Shown here in pieces: positions 1-64,000 of a stretch of 64,000 nt of DNA; position 1 is the stretch's first letter; the number at the start of each line of letters is the position of its first letter. A model generated the notes under the pieces. That model saw nothing but the letters and a program-made list of their open reading frames with translations. It made no database searches and was not told the DNA's origin. The DNA is taken from NCBI GenBank assembly GCA_002724245.1, contig PBOG01000014.1, forward strand, positions 1 through 64,000, written 5' to 3'. This stretch comes from Planctomycetaceae bacterium. GTDB lineage: Bacteria > Planctomycetota > Planctomycetia > Pirellulales > Pirellulaceae. The position numbers and the translations under genes are program-made.

Positions 1-721
1 ACTGGAGACCCTGATTGTCAGCAATTACGAGAATGATTCGCAGACCCTGACCAGTGACAACGAAGCCAATATGCTCAAGTTCCGGGAGTTGATGGGGATT
101 CTTACCGAGGAGGAAGCAGAACGCTGGGCTCACATCAAACGCGCCTATACCCAGAACGTCAAGATGAAGGGCCTCGATGCCGACGACCAGTTTGGCCAGG
201 TTGTCTTGCAAATGAGCAACTTCTCTGATGGCCTGGATGCGATCCGCAAAGCAGTGGTTGAAGGGGTGGATCGGATGGGTGAAACTCCCGACGGTGAGGT
301 GGCGAACAGCCCGGTGCCGACGATCAATCCTCAATTGGATCAATTGATTGAGCAGATTTCCGGTGTCCAGCAAGGTCTGGACAATATTGGTAGCGCTGTC
401 TCTGCCGGTGTCGACGAAATCACGCAGTCCGAGCGACCTGCGGCGACCGCCGCTCCGGTAGCCGCAAGTCCTGTCACTGGGACAACCACGACGGATTTTT
501 CCGAAGCATCGCAGGCGCGGCTGGACGATTTGATCCAGCAAGTAAAAGGGATTCACGCAGGTCTGGCGGACATTGGCAGCGCCCTGTCCGCGGGGATCGA
601 GACCATCACCAGTGGCATCGATGACGAGCCGGCTGGCCTGGTCGAGGAGGCCCCGGAATCGAGCTCTCCACCTCCTGCCGAACCCGTTGATCCAGCAGCG
701 GATGACGAAGAGGCCGAATAG
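1..721 (+). CDS. C-terminal part of an unknown repeat-containing protein (5' end outside window)
   Basis: The reading frame is open from base 2 with no stop, so the ATG at 71 is probably internal and the gene begins upstream of the window. I do not recognise the family. The visible 239 residues start with a charged helical stretch (containing LTEEEAERWAHIKRAY). Three related units of about 30 residues follow, spaced by low-complexity linkers rich in Ala, Pro, Thr and acidic residues. Their cores read FSDGLDAIRKAVVEGVD, VQQGLDNIGSAVSAGVDEI and IHAGLADIGSALSAGIETI. These look like amphipathic helices that could form coiled-coil or oligomerisation segments. The tail is very acidic and ends in DDEEAE. 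No membrane segment or catalytic motif is visible in this part, and no function is assigned. Confidence 0.75.
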   Translation, partial: LETLIVSNYENDSQTLTSDNEANMLKFRELMGILTEEEAERWAHIKRAYTQNVKMKGLDADDQFGQVVLQMSNFSDGLDAIRKAVVEGVDRMGETPDGEVANSPVPTINPQLDQLIEQISGVQQGLDNIGSAVSAGVDEITQSERPAATAAPVAASPVTGTTTTDFSEASQARLDDLIQQVKGIHAGLADIGSALSAGIETITSGIDDEPAGLVEEAPESSSPPPAEPVDPAADDEEAE

Positions 722-1180
722 TGTCTGGGAGGGGCGGCCGCGTAGCGTTCCCTGGTTGGGCAGGCGGGCCGCGCTTCGGCGCATTATCAGGCAGAGTCGC
801 TGGACATCAACCACGTATTGTGTCCCGCGCAGCCGAGCCCTGCAGCGGCTCGAAAACGTAACTGCAGGACAGGGCTCCCCATAGTCCGGCAAGGTGCCAG
901 CGACTATGATGACCGCTTGCCGGTGCTGGACCGGTTTGCACTGCAACCGTGGTGTGTGTTTGCCGAACGGCGTCGTCGACCAGACGCAGGGCGGCGCGTT
1001 GACTGTCGCAATTTGCGTGCGCGACACCCCGACTTGGCTCCGTCGCCAGCTGTGACCTGACCCGCGCTTTGCGTCAAGTGTTATCCTCCGGGCGTACAGC
1101 GATGTCCGGGAAGCGATACGGGTAGCACGTCCATAGGGCTCTTTCAATTCCTCGTTTTTTTCTCCCCGTGGTTGTGGAAT
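722..1180. other. Intergenic gap upstream of alaS
   Basis: Short open frames here (for example 818-1060) have compositions unlike the neighbouring proteins and look spurious. The one structure seen is an imperfect hairpin at 835-877. I found no tRNA-like cloverleaf, no T-box-like element and no convincing sigma-70 promoter. Confidence 0.5.
835..877 (+). other. Imperfect stem-loop downstream of the unknown repeat protein
   Basis: GAGCCCT at 835-841 pairs perfectly with AGGGCTC at 871-877. The adjacent GCAG (842-845) can pair with CTGC (862-865), leaving a 16-nt loop and a 5-nt bulge. There is no downstream T-run, so it is not a classical intrinsic terminator. It could be an RNA processing or attenuation structure, or chance in GC-rich DNA. 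Confidence 0.3.
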
Positions 1181-3997
1181 ATGAAGACAGACGAATTACG
1201 TGAAATGTACCTGTCATTCTTCGAGAGCAAGGGACACCAGCGTTGCCCCAGCGACGTAATGGTACCGACCTGGGACCCGTCGGTGTTATTCACCCCGGCG
1301 GGTATGAACCAGTTCAAGGACCACTTTCTGGGCAAAGTCAAACTTGATTTTGTCCGGGCGACAACCTGTCAGAAGTGTTTGCGAACCGGGGATATCGACA
1401 ATGTGGGTCGTACTGCGTACCACCAGACTTTTTTTGAGATGCTGGGGAATTTCAGTTTCGGCGATTATTTCAAACGCGAGGCCATTCATTGGGCCTGGGA
1501 ATTTCTTACCAGTCCACGCTGGCTGGGCATCGCTGCGGATCGCTTGAGCGTGTCGATCTATCTGGACGACAACGAGGCCGCCGACATTTGGCAGCAGGAA
1601 ATCGGCCTCTCCCCCGAGCGCATCGAACGGATGGACGAGCACGACAATTTTTGGCCAGCCGGAGCACCCACTGACGGTCCGGACGGTGTTTGTGGTCCGT
1701 GCAGTGAGATTTTCTACCATCCGCCGGGAGGCGGACCGGAAGTCGAAATCTGGAATCTGGTATTCACACAATTCAACCGAGTAGGAAACCCACCCGACAA
1801 TTTACGACCCCTGCCTAGCAAGAACATTGACACTGGCATGGGGCTGGAGCGCACCGTCGCGACGTTACAGGGGGTCGACACCAACTTCCACATCGATACG
1901 TTGCGACCCCTCGTGGACGCCGCCGCCGATGTGTGCCAGGTGGCTTACGAACCCGATAGTGATGCGGGACGACGCTTGCGACGGATGGCTGATCATGTGC
2001 GCGCTTGTGCCATGGCGATTCATGAGAATGTTTACCCTGGACCACAAAAGGAAAAGTATGTGATTCGCCGGTTGCTCCGGCGCGCGGTGTTGGACGGTCA
2101 CCAGCTCGGGTTGCGTGATCCGTTCTTGTACCAGCTGGTGCCGGCAGTGGTCGAAGTGATGAAGGGCCCCTACCCGGAATTGCTGGAAACGACGAATCGG
2201 GTCGCTGACGTGATCAAGAACGAGGAAACTGGTTTTCTGGGAACGCTTGATGATGGGTTGGCGCGGATTGAGCATTTGTTTTCCCAGTTCAGGGATGAAC
2301 GACGCAATACCGTGGATGGTGCTGCGGCTGCCGACCTCTACCAGACTTACGGGGTACCGCCGGAAGTCTTTGAGTCGCTGGCCGCTGAGCAGCAGCTGGC
2401 CTTTGATTGGGAAGGTTTTCAGAGCGCGATGGAGGCGCATGGCGAGGCGTCCGGTCGTTTGACACATTCGGTGATGGATGTCAAAGGTCCGGAAGCGACG
2501 ATCAAGCAAGCGCTGCACACCGTGGAATTCCTGGGGTACGACACGACTGAGGCGGAAGCGGAATTGAAATTCATCATTGCCGGTGAACAACTACTCGATC
2601 GGTGGAGTACCGTAGGTCCGGATACCCCCGTGCAACTGGTGTTGGATCGGACCCCGTTTTACGGTGAGGCGGGTGGACAGGTGGGAGACAGTGGAGAAAT
2701 TTCCGCAGCAGGCGTTCGCTTCGTGGTGACTGACACGGACCGTCAGGGTGATTTGTTGTTACATCGTGGGCACCTGCTGGAGGGTGAATTACAGACCGGA
2801 AGCCGTGTGATGGCGGTTGTTGATGACACGCGGCGACAGGCGATCCGCCGGGCGCATTCAGCGACACATATTTTGCACCATGCGCTGCAGCAGAACCTGG
2901 GAACACATGCACAACAGCAGGGCTCCAAAGTCGATGGCGATTGGTTGCGATTTGATTTCACGAACCTCTCTGCAGTGCCGGGCGAACAGCTGGCGACGAT
3001 CGAAGCGAAGACGGTGTCCTGCATCGAGGCTGCTGCACCCATTACTGCGAGTACGGTACCGTTGGCGGAAGCTCGTCAGGCGGGTGCTATGATGTTGTTT
3101 GGTGAAAAATATCCCGATCCGGTCCGCATGGTATCGATGGGTGATTTCAGCAAGGAGTTGTGTGGGGGAACGCATCTGGAGAACACGCGCGATGTGGGTG
3201 CTTTTGAAATTACTGCCGAGGAGGCCGTGTCATCGGGAGTGCGTCGCGTGATTGCGCTGACGGGAGAAAAGGCTCGCGAGCATGCCCGTCAGACGCGGTT
3301 GGCACTGACGGAGTGTGCCCAGCTACTGGAAGTCGACGCGCTGCAAACTCCAGTCGCGGCAGCTGGTTTGGCGCGCACCGTGCGGGATCTGAAAAAAGAG
3401 CTGTCCGGTGGCGGTCAACGGACGATTTCCGCGGAGGATGCGAAGATCGCAGGAGCAAGCGATCAGGAAGCCACCTACGCCGAGATCAAGGAGGCCTTGC
3501 GACAAACGGCGCGGACTTTAAACGTCGCGCTCTTCGAAACGCCGGCCCGCTTGAAAACCTTGCAAGCAGAAATTGAAACCTTAGAGAAACAACGACAGCA
3601 GCTGGTTACTTCGGGGGATGTGTCAGTGGAAGGGCTCCTCGAACAGGCCCAGCAGCTGGCGGATTTTCAACTGGTGATTGCCGAAATCCCCGGTGCGAAC
3701 CCGAATTTACTGCGGCATTTGATTGATCGTTTGCGGAAGCAGACGTCACCGATTGCGGTGTTGCTGGCCGCTCCGGCTGGCGACGACAAAGTCGTCCTGG
3801 TAGCAGGATTGAGCCCAGAATTGACCGATCGCGGTGCCCATGCCGGCAAATGGGTCTCGGCGGCGGCCCAGGTGGTAGGGGGGGGGGGGGGCGGAAAACC
3901 AGATCTGGCCCAGGCGGGTGGCCGGGATCCGCAGCAGCTGCCCGCGGCATTGGAAACGGCTCGGGAGGTGATTCAGCAGCAGTTGGGCGGTTCCTGA
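1181..3997 (+). CDS. alaS: Alanine--tRNA ligase
   Basis: Charges tRNA-Ala with alanine in the cytoplasm; class II synthetase, 938 residues, slightly longer than the usual roughly 875. The N-terminal catalytic domain starts KTDELREMYLSFFESKGHQ and contains the class II region around RATTCQKCLRTGDIDNVG. The editing domain carries the zinc/active-site pair HSATHILHH and CGGTH. The C-terminal DHHA1/C-Ala region ends with the family Gly-rich motif followed by KPDLAQAGG. An upstream in-frame TTG at 1172 would add three residues; ATG 1181 fits the family start better. The Gly-rich motif is encoded by an uninterrupted run of 14 G (3878-3891), an obvious slippage-prone site. It stands alone, with gaps of about 400 bp on both sides. 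Confidence 0.97.
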   Translation: MKTDELREMYLSFFESKGHQRCPSDVMVPTWDPSVLFTPAGMNQFKDHFLGKVKLDFVRATTCQKCLRTGDIDNVGRTAYHQTFFEMLGNFSFGDYFKREAIHWAWEFLTSPRWLGIAADRLSVSIYLDDNEAADIWQQEIGLSPERIERMDEHDNFWPAGAPTDGPDGVCGPCSEIFYHPPGGGPEVEIWNLVFTQFNRVGNPPDNLRPLPSKNIDTGMGLERTVATLQGVDTNFHIDTLRPLVDAAADVCQVAYEPDSDAGRRLRRMADHVRACAMAIHENVYPGPQKEKYVIRRLLRRAVLDGHQLGLRDPFLYQLVPAVVEVMKGPYPELLETTNRVADVIKNEETGFLGTLDDGLARIEHLFSQFRDERRNTVDGAAAADLYQTYGVPPEVFESLAAEQQLAFDWEGFQSAMEAHGEASGRLTHSVMDVKGPEATIKQALHTVEFLGYDTTEAEAELKFIIAGEQLLDRWSTVGPDTPVQLVLDRTPFYGEAGGQVGDSGEISAAGVRFVVTDTDRQGDLLLHRGHLLEGELQTGSRVMAVVDDTRRQAIRRAHSATHILHHALQQNLGTHAQQQGSKVDGDWLRFDFTNLSAVPGEQLATIEAKTVSCIEAAAPITASTVPLAEARQAGAMMLFGEKYPDPVRMVSMGDFSKELCGGTHLENTRDVGAFEITAEEAVSSGVRRVIALTGEKAREHARQTRLALTECAQLLEVDALQTPVAAAGLARTVRDLKKELSGGGQRTISAEDAKIAGASDQEATYAEIKEALRQTARTLNVALFETPARLKTLQAEIETLEKQRQQLVTSGDVSVEGLLEQAQQLADFQLVIAEIPGANPNLLRHLIDRLRKQTSPIAVLLAAPAGDDKVVLVAGLSPELTDRGAHAGKWVSAAAQVVGGGGGGKPDLAQAGGRDPQQLPAALETAREVIQQQLGGS
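3878..3891 (+). repeat. Poly-G tract (G14) inside alaS
   Basis: Fourteen consecutive G lie in frame and encode four Gly codons plus the first two bases of a fifth (GGC). They sit in the conserved Gly-rich motif about 35 residues before the end of AlaRS. A one-base slip would replace the C-terminal tail. Confidence 0.95.
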
Positions 3998-4405
3998 GCG
4001 TGTACGCTCCTCCACAGCCGCTATACCCCGAGCGGCGGAGACCGGCTAAAATTCAGCTCTCGCCTTGGAGGTCTGCGCGGATCGGGTCCGTTTCCCGTCG
4101 TGCATTCACAGCGGCGGTCCGGTTTCGATTTCCCCAATCAACCCGGTCCCCAGTCCGCCCAAATCCAATTCAGGTTCTGAGATAAATTCCATACAACTTG
4201 GGTAGGTGTTCATGGATTTGTTCCTGGGAGTCGATAAGGGTAGCGGCTCACACTCTGTGTGCCGTGCTCGATCGTTCCACATGGCGGTGTATGCCTTGCC
4301 CGCAGGCAGTTGTGACCTGACGCGGCCTGCGGACACCACGAATTGGCGATTGGTATTACCCTGTTGTGACGCTTCCCTGCCCACCCTGATTGAAATCAGA
4401 GCGCA
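3998..4405. other. Intergenic gap between alaS and the ketosynthase gene
   Basis: No convincing gene. A short frame at 4206-4409 (GTG start, overlapping the next ATG) has Cys-rich, family-free composition and looks spurious. Two hairpin candidates are present. One is GAGCGT-GT-ACGCTC at 3996-4009, over the alaS stop. The other is at 4244-4264 and is listed separately. Confidence 0.5.
4244..4264 (+). other. Hairpin candidate upstream of the ketosynthase gene
   Basis: CGGC at 4244-4247 pairs with GCCG at 4261-4264. After one T.T mismatch, CACA pairs with TGTG around a 3-nt loop. It lies about 140 nt before the ATG at 4406 with no T-run after it. It may be a 5'-leader structure, or chance. Confidence 0.3.
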
Positions 4406-5689
4406 ATGAAAAATCGAGTCGTTGTCACCGGTTTGGGATTAGTCAATCCACTCGGATTGGACGTCGATCCTGTTTGGGAGCGTCTTAAGCAGGGCGACTC
4501 GGGTGTGGGTTATACGACGGTTTTTGATGCCAGTCGATTTCCCACCAAAATTTCAGCAGAGATCAAGGATTTTGAGAATCTGCCTTTGGGTCAGGATGCT
4601 GGCCTTTGGAAACGGCGCGCGCGCCATACTTGTTTTGCAGCCAGCGCGGCGCTCAAGGCAATGGAATCATCGGGAATTCAGGAACAGGACCTGGATCCTA
4701 CCCGCCTCGGTGTCTACCTGGGTGCCGGTGAAGGAAACCAGAATTTCGAGGCGTTTTCACGGATGGTCGCTGCCGGACTGGCAGATGGTGAGCTCGACTT
4801 GTCGCGATTTGCCCGGGTTGGTCTGGAAACACTTGACCCTATTGGGGAATTGGAGCAGGAACCGAACATGCCGGTGGGATATGTATCCAGCATATTCAAT
4901 GCCCAGGGCCCGCAAGTGAATTGTCTCACGGCCTGTGCTGCCAGTAGCCAGGCGATCGGAGAAGCAACCGAGATCATTCGCCGTGGTGACGCGGATGTCA
5001 TGATTTCCGGTGGTGCCCACAGCATGATCCATCCTTTCGGTATCACGGGATTCAACCTGCTGACCGCGCTGTCAACGCGCAACGATGAACCGACGCAGGC
5101 ATCGCGACCTTTTGACCTGAACCGCGACGGGTTTGTCTTGGGGGAAGGAAGCGGAATGGTGGTACTCGAGTCACTCGACCACGCCCGCGGTCGCGGCGCC
5201 CATATTTTTGGGGAAATTCTCGGGTACGGTGCTACTGCGGATGCCTACCGAGTCACTGACATTCACCCGGAAGGTCGTGGTGCGATTCGTTGCATGCGAA
5301 TGGCGATTGCGGATGCGGGAATCGACCCGTCGCAGGTCGACTATGTCAATGCCCACGGTACCAGTACCACCGTCAACGATCGAGTGGAATCACTTGCTTG
5401 TCGCGAGGTATTCGGTGAACGGGCACTGGAAACGCCCGTATCCAGTACGAAAAGCATGATGGGACATTTGATCGCTGCCGCTGGTGTCACCGAGTTGATC
5501 GTGTGTCTGATGTCCATTCGCGACAACGTGCTTCCGCCCACAATCAACTACGAGACTCCCGATCCGGAATGCAACCTGGACTACATTCCTAACGCCTCCC
5601 GGGAAGCGAGTTGTAATATTGCTTTGAATAATAGTTTTGGTTTTGGCGGACAGAACATCACTCTCGTCGTGGGCCGATTTCGCGACTAA
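4406..5689 (+). CDS. fabF: Beta-ketoacyl-ACP synthase, KAS II (FabF) type
   Basis: Condenses malonyl-ACP with a growing acyl-ACP in type II fatty-acid synthesis; 427 residues, close to the 410-420 usual for FabF. The thiolase-fold elements are in order: active-site Cys in NCLTACAASSQAIGEA, first His in NAHGTSTTVND, Lys/His in SSTKSMMGHLIAAAG, and the terminal SFGFGG. The N-terminus (KNRVVVTGLGLVNPLG) is typical. Relative to housekeeping FabF the segment before the active Cys is longer, with an acidic insert around GELDLSRFARVGLETLDP. No acpP, fabD or fabG lies beside it, so it may be a second KAS serving another acyl product. The activity class is secure; the pathway role is inferred. Confidence 0.88.
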   Translation: MKNRVVVTGLGLVNPLGLDVDPVWERLKQGDSGVGYTTVFDASRFPTKISAEIKDFENLPLGQDAGLWKRRARHTCFAASAALKAMESSGIQEQDLDPTRLGVYLGAGEGNQNFEAFSRMVAAGLADGELDLSRFARVGLETLDPIGELEQEPNMPVGYVSSIFNAQGPQVNCLTACAASSQAIGEATEIIRRGDADVMISGGAHSMIHPFGITGFNLLTALSTRNDEPTQASRPFDLNRDGFVLGEGSGMVVLESLDHARGRGAHIFGEILGYGATADAYRVTDIHPEGRGAIRCMRMAIADAGIDPSQVDYVNAHGTSTTVNDRVESLACREVFGERALETPVSSTKSMMGHLIAAAGVTELIVCLMSIRDNVLPPTINYETPDPECNLDYIPNASREASCNIALNNSFGFGGQNITLVVGRFRD

Positions 5690-5781
5690 GAACACGACAA
5701 GTTGCTGGCGCATCTTTGCGATGAAATCGCCATCGTTCTACGAGTCTCGTTCAAACTACTTTATAGGGTGGAGAATAGCCC

Positions 5782-6630
5782 GTGCCTGATTCGCACCTGC
5801 AGACAATTGTCTGTTGTTTGGGTCAACCCGTTGCCGGAAATCCCACCCAATTTATGATCGAACGCGCGTTCCGGGCCGCGCGCCTGGATTGGCGTTATCT
5901 CACTCTGGAAGTGTCTCCAGAAAACCTGGCGGCGGCTGTCGCGGGAATGCGGGCACTCGGATTCAAAGGAGGCAATATTACGATTCCCCACAAAGTGGCC
6001 GTGATTGAGCACCTCGATGGGCTCAGTCAAGCGGCGCAATTGATGGGAGCGGTAAATTGCATCAATCGAGACGGTGATCGGCTGCTGGGCGAAAACACTG
6101 ACGGCAAAGGTTTTGTCCAATCATTGAAAGAACAAATTGATCCGCAAGGCAAGCAGATCGTACTTTTTGGAGCAGGCGGTGCCGCGCGTGCCATTGGTGT
6201 CGAACTGGGTTTGTCGGGCGTGGAACACATTACTGTTGTCAATCGAAGTGAGCAGCGTGGGCAAGAACTGGTTGACTTGCTCAATCAGAAAGTGGAAGTT
6301 CATTCTGATCTGATAATTTGGGACGGTGATTACCAGATTCCCGAGAACACCGAGGTCGTCATCAATGCCACCTCGATCGGTTTAGGTGACGCCGCCGCGC
6401 GCGTCCCGGTGGATGCCAGCACCTTGACTTCTGAGATGGTTGTTGCCGACGTTGTTTTCAATCCACCGCAAACCCAATTTCTCTCGGAAGCGGCCACCCA
6501 GGGCTGTCGCACCATTGATGGTCTGGGAATGCTGGTGAACCAGGGTGTGATCGGGTTTCACGTTTGGACTGAGATCGATGCAGATGCAGCCGTAATGCGA
6601 GAAGCGCTGGAAGAATATCTGGAGCTATAA
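5782..6630 (+). CDS. aroE: Shikimate dehydrogenase family protein (AroE-like)
   Basis: NADP-dependent reduction of 3-dehydroshikimate is the expected reaction; 282 residues, normal length. GTG start at 5782 preceded by GGTGGAG (5767-5773). The substrate-domain Lys is in NITIPHK, the catalytic Asp is in NTDGKGF, and the Rossmann motif is FGAGGAARAI. The C-terminus (DGLGMLVNQGVIGFHVW) matches the family. The N-terminal shikimate-carboxylate motif, usually GxPIxHSxSP, reads GQPVAGNPTQ instead, so the two serines are replaced by Asn and Thr. This may be a lineage variant of AroE or a family member with another hydroxy-acid substrate. It follows the ketosynthase gene by about 90 bp. Confidence 0.85.
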   Translation: MPDSHLQTIVCCLGQPVAGNPTQFMIERAFRAARLDWRYLTLEVSPENLAAAVAGMRALGFKGGNITIPHKVAVIEHLDGLSQAAQLMGAVNCINRDGDRLLGENTDGKGFVQSLKEQIDPQGKQIVLFGAGGAARAIGVELGLSGVEHITVVNRSEQRGQELVDLLNQKVEVHSDLIIWDGDYQIPENTEVVINATSIGLGDAAARVPVDASTLTSEMVVADVVFNPPQTQFLSEAATQGCRTIDGLGMLVNQGVIGFHVWTEIDADAAVMREALEEYLEL

Positions 6631-6737
6631 ACCCGAAAACCGCTGACAACATCGCGCGACGCAGCCGCCATGCCCGTCATTCTGGTGATTCACCAAGGTC
6701 GATTCGTCGAGTGTCCAGCCGATTTCAAATACCGCGC

Positions 6738-6767
6738 TTGACATTTTTTTAGGTTGGTTCGTACATT
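6738..6767 (+). promoter_or_regulatory. Sigma-70-type promoter for the BON-domain gene
   Basis: TTGACA (6738-6743), an 18-nt spacer, then TACATT (6762-6767). The -35 is consensus and the -10 matches 4 of 6. Transcription would begin near 6774, leaving a leader of about 75 nt before the start at 6850. It lies in the proper direction in a non-coding gap. Confidence 0.6.
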
Positions 6768-6833
6768 GGTCGCAGCAGGGAGGCGATCGATTCTGGAACC
6801 TGGTTCTGCGGCGGAACAGGTTCTTCGGCAGGG

Positions 6834-6840
6834 AAGGAGG
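6834..6840 (+). promoter_or_regulatory. Strong Shine-Dalgarno that fixes a GTG start
   Basis: AAGGAGG lies 9 nt before GTG 6850. It decides for the 72-residue product over longer in-frame starts such as the one at 6754, which lies upstream of the predicted transcription start. Confidence 0.75.
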
Positions 6841-6849
6841 TCTGTTGCA

Positions 6850-7068
6850 GTGGTTTACGAGAATGTATCGAGAGTCGAGGACCGGGCACAACGCGCATTG
6901 GCGTCCAGCCCGATTTTTGCGCTGCGCGATCTCAAAGTGGAACGTGAGGGAGAAATCCTCTGGATCCACGGGCGCGTCAATTCTTTCTATCACAAACAGC
7001 TGGCACAAGAGGCGATTCGCGCGCTTGCCGACGGATTGCAGGTAGTCAATTCAATCGATGTAGATTGA
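6850..7068 (+). CDS. Small BON-domain protein
   Basis: A 72-residue protein consisting almost entirely of one BON (bacterial OsmY and nodulation) domain. It begins VYENVSRVEDRAQRAL and has the alternating pattern LKVEREGEILWIHGRV followed by a helix (HKQLAQEAIRAL) and a closing strand (GLQVVNSIDV). BON domains bind phospholipid or other envelope ligands. Here there is no signal peptide, so the product may be cytoplasmic or act at the inner membrane face. The GTG start is supported by the AAGGAGG at 6834-6840 and the promoter at 6738-6767. Monocistronic: the next gene is on the opposite strand. Confidence 0.8.
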   Translation: MVYENVSRVEDRAQRALASSPIFALRDLKVEREGEILWIHGRVNSFYHKQLAQEAIRALADGLQVVNSIDVD

Positions 7069-7119
7069 CGCGCTGCGTGTCAACGGAATGCCGTCTCCAG
7101 GCAATTCCCGAAGAGGGTG

Positions 7120-7146
7120 GATCCTCCGACAGGAATCCTCCGACCC
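7120..7146. repeat. Short tandem duplication in a convergent gap
   Basis: ATCCTCCGAC occurs at 7122-7131 and again at 7136-7145 (14-bp period), between the BON gene and the heptosyltransferase-like gene. It is one of several such micro-duplications in the window. Confidence 0.7.
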
Positions 7147-7156
7147 AGCCTTCCGG

Positions 7157-8200
7157 TCAGGCACCAACTCGTTGGCGATTCTGGTCGAGTTGCTGGAGGG
7201 TTACTGCCAGCACACGGTCAACACTCAGATCCCGCATGCAGCGATGATGGTCCAGTGGGCACCGTGAACGACCACAGGGTGCGCAGTCGAGTCGCTGCCA
7301 GAGCTGCGTTTCTTGCTGGTGGTAGTTCGCGCTCCAGCGCGGATCGGTGGGACCGAAAAGCGCTACGCAAGGTACACCAAACGCGGCTGCCAGATGGCGG
7401 GGCCCGCTGTCGGTTGTGACGACACAATCGCTCCGTCGGATACAGGCTTTACTCAGCCCGATGCTCAAGGGCCGGTTATGAATTCCGATGATACGTCGAT
7501 GCGCCGCCCGGTCGACCAGTTCTGCTACGGCCCGGCGCTCGGCCGGGCCACAGATCATCAGGACTACGACATCGCGGTGCTGGACGAGCTGCAAGGCCAG
7601 TTCCCGAAATGAGTCGAGCGGCCACGACTTGGACACACCACGGGCTGACCCCGTATTGAGAGTGACTACCTGTCTGGCATGAGTCATTTGCGGGTGGTGC
7701 CAGATTTGATCAGCCTGCTGCTCGTCGCCAGGTGTTGTGGTCAATTCCAACTGCTCGGAGGTGGTTTTGCAACCGATCGACTGGGCGAGTTCGAGATAGT
7801 GGTCGACAGCAGAACGCGGTAGAAAGTGACTGCCACGCCGCGGCGCATGCAATCGATCTGTCAGTAGTACCCCGCGCCAATCACGGGCAAACCCGACCCG
7901 TCGCTGGGCGCCACCCCGCCACGCCAGAAATGCTGTCGAAAGTGAATTCGTCAGCAATAACGCGATGTCGATGTCGGCTTGTCGAAGACGGGTAACAAGC
8001 TTGCGTTTTCCGCGTCGGTGCGGTTCATAGATCATCCATTCATCGAAGTAGCGACTGCCTTGCAGTACGGGTTGTACATAGGGTCGTGCCACGGCGATCA
8101 GGCGATTTGTGGAATCGTAGTGTTGCCGGATGGCGCGCAGTGCGGGAGTCGACATCACGACATCACCAATCCAGTTTGGCAAAAAAATAGCGACGCGCAT
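7157..8200 (-). CDS. Glycosyltransferase family 9 protein, heptosyltransferase II-like
   Basis: A 347-residue GT-B enzyme of the ADP-heptose:LPS heptosyltransferase family. The N-terminus MRVAIFLPNWIGDVVMSTPA is the typical GT9 signature. The C-terminal nucleotide-sugar region includes VVTTDSGPRHLAAAFGVPCVALFGPTDP in overlapping segments, with the usual D-S-G-x-x-H/R-L-A pattern. Acts on the inner face of the cytoplasmic membrane, transferring heptose (or another sugar) to lipid A-core. It is the last gene of the minus-strand glycan set and starts 32 nt after the GT2 gene. WaaF is the closest named member, but specificity between heptosyltransferases cannot be set from sequence alone. Confidence 0.88.
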   Translation of the reverse strand: MRVAIFLPNWIGDVVMSTPALRAIRQHYDSTNRLIAVARPYVQPVLQGSRYFDEWMIYEPHRRGKRKLVTRLRQADIDIALLLTNSLSTAFLAWRGGAQRRVGFARDWRGVLLTDRLHAPRRGSHFLPRSAVDHYLELAQSIGCKTTSEQLELTTTPGDEQQADQIWHHPQMTHARQVVTLNTGSARGVSKSWPLDSFRELALQLVQHRDVVVLMICGPAERRAVAELVDRAAHRRIIGIHNRPLSIGLSKACIRRSDCVVTTDSGPRHLAAAFGVPCVALFGPTDPRWSANYHQQETQLWQRLDCAPCGRSRCPLDHHRCMRDLSVDRVLAVTLQQLDQNRQRVGA

Positions 8201-8232
8201 GACAGGTTGATTTGTTGGGAGTTGGCGCTCAC

Positions 8233-9036
8233 TCAGGCAGCGCGCGCTGCCTGGGTGGAGTTCGGCTTACGGTGGGAATTCTCTGTGAGGTTCCGTTCCC
8301 ACAAGCGAGCACGCTTCATGAAGGAATAGAACCCGGTTAATGCGCAGACCTGCAAACCAGCTTTGCCATCCAGGAATCCACCGCGCAACACATACGCATG
8401 GAAAAATCGCAGCGGGCCAGCAACGAGCAGGTCGACAAACGAGGCGCGGCGGCCCGACTCGTTCCAGATGTGCGCCTGATAGCTGGTGTAGCGATTGAGT
8501 TTTCGGAAGAACGAATCGTAATTTGCATAGGTGTCGTGTTGGAGGGCCGCTTTGAGACGGGCGACACGACCCGAATCGACCTGGACTTCAGCATGATCAT
8601 TGTCGCCTACGTAAACTGCGTGATCGCGACGGAACAATCGCAGGCAGCGATCTGATTGCCATCCGCTGTAGCGGATCCTCTGCCCGAGAAAATAGTTATC
8701 TCGAGGTATCCAATAACCGTCGACATCACTCGTTTCCGCGAGTCGCTGTTGAATCTCTACAGCCAGCGCGGGCGTAACGCGCTCATCGGCATCGATCACC
8801 AAGACCCAGCTGTGGCGTGCCTGGGGGATGGCCCAGTTCTTGAAGTCCCCTGAGTGGATGTACTGGCGCTGGATCAGTCGGCAGTCGGGCTGTCGCTGAA
8901 TGAGATCCAGTGTGCCGTCCCGGGAACCGGAATCGGCGATCAAGATCTCATCGGCCAGAGGGCGGACCGACGCGAGGCACTCCTCGAGGTTATCTATTTC
9001 GTTTTTGCAGGGAATGAGTACTGTCAGTTGGTTCAT
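8233..9036 (-). CDS. Glycosyltransferase family 2 protein, WaaE/KdtX-like
   Basis: A 267-residue GT-A enzyme. It begins MNQLTVLIPCKNEIDNLEEC, followed by ADEILIADSGSRDGTLDL and the metal-binding D-x-D-like VLVIDADERVTP. The internal segment with GYWIPRDNYFLGQRIRYSGW and the family-specific C-terminal FFHAYVLRGGFLDG match the LPS-core beta-1,4-glucosyltransferase group (WaaE/KdtX). Transfers a hexose to the inner core or a similar glycolipid at the cytoplasmic membrane. Its ATG overlaps the stop of the FkbM gene by one base (TGATG), which implies translational coupling. Confidence 0.87.
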   Translation of the reverse strand: MNQLTVLIPCKNEIDNLEECLASVRPLADEILIADSGSRDGTLDLIQRQPDCRLIQRQYIHSGDFKNWAIPQARHSWVLVIDADERVTPALAVEIQQRLAETSDVDGYWIPRDNYFLGQRIRYSGWQSDRCLRLFRRDHAVYVGDNDHAEVQVDSGRVARLKAALQHDTYANYDSFFRKLNRYTSYQAHIWNESGRRASFVDLLVAGPLRFFHAYVLRGGFLDGKAGLQVCALTGFYSFMKRARLWERNLTENSHRKPNSTQAARAA

Positions 9037-9758
9037 CAGGCTGCTGCCCTCCGTTGAGCGGGAGGTTTGATGAAGACGGCATCGACCAACTTTGGAACAC
9101 CGTCTACGTAAGCGCTGCCGAGGTTGCCGCGATACAAGAACCCATGCGATTCCAGCGCCTGCAATAAGTCATGGAAGTGCGGCCTTGCACGTTCTTCACC
9201 AATGGCCGCTTCGACGATAATCGCGGCTGCCTGGCCGAGCAACTTGGGCGCTCCTGCCAGGACCTCCAGCTCGGCACCTTCCACATCAAGCTTGAGGAGA
9301 ATTTCCCCGTTCAGGGTGAGCGAGGCAGCGACGTCGTCCAGTTTTTCCATGCGGGTTGTGAACGAAGTGTGCTTTTCGGGTTGGCAGGAGGTACCAGGTG
9401 GCCGTAAACCAGATCCGCCAGGATGGTCTTGATTGCAGAAAAACTCGATCGGACGAGACGCATCACCAAGTGCGATGTTGAAGGTTTGGACATGGTTTCT
9501 TTGCCTGGCGGCCCAGCGTTCCAAGCGCTGGTAGCAGTGAGGTAGGGGTTCAAAACAATAGATATTGGCTGCGGGAAACAATTTTCGATAACGACGGGCC
9601 ATCTTGCCGACATGCGCACCGATGTCAAAAACAGTGCCGATGGGTAACTCGGCCACGCCGTTGAGCCGACGCCGAGATTGGGCGTAGTCAATGATCGGTT
9701 TGAGTCCCAGGCGCAAGCGGCAGAAGCGAAGCAGGGCGTGGAGAGGCTTGGCAGTCAT
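9036..9758 (-). CDS. FkbM family methyltransferase
   Basis: A 240-residue SAM-dependent O-methyltransferase. The SAM-binding motif is GTVFDIGAHVGKMARRY, followed by the FkbM-typical IYCFEPLP and VQTFNIALGD, then ILLKLDVEGAELEVLAGA. The enzyme probably methylates a sugar or glycolipid made by its neighbours. The start is placed at ATG 9758 (MTAKPLHALL). An in-frame TTG at 9791 would add 11 residues, and neither start has a clear Shine-Dalgarno. It is coupled to the downstream GT2 gene by a one-base overlap, which ties methylation to the same glycan. Confidence 0.87.
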   Translation of the reverse strand: MTAKPLHALLRFCRLRLGLKPIIDYAQSRRRLNGVAELPIGTVFDIGAHVGKMARRYRKLFPAANIYCFEPLPHCYQRLERWAARQRNHVQTFNIALGDASRPIEFFCNQDHPGGSGLRPPGTSCQPEKHTSFTTRMEKLDDVAASLTLNGEILLKLDVEGAELEVLAGAPKLLGQAAAIIVEAAIGEERARPHFHDLLQALESHGFLYRGNLGSAYVDGVPKLVDAVFIKPPAQRRAAA

Positions 9759-9837
9759 CGTGTTATCTTGTGGGCTGGTGGTTCCGAGCAAGCGGGTTGC
9801 GTGGTGTGATCACTGTGTCGTCGCGGGGGGGCTTTTG

Positions 9838-10632
9838 TCAGGCGGCCTGTTGCTGGCGGCCTGCTCGTTTCTGGGCGACTCCGATCAAGGTGCGGCCAAA
9901 CAAGGTTGGCGGAGAATTTTCCATGCGGGTGCCTTTGGTGGCTGAGTATTTCAGCTGTGTCAGACCCCAAATCAGAGGCGCCAGCCAGGCAAGTCCCAGG
10001 GAGGAACGCTGCAAGCGGTCGGTTGTCAATCGGTTCAAGTCAAGGCCGGCGCGCGCCAGCAGGTAGTAGTACCGGTCAGGGGTCGAAGGGCCGATGTGCT
10101 GGCTGATGGGATCATCCACGTTGGGGTCAAGCGGGCCATGCGAATAAAAGTAACCAGTAAGCAAGTAGGACAGGCGGGATTTCAGTGAGGCGATGTTGGG
10201 TGTGGTAAAGAAAAATTTTCCGCCAGGCTTCAATAGTCGGTGGATTTCTCCAAAGAGTGTTAATTGACTTTCCAGGTGTTCCACCACTTCGACCGCCACA
10301 ATCGCATCGAATTGTTCGTTGTTGTAGGGCAACGGTTGGCACGCATCTGCCAGTTGGCAGGTGACTCCGGGACATTGGAATAGTTCGGGGAACAAGTCAC
10401 AGGCTTCCATCTGAAAACCTGCTTGCTGAAGACGGTAAGACATACCACCCGGACCGGCACCCAGATCGAGTACGCGCGGCGCCGATTGTGGATGGGAGGA
10501 TTTGATGTCACCGATCACCAGAGGTGCCAATAAGGAGTGCATTCCGGGGATCGTCAAACCATGAGGAGCTTGTGACGGGTCCTCTGGGGCGTGAACTTGT
10601 TGATCAGAATCAGTAGTTTGCCGGTGCGTCAT
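9838..10632 (-). CDS. Class I SAM-dependent methyltransferase
   Basis: A 264-residue protein with a Rossmann methyltransferase core: motif I VLDLGAGPGGMSYRL, motif II-like ACDLFPELF, and the motif IV region FDAIVAVEVVEHLES followed by LLKPGGKFFFTTPN. This is the Methyltransf_11/UbiG-like group often found in O-antigen and LPS clusters. The C-terminal 100 residues, after PLDPNVDDPISQHIGP, are less conserved and may bind the acceptor. It lies between the GT4 and FkbM genes on the same strand. The substrate cannot be read from sequence; a sugar or lipid hydroxyl is likely by context. Confidence 0.8.
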   Translation of the reverse strand: MTHRQTTDSDQQVHAPEDPSQAPHGLTIPGMHSLLAPLVIGDIKSSHPQSAPRVLDLGAGPGGMSYRLQQAGFQMEACDLFPELFQCPGVTCQLADACQPLPYNNEQFDAIVAVEVVEHLESQLTLFGEIHRLLKPGGKFFFTTPNIASLKSRLSYLLTGYFYSHGPLDPNVDDPISQHIGPSTPDRYYYLLARAGLDLNRLTTDRLQRSSLGLAWLAPLIWGLTQLKYSATKGTRMENSPPTLFGRTLIGVAQKRAGRQQQAA

Positions 10633-10703
10633 GTTAGATTGTGGAGTTTGAAAATCTGCTTATCTGTCGAGGAACATTGTTTGCCCATTAAATCGTCGGG
10701 ATC

Positions 10704-11906
10704 TTAAATCCCGAGTCGTACTGCATGTGATTGGTTGGCTGATTTGTTCGGGGCACACGCCGGTACTCCGGTGCGGGCACCTCTTCCCCTCACGGAAAGT
10801 AATTGCTCATATAATTCCACTGTTTTCCTGACCATCCGGTCGGCGGTGAAATGCTGTGTGGCATGACGCCGCGCGCGGGCAGCGCGCTGTGCCGCTACTG
10901 CGGTTGAGGTGAGCGCTGTGCGCAATGCATTTGCCAACGCGGCAGTGTCATTGGGCCTGACAGCCCAGGCTACCGGAGACGAGTCATTTTCCAATAACTC
11001 GGGAATTCCACCGGCCGTTGTAGTTACCACCGGCCGCGCTGCCAGCATCGCGTCGATGAGTGAAGACCCTAATCCCTCCAGATGGGAAGCCAGTGTGCAC
11101 ACGTCTGCGGCCTGGATCAGGTCTGGAACGTCTTCGCGGTATCCGAGAAATCGTACCGTATTGCTGACCCGTAGCCCTTCCGCTTGCTGCTGCAACTGCG
11201 GACGCAGTGGGCCATCCCCCACGAGCACCAACTGGAATGAGTTCCGGGACGCTGGAGTTGCCTGGCCGGTGCGATTATTGGTGACGATCCGCGCCCAGGC
11301 ATCGAGCAGGCAGTGGTGGCCTTTGGGCGTTGTTAATGACGCCACGCAAACAACCACTTTTGTTCTATCGTTGATTTTCAGGGTACGGCGTCCGCGGTCA
11401 CGGTTGCCTGCCGCAACTCGTCGTGGGTCGACACCATCGTAGACCACGCCTAATCGATTCGTATCGATCCCTGCGGCGGCACACGCGCGGGCCGCCGCTC
11501 GGGAGACGCAGACCACCTGGTCGGCGAAATGGTGATAGCGCCATACGGAGTGTGGCGCGGCAGATCCCCGGCGGGCCACAATCCGCACAGGCTGGTGGAG
11601 ACGCCAGGCGGCGCAGCCACCGGTGGTAAGTGCATGGGAATCGTTGAAATGCAAAATATTGGGTTGCCACTGCCGCCAACCGGTCCGTATGCGCCATTGC
11701 GCAAGTGGATTCCAGCCTTTGCCAGAAAATAGCGTAACTGCGAAGCCGGCCTCCTGTAGTCGTTGGCCAAAGGGCGCATCGCGCCGGGCTACAATCCGGC
11801 AGTCGTGCCCGTGTTGGCGCAGACCCTGCGCCAGCAACAGCGCCTGCTGCTCGCCACCGTGCCAGTCCCTGGCTGTGGAAACGAGTACGACTTTGATGGG
11901 GCGCAC
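10704..11906 (-). CDS. Glycosyltransferase family 4 protein (GT-B)
   Basis: A 400-residue GT4 enzyme. The N-terminal domain (IKVVLVSTARDWHGGEQQA) has the G-G-E/Q motif of GT4 acceptor domains. The C-terminal donor domain contains VVCVASLTTPKGHHCLLDA, LVLVGDGPLRPQLQ, FLGYREDVPDLIQAADVC and the E-x7-E region ASHLEGLGSSLIDAMLA. Start GTG 11906 has a good Shine-Dalgarno (GAGGAA, complement of 11915-11920, about 8 nt away). It is the first gene of the five-gene minus-strand glycan set and diverges from the DASS transporter, so the 259-bp gap upstream probably carries the promoter. Donor sugar unknown. Confidence 0.88.
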   Translation of the reverse strand: MRPIKVVLVSTARDWHGGEQQALLLAQGLRQHGHDCRIVARRDAPFGQRLQEAGFAVTLFSGKGWNPLAQWRIRTGWRQWQPNILHFNDSHALTTGGCAAWRLHQPVRIVARRGSAAPHSVWRYHHFADQVVCVSRAAARACAAAGIDTNRLGVVYDGVDPRRVAAGNRDRGRRTLKINDRTKVVVCVASLTTPKGHHCLLDAWARIVTNNRTGQATPASRNSFQLVLVGDGPLRPQLQQQAEGLRVSNTVRFLGYREDVPDLIQAADVCTLASHLEGLGSSLIDAMLAARPVVTTTAGGIPELLENDSSPVAWAVRPNDTAALANALRTALTSTAVAAQRAARARRHATQHFTADRMVRKTVELYEQLLSVRGRGARTGVPACAPNKSANQSHAVRLGI

Positions 11907-12165
11907 GAGGGGGATTCCTCAAAAGGCAAAGAGGGCGACGCAATGTATCGATTTTGTTCATTCGAAACCAGCACAATTTGATGGCACCTTCAGCTAGCAA
12001 TCGAACCGCCAGCAGCCGGGATTTGCATTGCGGGACGATCGCCGGTTGGAAAATCAACCGGCTGACGATAATCTGGATCTACCACGATACGCTGACCACG
12101 GCGTACACCCCATGGTTTCCCCGGTTGGATGCCAGCGAGGTTTTCTCCTTGCATTGGAATTTTTC

Positions 12166-13758
12166 GTGAATGACGGAAAGCCGGTGGGCAAAACCGAGCT
12201 GACTTGGCGCAGATGGGGGCGTATCGCCGGACCACTCTGCGCGCTGGCAGTGTACTTTGTCTTTCAGCCCTCGATCTCGGCGTTCTCGGTTCCTGCGGGA
12301 GCATCTCAACGCGCAGCCGGATCACCGGTCTCCAATGTCAACGCGCTACAGCAGCATGCGGAACGGACACGCGTGACCGCATCCCTGGCAGTCTGGATTG
12401 CCGTCTGGTGGATTACGGAGGCGGTACCGCTACCGGTGACGGCGCTCCTCCCACTGGTCCTGTTTCCCGGCTTTGGAGTGGTCCGCTTTCAGACGGTTGC
12501 CCAGGAGTACGCAAACAAATACATCTTCTTGTTCATGGGTGGGTTTATGCTGGCGATTGCCATGCAACGTTGGAATTTACACCGGCGGATAGCCCTGTTG
12601 ACGGTACTCTCGGTAGGCACTTCACCGCGACAACTGGTAGCGGGTTTCATGTTGGCGACTGCCTTTCTGAGCATGTGGATCAGTAATACTGCAACCACCG
12701 TCATGATGCTTCCCATCGGACTGAGTCTGATCGAATTGTTCCAGCGAAAAACAGACTTGTCTGGCTCCGCTGGACTGGAGCAGTCGTTTGGCGTCTGCTT
12801 GATGCTGGGAATTGCTTATGCGGCGAGTATCGGCGGTATGGCTACACTAGTGGGAACTCCCCCCAATGCACTCTTGGCCGGCTACTTGCACCAGCGGGGC
12901 ATTCTGATTGGTTTTGCCGAGTGGATGTTCTTTGCGTTGCCGCTGGCGCTTGTCCTACTGATCACCACCTGGTTTTTATTGACGCGCATCTTGTTTTCTC
13001 TACCAGCGGTTGACGTATCAACAGGTGCCAGCTTGATCCGCGCCGAATGGAAAAAACTGGGGCCCATGTCACGACCCGAATGGCTGGTGCTGTCGGTGTT
13101 TATGGCCACGGCGGCTGCCTGGATACTACGCAAGCCACTTGCCAATTGGGAAGTACTATCTGACCACGTGCCCTTGTTGGCACGGGTCGATGACACTTGG
13201 ATTGCACTCCTGGCGGCGATCAGTCTGTTCTTGATTCCCAGTGATCTAAAACGCGGTCCGTTTCTATTGGATTGGGAAGCAGCCTCCGCCCTGCCCTGGG
13301 GAGTCCTGCTACTGTTTGGTGGCGGCTTGAGTCTGGCCGCGGCGATGGAGGAAAGCCAATTGGCGCGCTGGATCGGCAGCCAATTTGCCGAAATGGGGGG
13401 CCTCCCTGTTTTTTGGATTGTGGCGGCGGTCGCTCTGACCGTGATATTCTTCACCGAAATTACCAGCAACCTGGCAACGGTGTCGGCGCTGCTGCCTGTC
13501 TTGTTTGCGGTCGCCCGGGGTGGAGACCTGGATCCACTTTGGCTGCTTGTTCCCGCGGCGTTAGCGGCCAGCTGTGCTTTCATGTTGCCGGTTGCCACGC
13601 CACCTAATGCGATTGTGTTTGGCAGCGGTCATATTCGGACGGGAGCGATGGTGCGAACTGGTTTTTGGCTGAATGTGGTTGCGGCTGTCTTGATTCCTCT
13701 GTTTGTCTATTCTTGTGCACAGCACTTCCTTCCATTTCGGCAATCAAATTCTCCGTGA
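12166..13758 (+). CDS. DASS/SLC13-family sodium:anion symporter
   Basis: A 530-residue inner-membrane transporter for dicarboxylates, sulfate or phosphate driven by sodium. About 11-12 hydrophobic segments are visible. The duplicated family motifs are SNTATTVMMLPIG in the first half and TSNLATVSALLPV in the second, each followed by substrate-loop regions (GTPPNALLAGY and VATPPNAIVFGSG). The start is set at GTG 12166 (VNDGKPVGKTEL), which leaves a short cytoplasmic N-terminus before the first helix. The frame is open further up to 12028, but that extension looks non-coding. It diverges from the glycan set. The anion specificity is not resolvable. Confidence 0.88.
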   Translation: MNDGKPVGKTELTWRRWGRIAGPLCALAVYFVFQPSISAFSVPAGASQRAAGSPVSNVNALQQHAERTRVTASLAVWIAVWWITEAVPLPVTALLPLVLFPGFGVVRFQTVAQEYANKYIFLFMGGFMLAIAMQRWNLHRRIALLTVLSVGTSPRQLVAGFMLATAFLSMWISNTATTVMMLPIGLSLIELFQRKTDLSGSAGLEQSFGVCLMLGIAYAASIGGMATLVGTPPNALLAGYLHQRGILIGFAEWMFFALPLALVLLITTWFLLTRILFSLPAVDVSTGASLIRAEWKKLGPMSRPEWLVLSVFMATAAAWILRKPLANWEVLSDHVPLLARVDDTWIALLAAISLFLIPSDLKRGPFLLDWEAASALPWGVLLLFGGGLSLAAAMEESQLARWIGSQFAEMGGLPVFWIVAAVALTVIFFTEITSNLATVSALLPVLFAVARGGDLDPLWLLVPAALAASCAFMLPVATPPNAIVFGSGHIRTGAMVRTGFWLNVVAAVLIPLFVYSCAQHFLPFRQSNSP

Positions 13759-13837
13759 TCGTTGACGACGCCTCTGCCAGGCATGACAATCCGACTTCAC
13801 GCGCCGTACCACGGTCCATTTCCAGGGGAAAAGTGTG

Positions 13838-14317
13838 ATGGAAAAAGCCACCTTCGCCGCAGGTTGTTTCTGGGGCGTGGAGCACGCGTTTCGCCAGGTA
13901 TCCGGAGTTCGCTCGACCACAGTTGGGTATACGGCTGGTGACGTGGATCAGCCAACCTACGATCAAGTGTGTACGGATCGCACAGGCCATGCAGAGGCAG
14001 TTGAGGTCGAGTTTGATGCAGATCAGGTCAGCTACGACCAGTTGTTGCAAGTGTTTTGGGAATGCCATGATCCGACTCAGAAGGATCGCCAGGGAGCGGA
14101 TGTGGGTACCCAGTATCGATCGGCCGTCTACTACCACTCCGCGCGGCAAAAAGCTGCGCTTGTCGCTTCCAGGGACCGCCACCAGGAGCGGTGTACCCGT
14201 CCCATTGCGACCGAAATTGTGTCCGCGGTGACCTTCTGGCCTGCCGAGGATTACCATCAGCAATATTTGGAGAAACGAGGGTTGGCCAGTTGCCATCTGC
14301 CGGGATCCGCTTCATAA
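13838..14317 (+). CDS. msrA: Peptide-methionine (S)-S-oxide reductase
   Basis: Repairs methionine-S-sulfoxide in proteins, regenerated by thioredoxin. 159 residues with the catalytic GCFWG motif near the N-terminus ([15 protein letters not shown]), TVGYTAG, the HAEAVEV segment, and [12 protein letters not shown] resolving Cys is present in GLASC near the C-terminus. ATG 13838 is preferred over the adjacent GTG 13835; AGGGGAAAA precedes it. Soluble and cytoplasmic, with no signal peptide. It stands alone, about 80 bp after the transporter gene on the same strand. Confidence 0.95.
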
Positions 14318-14442
14318 GCGCGTCTCGATGGGACTGGGTCTGGCTGAGCCGCTTGTGTACCTGACTGCTTACGTACCTGAACAGTTGGCCTGTATCGAAG
14401 AGAACGTGTTGCAGGACAGCGTTATCTGATCGGGAGGGGATT

Positions 14443-15483
14443 ATGATTCGTGTCGGACTCGCCGGTATTGGCTTTATGGGGTGGATTCATTGGTTGGCGT
14501 ACCAGAAGGTCGCCAGTGCGCAGGTGACGGCAATTTGTTCGCGCAACCCACAGAAACGCGCGGGTGACTGGACGGACATCCAGGGAAATTTTGGCCCCCC
14601 CGGTGAACAAGTTGACACCAGTCAGCTCGCGACCTGTGCGACGCTCGAAGAACTGTTGGCCGATGAATCAATCGATCTGGTTGACCTCTGCTTGCCTCCA
14701 CATCTGCATTGTGAGGCTGCGATTGCGGCGCTGCAGGCTGGTAAACACGTGTTTGTGGAAAAACCCATGGGGCTGACGACCGCCGAATGTGACCAGATGG
14801 TGGCCGCCGCTGCCGCTGCGGATCGGCAAGTCCTGGTTGGTCACGTACTTCCCTTTTTTCCTGAGTACGCACATGCGCGTAGTGTGATTGCCAGTGGTAC
14901 CTACGGTCGATTGTTGGGCGGTCATTTCAAGCGGGTGGTTTCCGATCCGTCCTGGATCGAGGACTTTTACGATCCGACGCGGGTCGGCGGACCCCTGGTC
15001 GATCTGCATGTTCACGACGCGCACTTGATTCGCATGTTATTTGGCATGCCCCAGAGCCTGGTATCCCAAGGGCGGATGCGCGGCGCGGTTGTTGAATTTT
15101 GTACCACACTGTTCCGGTATGCGGATACGTCACTGGTTGTCAGTGCCTCCAGCGGTGTCATTAACCAGCAAGGGCGGCCCTTTACACATGCTTTGGAGAT
15201 TCACCTCGAGCAGGCGACGTTGCACTACGACCATGGGGGTTTTACAGATGGCCCAGAGACGATGCCGCTGAAGGTGCTTACCGCGGACGATCAGGTGCTG
15301 CGCCCCGATCTAGGAGATGGTGACCCGATCCGCGCCTTTGAAGTCCAGATCGAGGAAGTAGTTCGTTCGATTGAAACGGGTGAATCTTCTGCGATTCTTT
15401 CCGGCGCACTGGCGCGGGATGCGATTTTGCTGTGCCACAAACAGACCGAGTCGGTGGTCACTGGCAGCTCAGTACTGCTTTGA
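14443..15483 (+). CDS. Gfo/Idh/MocA family oxidoreductase (cytosolic)
   Basis: A 346-residue NAD(P)-dependent sugar or inositol dehydrogenase-type protein. The Rossmann motif is VGLAGIGFMGWIH and the signature EKP motif is HVFVEKPMG. The substrate-domain His/Asp pattern is VDLHVHDAHLIRMLFG. A purine-rich Shine-Dalgarno (GGGAGGGG, 14432-14439) precedes ATG 14443. No signal peptide is present, so the product is cytoplasmic. It faces the sodium:solute symporter gene convergently, which suggests but does not prove a shared substrate. Substrate unknown; the family acts mostly on sugars, inositols and their derivatives. Confidence 0.9.
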   Translation: MIRVGLAGIGFMGWIHWLAYQKVASAQVTAICSRNPQKRAGDWTDIQGNFGPPGEQVDTSQLATCATLEELLADESIDLVDLCLPPHLHCEAAIAALQAGKHVFVEKPMGLTTAECDQMVAAAAAADRQVLVGHVLPFFPEYAHARSVIASGTYGRLLGGHFKRVVSDPSWIEDFYDPTRVGGPLVDLHVHDAHLIRMLFGMPQSLVSQGRMRGAVVEFCTTLFRYADTSLVVSASSGVINQQGRPFTHALEIHLEQATLHYDHGGFTDGPETMPLKVLTADDQVLRPDLGDGDPIRAFEVQIEEVVRSIETGESSAILSGALARDAILLCHKQTESVVTGSSVLL

Positions 15484-15519
15484 TGCGTTCGTACTAGAGG
15501 CTGACGGTCAAGGGCCTGC

Positions 15520-17637
15520 TCAATAGAAGTAGTACATCATGAACATGGCGGCCGCGGCCAGCAGCCCGGCGTAACTGCGATCGTCTGATACCGCGAATTG
15601 GGCAAAACTTGTTTTGTCGGATGCCTGCTCCCCGAAACTGCGCCAGACTTCGCGCAAGAAAGCAGCCAGGGTCCATAGCGCTGCCAGCCAGGCGGCCACG
15701 GCGGGTGCCAGACTGCCGGTCACCATCACGGCCGCCAAGACGGCGAACACTACGACGGAGATGGCGGCGCTAGCGGCCAGCTGTCCCAGTCTCTGAGGCG
15801 CATGCCCGCCTAGTACAGACCACGTGTTCTTGCTCTTTTCCTGATCGGGTGCCTGCGCCAGGCTGACGATCACAAAGACGATCGCGGATAACCCGATGAC
15901 GGCCACGACTCGGTGAAAGAAATTCAACTGAGGTCCGAGCGCTCGGTGCAAGCCAGAGATCCGGGGTAACACGTCGTTCTCCAGGTGTTGTTCGAAGTCC
16001 CTGACGCTGTGCTCGTGAAATTCTGCTGGAATGGCACCGATGGAAACGTCATTCAGTTGTTTGTGTCCCAGTGCCAGATCATACATCGTGCGATCCACAT
16101 CCGAATCGTAGGCAAATTGAACTGCTGGCGAGAGGACGAGACCGGCGATGATGGTTACCCAGGCCGCGCCACGCGTACCCCGCGTCCAAAAGATGCCCAT
16201 CAAGAACGCGACCAAAACCCCGGGAGTGAGATAATTTGAGTAATTGGCAATGTTCAGAAAGAAATTGGACTGGGAATTAGGATCCATAATGAATACAGCC
16301 ATCACAATGGCCATCAACATCAGTGCGATAATGGAAAGCCGTCCGACTCGAATCATTTCGCGATCGGTGGCATCAGGCGAGAAGTATTTCCGGTAGATGT
16401 CGACGGTAATGATCGTCGCTGCCGAGTTCATCATCGAGTCGATTGAGGACAAAATAGCACCGATCAAGCCCGCTGCAATCAGTCCCACAAAGCCAATGCC
16501 CAGGGGTGAAATCAGGTAGGTCACCAGTACGGGAAATACCGTATCAGGCGCAATCTTCTGATCCTGGAAAGCGGGCGTTTCTCGGAATAGATAGAAGGCG
16601 GCTACACCCGTCCCGATCGCAAAGAACGGAATCAGCAGTTTGAGAAATCCAGCTACGATAATTCCCAAACGGGCTTCACCGCCCGTCCGGGCACCGAGGG
16701 CGCGCTGCACGATAAATTGATTGGTACCCCAGTAGTAGCAGTGCATAAACATCAGCCCTGTGAGCACGCCTGTCCAGGGCAGGTCAGGGTGATTCATCGG
16801 CTCGTAGAGCTTTAGTTTTGCATTCGTTCCAGCTGCCGCATCGAGCATCATCATCCGGCCCCATCCGCCCAGTTCGGAAAAGGTCAATAGAGCAACAGCA
16901 ATACCACCGAACAGGATGAGTACGGATTGGATGACGTCGGTATAGACGACCGCTTTGAGGCCACCGATGATCGTATAGCTCGCTGCGATTACCCCCAGCG
17001 CAATGACAAAAGCAACATAGTAACTGGTCCGCACTTTTTCTTGAGTGGCCAGAGGTTGAGCAGTGCTGGAGACTGTTGGTGCCGCAGCCTGGGTCGTTGC
17101 CACCTCCGCATCGCCGGTATCGGTTGATCCGGGCTCGGTCACCATGGCCATTTCCCCCATCAATACACAGACCGTCCGCGCCCCGATATACAGACCGGGT
17201 ACCATCTGTACGAAGGCCATGATGATGACCATGATCAGCGCGTAGAGCAGCCGACTTTCCCCACCGTAGCGCCGTTCCAGGTATTCCGAAAGCGTGTACA
17301 AGTTGAGCTTGCGATAGACGGGCAGGAACCCGTAGCACATCAACAGCAGTCCGGCGATCGCGCCCAGTTCAAAATGGCTCTGGGCGAAGCCGATACTGAA
17401 TCCCACTCCCAACATGCCGACCATATGATTGGCGCTGACATTGCTGCCGAAAATGGATCCCGCCACACCGAACCAGCGGATCCCTTTGCCAGCCAGAAAA
17501 TAGTCTTCGGAAGTCTCTTCCTGGCGTCCGGCGAAGAAGCCGACCGCCATGACACCGAGCAGCGTAACGACGAAAACAACCAGGTCGAGTGTCTGCAGTT
17601 GCATAGGATTACCATCAAAATGTGGTTTCGGGCCCAT
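15520..17637 (-). CDS. Sodium:solute symporter (SSS/SLC5 family)
   Basis: A 705-residue inner-membrane symporter with about 14-15 hydrophobic segments. The family features are the N-terminal SEDYFLAGKGIRWFGVAGSIF, NVSANHMVGMLG and LNLYTLSEYLERRYG, and the sodium-site region LIAAGLIGAILSSIDSMMNS. Planctomycete SSS proteins of this size usually take up sugars or polyols. A low-complexity hydrophilic insert (around TDTGDAEVATTQAAAPTVS) lies between early helices, and long hydrophilic loops near residue 500 (GHKQLNDVSIGAIPAEFHE) enlarge the protein. Starts at 17637 and 17604 are both ATG; the second (MQLQTLDLVVFVV) begins directly at the first helix. Confidence 0.9.
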   Translation of the reverse strand: MGPKPHFDGNPMQLQTLDLVVFVVTLLGVMAVGFFAGRQEETSEDYFLAGKGIRWFGVAGSIFGSNVSANHMVGMLGVGFSIGFAQSHFELGAIAGLLLMCYGFLPVYRKLNLYTLSEYLERRYGGESRLLYALIMVIIMAFVQMVPGLYIGARTVCVLMGEMAMVTEPGSTDTGDAEVATTQAAAPTVSSTAQPLATQEKVRTSYYVAFVIALGVIAASYTIIGGLKAVVYTDVIQSVLILFGGIAVALLTFSELGGWGRMMMLDAAAGTNAKLKLYEPMNHPDLPWTGVLTGLMFMHCYYWGTNQFIVQRALGARTGGEARLGIIVAGFLKLLIPFFAIGTGVAAFYLFRETPAFQDQKIAPDTVFPVLVTYLISPLGIGFVGLIAAGLIGAILSSIDSMMNSAATIITVDIYRKYFSPDATDREMIRVGRLSIIALMLMAIVMAVFIMDPNSQSNFFLNIANYSNYLTPGVLVAFLMGIFWTRGTRGAAWVTIIAGLVLSPAVQFAYDSDVDRTMYDLALGHKQLNDVSIGAIPAEFHEHSVRDFEQHLENDVLPRISGLHRALGPQLNFFHRVVAVIGLSAIVFVIVSLAQAPDQEKSKNTWSVLGGHAPQRLGQLAASAAISVVVFAVLAAVMVTGSLAPAVAAWLAALWTLAAFLREVWRSFGEQASDKTSFAQFAVSDDRSYAGLLAAAAMFMMYYFY

Positions 17638-17773
17638 TATAGTGGCCGCTGGCGGTTGCTAAAGCGTCGCGCGCGGAATAATCTGAGGGCCTTCCAATTG
17701 CGGCAGGCATCAGCCGCGACGTGTGGATTGCCTGCCGTCGTCTGCCGACTCATTTCGCTTAAGGAAAAATCCC

Positions 17774-18211
17774 ATGGCCCGACGTAGCCTGCTCTGCTGT
17801 TCTTTGTTGGCAATTTCCACAATCGCTCTCGGTCTGGTCGTGTCCAGCGAACCGGCTGGCGCTGAAAAGAAAGCGGCAGCGCGCTTCTTTGAAATGCGGA
17901 TCTATACCACCAATGAGGGAAAACTTGACGCACTGCACAGTCGGTTCCGTGATCACACCAATTCACTCTTCAAGAAACATGGCATGGAGCTGGTTGCATA
18001 TTGGACACCGACGGATGAAAAAACGGCCAAAAACACCCTGATTTACGTGTTGGCCTACCCCAGCCTGGAAGCCCGTGACAAAGCCTGGAAAGGATTTGTC
18101 AACGATCCCGCCTGGAAAAAAGCGTACGCTGCATCGATCAAGGATGGACGTCTGGTCAAGAAAGTCGAGTCCGAGTACATGGTTCCCACGGACTACTCAC
18201 CCCTGAAATAA
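17774..18211 (+). CDS. Secreted NIPSNAP-family protein
   Basis: A 145-residue protein made of an N-terminal signal peptide (MARRSLLCCSLLAISTIALG, cleavage likely after EPAGA) and one NIPSNAP domain. The domain begins RFFEMRIYTTNEGKLDALH and includes HTNSLFKKHGMELVAYW and VLAYPSLEARDKAWKGF. It is a dimeric alpha-beta barrel fold with no assigned catalytic chemistry. ATG 17774 has AAGGAAAA upstream; the frame extends further up but that part is not signal-like. Exported NIPSNAP proteins are common in planctomycetes. It sits divergent from the SSS symporter and just before a PQQ-propeller gene. Confidence 0.88.
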   Translation: MARRSLLCCSLLAISTIALGLVVSSEPAGAEKKAAARFFEMRIYTTNEGKLDALHSRFRDHTNSLFKKHGMELVAYWTPTDEKTAKNTLIYVLAYPSLEARDKAWKGFVNDPAWKKAYAASIKDGRLVKKVESEYMVPTDYSPLK

Positions 18212-18262
18212 ACCGGGTCGTGTTCTGGGGCCTGGCCGAGTGTATTGCCTTGGAAGAGACCG

Positions 18263-19558
18263 ATGGGTGGGTTTTTGTTGCCGTATCTTCTGGGAAGTAC
18301 GCGTGCACTGGCATCCTGGGGCAGTGCGCGTGTGTGGCTTTCATTGCTCGGCCTGTTGATCGTGCGTCCGGTTGAAGCGGACAACTGGGCGCGCTGGCGG
18401 GGGCCGCAGGGAAGTGCCGTGTCTGCGGAAACGGGCGTCCCTCTCCAGTGGGATCAAGATCGCAATGTCCGCTGGAAGACCTCGATTCCCGGTGAGGGTA
18501 GTTCTTCACCGATCGTGTGGAACGATCGCGTGTTCTTGACCTCCGCCGAAGATGAAGGGTGCCGGCGATCGTTGCACTGCCTGGATTTGCTTACCGGTCG
18601 GATCATCTGGTCGGCTCAGGTGGAGCACGATTGGCCTGAATTGACTTCGGCGCTGACCGGACACGCGGCTGCTACCCCGACCACCGACGGCCAGCGGATA
18701 TTTACCTGGTTTGGAAATGCGGGTTTGAGCTGTCACGATTTTGCAGGGCGTCAGGTGTGGCATCGTGATTTGGGTGTATTTGAATCCGAATTGGGTCTTG
18801 CCAGTTCACCGGTTCTGGTGGGCAAGCGACTGATTCTGGTTTGTGACCACGATGGAACACGTTTCAAATCGTTTGATTCCTTTCTGATCGCCCTTGACCC
18901 GCAAACCGGTCAGACCCTCTGGAAAACCCCACGAGCAGGTCTGCTCCGTTCCTGGAGCACGCCGATTGCTGTGGAAAGTGCGCAGGAGAAGATCTTGATC
19001 GTCAACGCGCAAGATCAGCTGCGAGCGTATGATCTGGTCCATGGCCGGCAACGATGGTCGGTGGCCGGCATGACGCCCTGGGTGACGCCGTCGCCCGTTG
19101 TTTCCGGAGGGCTGATTTTTGCCAGTTCTGGTCGAGATGGTCCGGCACTGGCAGTCAAGCCGGGAGGCCGCGGCGACGTTACTGAGACACATGTGGCCTG
19201 GAAACAATCGCGTGGCGCACCCTACGTCTGCTCGCCGATTGTCTATCAGGGCTACCTCTATCTGCTCAATGAAACGGGCATTCTCACGTGCTTGCAAGCG
19301 GGCAGTGGTGCGCTCCAATACCGCCAGCGGTTGGGGGGGAAGTTTTACTCCTCTCCGGTGGCTGCGGAAAACAGATTATATCTGACGGACGAATTGGGGG
19401 TGACCTGGGTGATTGGCGCTGGCGCTTCGTTTCGATTGCTGGCCAAGAACCGGTTGGCCAGGGGCTGCCTGGCTTCGCCGGCGATTTCAGCTGGTTGCCT
19501 GTTGTTGCGTTCCCGCGACCACTTGTTCTGCGTATCGATTCAGCCAGAACGGGAATGA
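18263..19558 (+). CDS. Secreted PQQ-like beta-propeller protein (BamB-like)
   Basis: A 431-residue exported protein with an eight-bladed PQQ-type propeller. A hydrophobic signal (VWLSLLGLLIVRPVEA) precedes the mature start DNWARWRGPQGSAVS. That W-x-x-W-RGP opening is typical of planctomycete propellers. Repeats carry the W-strand pattern, for example NVRWKTSIPGEGSSSPIVW, GRIIWSAQVEHDW, GQTLWKTPRAG and THVAWKQSRGAPYVCSP. No PQQ-ligand or dehydrogenase catalytic residues are evident, so it is likely a scaffold or ligand-binding propeller rather than an alcohol dehydrogenase. ATG 18263 with GGAAGAG just upstream; TTG 18245 is an alternative. Followed 37 nt later by an oxidoreductase gene. Confidence 0.85.
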   Translation: MGGFLLPYLLGSTRALASWGSARVWLSLLGLLIVRPVEADNWARWRGPQGSAVSAETGVPLQWDQDRNVRWKTSIPGEGSSSPIVWNDRVFLTSAEDEGCRRSLHCLDLLTGRIIWSAQVEHDWPELTSALTGHAAATPTTDGQRIFTWFGNAGLSCHDFAGRQVWHRDLGVFESELGLASSPVLVGKRLILVCDHDGTRFKSFDSFLIALDPQTGQTLWKTPRAGLLRSWSTPIAVESAQEKILIVNAQDQLRAYDLVHGRQRWSVAGMTPWVTPSPVVSGGLIFASSGRDGPALAVKPGGRGDVTETHVAWKQSRGAPYVCSPIVYQGYLYLLNETGILTCLQAGSGALQYRQRLGGKFYSSPVAAENRLYLTDELGVTWVIGAGASFRLLAKNRLARGCLASPAISAGCLLLRSRDHLFCVSIQPERE

Positions 19559-19595
19559 TCCCGCTTCGGCAGACCCCGTTTGGGAGAAACTTCAG

Positions 19596-20618
19596 ATGTC
19601 GATTCGGTTTGCTTTTGTCGGATTTCGCCACGCCCATATTCGGGATATGTTCACGCGTTGCCAACAGCATGCGGATATCGAAGTCGTCGCCTGCTGTGAA
19701 CAGGATCCTGAAACACGTGAACAGCTGGCTCGTGAAGGCCAGATCCCGGTCACGCATGAGAATTACGAAACATTGTTGGCAGAGACGGAATGTGATGTCA
19801 TCGCGATTGGAGATGTGTACGGTCAACGTGGTGGGCTCATTACCCGGGCACTGGAAACGGGCCGACACGTGATCAGCGACAAACCGCTTTGTATCTCGCT
19901 TGCCGAACTGGATCAGATCGAGCAATTGGCCAGCACACAGGGCCGGATTGTCAGCGGCATGCTTGACATGCGGGATTTGCCGGTGTTCCTGGGTCTGCGT
20001 GAACTGATCCGCGCGGACCGGATTGGTCCGATTCGGGCGATTAGCTTTGATGGCCAGCATCCCTTGATGTACGGCACGCGGCCAGACTGGTACTTTGACC
20101 CCGGGATGCACGGCGGCACTCTCAATGATATTGCTATCCATGCTATCGACTTCATTCCCTGGGCGACGGGCCAGAATCTTGAGTGTCTGCTGGCAGCGCG
20201 CAGTTGGAACGCCAATGTGCCGGAAGTACCCCACTTTCATGACGGCGGTCAAGCGCTGCTGACACTCCAGAATGGCGCGGGTGTGATGGGCGATGTGTCT
20301 TATTTGCTACCCGATTCTTTTGGATACCAGATGCCCCTGTACTGGCGGTTTGTTTTCTGGGGCGCCGACGGCGTTCTCGAAGCGGGTGTCAATACACCGA
20401 CCATTCGACTCTATCAGAATGGTGAACAGGAAGCGCGCGAACTCCCTTTGCCTGCCGGAAAACCGGGTGCCTATCTGGAAGCGTTTCTGGCGGAGATCCA
20501 AGGCACCGCAACGGATCTCCATTTGTCGTCGGCCGAAGTGCTGCGCGCCACCCGCCTGACACTGCGGATCCAGCAAGCGGCAGCGGACGGAACAGCCAAT
20601 CTCAAGCTCTGCGACTAA
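19596..20618 (+). CDS. Gfo/Idh/MocA family oxidoreductase (cytosolic)
   Basis: A 340-residue family member with a slightly unusual nucleotide motif (FAFVGFRHAHIRDMF instead of GxGxxG) and DKP in place of EKP (HVISDKPLCISLAELDQ). A metal- or substrate-like pattern follows (WYFDPGMHGGTLNDIAIHAIDF). ATG 19596 is preceded by GGGAGA (19582-19587); the open frame further up overlaps the propeller gene and is not coding. Cytoplasmic. The tandem arrangement after the propeller suggests one transcript. The altered N-terminal glycine motif leaves cofactor binding uncertain. Confidence 0.87.
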   Translation: MSIRFAFVGFRHAHIRDMFTRCQQHADIEVVACCEQDPETREQLAREGQIPVTHENYETLLAETECDVIAIGDVYGQRGGLITRALETGRHVISDKPLCISLAELDQIEQLASTQGRIVSGMLDMRDLPVFLGLRELIRADRIGPIRAISFDGQHPLMYGTRPDWYFDPGMHGGTLNDIAIHAIDFIPWATGQNLECLLAARSWNANVPEVPHFHDGGQALLTLQNGAGVMGDVSYLLPDSFGYQMPLYWRFVFWGADGVLEAGVNTPTIRLYQNGEQEARELPLPAGKPGAYLEAFLAEIQGTATDLHLSSAEVLRATRLTLRIQQAAADGTANLKLCD

Positions 20619-20662
20619 CCCGTTTTTACCGCATTGCTCCCAATCACGCGGCGCTCGGTCGA

Positions 20663-21907
20663 CTAGGGTTCGATGTCGCTCCAGGCAATCTCCTGGCTGA
20701 GATCGACGTGGGGTAGTGTCGTGGTGATGGCTTCCACGTATTTTTGTGCCGCCCCCGTGTTGAACACGACGACACGCTCGTCGGGACGAATTTGACCATC
20801 GGCAATCAATTGCTCCAGGGCGCCGATACAGGCACCCGTTTCAGGACAGACAGAAACCCCTTCCGCGGTCACTGCCTGTCGCATCCAGTCTGTAATACGC
20901 GCTTCTTCGACTGCCAGTGCGCAACCACCGCTTTCGCGAACCGCGTCCAGAATCATGAAATCACCTACGGCCGCGGGCACGCGCAAGCCGCGGGCGATTG
21001 TTTCGGCATTCGCAAAAGGTTCGGCGAACCGTTCCTCGGCCTGGAACGCACGGGCAATTGGAGCGCAGCCGTCGGATTGCACCGAGATCATTCGCGGGCG
21101 AGTGCTGCTGTCCAGCCACCCAAGCGCTGCCAATTCGGCAAAGGCCTTCCACATCCCGATCAGGCCAGTGCCTCCTCCGGTTGGATAGAGGATCACGTCC
21201 GGCAGCTGCCAGTCGCATTGCTCAGCGAGTTCGAGTCCCATCGTCTTCTTTCCTTCAATCCGATAGGGTTCTTTGAGCGTAGAGAGATCAAACCACTGCA
21301 TACGTTCTTGTCCCTCTCGAACAATCCGACCACAGTCGTTGATCAATCCATTGACGCGAAAGGTGTGGGCGCCCGCCAGCACCGCTTCGTATTGATTGAC
21401 GATCGGTGTATCCTCGGGCATGAACACAAAACACTCCATGCCTGCGCGCGCTGCATAGGCGGCGGCCGCTCCTCCGGCGTTGCCTGCGGAAGGCAAAGCA
21501 ACTCGCTTGACGCCAAATCGCTGGGCCATCGTGATCGCCATCGCCATCCCGCGCGATTTGAAACTACCTGTGGGAAGCTGGCCTTCGTCTTTGATCCACA
21601 AGTTGCGCAAGCCGAGTTGTTCGCCCAGGCGTGGGCAGGGAATCAAGGGACTGGGGCCTTCACCCAGCGAGACAATCGAATCACTGGTGCGGGGTGGCAA
21701 CAGTTCGCGGTACCGCCACATACCGGGAGCCCTGTCGCGCAGCTGGTCGCGGGTGCAGCTCCGACGAATGGCTTCCAGATCGTAACGGACCCAGAGTGGT
21801 CGATCTCGATGGAGGGTCTGTAACGAGTCGCCAGGTAGCCGGGTCCCGTCGAGGGCGCTTTCTAGATGTGTGACAAAAGTTTCTGGAAGGGTGGTCGAAT
21901 CCGACAT
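20663..21907 (-). CDS. thrC: Threonine synthase-like PLP enzyme
   Basis: A 414-residue fold-type II PLP enzyme. The Schiff-base Lys lies in LPTGSFKSRGMAMAI (family GSFKDRG), followed by VALPSAGNAGGAAAAYAARAG and the phosphate-cradle loop YPTGGGTGLIGMWKAF. The C-terminal segment CPETGACIGALEQL is typical. It would convert O-phosphohomoserine to threonine. The Asp after the Lys is Ser here, and the family includes cysteate synthase and 2,3-diaminopropionate enzymes, so threonine synthase is the best but not the only reading. ATG 21907 (MSDSTTLPETF) is preferred to the longer start at 21946. No hom or thrB neighbour. Confidence 0.8.
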   Translation of the reverse strand: MSDSTTLPETFVTHLESALDGTRLPGDSLQTLHRDRPLWVRYDLEAIRRSCTRDQLRDRAPGMWRYRELLPPRTSDSIVSLGEGPSPLIPCPRLGEQLGLRNLWIKDEGQLPTGSFKSRGMAMAITMAQRFGVKRVALPSAGNAGGAAAAYAARAGMECFVFMPEDTPIVNQYEAVLAGAHTFRVNGLINDCGRIVREGQERMQWFDLSTLKEPYRIEGKKTMGLELAEQCDWQLPDVILYPTGGGTGLIGMWKAFAELAALGWLDSSTRPRMISVQSDGCAPIARAFQAEERFAEPFANAETIARGLRVPAAVGDFMILDAVRESGGCALAVEEARITDWMRQAVTAEGVSVCPETGACIGALEQLIADGQIRPDERVVVFNTGAAQKYVEAITTTLPHVDLSQEIAWSDIEP

Positions 21908-21993
21908 CAATACACTCGTTTCAGGACAATCTGAGAAAGACAGCAAACGAACAACAAACTAGCAGCGTGCGAGGTTCCGGCAGTGGCTTCCTG

Positions 21994-23388
21994 TTACACC
22001 AGGTTCCAGCCTTTGCGGTAAGGGCGGCGAATCAGAGGGTCCGCCTCAGGGGCATTGGTGGCCTTCAACTGGCTGGGGTCCCATTGCAACTTTTTGCCGA
22101 CGCGGTAAGCCACATTACCGAGGTGGTTGGCTTCGGTTAACCAGCCTGCGTACTCAAAATTGCAGGTGGTGGGAGTTCTGTGTTTACAGGCGTGAATCCA
22201 CTCGCGATGATGGCCTCGTGAATCGGGGATAAAGGGATCGGGTCTCTGGAAATCCTGGTATTTGTCCTGCGGCAGTAGCATGTGCTTGCCGTAATCCGCC
22301 AATAGCATGCCACGGTCACCCTGGAACAAGACTCCGCTGCCCCAGTTGGGGATAGCAGGGTCTGACCAGCTGGGTGGCTTGTAGGTGCCTTGATGCCAGG
22401 TCAGTGTAACTCCCGGCCGTTCCGCCCGAGCAGCATAGGTATAATGGACCCGCATGGATGCAGGGGCTAACTCAGCGTGGGGTGGTGGTCCCTCGGCTTC
22501 GATCGTCTGTGGGTAATCGAGCTTGAGTGCCCAGAACGGCAAGTCGATCCAATGGCTGCCGAGATCGGACATCGTTCCGTTGCCAAAATCCCACCAGCGG
22601 TACCATTTGGGCCCTGGAAAATAAACCTGGTGGAATGCCCGCTTGGGGGCCGGTCCCAGCCACAGGTCCCAATCAAGTCCACTGGGAATTTTCTGTGATT
22701 CGCGAGGTCGATCCTGTTGTTGGACGATGTCTCCGTGCTGTTTGGCCGCCGCAGCGCTGCCATGCCAGCCCCAAGCCCGGTTGACCCAGACATGCACTTC
22801 CTGAACGGTTCCGATGGCACCCGTTTGAATCAGTTCCACGACGCGGCGGTAGTTGGTACCCGCATGAATTTGAGTTCCCATCTGAGTGGCAACGCCGGCC
22901 TTGTTCGCAGCCTCGCGAATCTGCCGCGCTTCCCAGACATTATGGGTCAGCGGTTTTTCACAATAGACATGTTTCGCCAGTGCGAGTGCCGGCATGGTGG
23001 CCAGCGCGTGTGTGTGTTCACAGGTGCTGACCACGACCGCGTCAAACTCGGACGCACGATCGTACAGTTTGCGGAAATCTTGAACCTGCCGCGCCCGTGG
23101 ATGCCGCTGGGCCCCAAACCGTAAATTGGTTTCATTGACGTCACAGAGTGCCACGATATTCTCTGATTCGACGGATCGTAAATTGGAGGCGCCGCGACCA
23201 CCGCAACCAATGATGGCGATGTTCAATTTGTCATTCAGATTGCGTCCGCGCAGGATAGCTGGTGCGGAACCCGCGAATGCGGTTGCACTACCAGCCAGCA
23301 AGTGGCGGCGAGTGATACTTGCAGCACGGTAGCGTCGAATCGTCGGGGATGGAGAGGTTGAGCGTTTTCCTGCGTGATCTGTGGGCAT
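21994..23388 (-). CDS. Gfo/Idh/MocA family oxidoreductase with Tat signal
   Basis: A 464-residue protein. The twin-arginine signal [20 protein letters not shown] directs folded, cofactor-loaded export. The Rossmann motif is [16 protein letters not shown] and the EKP motif is [18 protein letters not shown]. The C-terminal substrate domain has [21 protein letters not shown], and the planctomycete-type ending has [19 protein letters not shown]. Expected to act in the periplasm on a glycan-derived sugar. It lies alone between the threonine synthase-like gene and map, on the same strand. Confidence 0.92.
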
Positions 23389-23451
23389 CAGTCGAATTCC
23401 TTTGATTGACAGTTGCGCGGAGTGCTGTGTCTTCTCAAGATATGGGAGGAG

Positions 23452-24249
23452 CTAGAATCGGTGTCCTGGCTGTGGGCCATGTTGCGTCGGAGTGAGGATC
23501 TCCGGCCCTTCTTCCGTCATCAGGATCGAGTGTTCAAACTGCGCTGAAAGTTGACCGTCTTTGGTACGTACCGTCCACCCATCAGTCGGATCTTGCTGGG
23601 TCAAACGTGTTCCCTGGTTGATCATTGGTTCGATCGTAAAACACATGCCGGGCTCGAGTCGATCTCGATGCGACTGTTTTGTCGGGTAGTGTGGAATCGA
23701 AGGTTCCTGGTGAAACCGTCGACCCAAACCGTGTCCGGTGTACTCACGGACCACGCTGAATTGGCAAGTCCGTGCTTCTTCGACGATCGTTTTACCGATG
23801 TCGGAAACCGGGCATCCGGGTGTGAGCGCCTCAATAGCCAGATACAGGCAATCGAAAGAACACTGCGTTACGGCCTTGGCTGCCTCTGTGACGTCTCCAA
23901 TGAGAAACGTCTCCGAAGAGTCGCCATGCCAGCCGTCGACGATGGTCGAGAGATCAACGTTAACAATGTCACCTGCTCGCAGCTGGTAGTCGCCGGGAAT
24001 TCCATGGCAGATGACTTCGTTGATGCTCGTGCAACAGCTTTTGGGGAATCCTTGATAGCCGAGAGGCGCGGGTACATGACCGTGGTCGCGCGTGTATTGT
24101 TCGACATGCCGGTCGATTTCTCCCGTACTCACACCAGCGATCACATATGGACGAATAAAATCAAGTAACTCCGCGTTAAAGCGCCCTGCCGCGCGCATGC
24201 ATTCCTGCCCGGAGTCATCCAATCGTAGTTTGTTTTTTCCCTTGAGCAT
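23452..24249 (-). CDS. map: Methionine aminopeptidase, type I
   Basis: Removes initiator Met from new proteins; 265 residues, as usual. The five metal ligands are visible: the two Asp in VNVDLSTIVDGWHGDSSE, His in TGHGLGRRFH, Glu in CFTIEPMI, and Glu in QFEHSILMTEEGPEILT. The substrate His is in NEVICHGIP. The N-terminus (LDDSGQECMRAAGRFNAELL) is standard. It is divergent from leuS with a 359-bp gap; no partner such as secY or infA is nearby, unlike the common ribosomal-operon location. Cytoplasmic. Confidence 0.96.
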   Translation of the reverse strand: MLKGKNKLRLDDSGQECMRAAGRFNAELLDFIRPYVIAGVSTGEIDRHVEQYTRDHGHVPAPLGYQGFPKSCCTSINEVICHGIPGDYQLRAGDIVNVDLSTIVDGWHGDSSETFLIGDVTEAAKAVTQCSFDCLYLAIEALTPGCPVSDIGKTIVEEARTCQFSVVREYTGHGLGRRFHQEPSIPHYPTKQSHRDRLEPGMCFTIEPMINQGTRLTQQDPTDGWTVRTKDGQLSAQFEHSILMTEEGPEILTPTQHGPQPGHRF

Positions 24250-24608
24250 TACTCTATTCAGATCGTTGTATCAGAAGGTGTCAGTCGCTTGGCGGCTGTT
24301 TCAACAGGCCGCGCGCATTTAGATCGCGCCAACAGCATGGACCCCACGGTGTTGGGCAATCGAGTTTAACAGGGCGCGACGGCGCTGGATATCCACGCCC
24401 CGCAGACCGGGTGAGCCCAGCGCGAGCAGGTTGTAATCTCCTCGATGCTACAGCGGGCACAGTGTGGTTACCGGCGTTGTCCGCCCTTTGTCAGCCCTGA
24501 GTGAACCCATTAGAATCGGCGGTCCCTTGATGGGCGAACAGCTGTCTATAAGTCCAGCTTCGAAGATTACTGACACTTTTTGAGTGTCCGACTTACCCGG
24601 GACTTTCT
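24250..24608. other. Divergent gap between map and leuS
   Basis: No gene, tRNA or clear hairpin is seen. A TATAAG box at 24547-24552 follows TTGATG at 24527-24532 with only 14 nt between, shorter than a standard sigma-70 spacer, so it is not called as a promoter. Confidence 0.45.
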
Positions 24609-27464
24609 ATGGTGCGCTACAATCCGGCAGAAATCGAACCCAAATGGCAGGCGTACTGGGAAACCCGGAAGACTTTCCGGGCACCAGATCTCCCCGAGGG
24701 AGACAAACTCTATGTACTGGATATGTTCCCTTACCCAAGCGGCGACGGGCTCCACGTCGGTCATCCGGAAGGCTATACCGCTACCGATATCGTATGCCGT
24801 TATGCCCGGATGCAGGGCAAGTCCGTGTTGCATCCCATGGGGTTTGATGCCTTCGGGTTGCCCGCCGAAGAACATGCGATCAAGACCAATACACCGCCAC
24901 GCGAGTCAACAGAAAAGAATATTGCGACTTTTCGCCGCCAGTTGAAAATGCTGGGATTCAGTTATGACTGGGAACGGGAACTGGCGACAACCGATGTGGA
25001 CTATTTTTCCTGGACGCAATGGATTTTTCTATTGCTGTTTGATACCTGGTTTGATGTGGAACAACAGCGCGGGAGGCCGATCGATGAGTTGCCCATTCCT
25101 GCCGACATAGCAGCCCAGGGAAACACGGCGGTGCGGCGTTACCAGGATCAGCAACGGCTTGCTTTTCAGGCTGACGCATTGGTGAACTGGTGTCCGGCGC
25201 TGGGCACTGTACTGGCAAACGAAGAAGTGATCGACGGTCTCAGCGAGCGCGGAGCGCACCCTGTTCAACGGTTGCCGTTACGACAATGGATGCTGAGGAT
25301 CACGGCCTATGCCGACCGCTTGGAAAGCGAATTGGACGCAGTGGATTGGCCGGAGAGCGTCAAGACGATGCAGCGCGGTTGGATTGGTCGCAGTACAGGT
25401 GCTGAGGTGGATTTCTTTCTCGGCGATCAGGATGCGCTCGAATCCTGGAGTGCCGCGCGGCGGGAAACGGGTTTTCCACAGGCACCAGGGGATGACGTAT
25501 TGCGCGTTTACACCACGCGTCCGGATACGCTCTACGGTGCGACTTATATGGTCATCGCACCAGAGCACCCCTTGCTGGATCGACTGACATGTGACGAACA
25601 ACAAGCGGTTGTCCAGGCATACTGCCAGCAAGCGGCCGCAAAAAGTGACCGAGAGCGACTCGAAATAAAAGAAAAGACCGGAGTGTTTACTGGCGCGCAA
25701 GCAGTCAATCCAATTAACGGAGAGCCGATTCCAATCTGGGTTGCGGATTATGTGTTAAGCAGTTACGGAACAGGTGCGATTATGGCGGTTCCCGCACATG
25801 ACCTGCGTGACTGGGAGTTTGCCCGTGCCCACCAGCTGTCGATTCTCAAAGTGGTGGAACCGCCCTCGGACTATCAACCGAGCAGGGATGAGGCCGCACT
25901 AGCATTCTCAGATGGTGGTGTAACCCAATGCCCTTTCGGAGGAATGGGTACAGCTGTCAATTCGGGTCCGTACGACGGCCTTGCTACCGCCGACTTTCGT
26001 GCGCGAGTCATCGAGGATTTAGCGAACTCCGGTACGGGCCAGGGTGCTGTCAACTACAAACTCCGCGACTGGTTATTTAGCCGGCAGCGGTTTTGGGGTG
26101 AGCCTTTTCCGATTTGGCACGAATTGGATGCGGAAGGCAATCCAACGGGTATGTTACGCGCTGTGGACACAGACGAATTACCCGTCGATTTGCCTCCGCT
26201 GGAAGATTACAGTCCGCCAGGTCGCCCGGAACCCCCATTGGGAAAAGCTGCTGACGATTGGTTGTATACCCTGATCGATGGGCAACGTTACGTGCGTGAG
26301 ACGAATACGATGCCGCAATGGGCCGGTTCCTGCTGGTACTACCTGAGGTTCATCGATCCCGGAAATACAGAAGCATTTGTCGACTCCACCAAGGAAGCGG
26401 CCTGGATGCCCGTAGACCTTTATGTCGGTGGTGCCGAACACGCGGTGCTGCATTTACTTTATGCGCGCTTCTGGCACAAAGTTCTCTACGATCGAGGCTA
26501 TGTCAGCACCCCCGAGCCATTTCAGCGTTTGGTGAATCAAGGCATGATCCTGGGTGAACTGGAGTTCACCGGTTATCAGGGTGCGGATCATGCTTGGATC
26601 AGTGCAACACAGGTTCGCAGGAACGCAGATCGCCAACAGGTGGACACACAATCCAATCAACCAGTCGAGGAAGTATCGGTCGATGAAGAACAGGTCGTGA
26701 AACAGAAAGACGGTTTCTACTTGCGCGATCAATCAGACATTCGCGTAGATAGTCGGGCGCACAAAATGTCCAAGAGCCGAGGTAATGTGGTCAATCCGGA
26801 TGAAGTTGTGCGCGACTTTGGCGCCGATTCGCTGCGATTGTATGAAATGTTTATGGGGCCACTGGAAGCAACGAAACCGTGGAGTATGCAGGGCGTCAAA
26901 GGGGTGCGGGGTTTTCTGGACCGTGTTTGGCGGATGCTCGTCGAGGATCGGGCGGAGACGTTGCAGCTCAATACCGCTGTGCAGGATGTTCCGCCCACGG
27001 ATGAACAAAAGCGCGTCGAGCACAAGACGATCCAGGCGGTTACCCGCGACGTAGAAAATATGGACTTCAACACGGCCATTGCACGGATGATGGAATTTGT
27101 AAATTACTTCACCAAAGAGCCCCAGCGTCCGCGGTCGTCAATGGAGTCCTTGGTTTTGTTGTTAGCTCCTTTTGCACCACACATTGCGGAGGAGCTCTGG
27201 GAATTACTCGGCCACGGGCAAACGCTGGCGTACGAACCATGGCCGGGTTATGAAGAGGAGTGGACTTCGGATCCATCGGTTGAGATTCCTGTGCAAATCA
27301 ACGGAAAATTACGTACCCGCCTGACAGTGGCGGCAGATGCCACGGCCGACGATCTGGAAAACGCGGCTCGCGCAGAAGAAAAAGTGGCGGCACAGATCGC
27401 TGATCGAGAGGTGATCAAGGTGATCTGTATTCCCGGACGCATGGTGAATTTCGTCATTCGATAG
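24609..27464 (+). CDS. leuS: Leucine--tRNA ligase
   Basis: Class Ia synthetase charging tRNA-Leu; 951 residues, a little above the bacterial norm of about 860-880. The HIGH-type motif is in [14 protein letters not shown] after [11 protein letters not shown]. The CP1 editing domain has the T-rich [21 protein letters not shown] region (overlapping segments) and [12 protein letters not shown]. The KMSKS loop is [14 protein letters not shown]. The anticodon-binding domain and C-terminal domain end in [19 protein letters not shown] 30-residue hydrophilic insert rich in Gln, Val and Glu (after [12 protein letters not shown]) lies before KMSKS. Start ATG 24609 ([14 protein letters not shown]) fits; no strong Shine-Dalgarno. 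Monocistronic. Confidence 0.97.
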
Positions 27465-27885
27465 CTGGCCTGAAGGTTTGGTGGAGCCGCAGGCATCGAT
27501 TAATCTGGAAGGACTGTGGCAGTGCGTCCCGTTCCAGAACTCGATAAGGTGTCAGCAGTCAGCGATTCCTGGCTGTGTGTCACCAGCGTCAGCGGCCCGT
27601 TGTATTAGGTACGACCCGGTTTGTCCGTCAATTTGGCACGGCTGCTCTGGCAAAGGAGCCGTTTTGTAGTAGTTTCACTGGGGTCCTATCGGCCCACGGT
27701 TCGATCAGCAAGTGTTGGTCCTTGGTGAGTTTTGTGACGGCATTGGCGGAAGTGCTGTGCACCGTCGCGGTAGCTAATGAATGGTTGGCGATTGCGCAAA
27801 TTGCAGCAGGATCGTCTCTGGCGGATCAGCAACCAACGCGTTGTGTTTTCGTTTGAACTGCCGTACTTTTGGTCCACAGAATTGA
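27465..27885. other. Intergenic gap between leuS and the VWA gene
   Basis: Open frames here (for example 27575-27856) lack family features and carry out-of-character composition. I see no RNA gene, strong hairpin or recognisable promoter. Confidence 0.45.
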
Positions 27886-27915
27886 ATGATGCAGGATTCA
27901 ATGATGCAAGACAAA
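27886..27915 (+). repeat. 15-bp tandem duplication of the start region of the VWA gene
   Basis: Two adjacent 15-nt units both begin ATGATGCA and share 11 of 15 positions. They give MMQDS-MMQDK at the N-terminus. Confidence 0.8.
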
Positions 27916-29205
27916 AACACTCGGAGTGTCATCGTTGTGTGGTGTACGTTGTCGATCGGAGTGGCCTGTTTGTTGATGACGGGCCACGCTGTGCCGCGGG
28001 TTGAGGCGGCTGATCCACTGGGATCCAACACCCGTTTGGCTACCTATGATACGGCAACGGGCGACACGTTTTTTGCGCTTAGCCTGGTGCCCCAGGTCGA
28101 AGTGCCAGCGGTTCGCGCTTGCGATGTGATTGTCTTGTTTGATACCTCTGCCAGCCAGACGGGGGCTTACCGCACTGAATCATTAGAGGTTCTCCAGGCA
28201 GCGCTGGGACAACTACACGAAGATAGTCGCGTGCGCTTGTACGCGATTGATTTATTGCCAATGTCTATGAACGATGCATTGGTCGCTGCCACAGATCCCG
28301 CGATTCTCAAAGCAATGGACCTGTTGAGTCAACGTATTCCGTTAGGCGCTACCGATCTGGCGGTGGGATTACGAGAAGCGAGCAAGGCGTTCCCCAAACG
28401 GAGTCCTCGCCCGCGTCGTGTGATTTATATCGGTGACGGCATCAGCCGCGCGAATATTCTCCAAGTGGAAGAGTTTCGGGAGCTTGCAGAACAACTTGTC
28501 ACACAGCGGATTTCGATTTCCAGTTTCGCGACTGGGCCTCAGCTCGACTTTCAGATGCTGGCGGCTTTGGCAAACCATACCGGGGGTATGATCTATGTTG
28601 ATCGTCCCGAACTCTCGCCGCAGCAAGCCGGGACTGCGCTTGCGGTGGCGTCACAACAGGGTGTTTTCTGGCCCGTTTCCAACAGGCTCCCTGAAGCTTT
28701 GCAAGAAGTGTTTCCACAGCGAGTTCCTCCACTGCGGGCTGATCGGGACAGTATTCTGATCGGCAAACTGCAGCGCGGTGAGAGTCTCAAAACGCGGCTG
28801 AAGGTGGAATTGGATGGTCGGCAAACTCAGCTGGCCTGGGAAATTGCACCTGAGAAATCCAGCGAAGCATTCAATTTTCTGCCACAACTCGTCAAAGAAG
28901 CCCGTGTCAGTCAGGGATGGAGTTTGCCAACCGCTGGGTCTGCAGGCCTCCGAGAGGTTGCCCGTTTGATTAGCAGTAGCGCCCAGGAATTGATTCAGTT
29001 TGCCCAGCGGGCCTTCAAAAACGGTGATTTGGAGGGTGCCAATACGGTTGCCGACGCGGTCCTCAGAAGAGACCCAGGTAATCCAGACGCGGAGGCGATT
29101 AAGCGCGTGATCCGCAAGAAAAAGCGTGAGTCTGCTGTGCCGCGTACTTCGCGGAAAAAGAACCCACTCAGATCAGGTGGATCCAGTAATCGGCCTCGCC
29201 GTTAA
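27886..29205 (+). CDS. Secreted von Willebrand factor A domain protein
   Basis: A 439-residue protein. After a short leader comes a hydrophobic signal (SVIVVWCTLSIGVACLLM) with cleavage likely after RVEA. The VWA domain has the metal-site motif VIVLFDTSASQTG, then QRIPLGATDLAVGLREA and RRVIYIGDGISRAN. A C-terminal helical part (GDLEGANTVADAVLRRDPGN) resembles a TPR unit, and the tail is basic (RKKKRESAVPRTSRKKN). VWA domains bind protein ligands; partner unknown. The start region is duplicated: ATGATGCAGGATTCA (27886-27900) followed by ATGATGCAAGACAAA (27901-27915), so several ATGs could serve. Ends 3 bp before the convergent MazG-like gene. Confidence 0.82.
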   Translation: MMQDSMMQDKNTRSVIVVWCTLSIGVACLLMTGHAVPRVEAADPLGSNTRLATYDTATGDTFFALSLVPQVEVPAVRACDVIVLFDTSASQTGAYRTESLEVLQAALGQLHEDSRVRLYAIDLLPMSMNDALVAATDPAILKAMDLLSQRIPLGATDLAVGLREASKAFPKRSPRPRRVIYIGDGISRANILQVEEFRELAEQLVTQRISISSFATGPQLDFQMLAALANHTGGMIYVDRPELSPQQAGTALAVASQQGVFWPVSNRLPEALQEVFPQRVPPLRADRDSILIGKLQRGESLKTRLKVELDGRQTQLAWEIAPEKSSEAFNFLPQLVKEARVSQGWSLPTAGSAGLREVARLISSSAQELIQFAQRAFKNGDLEGANTVADAVLRRDPGNPDAEAIKRVIRKKKRESAVPRTSRKKNPLRSGGSSNRPRR

Positions 29206-29208
29206 CCG

Positions 29209-29583
29209 TTACTCGACAGGGGCGGGATCTTCGGGACCGTAACGACCCCGGAATTGGTCGACCGGATATTTTTCAGCGTTTTTGCGGACCTTCTGCTCGA
29301 CCGCGGTGGCGATGTCGATTTGCATCACATTGGCGATCGCCAGCGCGTAGCAGATCACGTCGGCCAATTCTTCACGTACAGCCAGATGCTTTTCGGGATG
29401 GTTCCGAACCTGATGCGATTCTTCGGGAGTAATCCACTGGAAGTGTTCCATCAGCTCGGCGGCTTCGATCGCTAACGCCATGCTGAGATTCTTGGGGGCA
29501 TGAAACTGGCTCCAGTTGCGTTCGTCAACAAAATGACGTACCAGCTCCCGCAACACGCCAATCGAAGTATCAGAATCGTTCAT
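29209..29583 (-). CDS. MazG-like nucleotide pyrophosphohydrolase
   Basis: A 124-residue all-helical NTP pyrophosphohydrolase of the MazG/RS21-C6 (dCTPase) type. The magnesium-binding Glu/Asp pattern is ALAIEAAELMEHFQW and VREELADVICYALAIAN (E-x-x-E and E-x-x-D). It begins VLRELVRHFVDERNWSQFH and ends QFRGRYGPEDP. Probably hydrolyses non-canonical or excess dNTPs to the monophosphate. It lies 7 nt after phnW on the same strand, so the two are likely co-transcribed, although no biochemical link is known to me. Confidence 0.87.
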   Translation of the reverse strand: MNDSDTSIGVLRELVRHFVDERNWSQFHAPKNLSMALAIEAAELMEHFQWITPEESHQVRNHPEKHLAVREELADVICYALAIANVMQIDIATAVEQKVRKNAEKYPVDQFRGRYGPEDPAPVE

Positions 29584-29590
29584 TTGATTA

Positions 29591-30718
29591 TCAGATGTGA
29601 AGGTTCAGTTCTTGTAACGTTTCCCTGACCGCGATTGCCAATTGGTCGACATCGTCCGGAAAAACATTTCCTATGGTTCCGATTCGAAACGTATCCGCAT
29701 GACTGGCCTTACCGGGGTAGATCACAAATCGTCGTCGTTTCAATGCCTCATAAAACGGCATAAACGAGAATCCCGTGTCGCGCGGAAACAGGAAGGAAGT
29801 AATCACTGGAGATTGTAATGACCGTGGTAGCAGCGTTGTGAATCCAAGTGCTTCCATGTGCTCCACCAGGCGTGTTTGATTCGCTGTGTAACGCTGATGC
29901 CTGCAGACAACTCCCCCCTCTTCGTCGAGCTCAATCAGGGCTTGCAGAAATGCGCGCACGACATGAGTTGGCGAGGTGTAACGCCACTTGCCGGCACGTT
30001 CTTCCATCTCTTGCCACTGGTCAAATAAATCAAGACTTAGCGATCGCGCACATCCGTGTGAGGCAGCTAGGTGTTTACGATTGGCAATCACGAAGCCGAA
30101 TCCGGGCGTACCCTGAATACACTTGTTGGCCGAGGAGATCAGGTAATCAACGCCGAACTGACCGCAGTTCAAGGGGATTCCCCCAAAGGATGACATCGCA
30201 TCCAGCACGAAAACCTTTCCGTAACGCTGGGCCAGCTGGCCGACTTCAGCAGCCGGATTTAACATGCCGGTGGTAGTCTCGCAATGCACCATCGCTACGT
30301 GTGTGATATCACGGTCCTGCTGGAGAATCTGTTCGATCTGGTCCGGGTCGGGAGCATGCGTTTCCTCGACTGCGAGCACCTGATGGCAGATCCTCAATCG
30401 CGTTGCGATCTGGGCAATTCGGTGACCGTAGGCGCCATTGTTGATCACGAGTATTTTGCCATTGGCCGGTGTGATGCTCCCGATGGTGGCTTCCACGACA
30501 AATGTGCCGCTGCCTTGCATCAGCACCGAAGTAAACTTGTCAGAGTCTGGTGGGCCGCCGTGACTCGCCAGTCGCACCAGTCGATGCCGGATGTCGCTGA
30601 CCCGTTGGTTGTATTCATCGTCCCAGGTGCAGTAATCCTGCAACATGGCCGCCCGTACGGTTCGCGTTGTGGTCAGCGGACCTGGGGTCAGTAACAGATA
30701 GGGAATGTCGTCATCCAT
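29591..30718 (-). CDS. phnW: 2-aminoethylphosphonate--pyruvate transaminase
   Basis: A 375-residue class V PLP aminotransferase that interconverts 2-aminoethylphosphonate plus pyruvate with phosphonoacetaldehyde plus alanine. The PhnW-typical start is [19 protein letters not shown] with [10 protein letters not shown]. The PLP Asp region is [15 protein letters not shown], the Schiff-base Lys is in [19 protein letters not shown], and the C-terminus has [13 protein letters not shown]. The usual partners (phnX phosphonatase, phnA/phnY, or the synthesis genes pepM/ppd) are not in this window, so direction (degradation or 2-AEP synthesis) is open. Confidence 0.9.
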
Positions 30719-30834
30719 CGAAGATTCACCGGGACAGGAAACCGGGGATCAGGCATCGCGTGGTGATCGCAGCCAGTCCCCGAGTGGGCGCTAGGATCAT
30801 GCTGCCAGTCACATCTTAACATGTGGTGGTCGGG

Positions 30835-32010
30835 TCAGGGGCGCGGTCGATGTGCCTCCAATGTGGCCACCAATGCGTCAATCGAATGAGGCGTGTGCCC
30901 GTAAGTCAGGCTAATCCGTAACAGAGACTCTCCAGAAGGTACCGATGGTGGCCGAATGGCGGGCAGCAGAAATCCTTGTTGCCGCAGTTTCGTCGACAAG
31001 TCCACGGCCGCCTGTGGAGTTCCCACGTACAGGGGGATGATCTGGCTGGACGTGGTACCGAGGTCCCAGTTTTGCTGGCGCAATTGCGCGCACAACTGGG
31101 CGCTACGTTCGAGCAACTGGGTCCGACGGTGAGGTTCTGCGCGTACCAGACGCAAGCTTTCCAGGCTGGCGGCCGCGGCGGCTTCGGGTAGCGCGGTCGA
31201 GAAGACATAACTCCGCGCACGGTTGACCAGCCAGTCGATGACACGTTGTGAGCCCGCGGCAAAACCACCGATCGATCCGAGGGCCTTACTGAGTGTACCG
31301 ATTCGCAGATGGATGCCGTCCTCGGCGCCCAGATGTTGCGCCACCCCGCGACCGTCTTTCCCAAACAAACCTGTCGCATGGGCTTCGTCGACCATGAGCA
31401 TGGCGTGGAACTGTTCCGCCAGTTCTGCCAGTTTATCCAGCGGTGCCAGATTGCCGTCCATACTGAAGAGACTGTCGGTGACAATCAAGCGGCGCCGAAA
31501 CGCGGAGGAGTCTTCCAGCAGCTGGCGTAGCGCCGTTACGTCTCGATGTGGAAATACGAAAGTCGTGGCGCCTGAAAGTCGGCAACCATCGATAATACTG
31601 GCGTGGTTTTTGGCATCGCTGTAAATGGCGTCGCCGCGACCTGCCAGGGCGGTGATCGCACCCAGGTTGGCGGCAAATCCAGAAGGGAAAAGTAGCGCCC
31701 CATCGGTTCCTTCAAAGAGCGCCAATTGCCGTTCCAGTTCCGCATGGATCGCGCCATGACCGCAGATCAAGGGACTCGCGCCGCTTCCCCAGCCGACCGC
31801 ATCGATCACGCGATGCACCGCGGGGACCAAAGCTTCGGCTGCCAATCCGAGGTAATCGTTGGAAGCGAAGGCGATGAGATCTTGACCATCCAGCTGAATG
31901 GTTTGTCCAAGATAACTTGAATTGCGGGTCGAGAGTTTTCGCCGCAGGCCCTGGTTTTCCAGTGAGTGTAAACCTGCGGTGATCCAATCCAACGGGTGCG
32001 CCATGGGCAT
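30835..32010 (-). CDS. bioF: 8-amino-7-oxononanoate synthase
   Basis: First committed ring-forming step of biotin synthesis: pimeloyl-ACP/CoA plus alanine. 391-residue alpha-oxoamine synthase. Features: FASNDYLGLAAE, GWGSGASPLICGHGAIHAEL, FPSGFAANLGAITAL, VDEAHATGLFGKDGRG, and the PLP Lys in GTLSKALGSIGGFAAGS. The closest alternatives are glycine C-acetyltransferase (kbl) and 5-aminolevulinate synthase; the N-terminal part fits BioF better. Its ATG directly abuts the stop of the EVE-domain gene (TGA then ATG, no gap), indicating coupling. No other bio gene is nearby. Confidence 0.87.
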   Translation of the reverse strand: MPMAHPLDWITAGLHSLENQGLRRKLSTRNSSYLGQTIQLDGQDLIAFASNDYLGLAAEALVPAVHRVIDAVGWGSGASPLICGHGAIHAELERQLALFEGTDGALLFPSGFAANLGAITALAGRGDAIYSDAKNHASIIDGCRLSGATTFVFPHRDVTALRQLLEDSSAFRRRLIVTDSLFSMDGNLAPLDKLAELAEQFHAMLMVDEAHATGLFGKDGRGVAQHLGAEDGIHLRIGTLSKALGSIGGFAAGSQRVIDWLVNRARSYVFSTALPEAAAAASLESLRLVRAEPHRRTQLLERSAQLCAQLRQQNWDLGTTSSQIIPLYVGTPQAAVDLSTKLRQQGFLLPAIRPPSVPSGESLLRISLTYGHTPHSIDALVATLEAHRPRP

Positions 32011-32490
32011 TCATTTTTTTCGGGATAATTTTTGGATCGCGTCGTATTCTGCTTTTCGAACTGGCTGCACCGAAAGCCGAGAACCTTTGCGCAGTAACTC
32101 CATTTTGTTGAGGGCTCGCACGCCGCGGAGTTCTTCCAGGGGCAGAGGGCGAGCGAAAACGGTTTCCAGTTGGATGTCGACCATCATCCACCGCGGATTG
32201 TCCGGTGACGACTTGGGATCGTAGTGTTTGTCCTTGGGATCCCAGGCAGTGTGGTCGGGATACGCTTCACGAACAATGACCGCGGTACCGACAACCGCTG
32301 GCGGTTTGGCGTTGGAGTGATACAGCAGTACGCGGTCCTCCAGTTGCATTTGGTCGCGCATAAAATTCCGCGCCTGGTAGTTGCGGACGCCATCCCAGCA
32401 GGTGGTTTGGTCAGGTTCCTGCGAGAGGTCCTGTATGGAGTAGGCACTCGGTTCGGTTTTCATCAACCAGTACTTTGGGGCGCGCGTCAT
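32011..32490 (-). CDS. EVE-domain protein (PUA-like fold)
   Basis: A 159-residue protein consisting of one EVE domain. Key segments are APKYWLMKTEPSAYSIQDL, CWDGVRNYQARNFMRDQM, DRVLLYHSNAKPPAVVGTA, VREAYPDHTAWDP and RWMMVDIQLETVF. EVE domains are PUA-like pockets that bind modified bases in nucleic acid; the eukaryotic member is thymocyte nuclear protein 1. ATG 32490 is chosen because the domain begins immediately; an ATG at 32532 would add 14 residues. Immediately upstream of and coupled to bioF. No restriction or modification gene is adjacent, so a defence role is not supported here. Confidence 0.88.
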   Translation of the reverse strand: MTRAPKYWLMKTEPSAYSIQDLSQEPDQTTCWDGVRNYQARNFMRDQMQLEDRVLLYHSNAKPPAVVGTAVIVREAYPDHTAWDPKDKHYDPKSSPDNPRWMMVDIQLETVFARPLPLEELRGVRALNKMELLRKGSRLSVQPVRKAEYDAIQKLSRKK

Positions 32491-32576
32491 CGCAATCGGG
32501 TCCTTTCGCTCCACGGAAGACAGCGACCGCATCGAGTACCGCGCGGCACTCGAGTTGAACCGTTGGCCGTCCGCTG

Positions 32577-32600
32577 CACTGTACGTTGCACCGTACGTTG
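32577..32600. repeat. 12-bp tandem repeat (two copies)
   Basis: CACTGTACGTTG (32577-32588) is followed directly by CACCGTACGTTG (32589-32600), with one mismatch. A third partial match (CAGC) trails it. Confidence 0.8.
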
Positions 32601-32822
32601 CAGCAGGTACGGTCCGGCAAATCCGGTTCAGGTTCCAGCCGCTCCTGGGTTTTCGTAGTTGTTCTGCAAATAATCAAGTAGGGAGAAACGGTTTCCACCC
32701 CGTTGGGAGCTGGTCGTCGAGAGGCCCTGGTTGCGCAGATCAGTCTGGCGGGATGGTCTCGTCAGGTGTACTGGCTGGTAGGGGAAGTGGTTGATGGAGT
32801 GCGTTTAGGTTCTGCGAGTCGA

Positions 32823-32851
32823 TTGATGATTCGCTCGCGTCGGGCTATTCT
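32823..32851 (+). promoter_or_regulatory. Candidate sigma-70 promoter upstream of the MFS gene
   Basis: TTGATG (32823-32828), a 17-nt spacer, then TATTCT (32846-32851). Each hexamer matches only four consensus positions. It points toward the GTG at 32991. Confidence 0.3.
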
Positions 32852-32990
32852 GGTACTGTTCCCGGTCTCGCCAGTCGCCTGTTGGCTTTCGCAGTCACGC
32901 TGGCCTGCAGCCCTGCGCCGCTTTGAGAACACCACAGGTGGGTGTTGCGAAGCTGATCCACCTCCTTCCTCCGCGCTGCGTATCTAATTA

Positions 32991-34361
32991 GTGACGGTCT
33001 ACGAAGATCCCCGAGATGAAACTGTGGTGCATGTGCTCGCCGATGAGGCGGTGCGCACCGGTCGACTGTACGACGGCAATTTTGTCCTGGCGATCGTGGC
33101 GCAGACGATGTTCACTTTGGCCAACACCTTGATGGCCCACTACAATCGCTGGATCGAGTTTCTGGAGGGAAACCTGGTCCAGATTGGTTGGATCATGGGA
33201 GTGGGCTCGATCGTTGCTCCGTTATTGCGCCCCTGGATGGGTTTGTTGATGAATCGGATCGGATCCCGCGCCACGTGGAATCTGGGGTTCATCATTTTTG
33301 GAATTGGTTCGTTGGGAAACCTCTGGGTTACCGAGTTGGGCTGGGCCATTTATGCGCTGCGGTCCTGTCTCGTTGTCGGTGCGGCAGTCGTTTTCAGTAG
33401 TAGTTTGACCTATATCACACTGACAACGCCCGCTCAGCGTCGCACCGAGGCCATTGGCATTCTTGGTGCCGGTGGATTCCTGGGAATGCTACTAGGTCCA
33501 CTTCTAGGTGACTTGATTTTAGGTGACGGAAGCCGCGCGCGAGGTGACTTCCAGTTGTTGTTTTCAGTGACCACGTTGGCCGTCGTGTTGCCGGCACTGC
33601 TGGTTTTTTCTTTACGCCGTCCGGCTCTCAAACCACAGAAGAGCTCGCTCCGAATTGGTGAGTTTGTCCGAACTATCTGGGTCTATTGGCCGGGGACGAT
33701 CTTGCTCTGCTGTTTTGCCTTTGGAGTATGCATGACCGTACCCTTCGCTTTCCTGGCCAGTTATGTCGACCAACTGAAGTTGCAGATCCCTGGACTGTCG
33801 GTGGTCGGTCTCTATTTCGGTTGCTATGCAGGCTGGGGGTTGACCGTACGGGTAGGCCTGCGTCGTTTGCCGGATCGGATCGGTCGACGTAAAGTTTTGA
33901 TTGTGGGAATGCTGACCATGGCGGCCGGGATGTTCTGTTTTGCCTTTGTGTCGGCTGCACATCCCTGGCGCCTGGCCATTCCGGCGTTGTTATGCGGGAC
34001 TGGTCACGCGCTGATTTTCCACACCATGGCTTCTTTGGCGCTGGAGTCTTTTCCGCAAGAGGTCCGTGGCAGCGGTTCCTCACTTTCATTGATCATGCTG
34101 GACATTGGAATGATTGCTGGCGCGCCGATTCTAGGAAGGATTGCGGACGGCTACGGGTTCGATTGGATGTACGCTTCCATCGGTCTGGTTTGTCTGAGTG
34201 TGGCCATAATCTATGTTTACTCGAGTCTTCCAGTGTGGCGCAGGCGCCGTCATCTGGCACTGGATGCCGATGCCGCGTTATCCGCCGCCGCAGTTGCCCG
34301 TGATGTACCCGGTAGTGTCGTCAGCAGTTCATCTTCGGAGAGCTTTCAGCAGACAATTTAG
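32991..34361 (+). CDS. Major facilitator superfamily transporter
   Basis: A 456-residue inner-membrane protein with about 12 hydrophobic segments. The MFS loop 2-3 signature region follows NLVQIGWIMGVGSIVAPLLR (PWMGLLMNRIGSRATWN). The second-half equivalent is LRRLPDRIGRRKVLIVGML. Both carry the D/N-R-I-G-R-R type motif. Start GTG 32991 lacks a clear Shine-Dalgarno, but no better start precedes the first helix. The substrate is unknown; the layout is closest to drug or metabolite exporters. The downstream secreted-protein gene begins 10 nt after the stop, with GAGGAAAA overlapping the stop codon, so the two are probably one operon. Confidence 0.87.
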   Translation: MTVYEDPRDETVVHVLADEAVRTGRLYDGNFVLAIVAQTMFTLANTLMAHYNRWIEFLEGNLVQIGWIMGVGSIVAPLLRPWMGLLMNRIGSRATWNLGFIIFGIGSLGNLWVTELGWAIYALRSCLVVGAAVVFSSSLTYITLTTPAQRRTEAIGILGAGGFLGMLLGPLLGDLILGDGSRARGDFQLLFSVTTLAVVLPALLVFSLRRPALKPQKSSLRIGEFVRTIWVYWPGTILLCCFAFGVCMTVPFAFLASYVDQLKLQIPGLSVVGLYFGCYAGWGLTVRVGLRRLPDRIGRRKVLIVGMLTMAAGMFCFAFVSAAHPWRLAIPALLCGTGHALIFHTMASLALESFPQEVRGSGSSLSLIMLDIGMIAGAPILGRIADGYGFDWMYASIGLVCLSVAIIYVYSSLPVWRRRRHLALDADAALSAAAVARDVPGSVVSSSSSESFQQTI

Positions 34362-34371
34362 AGGAAAACAG

Positions 34372-35028
34372 ATGCGTTCCAGGTTGTTCTCGATGGACGT
34401 TGCGTGGCAGTCCCGTCGGATGTGGCAGCGCGTAGGCTGGTCGGTTTTCATTTTGATCAATGTGGTCACTCACTTGTCGGCAACCGAACCGCCTCGACTT
34501 CCTGTGCCCCGCCAGTGGCGGATTGAAGAATCTCCCTATCCGCCGCCCTGGGCACAGCAACTCCCCTGGAAGGGGCGCCTGCAATTGAGATTTCCACCTG
34601 GGTTCTTTCAGCAGCAAGACCCCTATTTCTGGTCGTATCCTATTTTCTATTGGTTGCGAGGTGATGTACTCGGCAATCGTGCAGCGTTACAACGTGCGCT
34701 CCGTGACTACGATGCGGGTCTGTACGGGAAACAATTCAAGTCGGACCAGATCAAGATGGAGATCGGTCCAGACAAGAACCGCCGACTGGGTCGCCAGATG
34801 GTAGTTTACCGCCGAGTCGTGGTGAATGGCTTTGACCCGTTTGTGACCAAACGACCCCTCACAACGTACCTGGAGACCTACCGCTGGTATTGCCCCACGG
34901 CCAAGCATACGGCCGTTTTGATTTTGCGTTCTCCGCGCCGCCCGGATCCGCAAGACCCGGTCTGGAAGAAGCTCCTGCAGTTTGGCGAGGCCCTGCCCTG
35001 TCCTGAGTCAGGACGGCCTGCCCGCTGA
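34372..35028 (+). CDS. Secreted or membrane-anchored protein of unknown function
   Basis: A 218-residue protein I do not recognise. An N-terminal hydrophobic segment (VGWSVFILINVVTHLSAT) could be a signal peptide or a single anchor. The mature part begins PPRLPVPRQWRIEESPYPPP. It is rich in Trp, Tyr, Pro and Arg, with motifs such as DPYFWSYPIFYWLRGD and LRDYDAGLYGKQFKSDQIKM. Only a few Cys and no catalytic signature are visible. ATG 34372 has GAGGAAAA (34361-34368) at good spacing; the frame runs further upstream but overlaps the MFS gene. Likely co-transcribed with the transporter. Confidence 0.72.
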   Translation: MRSRLFSMDVAWQSRRMWQRVGWSVFILINVVTHLSATEPPRLPVPRQWRIEESPYPPPWAQQLPWKGRLQLRFPPGFFQQQDPYFWSYPIFYWLRGDVLGNRAALQRALRDYDAGLYGKQFKSDQIKMEIGPDKNRRLGRQMVVYRRVVVNGFDPFVTKRPLTTYLETYRWYCPTAKHTAVLILRSPRRPDPQDPVWKKLLQFGEALPCPESGRPAR

Positions 35029-35159
35029 GCGCTACGACTGGCAAAGGCCGGGTTGCACCCGGATGTCTGACACTATTGTGGCCAGGGGGTTTCCAGCAGC
35101 CTAAACTGGTAACGGTTTATTGACAGGTCTATAGGTCTCTTGTTTCCAGGGGGTGTGTC

Positions 35160-36464
35160 GTGTCCCAACCAAATCGTCGCTCCTTTGTGACCAGTACAGT
35201 GGCAGGTACGGCCGCGGTGACTGCGGCCAGCCTGACCCCACGGCCCGTGCGCGCAGCCCGTTCCAAGGTGGTTCTGGGTTTGATTGGTTGTGGAGGTCGC
35301 GGTACCTACCTGGCGCAGACATTTCTCGCCAATCCCGATGTGGAGATTGCCTACGTCTGTGATCCTGATCAAGGTCGTCTGGCCGCCGGAGTCAAGACGG
35401 TGGGAAATGCAGTTCCCCAGGCGGTTTCGGATTTGCGTCGCGTTCTCGACGACAAACGAGTCGATGCGGTGATTGTGGCCACACCCGATCACTGGCATGC
35501 TCCGGCTGCGATCCTGGCTTGCAAGGCAGGCAAACACGTCTATGTCGAAAAACCATGTTCGCACACAATTCGGGAAGGGCGCTTGCTGGTAGAAGCCGCC
35601 CGGAAAAACAATTGTGTGGTCCAGCACGGTACCCAGGTGCGTAGCACCACCATGATGATTGAAGCGGTCCAAGCGCTCCGCGAGGGAATCATTGGCGACG
35701 TGCTGGTCGCCAAAGCCTGGAATATCCAGAAGCGTCGTTCGATTGGCAAAGGGCGTACCACCGACCCACCAGCCGGGCTGGATTATGAGACGTGGGTGGG
35801 TCCTGCTCCAATGATTCCGTACCAGGCCAATCGAGTCCACGGTGGCTGGCATTGGTGGTATCATTTCGGAACGGGTGACATGGGAAATGATGGAGTCCAT
35901 GACATCGACTACTGTCGCTGGGGACTGGGCGTAGACGTACATCCTTCCAAGGTTGTTGCTCTCGGTGGCAAGTTCTTTTTTGATGACGACCAGCAATTCC
36001 CTGACACGCAACAGGTGACGTTCGAATACCCGGCGCAGAAGCCCACCGACACGTCGCGCCTCTTGGTCTATGAGCAGCGTTTGTGGTCCACTAACTACCC
36101 GCACAATGTGGACAGTGGCGTTGAGTTTTATGGAACTGAAGGCCAGATGTTTCTGAGTCGCCGAGGCAAGCTGGAGGTGCACGGTCCGCGCCATAAGCGA
36201 ATTGATGTGCCAATTGAACGAGAGGCTCAAAATGCCGAAAAACATGTCGCCAATTTCCTCGCGTCCGTGCGCGCTGGAACGCGACCCAATGGTGACATCG
36301 AGTTAGGCCACTTAACCACAACGCTGTGCCATTTGGGTAACCATGCCACTCGCCTCGGTACCTCTCTGGAATTCGATCCGCAGAAAGAGGAGATCTTGGG
36401 CGATGCGGAAGTTCGCCAGTTGGTAACGCGTGATTATCGCGACCACTGGGGGCGGCCGAGTTGA
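35160..36464 (+). CDS. Gfo/Idh/MocA family oxidoreductase with Tat signal
   Basis: A 434-residue protein. The Tat-type signal is SQPNRRSFVTSTVAGTAAVT, with cleavage likely after RPVRA. The Rossmann motif is VLGLIGCGGRGTYLAQ and the EKP motif is HVYVEKPCSHTIREGRLL. The substrate domain includes WHWWYHFGTGDMGNDGVHD and YCRWGLGVDVHPSKV, and the C-terminal segment is ELGHLTTTLCHLGNHATR. Start GTG 35160, preceded by AGGGGG. Expected to be periplasmic and to process a sugar derivative. The second Tat-exported paralogue in the window (compare 21994-23388). No operon partner is evident. Confidence 0.92.
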   Translation: MSQPNRRSFVTSTVAGTAAVTAASLTPRPVRAARSKVVLGLIGCGGRGTYLAQTFLANPDVEIAYVCDPDQGRLAAGVKTVGNAVPQAVSDLRRVLDDKRVDAVIVATPDHWHAPAAILACKAGKHVYVEKPCSHTIREGRLLVEAARKNNCVVQHGTQVRSTTMMIEAVQALREGIIGDVLVAKAWNIQKRRSIGKGRTTDPPAGLDYETWVGPAPMIPYQANRVHGGWHWWYHFGTGDMGNDGVHDIDYCRWGLGVDVHPSKVVALGGKFFFDDDQQFPDTQQVTFEYPAQKPTDTSRLLVYEQRLWSTNYPHNVDSGVEFYGTEGQMFLSRRGKLEVHGPRHKRIDVPIEREAQNAEKHVANFLASVRAGTRPNGDIELGHLTTTLCHLGNHATRLGTSLEFDPQKEEILGDAEVRQLVTRDYRDHWGRPS

Positions 36465-36529
36465 GGGTTGCCTACTCTCGGTTTTTGCCAGGGGTTCTCA
36501 AGTGCAGCTGCCGAAGGGGCGTTGTGCTG

Positions 36530-37249
36530 TCAGCGCCTGCCCCAGATTCCTAACTGAAAGATGATCCACAAAGCGGCGAGCGCTTCGCGCCCGTTGATTT
36601 TGGAATGTCCGGTTTGCCGGTCGACAAACTCGATCGGGATCTCAGTGAACCTTGTTCCCTGCTGCCGCAGAACCCAGAGGAGTTCCTCAAGATAGGAGTA
36701 ACCGGAGGATTGCATGCGTTCCCAGTCCACGCTTTGCAGTGCCGTAATTCGGTAGCATCGAAAGGCACCACTGCAATCCGCAACCGGCAGCCGCAAGAAC
36801 AGGCGGGCGTACCGATTGACAGCCCAACTCATCCAGCGGCGATAGAATGGCCAGCCTTGAATGCTGCCTCCGGGTACATAGCGCGAGCCAATCACAACAT
36901 CAGGAGCCGAATCTGGCTGATTCGATAACCCAGCAATAAGGCCGGGAATGTATCGTGGATGATGCGAAAAGTCGGCATCCATGGTGACGACATGGTCGTA
37001 ACGTTGTTCGATCGCGTAGCGCAGTCCGGTGAAGGTGGCTGTTCCTAATCCGAGTTTGCCGGCTCGTTCAATAAGGTTCAACCGAGGTTCACGGTCTGCC
37101 TGCTTGCGAACCCAATGTCCTGTGCCGTCAGGCGAATTGTCGTCGATAACCAGTACGTCGAGTTCGTGTGCGAGACCCAGAATGGTTTCAACCAAACACG
37201 GAAGATTCTCGATTTCATTGTAAGTAGCAATTACAACAAGCGTACGCAT
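36530..37249 (-). CDS. Polyprenol monophosphomannose synthase-like GT2
   Basis: A 239-residue GT-A enzyme of the dolichol/polyprenol-phosphate mannosyltransferase group. Features: LVVIATYNEIENLPCLVETI, LVIDDNSPDGTGHWVR, the D-x-D region VVTMDADFSHHP, VIGSRYVPGGSI, the acceptor-loop region FLRLPVADCSGAFRCYR, and the C-terminal GTRFTEIPIEFVDRQTGHSKI. It transfers a sugar (mannose by precedent) from GDP-sugar to a lipid phosphate at the cytoplasmic membrane. No C-terminal membrane domain is present, as in the soluble class. ATG 37249 (MRTLVVIA) is preferred to ATG 37261. The next gene upstream, a sugar-nucleotide reductase, is on the same strand 290 bp away. Confidence 0.88.
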   Translation of the reverse strand: MRTLVVIATYNEIENLPCLVETILGLAHELDVLVIDDNSPDGTGHWVRKQADREPRLNLIERAGKLGLGTATFTGLRYAIEQRYDHVVTMDADFSHHPRYIPGLIAGLSNQPDSAPDVVIGSRYVPGGSIQGWPFYRRWMSWAVNRYARLFLRLPVADCSGAFRCYRITALQSVDWERMQSSGYSYLEELLWVLRQQGTRFTEIPIEFVDRQTGHSKINGREALAALWIIFQLGIWGRR

Positions 37250-37539
37250 CAACTCGTCCATCGGTGGAAGCGGGGGGTCAGATCAGCTTGCAGGCGTTCC
37301 AATACCATCGGTCGGCGGCGGAAAGTCTGTCGGTGTCTTGTGCACCGGAGTGCTTGTCTCCGCGATGTGTCAGTGCTATCTGAAGCCAGTGTCATGATCT
37401 CACGAATGCGCACCGGTACGCAATCCGAATCCCGTTGCCTGGTTGACGTGTCAGGGTCTCGTTCTGTGGGCCCTGTTGTGATTCCGTTGCCGCCGTCGGT
37501 CGAGTTGTTCCCGACTAGATCCAGACACTGGCAGGGAAC

Positions 37540-38484
37540 TCATGTTTCTGATTTTTTCCTCCAATAAGCCAGCGTATCACGGACCGTTTGTTCCAGGGGG
37601 ATTTCTGGAGCCCAGGCAGTTGTGGCAGTGATCCGGCCGATGTCGGCAATCGGATGCGCTCGTACGCCAGGGTGTATTTCCTGAATTCGATGGTTGCTCC
37701 CCGCGGTGCGTAGCAGCAATTCTAGTACGTCACCGCTCCGCCAGGAACGACCACTGCCAACATTCAGAACAGTATGTGGATTCCCGGATTGGGCAACGTG
37801 ACGGTAGGCGCGAACCACGTCACGCACATCGCTGAGATCAAGGTGGCTGTCGAGCGAGAGCACCGGTAACGGATCCGTCCCGAGGACCAGCTGCGCGGTC
37901 CACTCGGGTAACATAAAACGGGCTGGTTGGCGCGGCCCGGTATGTTGAAAAGCGCGTAGTATGACACCATCCAGACCATCCGTATCGATCGCTTTGAGGA
38001 CCTCTTTTTCTGCCCACAGTTTGGTTTTACCGTACGCGCTTGTGGGCTCCTGTGGAGCGTCTTCGGTGACCTGCCAGCGGACCTTTGGTGGGACGCGGTA
38101 GACGTAGGCGGAACTTGCGAACACGAGTCGCGCCGGTGAGCCCAGTGATAGCGTTAATTGGATGACCGAACGGGTCCCTTCGACATTGACCCGGACTGCC
38201 ATGTCATGGGGCTGCTTGTCACCGCAGTCAGCCGGTCGAGATATCGATGCCAGATGAAAGATGGTCTCGGGTGCGAACTTTGCAATTTGGCTGCGAGTCT
38301 CTGCAGGGATGTGCGTGGCCAGATCCCACGGTACTACGTGAATGGAATTCAGCCAGGAGGGATCTTGCTGGGGCAATCGAGTTAAATCGCGCACAGTGCC
38401 CATGACCTGGTCGCCGCAGGCGACCAGGTGCTCCGCCAAAAACCGTCCTGCGAAACCAGTAATGCCGGTAATCAGAGCTTTCAA
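37540..38484 (-). CDS. NAD(P)-dependent sugar-nucleotide epimerase/reductase, GDP-6-deoxyhexose type
   Basis: A 314-residue extended SDR. Cofactor motif ALITGITGFAGRFLAEHL; catalytic Tyr-Lys in TSAYGKTKLWAEKEV; FASSAYVYRVPP before it; substrate segment RAFQHTGPRQPARFMLPEW. The pattern resembles GDP-4-dehydro-6-deoxy-D-mannose reductase (Rmd) and related enzymes that make GDP-rhamnose. A UDP-sugar epimerase role cannot be excluded. It probably feeds deoxysugar donors to the surface-glycan enzymes. No GDP-mannose dehydratase (gmd) lies beside it. Confidence 0.82.
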   Translation of the reverse strand: MKALITGITGFAGRFLAEHLVACGDQVMGTVRDLTRLPQQDPSWLNSIHVVPWDLATHIPAETRSQIAKFAPETIFHLASISRPADCGDKQPHDMAVRVNVEGTRSVIQLTLSLGSPARLVFASSAYVYRVPPKVRWQVTEDAPQEPTSAYGKTKLWAEKEVLKAIDTDGLDGVILRAFQHTGPRQPARFMLPEWTAQLVLGTDPLPVLSLDSHLDLSDVRDVVRAYRHVAQSGNPHTVLNVGSGRSWRSGDVLELLLRTAGSNHRIQEIHPGVRAHPIADIGRITATTAWAPEIPLEQTVRDTLAYWRKKSET

Positions 38485-38685
38485 TGCATACCTCGATCAC
38501 CCGATTTCCAGAAAACCTGGGGTGTCCGCACGCGCGCTGCCGCCGACGGGAGCCACCACCTGTGGGCTTTTGATCCCAACGAACACTGTAATCGAGTTAC
38601 AGTAGATTTCACTAGATGATTTGCATCGTATTCTCTACGACGGGAAGATTATGGGATAGCAAGTTGTTTGTTCTCCAAAAACCGA

Positions 38686-40008
38686 ATGATTGGGCTCTGG
38701 ATGAAGTGGTTTTTTGGCGCGGTACTGCTGTTATTAATGGCAATCGCATTTCAGCTTGAGTTGCTGGCCTATGCCATGTACGCCCTGATCGCGGTAATGG
38801 TGTTGAGCCGCGGATTCGCCCAGTCGTGGATTCGCCATCTCAGTGCCGAACGAGAATGTAACCAGCTGACCGCTCAGGTGGGCGAGCGCGTGACTGTCGT
38901 TGTCAAGGTGCGTAATAGCGGTCGCTTGCCGATACCCTGGGTGTTGCTCGAAGATCTTTTGCCGCGCAATGCCCTGAAACACGATCCCCCCAGTCTGGCA
39001 CTGACGGGCCAGCGCATGAAGCTGGCTATGATTCGTGCCGGGAAGCAGCATACCGTGCTGTATCAGTTGATGTGTAATCGACGGGGTTACTATCAACTCG
39101 GTCCGCTCGTCCTGGAAACAGGAGATCTATTTGGTCTCCATCGACGATGGCGGGTAGCGAGTGCTCCACACTTTCTGATGGTATATCCGCGTGTTGTCAA
39201 ATTAGATGGTTACGATCTTGCCTCACGTCGCCCGATCGGTGAAGTGCGCATGTCTTATCGGCTTTATGAAGATCCGACACGCATTGCGGGGGTCCGGCAG
39301 TATCATTCGGGTGATCCGTTGAATCGTGTGCATTGGCGGTCAACGGCACGTACGGGGATACTACACAGTAAGGTCTACGAACCGTCGACCGTCTCCGGGG
39401 CGACATTGTTGTTGGATTTCCATCGCGCGTCTTACGATGTCGCGAACGAACCTGTGCGTAGTGATCTGATCGTGACGGCGGCCGCTTCAATTGCCAACGC
39501 AGTCGTCGAGATGGGGCAACAGGTTGGCCTGGTCACGAACGGTCGGGATGCGGTCGACCGGATTCGCAGCGAAGGCTGGGATTATGATCACCGGACGCGG
39601 GAGGCCGCACGCGAAGCGGCGACCATGGAAGATCGGAATGATCGTTTGCAGCCATTGATTGTGCCCACCGCGCGTGGACCAGAACAAATGCAACGAATCC
39701 TGGAAGTGCTGGCGCGGGTTGAGTTGACTGACGGTCTGGACATGCTCGAATTGCTCGCCGAAACGACTGACCGAATCCCGCGGGATGCAACAGTGATTGC
39801 GTTGTTGCGGAGGGTTGCCCCGAGTACGGCGATTGCCCTGGGATCGTTGAAGCAACAAGGTTATGCGGTCAGTGCAATGATCAATGTGCACGAGGTGGAT
39901 GAGTTTGCCAGTGCATCAGGTGCCTTAATGGCTCAGGGGATCGAAACGCACCATCTTGGTGACGAAGAGGCCATTGCCCGGATTTGCCGTCGTTATGTAC
40001 TGCGTTAA
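38686..40008 (+). CDS. DUF58 domain protein
   Basis: A 440-residue protein with one or two N-terminal membrane helices (WFFGAVLLLLMAIAFQLEL and YAMYALIAVMVLSRGF) and a cytoplasmic DUF58/VWA-like domain. It carries the family signature GVRQYHSGDPLNRVHWRST and the strand ATLLLDFHRASYD. DUF58 proteins usually sit beside a MoxR AAA+ ATPase, transglutaminase and VWA genes; none is adjacent here. A TTG at 38668 is in frame; ATG 38686 (MIGLWMKWF) begins just before the first helix. The 13-bp tandem repeat at 40002-40027 overlaps the stop codon. Confidence 0.85.
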   Translation: MIGLWMKWFFGAVLLLLMAIAFQLELLAYAMYALIAVMVLSRGFAQSWIRHLSAERECNQLTAQVGERVTVVVKVRNSGRLPIPWVLLEDLLPRNALKHDPPSLALTGQRMKLAMIRAGKQHTVLYQLMCNRRGYYQLGPLVLETGDLFGLHRRWRVASAPHFLMVYPRVVKLDGYDLASRRPIGEVRMSYRLYEDPTRIAGVRQYHSGDPLNRVHWRSTARTGILHSKVYEPSTVSGATLLLDFHRASYDVANEPVRSDLIVTAAASIANAVVEMGQQVGLVTNGRDAVDRIRSEGWDYDHRTREAAREAATMEDRNDRLQPLIVPTARGPEQMQRILEVLARVELTDGLDMLELLAETTDRIPRDATVIALLRRVAPSTAIALGSLKQQGYAVSAMINVHEVDEFASASGALMAQGIETHHLGDEEAIARICRRYVLR

Positions 40009-40027
40009 TTTCCGGCGTTAATTTCCG
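40002..40027 (+). repeat. Perfect 13-bp tandem duplication over the stop of the DUF58 gene
   Basis: GCGTTAATTTCCG occurs at 40002-40014 and again at 40015-40027 with no mismatch. The first copy contains the TAA stop of the DUF58 gene. Confidence 0.9.
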
Positions 40028-40226
40028 GCGCTGATCGGGTGCGACCAATCATTCCCCGTGATGGTTCCTGGTGCGGTCGCGCGACCCGCTGTTGCTGCCA
40101 TCCTGTTGGCGTTCGAGAGGGCCTGGCCGTTCCCTGCGTTGACATCCGTGGGGTCGACTCCTACGTTAGGCTCAAACGCTGGGCGGCTCATTGATTCCTG
40201 TTTCCATTTTCCTTTTCGGCATTTCC

Positions 40227-41003
40227 ATGGATTCTCGACCTGTTGCGCTCGTCACTGGTTCGTCACGTGGCATCGGTCGCGCGATTGCAGTTGGCTTCGG
40301 TCGGTCCGGGTATGACGTGGTGGTGAACTACTGCCACAGTGAGGATGCTGCGGCCGCGGTCGCCGCGGAGATTCGAGCGGCCGGGAGTCAGGCGGTTGTG
40401 GTTGGCGCGGACATCAGCCAGCCGGCAGGTCGCGATACCTTGTTATCGGAGGCGCGGGCAGCGTTTGGTCGCATCGATGTGCTGGTGAACAATGCGGGGA
40501 TTACTTCTCCGGGTCGCAAGGATCTACTCGATGCGACCGAGTCCAGCTGGGATCAGGTTTTTGACACGAATCTCAAAGCACCTTTTTTCCTTGCTCAGGG
40601 TTCCGCAAACGCGATGCGACAACTGATCCAACAAGGAGTGATTCAGCGGGGTACGATCATCAACATCTCTTCGATTTCGGCGTACGCAGTTTCTACCAAC
40701 CGGGCGGACTACTGTATGGCGAAGGCGGCCATGGAGATGATGACTTGGTTGTTTGCGGATCGTCTGGCGGAGGAGGGAATCCGTGTTTTTGAAATCTGTC
40801 CCGGAATCATCGCCAGTGATATGACCGATCCCGTCAAGGCCGTCTATGATCGTCGTATTGCTGATGGATTGACCCCGATGCGACGCTGGGGAACGCCTCA
40901 GGATGTGGCGAAAGTGGCGGTGACTTTGGTAAGTGAGACGTTCGCTTTTAGCACAGGTGACCGATTTAATGTTGACGGTGGTTTCCACATTCGAAGGCTG
41001 TAG
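40227..41003 (+). CDS. Short-chain dehydrogenase/reductase, 3-ketoacyl reductase-like
   Basis: A 258-residue classical SDR. Nucleotide motif ALVTGSSRGIGRAIA; NNAGI in VLVNNAGITSPG; catalytic Ser in NISSISAYAVS; Tyr/Lys in DYCMAKAAMEM; C-terminal FSTGDRFNVDGGFHIRR. It matches the 3-oxoacyl-ACP reductase (FabG-like) and sugar-dehydrogenase group; the actual substrate is not determined by sequence. Start ATG 40227 (MDSRPVALV); an ATG-less extension upstream is not coding. The next gene begins 12 nt after its stop, so they are very likely one transcript. Confidence 0.87.
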   Translation: MDSRPVALVTGSSRGIGRAIAVGFGRSGYDVVVNYCHSEDAAAAVAAEIRAAGSQAVVVGADISQPAGRDTLLSEARAAFGRIDVLVNNAGITSPGRKDLLDATESSWDQVFDTNLKAPFFLAQGSANAMRQLIQQGVIQRGTIINISSISAYAVSTNRADYCMAKAAMEMMTWLFADRLAEEGIRVFEICPGIIASDMTDPVKAVYDRRIADGLTPMRRWGTPQDVAKVAVTLVSETFAFSTGDRFNVDGGFHIRRL

Positions 41004-41015
41004 GCGACCCTGCTG

Positions 41016-42284
41016 ATGCAACTTGGATTGCTTGGATCTGATGCTGACACTCTGGCGATTGCCCGAGCGGTTAATCGCAGCTCGGCGCATGCACTGATCG
41101 GAGTGTATCAGCCACACGCGCACGTCGCTGAGTTGCGCGAGTTACTGGAACCGGGAGGTGAGTGGACCGATGACTGGGAGTCCCTTTTGCACGATGGCCG
41201 TATTGATGCGGTGATTGTCGGAAGGACTGATCGTGACGCGTCACGTGATGACCAGCTGCGCAAATTAGTGCAAGCTGCCAAACCACTACTGGTGACCCAC
41301 CCGGCCTGCGAGGCGATCATCGCGTTCGAACTGGACATGATCCGGCAGGATACCCGATCGGTTCTGATTCCGTATCGACCTTGGCGCTGGCACCCGGCAT
41401 TGATGCGATTGGTGGAATCCATTTCGACGGACCAGGGGCCCGCGATCGGACGCCTCGAGCAAGTGACTTTGGACCGGGAAATGGAGGATCGTCAGCCGCG
41501 CACGGTCCTGGCTCAATTGGCGCGGGATGCGGGCGTCTTGCAGCCATTGCTGGGACGCATTGAACGTGTCAGCGCCATGGGTGGAGACCAGGGTCGTCAG
41601 TTGACAAATTTGACCGTCACATTTTCCGGACAGGCTGGCAGGATTGCGCGCTGGACTGTCCACCCGGCGTCGTCGGGATCAAGAGCTCGTTTGACGGTGA
41701 TTGGTACCAATGGTAGCTGTGGCCTCGAGATGCCGCAGGAGCTGCAGCGGTGGAAGTCGACCGACGGAGTGGATGATAGCGAGCACTGGGATCACTGGGA
41801 CCCGGCGCTCACGGCCCTCACGGCATTAGAACAGGCGATCGAAACGGACGCCGACGATGCGTCCTGGCTGGAGGCGACCCGGGAACTCGAAGTAGTCGAT
41901 GGCGTGGAGCGCAGTCTGCGGCGTGGCCGCACCATCGAGCTATTGGATCAACGGCCACAAGAGGAGGGTACTTTCAAAGGCGTGATGGCGGTTGGTGGTT
42001 GTGGCCTGTTGCTCCTGACGTTGATGATCCTGATTATTGGATCGGTGGTCGAAGGCTTGCAATTGCCACGCCGTCGACCTGTTCCTGAGGTGGCGGAGAA
42101 TGCCGTCGAAGCGAGTTACACGGAAACGCCGGCAGCCGAACCGGGTTATCCGCTCTGGGTCAGGCTGTGGCCCGTCTATCCGTTTGCCTTGTTCTTGTTA
42201 TTGCAGTTGCTGCGCCTGGTTTATCCAGCTGCCGGCGGTTTGCCCCAGGGGCGCCGTGGGGCATCCAGACAGGGTAGCGGATGA
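41016..42284 (+). CDS. Gfo/Idh/MocA-like protein, degenerate, with C-terminal membrane anchor
   Basis: A 422-residue protein. Its N-terminal part resembles the Gfo/Idh/MocA Rossmann domain (MQLGLLGSDADTLAIARAVN, then DWESLLHDGRIDAVIVG), but the glycine-rich motif is broken and the EKP motif reads LLVTHPACE, so the catalytic-type Lys is absent. The middle keeps family-like strands (LIPYRPWRWHPALMRLVES). Two membrane helices close the protein: GVMAVGGCGLLLLTLMILII (about residues 325-345) and PVYPFALFLLLQLLRLVYP (about 385-405). This is not the usual topology of the family. It lies 12 nt after an SDR gene. Likely a non-catalytic binding or partner subunit; function unknown. Confidence 0.75.
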   Translation: MQLGLLGSDADTLAIARAVNRSSAHALIGVYQPHAHVAELRELLEPGGEWTDDWESLLHDGRIDAVIVGRTDRDASRDDQLRKLVQAAKPLLVTHPACEAIIAFELDMIRQDTRSVLIPYRPWRWHPALMRLVESISTDQGPAIGRLEQVTLDREMEDRQPRTVLAQLARDAGVLQPLLGRIERVSAMGGDQGRQLTNLTVTFSGQAGRIARWTVHPASSGSRARLTVIGTNGSCGLEMPQELQRWKSTDGVDDSEHWDHWDPALTALTALEQAIETDADDASWLEATRELEVVDGVERSLRRGRTIELLDQRPQEEGTFKGVMAVGGCGLLLLTLMILIIGSVVEGLQLPRRRPVPEVAENAVEASYTETPAAEPGYPLWVRLWPVYPFALFLLLQLLRLVYPAAGGLPQGRRGASRQGSG

Positions 42285-42373
42285 CGATTTGAAGTTAGTC
42301 CAGGCAGTGATGGTGCCGTATCGACCAGCGGGTGTGTCTGTTGAATCTCCCTACACTGGTCATATTCCCTATA

Positions 42374-42392
42374 TTCACACTATTTATGTGAA
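42374..42392 (+). promoter_or_regulatory. Perfect inverted repeat upstream of the PDZ-repeat protease gene
   Basis: TTCACA-N7-TGTGAA (42374-42379 and 42387-42392) in an AT-rich pocket of otherwise GC-rich DNA, about 150 bp before the ATG at 42545. Possible transcription-factor site; regulator unknown. Confidence 0.35.
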
Positions 42393-42544
42393 CCTGGGGT
42401 GAGTCTGCGGGCGTCGACCGTGTGCCTAACGAGGAGTCATACGGTCGCCGATCTACTCTGCATCCTTTAACGGTTCCGTTGCGCACCTCAGGCACCACTA
42501 GCCGCGTCACGGGATGTCTGATTGCCGCGTTGAATACGACCCTT

Positions 42545-44632
42545 ATGCGAACACGAACTCGTTACTTTGGACGCCTGCCATGGGTACTCGCGGGCTGTCT
42601 GGTTGCCAGCTCCCTTGGCGCCTGGTCGTCCCCTGCGCTGGCCGAGTCGTTGCGGCATACACCTGTGGTCACGGCCGTCAAGAAGACCCGTCACTCGATT
42701 GTCAATATCCACGGTCGCAAAACGGTTCGATCTGATACGGCTGCGTCTCGTAATCGAACGGTACGCCTGGTCAATGGCATGGGAACCGGAGTGGTCATCG
42801 ATCGACGTGGTTACATCTTGACGAATTACCATGTGATTGAAGACGTTGAAAAGATTCATGTCACGCTGGCCAATCAGAAGCGGGTTATTGGCAAGCTCAT
42901 TAACTATGATGCGGCTAACGATTTAGCCGTGATCAAGATTCCACCGCAAAGTTCGCTGAGGTTGATTAATATCGGAACTTCCGGCGATCTCATGGAAGGT
43001 GAAACGGTCATCGCGATTGGTAACGCCTACGGGTACAACCACACGGTTTCCGAGGGAATTATTAGCGCACTACACCGTGATGTTCCGGTGGGGGATACGC
43101 AGCATTACAAGGACGTGATCCAAACCAGCGCGAGTATCAACCCGGGTAACTCGGGCGGTCCGTTACTCAATATCGAAGGCGAAATGGTAGGTCTGGTAGT
43201 GGCTGTGCGCGTCGGAGCGCAGGGAATTGCTTTTGCGATCCCGGTCGACAAGGCCATGGAAGTTGCCGCAGACTTGATTACGACCGAACATGGATTTTCC
43301 CACGGTGTTGTGGGTGAGGACCACCGCCAGGTACTGGTCAGGCGATGTGACGCGCTCCGTAAGACACTCGAAGATGGTTTGGGAATTGCGTCGCCGCAAA
43401 TACAGGATGACCAGGAGACATCTTCTTCGGACGCCGATACGCGGAAACTCACCGAGCTCGAAGATGCATTAAAGCAGCTGCGGGACGGACCCCAGTTCAC
43501 GGTGCGTACCCTTGCACCCAACAGCGCTGCAGCGCAAAGCGTTTTGCGAGTTGGAGACGTGATCGAGGCGGTCAACGGAATGCCAATTCGTCAACGTTTG
43601 GACTTTGAACGTGCCCTAATCGGTGAGTCGCCAGGTGATGAAGTCGAGATGACGATTCGCCGTGAAGGCCGAAAAATCACAACGTCGTTACCTCTGGTCA
43701 ACCGTACGTGGAGATTACTGGGACTTCATCTAAAAAGCATTCCAAAGTCGGAACTGGAGCCAGTGAGCCCGAAATATCGGGGTGGATTGCGTGTCATCAA
43801 AGTGCGCTCAGATAGTCTCGCTGATCGCCAGGGATTTCGTCCAGGTGATATTCTATTTGCAGTTCACAAATGGGCGACAACCAGCCAGGAAGACATTGCA
43901 TTCATCATGGAGACTCGTGAGTTTACGAAAACGAAATCGATGAAATTTCGTATTCTGCGCGACGGCAAGGAGCACATTCTTGCCAGTTCAACCGGATCAA
44001 GAAACCTGGAGGATCGCATCTGGCGTTCATTGGGCATGCGACTCAAGGTGCTCCCGAAAACGGAATTCCAACAGATTAGCGCCAAGTATCAGGGCGGACT
44101 CGAAGTTCTGGATGTGCGGGAGAACAGCCCGGCGGAGCGTCAGGGCATCGTTCGCGGTGATGTGTTGTTTGGTTTGCACAAATGGGCCACCGTCAGTCTC
44201 GAAGACATTTCGTTTATCATCGACAATCCCGAGTTTTCCCGGAACGACGCCACAAAGTTCCGAGTTATCCGCGATGGCGAGGAGCTACCGGTGGACGCCC
44301 CTGCCGGATCGCCTTCTCTGGAAAGTCGCCTGTGGCGATTAGTCGGGCTGCGTTTGGAGAATATTCCACAGACGGAATTCCAGCGAACGACCACCAAATA
44401 TCGCGGTGGGTTGCGTATTGTTTCCGTGCGTGCAGACAGTCCTGCGGACCGTCAAGGTCTCCTGGCCGGAGACATTCTGATTGGGCTGAAAGGATTGGAA
44501 ACCACTACAATGGACAATCTTTCATTCATCATCGAAAGCCGCGACTTCTCGCGCAGTGAATTGGTCAAATTCTACATTCTTCGGGAAGGTGAGACGCTTT
44601 ACGGCGATTTGAGAATGGCGTCCCGGAATTGA
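42545..44632 (+). CDS. Secreted HtrA/Deg-type serine protease with tandem PDZ modules
   Basis: A 695-residue envelope protease. Signal peptide LPWVLAGCLVASSLGAWSSP with cleavage likely after PALA. The trypsin-like domain has His in YILTNYHVIEDVEKI, Asp in YDAANDLAVIKI, and Ser in NPGNSGGPLLNIEGEM. An acidic linker precedes PDZ 1 (FTVRTLAPNSAAAQSVLRVG). Three near-identical modules of 104 residues follow, each opening with a W-R-x-L/V-G core and containing KYxGGL and GDILF/GDVLF. The first two carry HKWAT, which the third replaces with KGLET. Likely quality control or regulated proteolysis in the periplasm. ATG 42545 is chosen because it starts the signal peptide; a GTG at 42422 is in frame. 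Confidence 0.9.
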   Translation: MRTRTRYFGRLPWVLAGCLVASSLGAWSSPALAESLRHTPVVTAVKKTRHSIVNIHGRKTVRSDTAASRNRTVRLVNGMGTGVVIDRRGYILTNYHVIEDVEKIHVTLANQKRVIGKLINYDAANDLAVIKIPPQSSLRLINIGTSGDLMEGETVIAIGNAYGYNHTVSEGIISALHRDVPVGDTQHYKDVIQTSASINPGNSGGPLLNIEGEMVGLVVAVRVGAQGIAFAIPVDKAMEVAADLITTEHGFSHGVVGEDHRQVLVRRCDALRKTLEDGLGIASPQIQDDQETSSSDADTRKLTELEDALKQLRDGPQFTVRTLAPNSAAAQSVLRVGDVIEAVNGMPIRQRLDFERALIGESPGDEVEMTIRREGRKITTSLPLVNRTWRLLGLHLKSIPKSELEPVSPKYRGGLRVIKVRSDSLADRQGFRPGDILFAVHKWATTSQEDIAFIMETREFTKTKSMKFRILRDGKEHILASSTGSRNLEDRIWRSLGMRLKVLPKTEFQQISAKYQGGLEVLDVRENSPAERQGIVRGDVLFGLHKWATVSLEDISFIIDNPEFSRNDATKFRVIRDGEELPVDAPAGSPSLESRLWRLVGLRLENIPQTEFQRTTTKYRGGLRIVSVRADSPADRQGLLAGDILIGLKGLETTTMDNLSFIIESRDFSRSELVKFYILREGETLYGDLRMASRN
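43709..44629 (+). repeat. Three tandem 312-bp PDZ-encoding repeats
   Basis: The opening Trp codons fall at 43709, 44021 and 44333, exactly 312 bp (104 codons) apart. The last unit is cut by the stop after about 99 codons. Units share KYxGGL and the R-Q-G-x-x-x-G-D-I/V-L pattern. Confidence 0.9.
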
Positions 44633-44767
44633 GTTAACGCGGTAATTCACACGTCTTTCTGAAGGGGTTTTCAGGCGTGAGGCTTTCGCCACCAGTCGTC
44701 GTGGGCCAGCTTCCATGGCATGCCAGGAACGGGCTTCCGCGATCGAGGTGTTGCCCGTCGATTGTGC

Positions 44768-47248
44768 TCAAGGTCGCAGATGTCGGAAACGCTTGCCATC
44801 GAGGCTACGGGTCCCGGCGCTACCCATGCGAAATCGCAATCGCGGTCTGTTAGCAACTCGACCAGTTATAACCAGGCGATGGGTTCCCGGTGCCAGTACG
44901 ACGGGAGCCAGGCCCCAGATCTGACTGGGAGATTCGAGCGCGGGTTGTACTTGATGATTCAAGAACAAGCGGGCCTGGCAATTACTCTGCAGCTGTAATT
45001 GAAAGAGGGATTGCCGCGTCACGTCAAAGTATGCTTCCACGGTAAACCGGGCCCCCTCAGGCAGATTGAGTGAATCGATCCAGTTCGCGTGACGTAGTGG
45101 GTAAGTGACGACGTGTCGTCGCCCTGGATCGACCGTCAACAAGATGCCGGGCTCGGTTCCAGTGGGTGCCGGAGTGGGCGCTGGGATGGCCTGCGGTGGG
45201 CGCACTGTCAATAACAGCGGCGGACTCAATGCCCGCCCGGACTGGTTGTCGTCATACCGGGCGACCGCCCATAGGCGGACGGGCCCGAGCCCCAGTCTCT
45301 GGGCAGCGAGTGTGACCACACCCTCTGCACCGTTGACGGTTTCCAGGCGTTGAAAGTCATGGAACAGAGAGATCGAACGGGCGCCCATTGCCCGCAACTC
45401 GAACTGGAACTGTTCATCAAATCTGACCGACCGCCGATTGCAGCGCAGTTCGACCTGCCGACCACGGGAGCGAACCGTAACCGGGTAGCTGCGGCGACCG
45501 GTGCTGGCAAGTTGATTGTCTGCCGTTGCCACCACTGTCACCTGATGGTATCCGTCAGCGAGGCTTTCTGGATCCAAACGAAACGGTTCTCCCGGGGGAT
45601 GCACGGCGCGACGGTATCCGTCAATGTATAGAGTGAAATCACGAATCGCAGTCTGACCGTTGGTCGTTGGGTTGCTGGCCGGCCACCATTCTTGCTGGTT
45701 TTGCAGTTGCCCATCTGCTGGGAGTCCGTTGAGTTCAAATTGCGGAATTTGCGCCCATGGTCGACAGAGGGGGTCACCGACAATCAACAACTGGTATGGG
45801 TTGGCAACCGATTGATAATAGGCTTCACCCAACGTGCATCCACGCGTGTAATGTACGTGCACAAACGGACTGGGAAATTTGTCTGCGATCGCGTAGGGTT
45901 CGTGTACTGCGCCGCTGGATCCCGCCGCGCCCCAACGGAGGAACTCTGTGAGCGGCGTTTGATGCGCGGCTTCCAGTAGAATGCCTCCGGAGCTGGTGAA
46001 GTGTTCACATATCGCTCCAGCTAGAATGGCACTGCCCGACTGGCGCCACTTGAAGTAGGCGGTTCCCGTACTTAGTCCGATGATGTCCCGTCGGTTTTGC
46101 GGAAGAACGCCTGGCAGGACTTGGCCTCTCGCCTGGTGTGTCTGCAATGCCTCGACCGCGGGTCGGTAGAGGTTTTCACGGACTTTTGATCGCGGGTCCG
46201 AATTGGCCGGAAAATAGACCGTTCCCATTGGAAATGAGCCATCCGCATTACGGCTGCGTTGCAGGTAGTTGACGACTTCTTGAAGCGAGTTGCCGCGACC
46301 GGACGTCGTAGCCAACACAGTGGACAGCAGATACCGGTGTCCCGTGCGTTGGCTGGCTACGCCTGCTTCGTCCCAGTTGTTTGCCGCCCGAAATCCACTC
46401 GAGTCTTGCATTGGCCAGGGATGCTGGGCCATCCGTCGTAACCGGGATTGAAAGCCCTGCACCTTGTGCAGCGGCCGCAACGCATGGTGACTGGCAGCAA
46501 TGCGATTGTCGTACCAGCCAAAGTCGATTGCCTTATCCAGTGATCCTAATGCCAGCTGAAACTGATCCAGTTGTGCCTGACAACCGGCGCGGGTGAAATG
46601 CAACGTCGCATTCTGAGGATGTCGATCGATCAGCTGTACGATTTGAATCAGCGCCCTTTGCCATTGGCGGTGATTGATCAATTCGAGTGCCGATTCCCAT
46701 TGTTTGCGCTCATGGTCTGGTAACGGGCCCTCACCAACCGGTGGAAGCAGCCGGCGAAAATAGCGATTTGGAGAGCCAGTCAAATAACCGACATCGGCTC
46801 GCAGCACCTGTTGATAGAGAAAGGTCAAGCCGTTCACTGAAGCGATCGGTATGAATGCCTCGGGCGGCTTGCGAGCACCCAGGTCATGAGTTGCGTCGAT
46901 GATGTAGGGAAGATCACTGGAATAAACAAGGTAATCGATTTGCGCCAACCGCTGCCGCTGTCGAAGTGTGGCGAGAACCGGTCGCAGAATCTGGCGGCGA
47001 AACTGCGCTACATCGATTCGTTCCAGATCGGGCAAGCCAGTGAGTTGCACGACCTGGCCCGCCGGAATCTGCCGCAGCGAGATGTAGTGGTTCGCAACAC
47101 TGCGCGACATCCAGCTATCACCGTTGACAACCAGCGCCAGGTTCTCTGTGGCCTTTGCACACTGAGCGAAGAGAACGACAGTCAGTATCAAACAACACAA
47201 TCGCGTCCCAGGGCCAGTCGGGAATTGCTGAACGGTGGGAGAGCACAT
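44768..47248 (-). CDS. Secreted TIGR03790-type multidomain protein
   Basis: An 826-residue exported protein. Signal peptide LCCLILTVVLFAQCAKATEN. The TIGR03790 region begins NLALVVNGDSWMSRSVANHY and resumes with LLSTVLATTSGRGNSLQEVV, TVYFPANSDPRSKVR and ILLEAAHQTPLTEFLRWGAA. Between the two halves (about residues 185-290) lies a TPR-like helical insert (LELINHRQWQRALIQIVQLI, LDQFQLALGSLDKAIDFGWY). The C-terminal third has Ig-like beta segments and a final beta domain (FTVEAYFDVTRQSLFQLQLQ) reminiscent of PA14/CBM folds. Function of TIGR03790 is unknown. ATG 47248 is used; TTG 47251 is adjacent. Divergent from the ABC-2 permease gene. Confidence 0.8.
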   Translation of the reverse strand: MCSPTVQQFPTGPGTRLCCLILTVVLFAQCAKATENLALVVNGDSWMSRSVANHYISLRQIPAGQVVQLTGLPDLERIDVAQFRRQILRPVLATLRQRQRLAQIDYLVYSSDLPYIIDATHDLGARKPPEAFIPIASVNGLTFLYQQVLRADVGYLTGSPNRYFRRLLPPVGEGPLPDHERKQWESALELINHRQWQRALIQIVQLIDRHPQNATLHFTRAGCQAQLDQFQLALGSLDKAIDFGWYDNRIAASHHALRPLHKVQGFQSRLRRMAQHPWPMQDSSGFRAANNWDEAGVASQRTGHRYLLSTVLATTSGRGNSLQEVVNYLQRSRNADGSFPMGTVYFPANSDPRSKVRENLYRPAVEALQTHQARGQVLPGVLPQNRRDIIGLSTGTAYFKWRQSGSAILAGAICEHFTSSGGILLEAAHQTPLTEFLRWGAAGSSGAVHEPYAIADKFPSPFVHVHYTRGCTLGEAYYQSVANPYQLLIVGDPLCRPWAQIPQFELNGLPADGQLQNQQEWWPASNPTTNGQTAIRDFTLYIDGYRRAVHPPGEPFRLDPESLADGYHQVTVVATADNQLASTGRRSYPVTVRSRGRQVELRCNRRSVRFDEQFQFELRAMGARSISLFHDFQRLETVNGAEGVVTLAAQRLGLGPVRLWAVARYDDNQSGRALSPPLLLTVRPPQAIPAPTPAPTGTEPGILLTVDPGRRHVVTYPLRHANWIDSLNLPEGARFTVEAYFDVTRQSLFQLQLQSNCQARLFLNHQVQPALESPSQIWGLAPVVLAPGTHRLVITGRVANRPRLRFRMGSAGTRSLDGKRFRHLRP

Positions 47249-47470
47249 CAAACCAATTTCCGCCGAATGAGGATATCGGGAAACGCATTCGTTTCGCCTG
47301 ATGAATCATACCCCAAGGTACCGTGGGCTGTCGTTTTCCGACTGCCGCCATTGCCATCTCGGTGCGCTTTCGCAACCTTCAAAGCCGCGTTTTGCAGAAG
47401 ACGATTGGTGCGGAGCCTGGTGCTGCAGACCGTTTTCCGGTGTATACTTGAAGATCGCATTTCCAGCTCC

Positions 47471-47479
47471 AGGGGGAGG
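47471..47479 (+). promoter_or_regulatory. Strong Shine-Dalgarno for a TTG start
   Basis: AGGGGGAGG lies 5 nt before TTG 47485. It fixes TTG as the start of the ABC-2 permease gene. Confidence 0.75.
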
Positions 47480-47484
47480 CACGT

Positions 47485-49140
47485 TTGAATCCGATCATTC
47501 GCCGAGAATTACTGGCGGCGCTCCGTAGCCAGAAATCTGTGGTCCTGCTGACGCTCGTGGCGATTGTATTTTCGCTCCTGGTCGTTTTTCGTTGGCCCGC
47601 GGGGGATCAAGTCGATCTCTCTGGTGCCTTATCCCAGCAGGTATTTCGCGTGTTTGGCTATGGTCTGTTGACCACGCTCGTACTGATGGCGCCCGCCTTT
47701 CCGGCCACTTCGATTGTCCGCGAACGGACGCAGGGTACTTTGCTGCTGTTGTTGAATTCGCCAATGCCGGTGGCACAGATCTACATCGGCAAGTTTTTCG
47801 GCGTGAGCGGATTTGTGTTGCTGGTACTGGTCACCAGCTTGCCGGGTGCGGCCGCTTGTTTTGCGATGGGGGGAATTTCGCTGACCAGGGGTCTGCTGGC
47901 GCTGTACGGCGTACTGCTGTTGATAGTTCTCGAGTATACGACCCTGGCACTCCTGATCAGTTCTATCGCCAAATCGACTGATACGGCACTCAAGAATACG
48001 TACCTTTTGATCCTCGTCATGGCGGTGGTCAGCCTGGGTCCCCACTACTTTCTGCAAGGACAGGCAGGTACTTTGCCATTGTTGGCGGACTGGCTCCGCA
48101 ATCTTTCACCTGTCCCAGCGGTGATGCAGGTGCTCGGTCAAACCGATGTAGGTGGCCAGGGATTGATTTCCAGTGCCAGCACCCTGTTGCGCTTTGTGAT
48201 ATTGTCATTGGGCGTCTCACTGGGTGCGATAGCCTGGACTGTCAGCCGCTTGAATTATCGGATTTTTGACCGGACGCGCAGTCAGGGCATCATCACCAAT
48301 GAACTGGATTTCGAGCAGCGAGTCGCACGCCGCTTTCTGTTCATTGTCGATCCCAATCGACGTAAAGCCGGAATTCCACCGCTTGTGAATCCTGTGCTGG
48401 TAAAGGAATTTCGTTGCCGGCGTTTTGGTCGAATGAACTGGCTGCTGCGCATCTTTTTCGGTTGTGCAATTCTGTCACTTGGTTTGACCTTTGTGGCAAC
48501 GACTGGAACGATCGCCTGGGACGTAAAAACAATCGGCAGTATCCTGGTAGTTTTACAGTCGGCGTTGATTGTGTTGATCACTCCCAGCCTGGCGTCGGGT
48601 TTGATCAGCGCTGAACGCGAAAGTGGTGGCTGGCAGTTGTTGCAGATGACCCCGCTCGGTGGAGTGCGCATCATCACCGGGAAGTTGATGAGCGTCATCT
48701 GGCCGGTCTTGCTGATTCTTTGCGCTACACTGCCTGGTTATGGCTTCATGTTTACGATCGAGCCAGCGCTGAAAGAACAGATCATCCAGGTGTTGATTTG
48801 CCAGTTACTGACCGCCTTGTTGGCGGTTGCAGTTGGTGCTTCCGTGAGCAGTCTATTTCGTCGAACAGCGGTAGCGACCACGGTCGCGTATGCGGTGCTG
48901 TTGACGATTTGCGCTGGGACAATGCTGGTCTGGGTCGCGCGCGATGCGCCTTTTGGTCAGCGTACCGTGGAAACGGTGTTGCGTGGCAATCCCGTGGCGG
49001 CGGCCCTGGCCGTCAATGAAACGCCTGGTTTTGAGGCCTATTCCCTGATTCCGTACGCGTGGTGGTTTTCCGGGATTCTGTCGGCCGTTTTGTTGGTTTT
49101 GTTCGGCGTGCAGAGCTGGCGATTAGCCCGGCCCCAATAA
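47485..49140 (+). CDS. ABC-2 type transporter permease
   Basis: A 551-residue membrane protein with about 12 hydrophobic segments. It looks like two fused ABC-2 permease halves: half 1 starts NPIIRRELLAALRSQKSVVL and half 2 restarts NPVLVKEFRCRRFGRMNWLL. Each half carries the N-P-(I/V)-x-x-(R/K)-E amphipathic start and later G-K-x-x elements (MPVAQIYIGKFFGVSGFVLL, GGVRIITGKLMSVIWPVLLI). No ATPase gene is adjacent, so the partner must be elsewhere. TTG start supported by AGGGGGAGG. The HEAT-repeat protein gene follows after 14 nt, suggesting one operon. Substrate unknown. Confidence 0.85.
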   Translation: MNPIIRRELLAALRSQKSVVLLTLVAIVFSLLVVFRWPAGDQVDLSGALSQQVFRVFGYGLLTTLVLMAPAFPATSIVRERTQGTLLLLLNSPMPVAQIYIGKFFGVSGFVLLVLVTSLPGAAACFAMGGISLTRGLLALYGVLLLIVLEYTTLALLISSIAKSTDTALKNTYLLILVMAVVSLGPHYFLQGQAGTLPLLADWLRNLSPVPAVMQVLGQTDVGGQGLISSASTLLRFVILSLGVSLGAIAWTVSRLNYRIFDRTRSQGIITNELDFEQRVARRFLFIVDPNRRKAGIPPLVNPVLVKEFRCRRFGRMNWLLRIFFGCAILSLGLTFVATTGTIAWDVKTIGSILVVLQSALIVLITPSLASGLISAERESGGWQLLQMTPLGGVRIITGKLMSVIWPVLLILCATLPGYGFMFTIEPALKEQIIQVLICQLLTALLAVAVGASVSSLFRRTAVATTVAYAVLLTICAGTMLVWVARDAPFGQRTVETVLRGNPVAAALAVNETPGFEAYSLIPYAWWFSGILSAVLLVLFGVQSWRLARPQ

Positions 49141-49154
49141 ACACGAGAGTAGCT

Positions 49155-50990
49155 ATGGGATTTGAATCACTGTCTCCCACGTGCCGTGCCGGCGGTTTTT
49201 ATCGGCTGTTACCGCTGTTGCTGTTTGGCTGGCTCGCGAATTCGTATGTGTCGGCTGACGATCTTGTCAAGCTAGAGACAGTGATGGATGTTGATCCCGA
49301 AGTGGTTTTGACCGAGACCGAGCCGGTGTTTTCGGACAAGTTGTTGCCGCTGTGGGTGGAGGCGTTACAGCAACCCGATACCGATTTGCAGCGGCAGGCG
49401 GCTGAGACCATCACCCGCGCACACGAGAAGGGAATGGCGGGGTTATCGGAGAGTAGTTCGGTTCTGATCAAGACGCTGCAGAAATCCGACGCGCACCCGG
49501 CTCTGCAATTGGCGTGCGCGCGGGCCCTCGTTGCATTGGGGGTCGAAGCAGCCGCCGAACCCTTGTTTGCCGTGACCAAAGAGGGCAGCTTGGATATGGC
49601 CCTGTTGGTTGAACCGGCGCTGGCACGCTGGCGATTTGCACCCATTCGTGCGATTTGGCTGGAAAACATCAAGGATGTGAACTGTCTGCCTCAGCGACTC
49701 AAACTGGCTGCGCAAGGGTTAGGTGTGAGTGGTGATCAGAATGTGGCAGCTGCGATGCGAGAACGGCTGGTTGACGCCGACCAAAAGTATGGAGATAGCG
49801 CGAGTTCCAGACTGGTACTGGCGCGTTCACTGGCGCGGCTGCATACCGAGGGTTTAGAAGGCGATGCGCGTGGGCTTGCTGAGAAGGAGGGCCCGGCTCA
49901 TCTTGTGGACCGTCTGGTGGCCAGTCAGTTGCTGGGCAAGCACGAGAGTCAAAAAACCTCGGAGCTGCTAGGTCAACTGGCGGTGGATCCGCTTCCGGTG
50001 GTCGCCTCTGCAGCCTTGGAACGGTTGATAGAAATCAACCCTGATAAGGCGATCGAACCGGGTTGGGGGGCGTTGGAGAGTCCGGATGCGAAACTACGCA
50101 GGCTGGGGATTCAGAGCATCGGGCACCAGGCTGACAAGTCCGTGGTGGATCGACTCGCAGAAATGATGAACGACAATCACACCGAAGTGCGCACCCAGGC
50201 GCGTACGGTGTTGGTTGATTTGGCCCAGGCTGATGCGGCGTTGGATCCGCTCATTCGCGTCGCGGCAGAAGCCATGCTGGGAACTGATTTTTGGCGCGGC
50301 CAACAGCAAGCGATCTTGTTGCTGGTGGCGCTCGACCATAAGCGAGCCGCGGGGCGGCTCGTACAATTGTTGGATTTCCCGCGACCGGAATCGTACGTGA
50401 CCGCTGCCTGGGCACTTCGCGAACTGCGCGTGCCAACGGCGCTGCCTGCGATGTTCCGCAAAGCGGACCGGGCGGTCCGAGCTGGCGCCACGAGTGGGAT
50501 GGAGCCAGGTGGGCCCGAGGATATGCAGTGCTGCTACCTGTTGGAGGCGTTTGGCCTCATGGGCTACGAGGAGGCGGAAGACCTGTTGTGGCGTTGTGTG
50601 CCCAAGAACTATGACCTGGGTGCGGAAACGCGTGCCGCGGGCATCTGGTCGTTGGGCAAGTTGTCGATGGGCAAGCAGGACGACAAGCTGGCCGCTGCGA
50701 TGGTCGCGCGTCTGACCGATGTGGAAGAGCTCTTTGTCGAGATTGACCGTGTTCGATTCATGGCTGCGATTACCCTTGGTCGTTTGCAGTACGCGGAAGC
50801 GAGCGACGCTACCGGTATCAAGGCTCAAGCGCTAGAAGCCCTGGCCAAGTATTTCAATCGCAACGTGGTGACGCCGCTTGACTTTAGTTGTGGTTGGGCG
50901 ATTGGACAAATCAATGGCAAGCCCATCGCGCGCCTGGCACCGCGCAAGGTGTTCCAGATGGGCTGGTTCCTGGAGCCTCTGGAACCGTAG
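49155..50990 (+). CDS. Secreted HEAT-repeat protein
   Basis: A 611-residue protein with a signal peptide (FYRLLPLLLFGWLANSYVSA) followed by an all-helical HEAT/ARM-type solenoid. Repeats are seen in DTDLQRQAAETITRAHEKGM, HPALQLACARALVALGVEAA, DAKLRRLGIQSIGHQADKSV, HTEVRTQARTVLVDLAQADA and PESYVTAAWALRELRVPTAL. No enzyme motif; a protein-binding scaffold in the periplasm is likely. ATG 49155 begins the signal peptide (GAGAG upstream); an earlier in-frame start overlaps the permease gene. Co-transcription with the permease is probable from the 14-nt spacing. Confidence 0.83.
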   Translation: MGFESLSPTCRAGGFYRLLPLLLFGWLANSYVSADDLVKLETVMDVDPEVVLTETEPVFSDKLLPLWVEALQQPDTDLQRQAAETITRAHEKGMAGLSESSSVLIKTLQKSDAHPALQLACARALVALGVEAAAEPLFAVTKEGSLDMALLVEPALARWRFAPIRAIWLENIKDVNCLPQRLKLAAQGLGVSGDQNVAAAMRERLVDADQKYGDSASSRLVLARSLARLHTEGLEGDARGLAEKEGPAHLVDRLVASQLLGKHESQKTSELLGQLAVDPLPVVASAALERLIEINPDKAIEPGWGALESPDAKLRRLGIQSIGHQADKSVVDRLAEMMNDNHTEVRTQARTVLVDLAQADAALDPLIRVAAEAMLGTDFWRGQQQAILLLVALDHKRAAGRLVQLLDFPRPESYVTAAWALRELRVPTALPAMFRKADRAVRAGATSGMEPGGPEDMQCCYLLEAFGLMGYEEAEDLLWRCVPKNYDLGAETRAAGIWSLGKLSMGKQDDKLAAAMVARLTDVEELFVEIDRVRFMAAITLGRLQYAEASDATGIKAQALEALAKYFNRNVVTPLDFSCGWAIGQINGKPIARLAPRKVFQMGWFLEPLEP

Positions 50991-51073
50991 TGATCGCGGT
51001 TTGGCCTGGGGTTGGCTGCTGCGGGGATGGCGGTGGCCCGTGCGGCCGCTGGTTGATGCAATTCAGTGTGTCA

Positions 51074-54000
51074 TCATTCAAACACCATCAAGCCAAATCC
51101 CCGTGTCTGGATCTTGATGTCGGCTGGTTGTGTCCAGGATTGAAAACCCGCCTGGGGTACGATGCGCTGAATACCGATCGCCCAGGCGTCCTGGCCTAGT
51201 GGTGCCTGTGGCGTTAATTCGTGAAGCGGAATCGCAATTTCGCAGGTCCATTCGCGTTCCCCATCCCGAGCCGCTACGAACCAGCGCGGATTCCAGGTCA
51301 AATCACCAAAACAGGACTCACGGTTCCAACCGCGGTGGTCGACGGCCAGTCGAAAGTAGGTGGCGAAATCGCGGTCGACGTCAATCAAGAACTCGACCCG
51401 GTCGTGCGCAGAGAGATCGGCATCACGGGGTCGAGCACGCTGATTGGTGGGATTGGTGGAGAACCTGGGTTTTTGCGCACTAATCGCCAGGTACAGGTAT
51501 TCTCGATCCTGTGCCGCCAAGACCACACACGGCCAATCGTGATCATCGTGTCGGGCGCTCGATAATGGGGCAGCCGTCGTGGCATTCCAAATCGGGTCGT
51601 TGAGGATTCCGTCCAGGCGCGGTTTCTGTTGGGCCCGTGAGCAAGTTAGGAGTGCTTTTGGTGGCAGACCTGTGGCATGTTTAAGCCATAGTTCTCCGAG
51701 TCCGCACGCTTGCCAGTGCGGGTCGACACCGGGCTGGGTCAAGGCGTGAAAATAGCGTTCGGCGTCGCGAGACAAACCTTGAACCCGGTAAGCGGCGGCC
51801 AACGGAAACCGCACGGCCGGTTCGGCAAACAATCCGGGATTGGTTCGTTCCAGCAATCGTCCGATAGCAGCCGCACGGCCTGCACGTTCGTGTGGTTTTA
51901 ATCCAATCGCCGCGGTGCCTGCGCTGGTGGTTTGCACGGGCTGGGTCTCCTCGAGTTCGAGGTAACCAGCCGGTCGTACTTCCGATCCTGGCAAGGCGAC
52001 GCTGGTGCCACCTGCTTGTTGAACACGGAATCGAGTTTTGCGTCGCAATCGCCAACCAACTTCACTGCTACTGTAGTAATGGATCAACCAGATGGCAGCC
52101 GCTTCGCTGAGTGGGTGGTTTGGATAACGCTGCAGTAGAAGTTCGTAGACTTCTCCTGCCAGATCCGAGCGATTGGAACGATGGTAACCGGCGGCCAGTT
52201 GGGAAAGAATGTTGCCCGCTGCAGCGCGTGACAGACCACGAGTCAGGTCGTTGGCTTGGCCAATCCAGGCGGCGCCCGTGGTCGGATCGTTGTCGATTCG
52301 ATCAATCATCTGCTGGAGATTACGTCGCCGTTGGGCGGCGCGGGCGAGTTGTTGCAAATCCCCTTGAATGGGGCCCAGTTCCCGCCGGGCCGATCCGCCG
52401 ACTCGCAAGGGAATGCCACTGAAAAATCCTTGACGGCCTAGTTTTCCAGGGAGCTGGTTGACGAGCAGTTGAAAGCCACGCCGTACGGGCGCAGGGTGGT
52501 ATTCCGATTCAATTTGGCCTTGGCCGGCGCTGGCGCATTCCGCAAATGAACACCCTAACCGGGGACCCAGTTGTGACGTATTGAGGTCAAGGGTAGCAGG
52601 TTCGCCTGCGGGGACCGTGCAGTAGACTTTGAGTACTTCCCAGGTTTCCAGCCCCAGTGCCGTCAGTTGGTCTGGATAAAAGAGTGGATCACTGGAGCGT
52701 GAGACAGCTTCCAGAACAAACTGATTGGTCAGATGGGACGCTGGATTCGCGCCAGCAGGACTGGCAGGTTCGGTTACCACAACGGACGGTTTCCATTGTC
52801 GAATCTTTTTCACCAGATGCTCCAGCAGGTAATCTCCGGCCTGCCCATCATTCACGGCGTTCCACCCATCTTGAATTTGTGTCGCCGTCAACTTGAGTTC
52901 TCTTTGGCGCACCGGAAATCGCCAGGTGAAATCGGCACCGGATGCACCCACCGCAACGATTCCACGATGCGCCCGTTCGTCCCATGAACACTCGTTTGGC
53001 GCTGCTCCCTCGATGGGCATTCGATGCAGTAACTCCACCACACCCAGATATCCTTCATCTCCGGACAGGGAAGCAAACAGTTCCCAGCAGATCTGATTTG
53101 GTTCCCCAAATAGTCCTAGCAGCGCGGCGCGATCGCCACCGCTGGCCTGACGTTGCCAGGTTTTTCCACCATCGCGTGTAGCCAGAATGGTGCCCAGCGA
53201 ACCGACGGCCCAGCCGCGATATTCATCATGAAACGTGATGGCACGCAGGGGGAGCGCCTGACCGGTCGGATAAATATCCCAGTGTTCACCACCATCTTGA
53301 GAATGTAGGACGCGGGTTCCTGGCGAGCCGGCGATCCAGACGTGCTCGCCAAAGGTAGCCATTGCGCGAAAATCGAGTTGACGGGCAATGCCAGCAGGCA
53401 AGTCTTCTCCCAGGGAATTCCAATGTTCTCCAGCGTCTTCGGTTCGTAGAATCAAACCGCCATCACCGATGAGCCAGCCTCGGCGGGTATCACTGAAGTC
53501 GAGGCGACGCAGATGACGAGGGCCCACGCTGGCTGTTCGTAACGGCTCGCTGCGCGCAGCCATAATCTTTGCTAATGCCCCGTCGTGCCCGGCCACGATG
53601 CCCCTGTCGTGCCAGCCGAAGTGCCCCGTCAGCCAGCCCCCACTTCGTGGACCGGCGACCGCGGACCAGCTACGTCCGCCATCTTGTGTACGAAAAATCC
53701 CGGATGGAAACATCGCTGAAGCGTTGCCGATCACCCATCCTGTTTTGGCGTCAGAAAAATAGACTTGTTTGAGTGCAGGGAGTAACAAGCCGCTGATCGT
53801 GGACCAGCGCTTGCCACCGTCCCGGGTACGAAGAATGACAGCTGTACTTTTGTGGGTATAGGGATGCGAATGGCCACCGACAATCCAGCCGTTGCGGCTA
53901 TCGATGAAGTGAATGGACTCCAAACGACAACTGACTGGTGAACGGGTCCATTGCCAGCTTTGACCACCGTCCACCGTCATCCAGATGACACCCCGATCAC

Positions 54001-54160
54001 CTACGGCAAATCCCTGTTCGGGATCAAGGAAAAACACATCTGTCAGTTCAGCGTCTGGTAGCAACTCTGGGCTGGCGACGGGCGGGTTTGCTCTGGTATT
54101 GAGGGTGAGCAGACAGGCCAGCGTGGTGGCTGCGAAGCAAACCCGGGAGTACTGGTTCAA
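51074..54160 (-). CDS. Secreted YCF48-type propeller protein with C-terminal CBM9-like domain
   Basis: A 1028-residue exported mosaic. Signal peptide VCFAATTLACLLTLNTRA. Residues about 35-340: YCF48/BNR-type propeller repeats with the pattern F-x-D-x-x-x-G-W/F-x-V-G-x-x-G and DGG-x-x-W (FFLDPEQGFAVGDRG, TVDGGQSWQW, TRDGGKTWQRQ). About 350-480: a segment (LFASLSGDEGYLGVVELLHR, LVKKIRQWKPSVVVTEP) that resembles PIG-L/LmbE deacetylases but lacks the HPDDE zinc motif. About 620-690: TPR-like helices (LAGEVYELLLQRYPNHPLSE). About 840-1028: CBM9-like sandwich (KPRLDGILNDPIWNATTAAP, DRVEFLIDVDRDFATYFRLA). Role unknown; it probably binds surface carbohydrate or protein. Confidence 0.82.
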   Translation of the reverse strand: MNQYSRVCFAATTLACLLTLNTRANPPVASPELLPDAELTDVFFLDPEQGFAVGDRGVIWMTVDGGQSWQWTRSPVSCRLESIHFIDSRNGWIVGGHSHPYTHKSTAVILRTRDGGKRWSTISGLLLPALKQVYFSDAKTGWVIGNASAMFPSGIFRTQDGGRSWSAVAGPRSGGWLTGHFGWHDRGIVAGHDGALAKIMAARSEPLRTASVGPRHLRRLDFSDTRRGWLIGDGGLILRTEDAGEHWNSLGEDLPAGIARQLDFRAMATFGEHVWIAGSPGTRVLHSQDGGEHWDIYPTGQALPLRAITFHDEYRGWAVGSLGTILATRDGGKTWQRQASGGDRAALLGLFGEPNQICWELFASLSGDEGYLGVVELLHRMPIEGAAPNECSWDERAHRGIVAVGASGADFTWRFPVRQRELKLTATQIQDGWNAVNDGQAGDYLLEHLVKKIRQWKPSVVVTEPASPAGANPASHLTNQFVLEAVSRSSDPLFYPDQLTALGLETWEVLKVYCTVPAGEPATLDLNTSQLGPRLGCSFAECASAGQGQIESEYHPAPVRRGFQLLVNQLPGKLGRQGFFSGIPLRVGGSARRELGPIQGDLQQLARAAQRRRNLQQMIDRIDNDPTTGAAWIGQANDLTRGLSRAAAGNILSQLAAGYHRSNRSDLAGEVYELLLQRYPNHPLSEAAAIWLIHYYSSSEVGWRLRRKTRFRVQQAGGTSVALPGSEVRPAGYLELEETQPVQTTSAGTAAIGLKPHERAGRAAAIGRLLERTNPGLFAEPAVRFPLAAAYRVQGLSRDAERYFHALTQPGVDPHWQACGLGELWLKHATGLPPKALLTCSRAQQKPRLDGILNDPIWNATTAAPLSSARHDDHDWPCVVLAAQDREYLYLAISAQKPRFSTNPTNQRARPRDADLSAHDRVEFLIDVDRDFATYFRLAVDHRGWNRESCFGDLTWNPRWFVAARDGEREWTCEIAIPLHELTPQAPLGQDAWAIGIQRIVPQAGFQSWTQPADIKIQTRGFGLMVFE

Positions 54161-54350
54161 CGGACTCTCCTTGTCGACCGGTTCTTTTTTGAGGGCGGCG
54201 GATTCTATCGGAAGCCTGCCGACGGTCCTAGATCAGCGGCAGGCCAACCGACCGCCCGGTGCGGCCGGACGGGCAAATAAAGCCCGAAAGAGCTGAAAAA
54301 AAGCGTCTTGGCGTGACCAGAGGTGTCCAGCGGGACGCGATGATGGGGGT

Positions 54351-54372
54351 AACAAGTTGAACTTGTTTCAAC
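54351..54372 (+). promoter_or_regulatory. Operator-like overlapping palindromes at the recA promoter
   Basis: AACAAGTTGAACTTGTT (54351-54367) is a perfect 8+1+8 inverted repeat. GTTGAA-CTTGT-TTCAAC (54356-54372) is a second, overlapping perfect 6+5+6 repeat. They cover the -35 hexamer. ACTTGTT recurs at 54396-54402, near the expected transcription start. The position suits an SOS-type repressor site (LexA or equivalent), but the motif is not the E. coli or Bacillus box. Confidence 0.55.
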
Positions 54373-54391
54373 GACCCCAGAGCGATATAGT
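54363..54391 (+). promoter_or_regulatory. Sigma-70-type promoter of recA
   Basis: TTGTTT (54363-54368), a 17-nt spacer, then TATAGT (54386-54391). Predicted start near 54398, giving a leader of about 75 nt. The -35 lies inside the palindromic region. Confidence 0.55.
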
Positions 54392-54472
54392 ATTCACTTG
54401 TTCACTATGGCTGGGAAATGGGGAATCGGTCGCTTGTCTCAGCGGAACTGGTTTTGATAAAGGAGTGAATCG

Positions 54473-55603
54473 ATGATCACGGCGGAGAAGACCAAGCGCA
54501 TGGCCAAGAAATCAAGTTCTGCTAAATCTGCAAAACCCGACAAAGCCTCGAAGAAATCGGCGGCAGTGATCGAGGCCAATCCGAACCTGAAAACGGCTGT
54601 TCAGCAAATTGAAAAGCAGTTTGGTGAAGGTTCCATCATGCCGTTGGGGAGCGACAAACGGCGGGCGATTGAGGGGATTCGAACCGGCAGTCTCTCGCTC
54701 GATTTAGGCCTGGGCGGGCAAGGGATTCCGCGGGGCCGCATCATTGAGGTCTTTGGCCCCGAATCGAGCGGCAAAACCACCCTCGCCTTACATGTGGCGG
54801 CGGAAGCCCAGAAACAAGGTGGTATTGCGGCGATGATCGATGCCGAACATGCGTTCGATCCAACGTGGGGCAAGAAACTGGGTGTCGAGCTGGATACGCT
54901 ACTGGTGAGTCAGCCGAATCATGGTGAAGAAGCCATGCAGATTACCGAGATGCTTGTCAAATCTAACGCAGTTGATGTCATTATCGTCGACTCGGTGGCG
55001 GCTTTGATTCCCAAACAGGAACTTGAAGGTGAAATTGGCGATTCGCACGTTGGTCTGCAGGCACGATTAATGAGTCAATCGATGCGCAAACTGACGGGTG
55101 CCATCGCGCGCAGCAAATCCTCCGTGATATTTATCAACCAGATTCGTGAAAAAATCGGTGTGATGTTTGGCAGTCCCGAAACGACACCAGGTGGTCGGGC
55201 ATTGAAGTTTTACAGCTCTTGTCGTATCGATGTCCGGCGGATTGGCCAACTTAAAGACGGCGAAAATGTGGTTGGGCAAAGAGTCCGTTGCAAGGTGGTT
55301 AAGAACAAGGTGGCACCCCCATTTCGTGTTGCCGAATTTGACATGATGCACACACATGGGATCAGTTATGAGGGCGATCTGTTGGATCTGGGTGTGATTC
55401 ACAAAGTGGTGAATCGAAGTGGTTCGTGGTTCAAGTACGGCGATGCCTATCTCGGACAGGGCAAGGAAAAAGCCCGGGCGCACCTGATGGAAAACCCGGA
55501 TATTGCCAAGGAAATAGACACCAAGATCCTGATAGCTGCGGGAGTCGTGGGAGAGGCACCACAGGCCGCGGAACCGGATGCAGATCCCAATCCAAATGCC
55601 TGA
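54473..55603 (+). CDS. recA: Recombinase RecA
   Basis: DNA strand-exchange protein and SOS co-protease; 376 residues (typical 340-355). Walker A is [13 protein letters not shown]; Walker B region [13 protein letters not shown]1 region around [21 protein letters not shown]2 region [20 protein letters not shown]. The core begins near [20 protein letters not shown]. About 35 residues of Lys/Ser/Ala-rich extension precede it ([20 protein letters not shown]), longer than in most RecA. The C-terminal tail is acidic/Ala-rich as usual. ATG 54473 has AAGGAG at 54460-54465, so the extension is very likely translated. Probably regulated through the palindromes overlapping its promoter. Monocistronic; no recX in the window. 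Confidence 0.97.
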
Positions 55604-55774
55604 GTTCTTTGGCAGACCTGTGTGGTTTGCTATGACCCGGTTACCTTGTTGCATTGCGACAGGTCGCCGTACGTTACGGCGGCTGAGGCACCGTTGCATT
55701 GAGGCTGGTTTCAATGTGCCAGGGCAGTGTTGGCAAGCAAAGCTGGCCAGGTCCTGGCGTTATTAGAACGCAGC

Positions 55775-55804
55775 ATGTCACAATCCACTATGTCACAATC
55801 GACC
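55775..55804 (+). repeat. 15-bp tandem duplication of the start region of the second protease gene
   Basis: ATGTCACAATCCACT (55775-55789) is followed by ATGTCACAATCGACC (55790-55804), 13 of 15 identical. The duplication creates MSQST-MSQST and two equivalent start codons. Confidence 0.9.
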
Positions 55805-57310
55805 AGGTTGCAGTCCGCCAGATCACAACAGATAACGCAGTGCAGTAGATTGCTGCCAGGCCTCCTGTTTCTGGTCTTGATGTACCATGGGGCCGCTGTC
55901 TCGGGTGGCCGTCTGGACGCCCAGGAGGTCACGGCTGCTGAAGCGGTGCGCGCGCTGGAAGCGCTCACGGTCGATACGATCGCCCGTACTGAAAAATCGG
56001 TCGTCGCGATCGCCCGTGTGCGCAAAGATGCTTCAGGCCAGCGCCGACAAGCGACAGTAGATCCCCTCAGTCCGGATTTTGTTCCCAATGAATTTGCTAC
56101 GGGTGTTGTGGTCGACAAGGGTGGGTTGGTTTTGACCAACTATCACGTGTTGGGGGACATATCTCAAAACGACTATTTCGTTTGGATCCAGCGTCGCCCG
56201 TTTACGGCGTCGGTACACCGTATGGAAAAGGTAATGGCGGTCGATCCATGGACCGATTTAGCGGTACTCAAGGTGGCTGCGACGGATCTGGTGCCGATGC
56301 CACTGGGTGACAGCAGTCTGCTGAAAAAAGGGATGGTGGTGATTGCGCTGGGAAACCCGTATGGCATCGCGCGGCAGGGCGAGGTAAGTGCCAGCTGGGG
56401 GATTGTTTCCAATCTGGCCCGCAAAGCAGCGCGGAGACCACGTCCTGTGGGCGGCGGGTCGGGCGCGGCGGAATCACTTCATGAATTGGGTACTTTGATC
56501 CAGACCGACGCGCGGCTGAATCTAGGGACTAGTGGGGGCGCGCTGGTAAATCTGCGCGGCCAGATGATCGGTTTGACCAGTTCCTTGGCAGCACTTCGGG
56601 GTTATGAGGTCTCGGCCGGGTTTGCTATTCCCGTCGACGCGACGTTTCGCCGGGTGCTGGCCGATCTCAAAGCGGGACGCCGTCCTGATTTTGGGTTTCT
56701 GGGCGTACAGGCGACCGAATTATCACGCTTTGACCGTCAGCGAGGACGCCGCGGCGCGCTGGTTGAACAAGTGCTGGCGGGGACCCCGGCCGCGGCGGCG
56801 GGCTTGAGGAGAGGAGATGTTATCACGCGAGTAAACCAACAGCCTGTCCATGACAGTGACGGGTTGTTTCGAGAGATTGGTCGCCAGCCGGCACTGGCCG
56901 AGGTTGCTTTACAGGTGTTGCGTGAACCCTTGAAGAAACAAATACCACGGAGATTCGATCTCACTGCCACACTATCCAAGAAATACGTAACGGCGGTGGC
57001 GGCTGAGTTGGTTCAGGATCACCCCGTACCCTGGCGTGGGTTGCAGATCGAGTTTTCGACCGCGCTTGGTGTGCCGGATCTGGCAGAGCAAAGTCAGCGC
57101 ATCCCACTCGATCGGTGTGTAGGCGTATTGTCGGTCGTGCCGCAATCACCGGCCTGGAAGGCGGGTCTCCGCGCAGGCGACTTTATCCTCCGCGTGGAGG
57201 ATAAAAAGGTGGATCGGCCGGCCTTATTCCGCCGGCTGGTCGATTCGCGCCAAGGGCCGGTCGAGCTGGAATTGGCGAATCAACGTACGGTCGTGATTCA
57301 GGCCGAATGA
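55775..57310 (+). CDS. HtrA/Deg-type serine protease with PDZ domains
   Basis: A 511-residue envelope protease. Signal segment LLPGLLFLVLMYHGAAVSGG. The trypsin-like triad is visible: His in VLTNYHVLGDIS, Asp in DPWTDLAVLKV, and Ser in NLGTSGGALVNL (GTSGG instead of the commoner GNSGG). Two PDZ domains follow: VEQVLAGTPAAAAGLRRGDV with ITRVNQQPVHDSDG, and GVLSVVPQSPAWKAGLRAGD with ILRVEDKKVD. Expected periplasmic chaperone-protease. Either ATG 55775 or 55790 could start it because of the duplicated 5' end; the frame continues upstream to 55727, but that part is not signal-like. About 170 bp after recA on the same strand. Confidence 0.9.
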   Translation: MSQSTMSQSTRLQSARSQQITQCSRLLPGLLFLVLMYHGAAVSGGRLDAQEVTAAEAVRALEALTVDTIARTEKSVVAIARVRKDASGQRRQATVDPLSPDFVPNEFATGVVVDKGGLVLTNYHVLGDISQNDYFVWIQRRPFTASVHRMEKVMAVDPWTDLAVLKVAATDLVPMPLGDSSLLKKGMVVIALGNPYGIARQGEVSASWGIVSNLARKAARRPRPVGGGSGAAESLHELGTLIQTDARLNLGTSGGALVNLRGQMIGLTSSLAALRGYEVSAGFAIPVDATFRRVLADLKAGRRPDFGFLGVQATELSRFDRQRGRRGALVEQVLAGTPAAAAGLRRGDVITRVNQQPVHDSDGLFREIGRQPALAEVALQVLREPLKKQIPRRFDLTATLSKKYVTAVAAELVQDHPVPWRGLQIEFSTALGVPDLAEQSQRIPLDRCVGVLSVVPQSPAWKAGLRAGDFILRVEDKKVDRPALFRRLVDSRQGPVELELANQRTVVIQAE

Positions 57311-57551
57311 TCCCTGGGTTCTGGCAGTAGCGATTCTGATAAATCGACCGGGTACCACATTGCCAAGACACCGTCCGACGGGATAAAACCCAGTATTGTA
57401 GAAGGGCGGCTGTGAAGGAGTTTCGGCGCGCCGCGGAGTAACGTCGTCATCCCCGGGTTGGCGTGCGTTGGATGCGGTTACCACGCCAGCCAGCCGTCCA
57501 GCAACGACGGAACAACCGTTGTGTCTTTTGTTCATCAAGGAAAAACCTGAA

Positions 57552-58061
57552 ATGGCTCCTCAAGTTGGTATTGTGATGGGTAGTGACAGCGATTGGCCGA
57601 AGATCAAAAAGGCGGCCGCGGCGCTGGCAGAATTCGGCGTTGAATACGAAGTTCGCGTCATGAGCGCTCACCGCACACCGGATGTGGTGTTGGAATACGC
57701 GACGTCGGCTGTCGAGCGCGGGTTGCGCGTGATTATTGCGGCCGCAGGTGGAGCAGCTCACCTCGCCGGTGTCGTGGCGGCACATACACCGCTACCTGTG
57801 GTTGGTTTACCCGTTCCCACTCCAGACTTGGGTGGGATGGATTCGCTGCTGTCGACAGTGCAGATGCCTGGTGACGTTCCCGTTGTCAGCGTGGCAGTCG
57901 GAATGGGTGGCCCCCGCAATGCGGGTTTGTTTGCCGTCCAGGTGCTTTCCACCGCGGACGATGCATTACGTGACCGTTTTGCACAGTTCAAACGCGACCT
58001 GAAAGAAAAAATTGCGGCCAAAGACGCCCAATTGCAACAGCAATTGAATGAGGAAGGTTAA
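57552..58061 (+). CDS. purE: N5-carboxyaminoimidazole ribonucleotide mutase
   Basis: Purine synthesis: converts N5-CAIR to CAIR. 169 residues, typical class I PurE. Signature motifs: VGIVMGSDSDWPKIKKAA, VRVMSAHRTPD, IIAAAGGAAHLAGVVAA and LPVVGLPVPTPDLGGMDSLL in overlapping positions, with the octamer-forming C-terminal helix (LRDRFAQFKRDLKEKIAAKD). ATG 57552 has AAGGAAAA at 57537-57544. The frame upstream to 57468 is not coding. No purK partner lies next to it, although class I PurE normally works with PurK. Cytoplasmic. Confidence 0.96.
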   Translation: MAPQVGIVMGSDSDWPKIKKAAAALAEFGVEYEVRVMSAHRTPDVVLEYATSAVERGLRVIIAAAGGAAHLAGVVAAHTPLPVVGLPVPTPDLGGMDSLLSTVQMPGDVPVVSVAVGMGGPRNAGLFAVQVLSTADDALRDRFAQFKRDLKEKIAAKDAQLQQQLNEEG

Positions 58062-58214
58062 CTTGATAGCGACGGGTTGGGTTGCATGCCAGCTGAAATG
58101 GCCAACGCGGCATCCCCAACGTCGGCAGGTTCTTTCGCGCGACTAGAGGTGTGGCAGGACCGGGAGGTGGGTTTCCGTGACCTGCTGATTCGAGCGAGTT
58201 GGAAGGAACTGAGT

Positions 58215-59495
58215 ATGTCTGTTCTCCGTAAAGTGCCCGGCATCGTGGTTCTCGCGGTTTGGTGTTGTGGTGGTCTCGGTACGGAGGGCGCGCGGCGATT
58301 AGTTGCCACGGAGTGGCCTGAATTTCGCGGCCCCCGTGGCGATGGTCACGCCGTGTCGAAGCAGCTACCTGAAACGTGGAATGAACAACATCACGTGCGC
58401 TTCAAGGTAAAGGTTCCGGGTCTTGGCTGGTCGACGCCCGTAATTCATGGCGACCAGGTCTGGTTGACCACAGCCAGTCCGGATGGACATGACTTGCGGG
58501 TGATCTGTCTGGACCGAAACGAGGGACACAAAATCCATGAACGTGTGCTGTTCCAGATCCCGACTCCGGAGCCGAGAAACCAACTCAACAGTTACGCTTC
58601 ACCTTCTCCGGTGATTGAAACGGGGCGAGTTTATGTTCATTTCGGCACGTATGGAGTGGCCTGTCTCGATACGGCTACCGGTGTTCAGGTGTGGGCGCGA
58701 CGTGACCTTCTCGTCGACCACCAGGAGGGCCCGGGGTCGTCGATGGTTCTTTACAAGAAGTTGCTGGTATGTCACTACGATGGCCGCGATCAGCAGTATG
58801 TAGTGGCGCTCGACAAACAGACAGGACGTACCGTCTGGCGCACGGAGCGATCCATTGATATGTCCAGCGTGGGAGACTTTGCCCGCAAGGCATTTACCAC
58901 ACCGACGGTAGTTCGCGGCGCTGGAGCGGATTGGTTGATCAGCCCTTCGGCGCAAGGCTGTTATGCGTATGATCCCCGTAACGGTCGTGAACTGTGGCAC
59001 GTGCGTTACAGTGGTTTCTCGGCCGTACCTCGACCTGTGGTTCGGGACGATCTGGCCTATGTGGTGACGGACTTTGCCAAACCGCACGTTCTGGCTGTTC
59101 GGCTGGGCGGCAAGGGTGACATTACCAGCACGCATTTGGCCTGGAAATACACACGTAATGGCCCGTCCACACCCTCTCCGATTCTGGTTGAAGATCTGCT
59201 CTACACGGTTTCCGATCGGGGTATTTTGAGTTGTCTCGACGCGCTCCGTGGAGATTTGGTTTGGCGAGAGCGATTAGGTGGCAGTTTCTGTGCCTCGCCT
59301 GTGGCCTCGGGTACACGTGTCTATTTTTGTGATCGCGAAGGTCGCACTACAGTCATTCAGAGTGGACGGACGTTCCAGCGGCTGGCACTCAACAAGTTGC
59401 AGCAGGGGTTGATGGCATCTCCCGCGGCGGCTGGTGACGAACTCTATTTACGCACGCGCGATTACTTGTATTGCATTGATGCCAGCTCCCGGTGA
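58215..59495 (+). CDS. Secreted PQQ-like beta-propeller protein (BamB-like)
   Basis: A 426-residue exported propeller. Signal MSVLRKVPGIVVLAVWCCGG, then mature start TEWPEFRGPRGDGHAVSKQL, the same W-x-x-F/W-RGP opening as the other propeller at 18263. Blades include HVRFKVKVPGLGWSTPVIHG, GVQVWARRDLLVDHQEGPG, GRTVWRTERSIDMSSV and GRELWHVRYSGFSAVPRPVV. No PQQ-binding catalytic residues are seen. Possibly a binding protein working with exported oxidoreductases or sulfatases. ATG 58215 with GGAAGGA at 58201-58207. Convergent with the sulfatase gene. Confidence 0.87.
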   Translation: MSVLRKVPGIVVLAVWCCGGLGTEGARRLVATEWPEFRGPRGDGHAVSKQLPETWNEQHHVRFKVKVPGLGWSTPVIHGDQVWLTTASPDGHDLRVICLDRNEGHKIHERVLFQIPTPEPRNQLNSYASPSPVIETGRVYVHFGTYGVACLDTATGVQVWARRDLLVDHQEGPGSSMVLYKKLLVCHYDGRDQQYVVALDKQTGRTVWRTERSIDMSSVGDFARKAFTTPTVVRGAGADWLISPSAQGCYAYDPRNGRELWHVRYSGFSAVPRPVVRDDLAYVVTDFAKPHVLAVRLGGKGDITSTHLAWKYTRNGPSTPSPILVEDLLYTVSDRGILSCLDALRGDLVWRERLGGSFCASPVASGTRVYFCDREGRTTVIQSGRTFQRLALNKLQQGLMASPAAAGDELYLRTRDYLYCIDASSR

Positions 59496-59513
59496 AGTTT
59501 GCTCTAGCCAGCG

Positions 59514-59530
59514 CCGCCACCTGGGCGGCT
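59514..59530. terminator. Possible bidirectional hairpin between convergent genes
   Basis: GCCGCC (59514-59519), loop ACCTG, GGCGGC (59525-59530). It lies in the 44-bp gap between the convergent propeller and sulfatase genes. There is no T-run, so this is only a candidate. Confidence 0.35.
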
Positions 59531-59539
59531 GCCTTGTAG

Positions 59540-61099
59540 CTACAACTCTAAATTCGGAAAAGCGGGTGTCAGGTCGAGAGGGTCTCCCATTTCCTGCTGT
59601 AAGGCGAGTAGCCGAGTAAACAGTTTGCGCAGGATCGGCTGGGGTTCCGGTGAATCCGCCAGGTCTTTCATTTCCAAGGGATCCTCCAGCACGTGGTACA
59701 GTCGCGCCCGCCTGGCTTGCGGGTACAAGATCAATTTGTACTCGGTGGTCCGAATCATCCGCTGGACTTGCAGATACGCTCCATAAATCACGTCGTAATT
59801 CGATTGTTTGCGACCGTGTATCTGGGGCAGCAGACTATGGAATTCCACATGTTCAGGTGTGTCCACTCCCGCCAGTTCCAGCGTAGTTGGCATCACGTCC
59901 TGCAAATAGATCGGGGTATCATTTTGTGCTTGCGCTGGAATGTCAGGGCCGACGACAATGAACGGAACACGTACGCTGTGGTCGTACATGTTCTGTTTAC
60001 CCAGGAGGCCGTGATGCCCGACCGCCAGTCCATGATCCGCAGTAAAGAAGATGTACGTATTATTGGCCTGGCCAGTGCCCTGCAGTGCATTGAGAATGCG
60101 GCCGATCTGCGCGTCCATGTGTGTGATGATCGCATAGTATTCCTGCCGGTTGACTTTGACCGCCCTGGGAGTCCGCGGAAAGGGAGCCAGGCGTTCGTCG
60201 CGGAGTCCCGTGCCACAGCCCATCTGTTCTTTGAACGGATACTCGGGCAGAAAGTTTTGCGGCAGGGCAATCCGCTTGAGTGGATACTTGTCGACGTAGG
60301 ATTTAGGAGATTGCCGAGGGTCGTGCGGTGCATTGAAGGCCAGGTACATGAAGAACGGCTTTTCGCGCTCGTCAGCTTGCCGGAGAAAATCGACGGCATC
60401 ATCACCCAGGACTTCACTCCAGTGCTTGCCTCCAGCCCAGAATCCACCGAATTGCCGGTCGTAAGGACTCCACGGATCGATTTCTCCATCGATCGGCCGG
60501 TTATACCCCTGGGGTGTTTGTTTGGGCATCCCGCCGCGTACGTGACGGACATAGTCAAACGCGCGCCTGGCATTGGCGCGCACATGCCACTTGCCTGAAA
60601 AGTAGGTGTCATAGCCGGCTCGCTTGAGGTGTTCAGACCAGAACCGGCCCGCCTTGCGTTCCGCTTCGCTGGTTTGATAGACCGCATGGGCCCGCCACAA
60701 GAATCGGCCTGTGTTGAGCATCGTCCGGCTGGCGACACAGACGGCCCCGCTCCAGGAGCCCATGTTGTACGCATGGCGAAATGTCAGTCCGCGCCGTACC
60801 AGCCGGTCCAGATTCGGGGTTTCGATATCGTGGATCCCCGTCACCTCAGCCGCCGGATCGGGATCGGTCAGGGCGCGGATGGTTTCAAAACACTGGTCGT
60901 CGGCGAACAAGAACAGGATATTTGGCTGTTTTTCCCCGGCGGTTGCCAGTCCACTGGAGAAAAGTGTGATCACGACCGCGGCCCGCATCCAGAGATTGAC
61001 GTGACGTCTGTGTGCCGGCGCGTGTGAACCACCACTGATTGGCAAAGATCGTGTGAACCGTTCATTGGATGGGCTGTTGGCTGTGTCGTTGAATGCCAT
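59540..61099 (-). CDS. Sulfatase, arylsulfatase A family
   Basis: A 519-residue exported sulfatase. Signal region MRAAVVITLFSSGLATAGEK. Metal-binding start NILFLFADDQCFETIRALTD. The formylglycine motif is C-V-A-S-R in GAVCVASRTMLNTGRFLW, the C-x-A-S-R variant of C-x-P-S-R. GKWHV holds the sulfate-binding Lys/His, and FFTADHGLAVGHHGLLGKQN the second metal/His site. Hydrolyses sulfate esters, in planctomycetes usually of algal polysaccharides. An internal ATG at 60988 (MRAAVVITL) would give a shorter signal; ATG 61099 leaves a 37-residue N-terminal extension. It needs a formylglycine-generating enzyme encoded elsewhere. Confidence 0.92.
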   Translation of the reverse strand: MAFNDTANSPSNERFTRSLPISGGSHAPAHRRHVNLWMRAAVVITLFSSGLATAGEKQPNILFLFADDQCFETIRALTDPDPAAEVTGIHDIETPNLDRLVRRGLTFRHAYNMGSWSGAVCVASRTMLNTGRFLWRAHAVYQTSEAERKAGRFWSEHLKRAGYDTYFSGKWHVRANARRAFDYVRHVRGGMPKQTPQGYNRPIDGEIDPWSPYDRQFGGFWAGGKHWSEVLGDDAVDFLRQADEREKPFFMYLAFNAPHDPRQSPKSYVDKYPLKRIALPQNFLPEYPFKEQMGCGTGLRDERLAPFPRTPRAVKVNRQEYYAIITHMDAQIGRILNALQGTGQANNTYIFFTADHGLAVGHHGLLGKQNMYDHSVRVPFIVVGPDIPAQAQNDTPIYLQDVMPTTLELAGVDTPEHVEFHSLLPQIHGRKQSNYDVIYGAYLQVQRMIRTTEYKLILYPQARRARLYHVLEDPLEMKDLADSPEPQPILRKLFTRLLALQQEMGDPLDLTPAFPNLEL

Positions 61100-61172
61100 G
61101 GTGCAGTACCCGTATGGTACGAGGGTGGGATAGGTGTTCTGGGATCGGCTACCCGTAGTAGAAGGCCAGCCA

Positions 61173-63038
61173 CTAATCCCTGCTGGCGTCCCGCCGCGCT
61201 TTACGTTGCGCCACTAATTGCCGTATATGGGCCAAGTCATCACGCGGTGTGGCTTCGATCAATTGTTGCGTATACGCTTCGCGCGGGTTGTTGTACAAGG
61301 CTTCGGAAGGTCCAAACTCGACGATCTTGCCGTCGTGCATGACCGCCATCATATCGGCCATAAACTTGACGACGCTCAAGTCGTGGCTGATGAAGACATA
61401 CGTCAGTCCGCGCGACTCCTGCAGGTCGTTGAGCAGGTTCAGAACCTGTGCCTGAACGGAAACATCGAGTGCGGAAACCGATTCGTCACAGATGATGAAC
61501 TCGGGTTCGACCGCCAGGCTGCGCGCAATACAAATCCGCTGTCGCTGACCACCCGAAAATTCATGGGGATAGCGTTTCAGATGATCGGGTTCCATGTTGA
61601 CTTCTTCTAACAGCGCTGCGGCGCGGTCAATCCGGTCATCACGTGAGTTGCCGATCCCTTGGATCATCATCGGTTCGGTCAGCGCGGTTTGAATGGTCAT
61701 CCGTGGATTCATCGAACCGAACGGATCCTGAAAGATGATCTGCATTCGCTTGCGCATCTGGCGCAATGCATCGCGGGTTAGATGCGCCATGTCGAGGCCA
61801 TCAAAAGTGACTTCCCCGGCTGTCGGTTTCACGAGTTGCAGAATGGCTCGTCCGGTAGTCGTCTTGCCGCAACCGGATTCGCCGACCAGTCCCAGCGTCT
61901 GCCCGCGGTATACGTTGAAACTGATTCCATCGACCGCTTTCACGTGCCCGCTGGTTCGCATCAGCAGGCCAGAACGCACAGGAAAATGGACTTTGAGATC
62001 GACGACACTCAAGAGTGGTGCAGTTGATTCGGGTATCGACCTGGCGTCTCTTCCGTAGCGCGTCGGTTCATCTGGAAAACCTGCCGCTTTCAATTCACTG
62101 TTCTTGTGCAGCAAACGGCCCCTACCAGAATTACGAAAGTAGTCCAGCTGATCTTCGCTAAGTTCCAGGCTCCGCAGCTCGGTAACCTCGCCTTTCAGTT
62201 GGGTGGTATCCATGAAATCGGATACGGTTGGCAGCCGCTTGTAGGGACTGTCCATTCTCGGTCGGCAGGCCAGCAATCCCTGGGTATAGGGATGCTGGGG
62301 ATTTTCGTAGAGCTCGAGCACGCTGCCCTGTTCCACGACCTTGCCCTGGTACATCACCACCACATAATCGGCAATCTCTGCGATTACCCCGAGATCATGG
62401 GTGATGAACATCACTGCCATCTGGCGCTGATCCCGCAACCCACGAATCAAATCCAATATTTGCTTTTGAATGGTGACGTCGAGTGCGGTCGTAGGCTCGT
62501 CCGCGATCAGCAGACGCGGGTTGCAGGAGAGCGCCATGGCGATCATGACGCGCTGTTTCTGACCACCGGACATCTGGTGCGGGTAATAGTGGAAACGCTG
62601 CGCGGGGTCGGGAATCCCCACTTCCTCAAAGAGCTCGACAGTTCTCTGGAATGCCGCGCGCTTACTAAGATTTTGATGCTGGATAATCGCTTCCCGAACC
62701 TGGTGTCCTACTTTGTGCACCGGGTTGAGTGACGACATGGGTTCCTGAAAGATCATACTGATTTCCGCACCACGGATCTTGCGCATCTGCGGTTCAGGGA
62801 CGCCGGCCAGGTCCTTCCCTAAAAAAGATATGGTTCCGCCGTGGATCTGGCCGGTGGCGGCCAGCAGGCGCATCACGGACAAACTGGTTACCGATTTGCC
62901 GGAACCGGACTCACCGACGATACCTACCGTGTGTCCGGGTTGCACGTGAAAACTGACATCGTCCACAGCCTTGACTATATCGCCATCGGTGTGGAAATAG
63001 GTTTGTAGATTCTGGATGTCGAGTACAGGTTCAAGCAC
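61173..63038 (-). CDS. Fused oligopeptide/dipeptide ABC transporter ATPase (two nucleotide-binding domains)
   Basis: A 621-residue protein that joins DppD-like and DppF-like ATPases. NBD1: Walker A GIVGESGSGKSVTSLSVMRL, signature MSGGQKQRVMIAMALS, Walker B LLIADEPTTALDVT. NBD2: Walker A GLVGESGCGKTTTGRAI, signature FSGGQRQRICIARSLA, Walker B FIICDESVSALDVS. A 60-residue linker separates them (around LRSLELSEDQLDYFRNSGRG). Both halves keep the Q-loop and H-loop patterns. GTG start at 63038, 3 nt after the permease stop, so they are one operon. It powers peptide or other solute uptake with the permease at 63042. Confidence 0.95.
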   Translation of the reverse strand: MLEPVLDIQNLQTYFHTDGDIVKAVDDVSFHVQPGHTVGIVGESGSGKSVTSLSVMRLLAATGQIHGGTISFLGKDLAGVPEPQMRKIRGAEISMIFQEPMSSLNPVHKVGHQVREAIIQHQNLSKRAAFQRTVELFEEVGIPDPAQRFHYYPHQMSGGQKQRVMIAMALSCNPRLLIADEPTTALDVTIQKQILDLIRGLRDQRQMAVMFITHDLGVIAEIADYVVVMYQGKVVEQGSVLELYENPQHPYTQGLLACRPRMDSPYKRLPTVSDFMDTTQLKGEVTELRSLELSEDQLDYFRNSGRGRLLHKNSELKAAGFPDEPTRYGRDARSIPESTAPLLSVVDLKVHFPVRSGLLMRTSGHVKAVDGISFNVYRGQTLGLVGESGCGKTTTGRAILQLVKPTAGEVTFDGLDMAHLTRDALRQMRKRMQIIFQDPFGSMNPRMTIQTALTEPMMIQGIGNSRDDRIDRAAALLEEVNMEPDHLKRYPHEFSGGQRQRICIARSLAVEPEFIICDESVSALDVSVQAQVLNLLNDLQESRGLTYVFISHDLSVVKFMADMMAVMHDGKIVEFGPSEALYNNPREAYTQQLIEATPRDDLAHIRQLVAQRKARRDASRD

Positions 63039-63041
63039 GAG

Positions 63042-64000
63042 TCAGTTTCCCGGATTTGCCAGGCGCGGATCGGTCGCTTCCTGGATTCCTTCACCAATCA
63101 AGTTGTATGCCAGCACCGTCAGAAAAATGGCGGTTCCCGGAAACACGATTTGCCACCAATAACCCGCCTGAATTGTGGTCTTCCCTGAGTTAAGGATGGT
63201 GCCCCAGCTGGGGTTGGGCGGTGGTGCGCCAAAACCGAGGAGGCTAAGACCCGCTTCAATCAAGATAGCCGCGGCAATTCCAAAAGCGATCGGAACCATT
63301 ACAGGTGCCAGCGAATTTGGCAGGATATGTCGGAACATGATCCGCAAACGTCCGGCGCCGATGCTCCGCGCGGCGATGACGAACTCGGACTGTCTCAGCT
63401 TGAGGAACTCTGCCCGGGTAAGCCGGGCCATGCTCGTCCAACCCGTCAGCCCTAGGATGGCCATCATGTGCCAGATGGAGGGACGATCAATGGTCACCAG
63501 CAGTGCTAAGATCAGGACCAGTGATGGGATACATAACACGAGTTCGATCAGACGACTCAAGAGCATATCGACCCAGCCTCCCAGATAACCGGCAATGGCG
63601 CCGACCGTAATGCCAATCACAGCTGCGATTCCTGTTGACACGAAACCGACAAGCAGCGCAATCCGGGTTCCATGGACCATGCTGGCGAAGATGTCGATAC
63701 CCGAGGTGCCGTAGGTTCCGAACAGGTTCAACTGACTAGGACGTCCCTCTGCACCTGATTGGTTGCCGGGCCGATCTTCCCACTCTCCTTTGCGGACACG
63801 GCGGTAGGGGTCCTGGTAGACGAGGGGGAAAATGGCCCAGCTATCGGGATCTTTCTTCTTGAGGTTCTTGGGAAACACATTGCGGAACCGATCTTTCAGG
63901 AAAATCGGGTACTTCCAGCCACGGATGTAGTATTCGATACAGGGAAAATAGACCTCACCTTTGTATCGGCAGACGATCGGTTTGGTACCGGCGATCAGTG
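63042..64000 (-). CDS. Oligopeptide ABC transporter permease, DppC/OppC family (5' end outside window)
   Basis: The frame is open to base 64000, so about 320 residues of the C-terminal part are seen. The first visible segment is extracytoplasmic-like (CRYKGEVYFPCIEYYIRGWK) and continues to LFGTYGTSGIDIFASMVHGT. Membrane helices follow (IALLVGFVSTGIAAVIGITV, CIPSLVLILALLVTIDRPSI), with the EAA loop near LRQSEFVIAARSIGAGRLRI and the final LTVLAYNLIGEGIQEATDP. The long insert before the core is typical of planctomycete OppC-type permeases. The product pairs with a DppB-like permease and substrate-binding protein that should lie beyond the window end. Confidence 0.93.
   Translation of the reverse strand, partial: LIAGTKPIVCRYKGEVYFPCIEYYIRGWKYPIFLKDRFRNVFPKNLKKKDPDSWAIFPLVYQDPYRRVRKGEWEDRPGNQSGAEGRPSQLNLFGTYGTSGIDIFASMVHGTRIALLVGFVSTGIAAVIGITVGAIAGYLGGWVDMLLSRLIELVLCIPSLVLILALLVTIDRPSIWHMMAILGLTGWTSMARLTRAEFLKLRQSEFVIAARSIGAGRLRIMFRHILPNSLAPVMVPIAFGIAAAILIEAGLSLLGFGAPPPNPSWGTILNSGKTTIQAGYWWQIVFPGTAIFLTVLAYNLIGEGIQEATDPRLANPGN

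Follow-up and report, generated by a model that had tools for sequence, protein, structure and literature searches.

A probably exported planctomycete protein, standard in its lineage, combines a Ycf48-type propeller, a predicted LmbE-fold domain that by alignment lacks its metal site, and a CBM9-fold domain

What kind of protein is made when a propeller, a deacetylase-like segment, TPR-like helices and a CBM9-like domain are joined in a single chain, and is such a protein an oddity of one genome or a settled member of its lineage? The question is raised by a reading frame in the window, by which we mean the whole stretch of 64,000 nucleotides of planctomycete DNA that was analysed. The minus strand carries a single open frame at 51074-54160, which encodes 1028 residues and begins with TTG; the plus-strand translation of the same interval has 26 stops. 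When the whole open frame was checked, no ATG, GTG or TTG was found upstream of this TTG, and a Shine-Dalgarno-like AAGGAG stands shortly ahead of it. Read by eye, the N-terminus consists of a hydrophobic run, VCFAATTLACLLTL, followed by NTRA, and this signal-like start suggests that the protein is probably exported. It is succeeded, in order, by a Ycf48-type propeller, an LmbE/PIG-L-like domain, TPR-like helices and a CBM9-fold domain, and none of the Pfam or NCBIfam models listed spans the whole protein. The features discussed below are as follows.

51074..54160, minus strand: whole reading frame, 1028 amino acids, with a TTG start and the stop at 51074-51076
54167..54172, minus strand: AAGGAG, Shine-Dalgarno-like, six bases ahead of the TTG (sequence)
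54086..54160, minus strand: probable signal peptide, residues 1-25 (by-eye reading of the sequence)
53141..54082, minus strand: Ycf48-type beta propeller, residues 27-340 (Pfam PSII_BNR, E 2.5e-30; profile match to 5oj5)
52361..53140, minus strand: predicted LmbE/PIG-L-fold pseudo-deacetylase domain, residues 341-600 (AlphaFold, VIA-align, hhalign)
53090..53104, minus strand: residues 353-357, reading EPNQI where the lost HPDDE motif stood (hhalign and merged alignment)
52733..52750, minus strand: residues 471-476, reading ANPASH where the lost GHGHHQ stretch, which holds the last metal His, stood (merged alignment)
51671..52333, minus strand: TPR-like helices, residues 610-830, including a variable linker around 711-755 (TPR_14 and helical model)
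51077..51655, minus strand: CBM9-fold domain, residues 836-1028 (CBM9_1 profile, fold Z about 20)

An earlier note, made from the letters of this DNA, had listed the same parts and called their order unusual. The list was upheld, with the reservation for the TPR part given below, whereas the second point needs correction. In a sample of the phylum, with no more than two first-look candidates scored in each genome, 20 of 294 genomes matched at E<=1e-20 and all 20 came from the window's class; none of the 273 genomes outside that class (21 lie within it) matched at this threshold. Within the class, where at most four candidates per genome were scored, 148 of 198 genomes matched at E<=1e-10, as did 144 of the 177 of good quality. 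Both tallies count the window's own genome, and some of the matches counted are partial or in pieces, one of them (G274) being the propeller only, residues 30-363. Thirteen of the 20 non-matching class genomes listed, out of 50, belong to one family. A sample of relatives gave matches in 54 of 60 genomes, and 107 of the 119 distinct frames gathered are longer than 900 residues and free of X. The source genome itself has one match to the 1028-residue protein, the closest records being two Planctomycetaceae MAGs at 91 and 79% identity (L056 and L057, respectively). A scan of contigs, the sole search to reach past the phylum, returned 103 relatives, of which 80 were kept; these are labelled as planctomycetes save two labelled only 'bacterium', and the relatives include Blastopirellula marina, Bythopirellula, Gimesia, Schlesneria, a Fimbriiglobus MAG and Lacipirellula. 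Since homologues with the same order of parts occur in many genomes, the architecture is not due to chance: it is standard in its lineage and no one-off fusion.

The surroundings of the gene were compared over 79 loci plus the window, one further locus (L125) having no frame of sufficient length. The commonest neighbour is an RNase HII-like gene, which lies downstream at at least 17 of the 80 loci, short flanks making this a lower bound, and which is absent from the window. Across the 80 loci, with one neighbour cluster annotated, we found no neighbour gene that names a pathway. By eye, the neighbours in the window include RecA and a PurE-like frame; HtrA-like and sulfatase genes were also matched among them, and none of the window neighbours yielded a functional link to the gene at 51074-54160.

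We then turn to the middle domain, around which the protein appears to be built. Taken alone, the window sequence gave a weak match here to NCBIfam Mca (E 0.0082, residues 444-515), and Pfam PIG-L was unlisted for it at E<=1 and thus not over the curated cut-off; the same Pfam model was found in 7 of 69 family members at E<=0.1, with a best value of 2.4e-4. In profile comparisons by hhalign, the domain scored 99.6 (E 6.2e-24, 241 columns) against a set of large PIG-L proteins in 18 rows, and the reversed control scored 0.1. A single row of this set (L168) is, by eye, a wrong frame; it was taken out before the merged alignment described below. Against 27 LmbE proteins of relatives, selected by motif from 30 loci with three left out, the scores were 91.9 (E 6.9e-7) and 91.0, with reversed controls of 0.1 each, and a profile search of the PDB gave LnmX at E 3.6e-8. 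In line with these results, an AlphaFold model of residues 337-620 (pLDDT 89.1, pTM 0.90) found LmbE/PIG-L-fold proteins, GalB among them, in its best 22 rows by VIA-align, at Z 14.7-19.9, the next row falling to 8.1. For LnmX the Z was 19.9; listed by structure entry, a Z of 19.9 was obtained with 5bmo (rmsd 2.9 over 194 residues) and with 2ixd (rmsd 2.6 over 191 residues). The top family in Foldseek was likewise LmbE/PIG-L (E 8.0e-8), the TM-scores being modest, about 0.45-0.63 for rows down to E 1.6e-5. By profile and by model, the middle domain is genuinely homologous to LmbE and has a predicted LmbE (Rossmann-like) fold, the outcome on which the earlier note had let its reading of this segment stand or fall. 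A glycosyltransferase identity, for which Pfam EryCIII-like_N gave E 0.0086 with the whole protein and 0.0014 with the middle segment, both under its cut-off, was rejected, as glycosyltransferases reached a Z of about 7 against 14.7-19.9 for the LmbE-fold proteins.

The predicted fold is common to the solved LmbE/PIG-L structures LnmX, BC1534, BshB and MshB (Z 19.0-19.9), and also to a set of large PIG-L proteins, the L055 family, which come mostly from planctomycete genomes outside the window's class. The latter have a C-terminal extension in common with the window family, recognisable by AADPxRFPxQ, GLxPWxxxK and xFxxGI, and because of this extension they are the likely source of the window's middle domain. 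The conserved residue D491 sits within it. L055, the sole large PIG-L protein scanned, carries NPCBM_assoc/NEW3 and has no propeller, TPR or CBM9 match.

According to PMC4101496, LmbE enzymes use an HXDD + H metal site, and it is this site that the window domain lacks, unlike LnmX, BC1534, BshB and MshB. We examined it in a merged alignment of 17 large PIG-L proteins bearing HPDD with the 110 family members, among 119 distinct frames, whose sequence spans this part. HPDD or NPDD occurs in none of the 110 members. As to the metal ligands, the first His is kept in 3 members, the metal Asp in 32 and the last His in 0; the first Asp is kept in 14, and no member has the Glu of HPDDE. The large PIG-L proteins in this alignment had been preselected for HPDD/NPDD, so that 17/17 for those letters holds by construction; the last His, which together with the Glu falls outside the wording of that filter, is present in all 17. 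When the filter was lifted, HPDDE was found in 17 of 19 distinct large PIG-L proteins (L055 plus 18 from a set of 30 loci, after exclusion of a duplicate gene) and RPGDE in the two others, L183 and L185. These two weaken the notion that only the window family has undergone the loss, and leave untouched the finding that this family has lost the site. By alignment, the metal site is gone throughout the family examined, and its loss is the rule there and the exception among the large PIG-L relatives, without being unique to the window family. The earlier description of an LmbE-like middle segment without HPDDE is borne out in both respects, by the Z of 19.9 and by the absent motif.

Might the LmbE-fold domain still be an enzyme, with a relocated metal site or a metal-free chemistry? 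The fold is retained and can take up other reactions, as exemplified by GalB, a hydratase, among the close fold matches; moreover, an Asp stands at the metal Asp position in 32 of the 110 members and D491 is conserved. The alignment speaks against such an enzyme: no member has two of the three ligands together, and only 22 of 110 members have a His at most three columns away from the lost last His, and only 10 from the lost first His. The first catalytic loop also belongs to the less conserved part of the domain: residues 353-356 fall at the 30th-37th conservation percentile within it, with residue 357, where 91 of 110 members carry Val, Ile or Leu, at the 81st. We therefore think it very unlikely that the domain remains an enzyme, while noting that a pseudoenzyme domain of this kind may catalyse through other residues, D491 being kept.

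For the propeller, Pfam PSII_BNR scored 106.2 bits on the window protein against a cut-off of 27. A profile of 19 homologues matched 5oj5, a solved chain of Ycf48, with E 3.8e-29 across profile positions 29-336; 'Ycf48-type' is accordingly a profile assignment. With the NCBIfam equivalog for Ycf48, PRK13684, the propeller scored 118.5 bits, far under the cut-off of 326. PMC10403576 gives the Arg patch by which Ycf48 binds photosystem II as R180, R196, R215, R219, R220 and R237. In columns matched by eye from a HMMER alignment to 8am5, R219 is the sole patch position kept by most members (82 of 108). Arg is retained at R180 in 21 of 107, at R196 in 13 of 109 (with 38 of 109 having it one column earlier), at R215 in 2 of 105 and at R220 in 16 of 108, and the R237 position has Arg in 1 of 109 members and Asp or Glu in 100. 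By alignment, the patch for photosystem II binding appears mostly lost in the family. The window protein thus has in common with Ycf48/HCF136 a propeller of the same type, and differs from them in that the propeller is fused to three other parts, scores under the equivalog cut-off and has most of the Arg patch gone. By these tests the propeller is of the Ycf48 type without being Ycf48, and, given the low equivalog score and the mostly lost patch, it does not point to a photosystem role.

The C-terminal part of the chain is formed by the helices and the CBM9-fold domain. TPR_14 scored 19.3 bits in the window protein against a cut-off of 23.5 and matched 43 of 69 members at E<=0.1. A structural model of residues 610-1028 has a pLDDT of 90.2, with 45-65 in the linker block, and the helical region found no single clear fold match in it, its Z values reaching 9.0, a range common for helical repeats. 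For residues 836-1028 the best matches were 7nwn at Z 20.4, 1i82 and 4jpq at 20.0 and 7nwo at 19.9. Below these came two enzyme subunits that bind haem, at Z 13.9 and 12.5. The CBM9_1 profile is unlisted for the window protein itself at E<=0.1 and was found in 52 of 69 members at that threshold (best 7.7e-12); a sequence profile of the CBM9 part matched 1i82 at E 6.1e-6. On profile and model, the C-terminal domain has a predicted CBM9 fold, again as the earlier note had anticipated.

Does this domain then bind sugars as its relatives do? As reported in PMC8280721, CBM9 proteins hold their ligand in an aromatic clamp, formed by Trp71 and Trp175 in TmCBM9-2 and by Tyr89 and Trp191 in CBM9.3. In a sequence alignment, which used 40 of the 69 members, Trp71 aligns, with low confidence at this point, to residue 917, which is aromatic in 0 of 40; over columns 914-921, aromatic residues occur in 6 of 40 at 919 and in none at the others. 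Trp175 falls within an insertion; no column from 1010 to 1021 has an aromatic residue in more than 2 of the 40. The aromatic clamp of the studied CBM9 proteins is, by alignment, unconserved. Invariant in all 40 members are instead R910, D913, D920, D927, D941, G944, W956, P958 and W960. Compared with the xylanase CBM9 modules (1i82, 7nwn, 7nwo), the domain has a common fold, at Z about 20, and differs in having no conserved clamp and an invariant Asp/Arg/Trp set of its own. The 'carbohydrate-binding sandwich' of the earlier note can accordingly be kept as to the fold, and is put in question as to the binding by the two clamp positions. These data bear on whether the protein binds glycans in the way usual for CBM9, serving polysaccharide uptake or breakdown. 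The CBM9 fold and profile match are what such a protein would have, and the invariant W956 and W960 might make up a sugar site at another place in the domain; on the other hand, the known clamp positions are not aromatic by alignment and the Pfam list of the protein contains no glycoside hydrolase catalytic domain, and we give this explanation little credence.

We also asked how evenly the parts are maintained. Mean conservation over 83 sequences is 0.454 for the CBM9-fold domain, 0.435 for the propeller, 0.383 for the TPR-like region, 0.381 for the LmbE core and 0.314 for the LmbE extension, so that the CBM9 part leads, narrowly over the propeller. Omega between the window and L056 is 0.056 for the LmbE-like domain, 0.068 for the propeller, 0.055 for the TPR-like region and 0.084 for the CBM9-fold domain; this is the one usable pair, as L136 has an identical sequence and dS is saturated for the pair with L057/L137. 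In this pair, all parts are under similar purifying selection. A decaying or chance fusion is rejected on the wide distribution and, in this pair, the low omega. The chief rival to a scaffold or binding protein is that the N-terminal half, propeller and dead deacetylase together, is a spacer presenting the TPR-CBM9 unit, with all binding C-terminal. This would fit the top rank of the CBM9 domain in mean conservation and the existence of short relatives with the TPR-CBM9 half only (L127, L130, L131, L133, L134), among which Lacipirellula limnantheis (L127) has that half alone, in a genome with no other match at E<=0.001. Yet the propeller comes close to the CBM9 domain in conservation and the parts have similar omega, and we place the spacer explanation on the unlikely side.

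Taken as a whole, the evidence leads us to favour, with reasonable though not strong confidence, a protein that is specific to its lineage, probably exported and built around a pseudo-deacetylase, and that serves as a scaffold or binds without catalysing. In such a protein, the propeller and helices would hold partner proteins, and the dead deacetylase domain would act as a rigid linker or bind without hydrolysis. The conserved Asp, Arg and Trp residues of the CBM9-fold domain would carry the main binding function, its target possibly being a glycan or other envelope component. A bolder and decidedly doubtful extension is that the protein is a class-wide component of the Planctomycetes envelope, in which the dead PIG-L pocket, next to the propeller and to the modified CBM9 domain with its own conserved Asp, Arg and Trp residues, would recognise an envelope glycan, N-acetylated or otherwise, and assemble proteins on it, making it a structural or assembly factor of this unusual envelope.

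Each domain type is already known; judged by the literature searched, the combination, its class-wide spread and the consistent metal-site loss appear to be new. We found no study of the 1028-residue architecture, in a search outside which most subscription papers lay, no case of an LmbE or GlcNAc-PI de-N-acetylase pseudoenzyme in the literature searched, and no paper there on Ycf48-type propellers in planctomycetes or in a non-photosynthetic setting. Most sampled genomes of one bacterial class carry this protein of about 1000 residues, for which no listed Pfam or NCBIfam model is whole-length. Its LmbE/PIG-L domain, without a metal site and yet under purifying selection, clearly illustrates how an enzyme fold can be reused, and, if the protein is truly an envelope component, it would offer a testable handle on the planctomycete cell envelope.

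The gene for the 1028-aa protein (51074-54160, minus strand) is divergent from a RecA frame identified by eye, with a spacing of 312 bases between the starts as listed (window 54161-54472). On its other side, the window carries the following genes:

44768-47251, minus strand: TIGR03790 family protein (100.6 bits against a cut-off of 67)
47485-49140, plus strand: ABC permease (GldF match below cut-off, 41.9 against 288.5 bits)
49059-50990, plus strand: HEAT-repeat protein, next after the ABC permease on the same strand

The TIGR03790 family protein has an additional weak TPR match at residues 188-248, and the longest frame of the HEAT-repeat protein runs over the end of the ABC permease frame.

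Among the relatives, locus L082 has a different neighbour directly downstream of its homologue of the window protein:

9948-10967, plus strand: RNase HII-like gene

The match of this gene is confined to the first 22 model positions, and DEAGYGPNLGPL lies close to the N-terminus of its product; its cluster comprises 17 loci, L082 included. The TPR-CBM9 half alone is kept in short relatives at L127, L130, L131, L133 and L134 (frames of 395-573 aa), for which the search for the other half covered one genome, that of L127, and gave no further match at E<=0.001.

Homologues of the middle domain also occur as large PIG-L proteins, exemplified by L055:

930-aa frame, minus strand: large PIG-L protein in which both HPDDE and HGHH are present, together with a NEW3 domain

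Its genome, G308, belongs to the six of 60 relatives in which the window protein has no match; this combination is a single case. The large PIG-L proteins at L183 and L185, both from planctomycetes outside the window's class, carry RPGDE in place of the HPDDE of the others, and have RGAAEA and ADGRHR instead of the HGHH stretch. L183 and L185 represent a second, separate instance in the LmbE/PIG-L superfamily in which the metal site is damaged.
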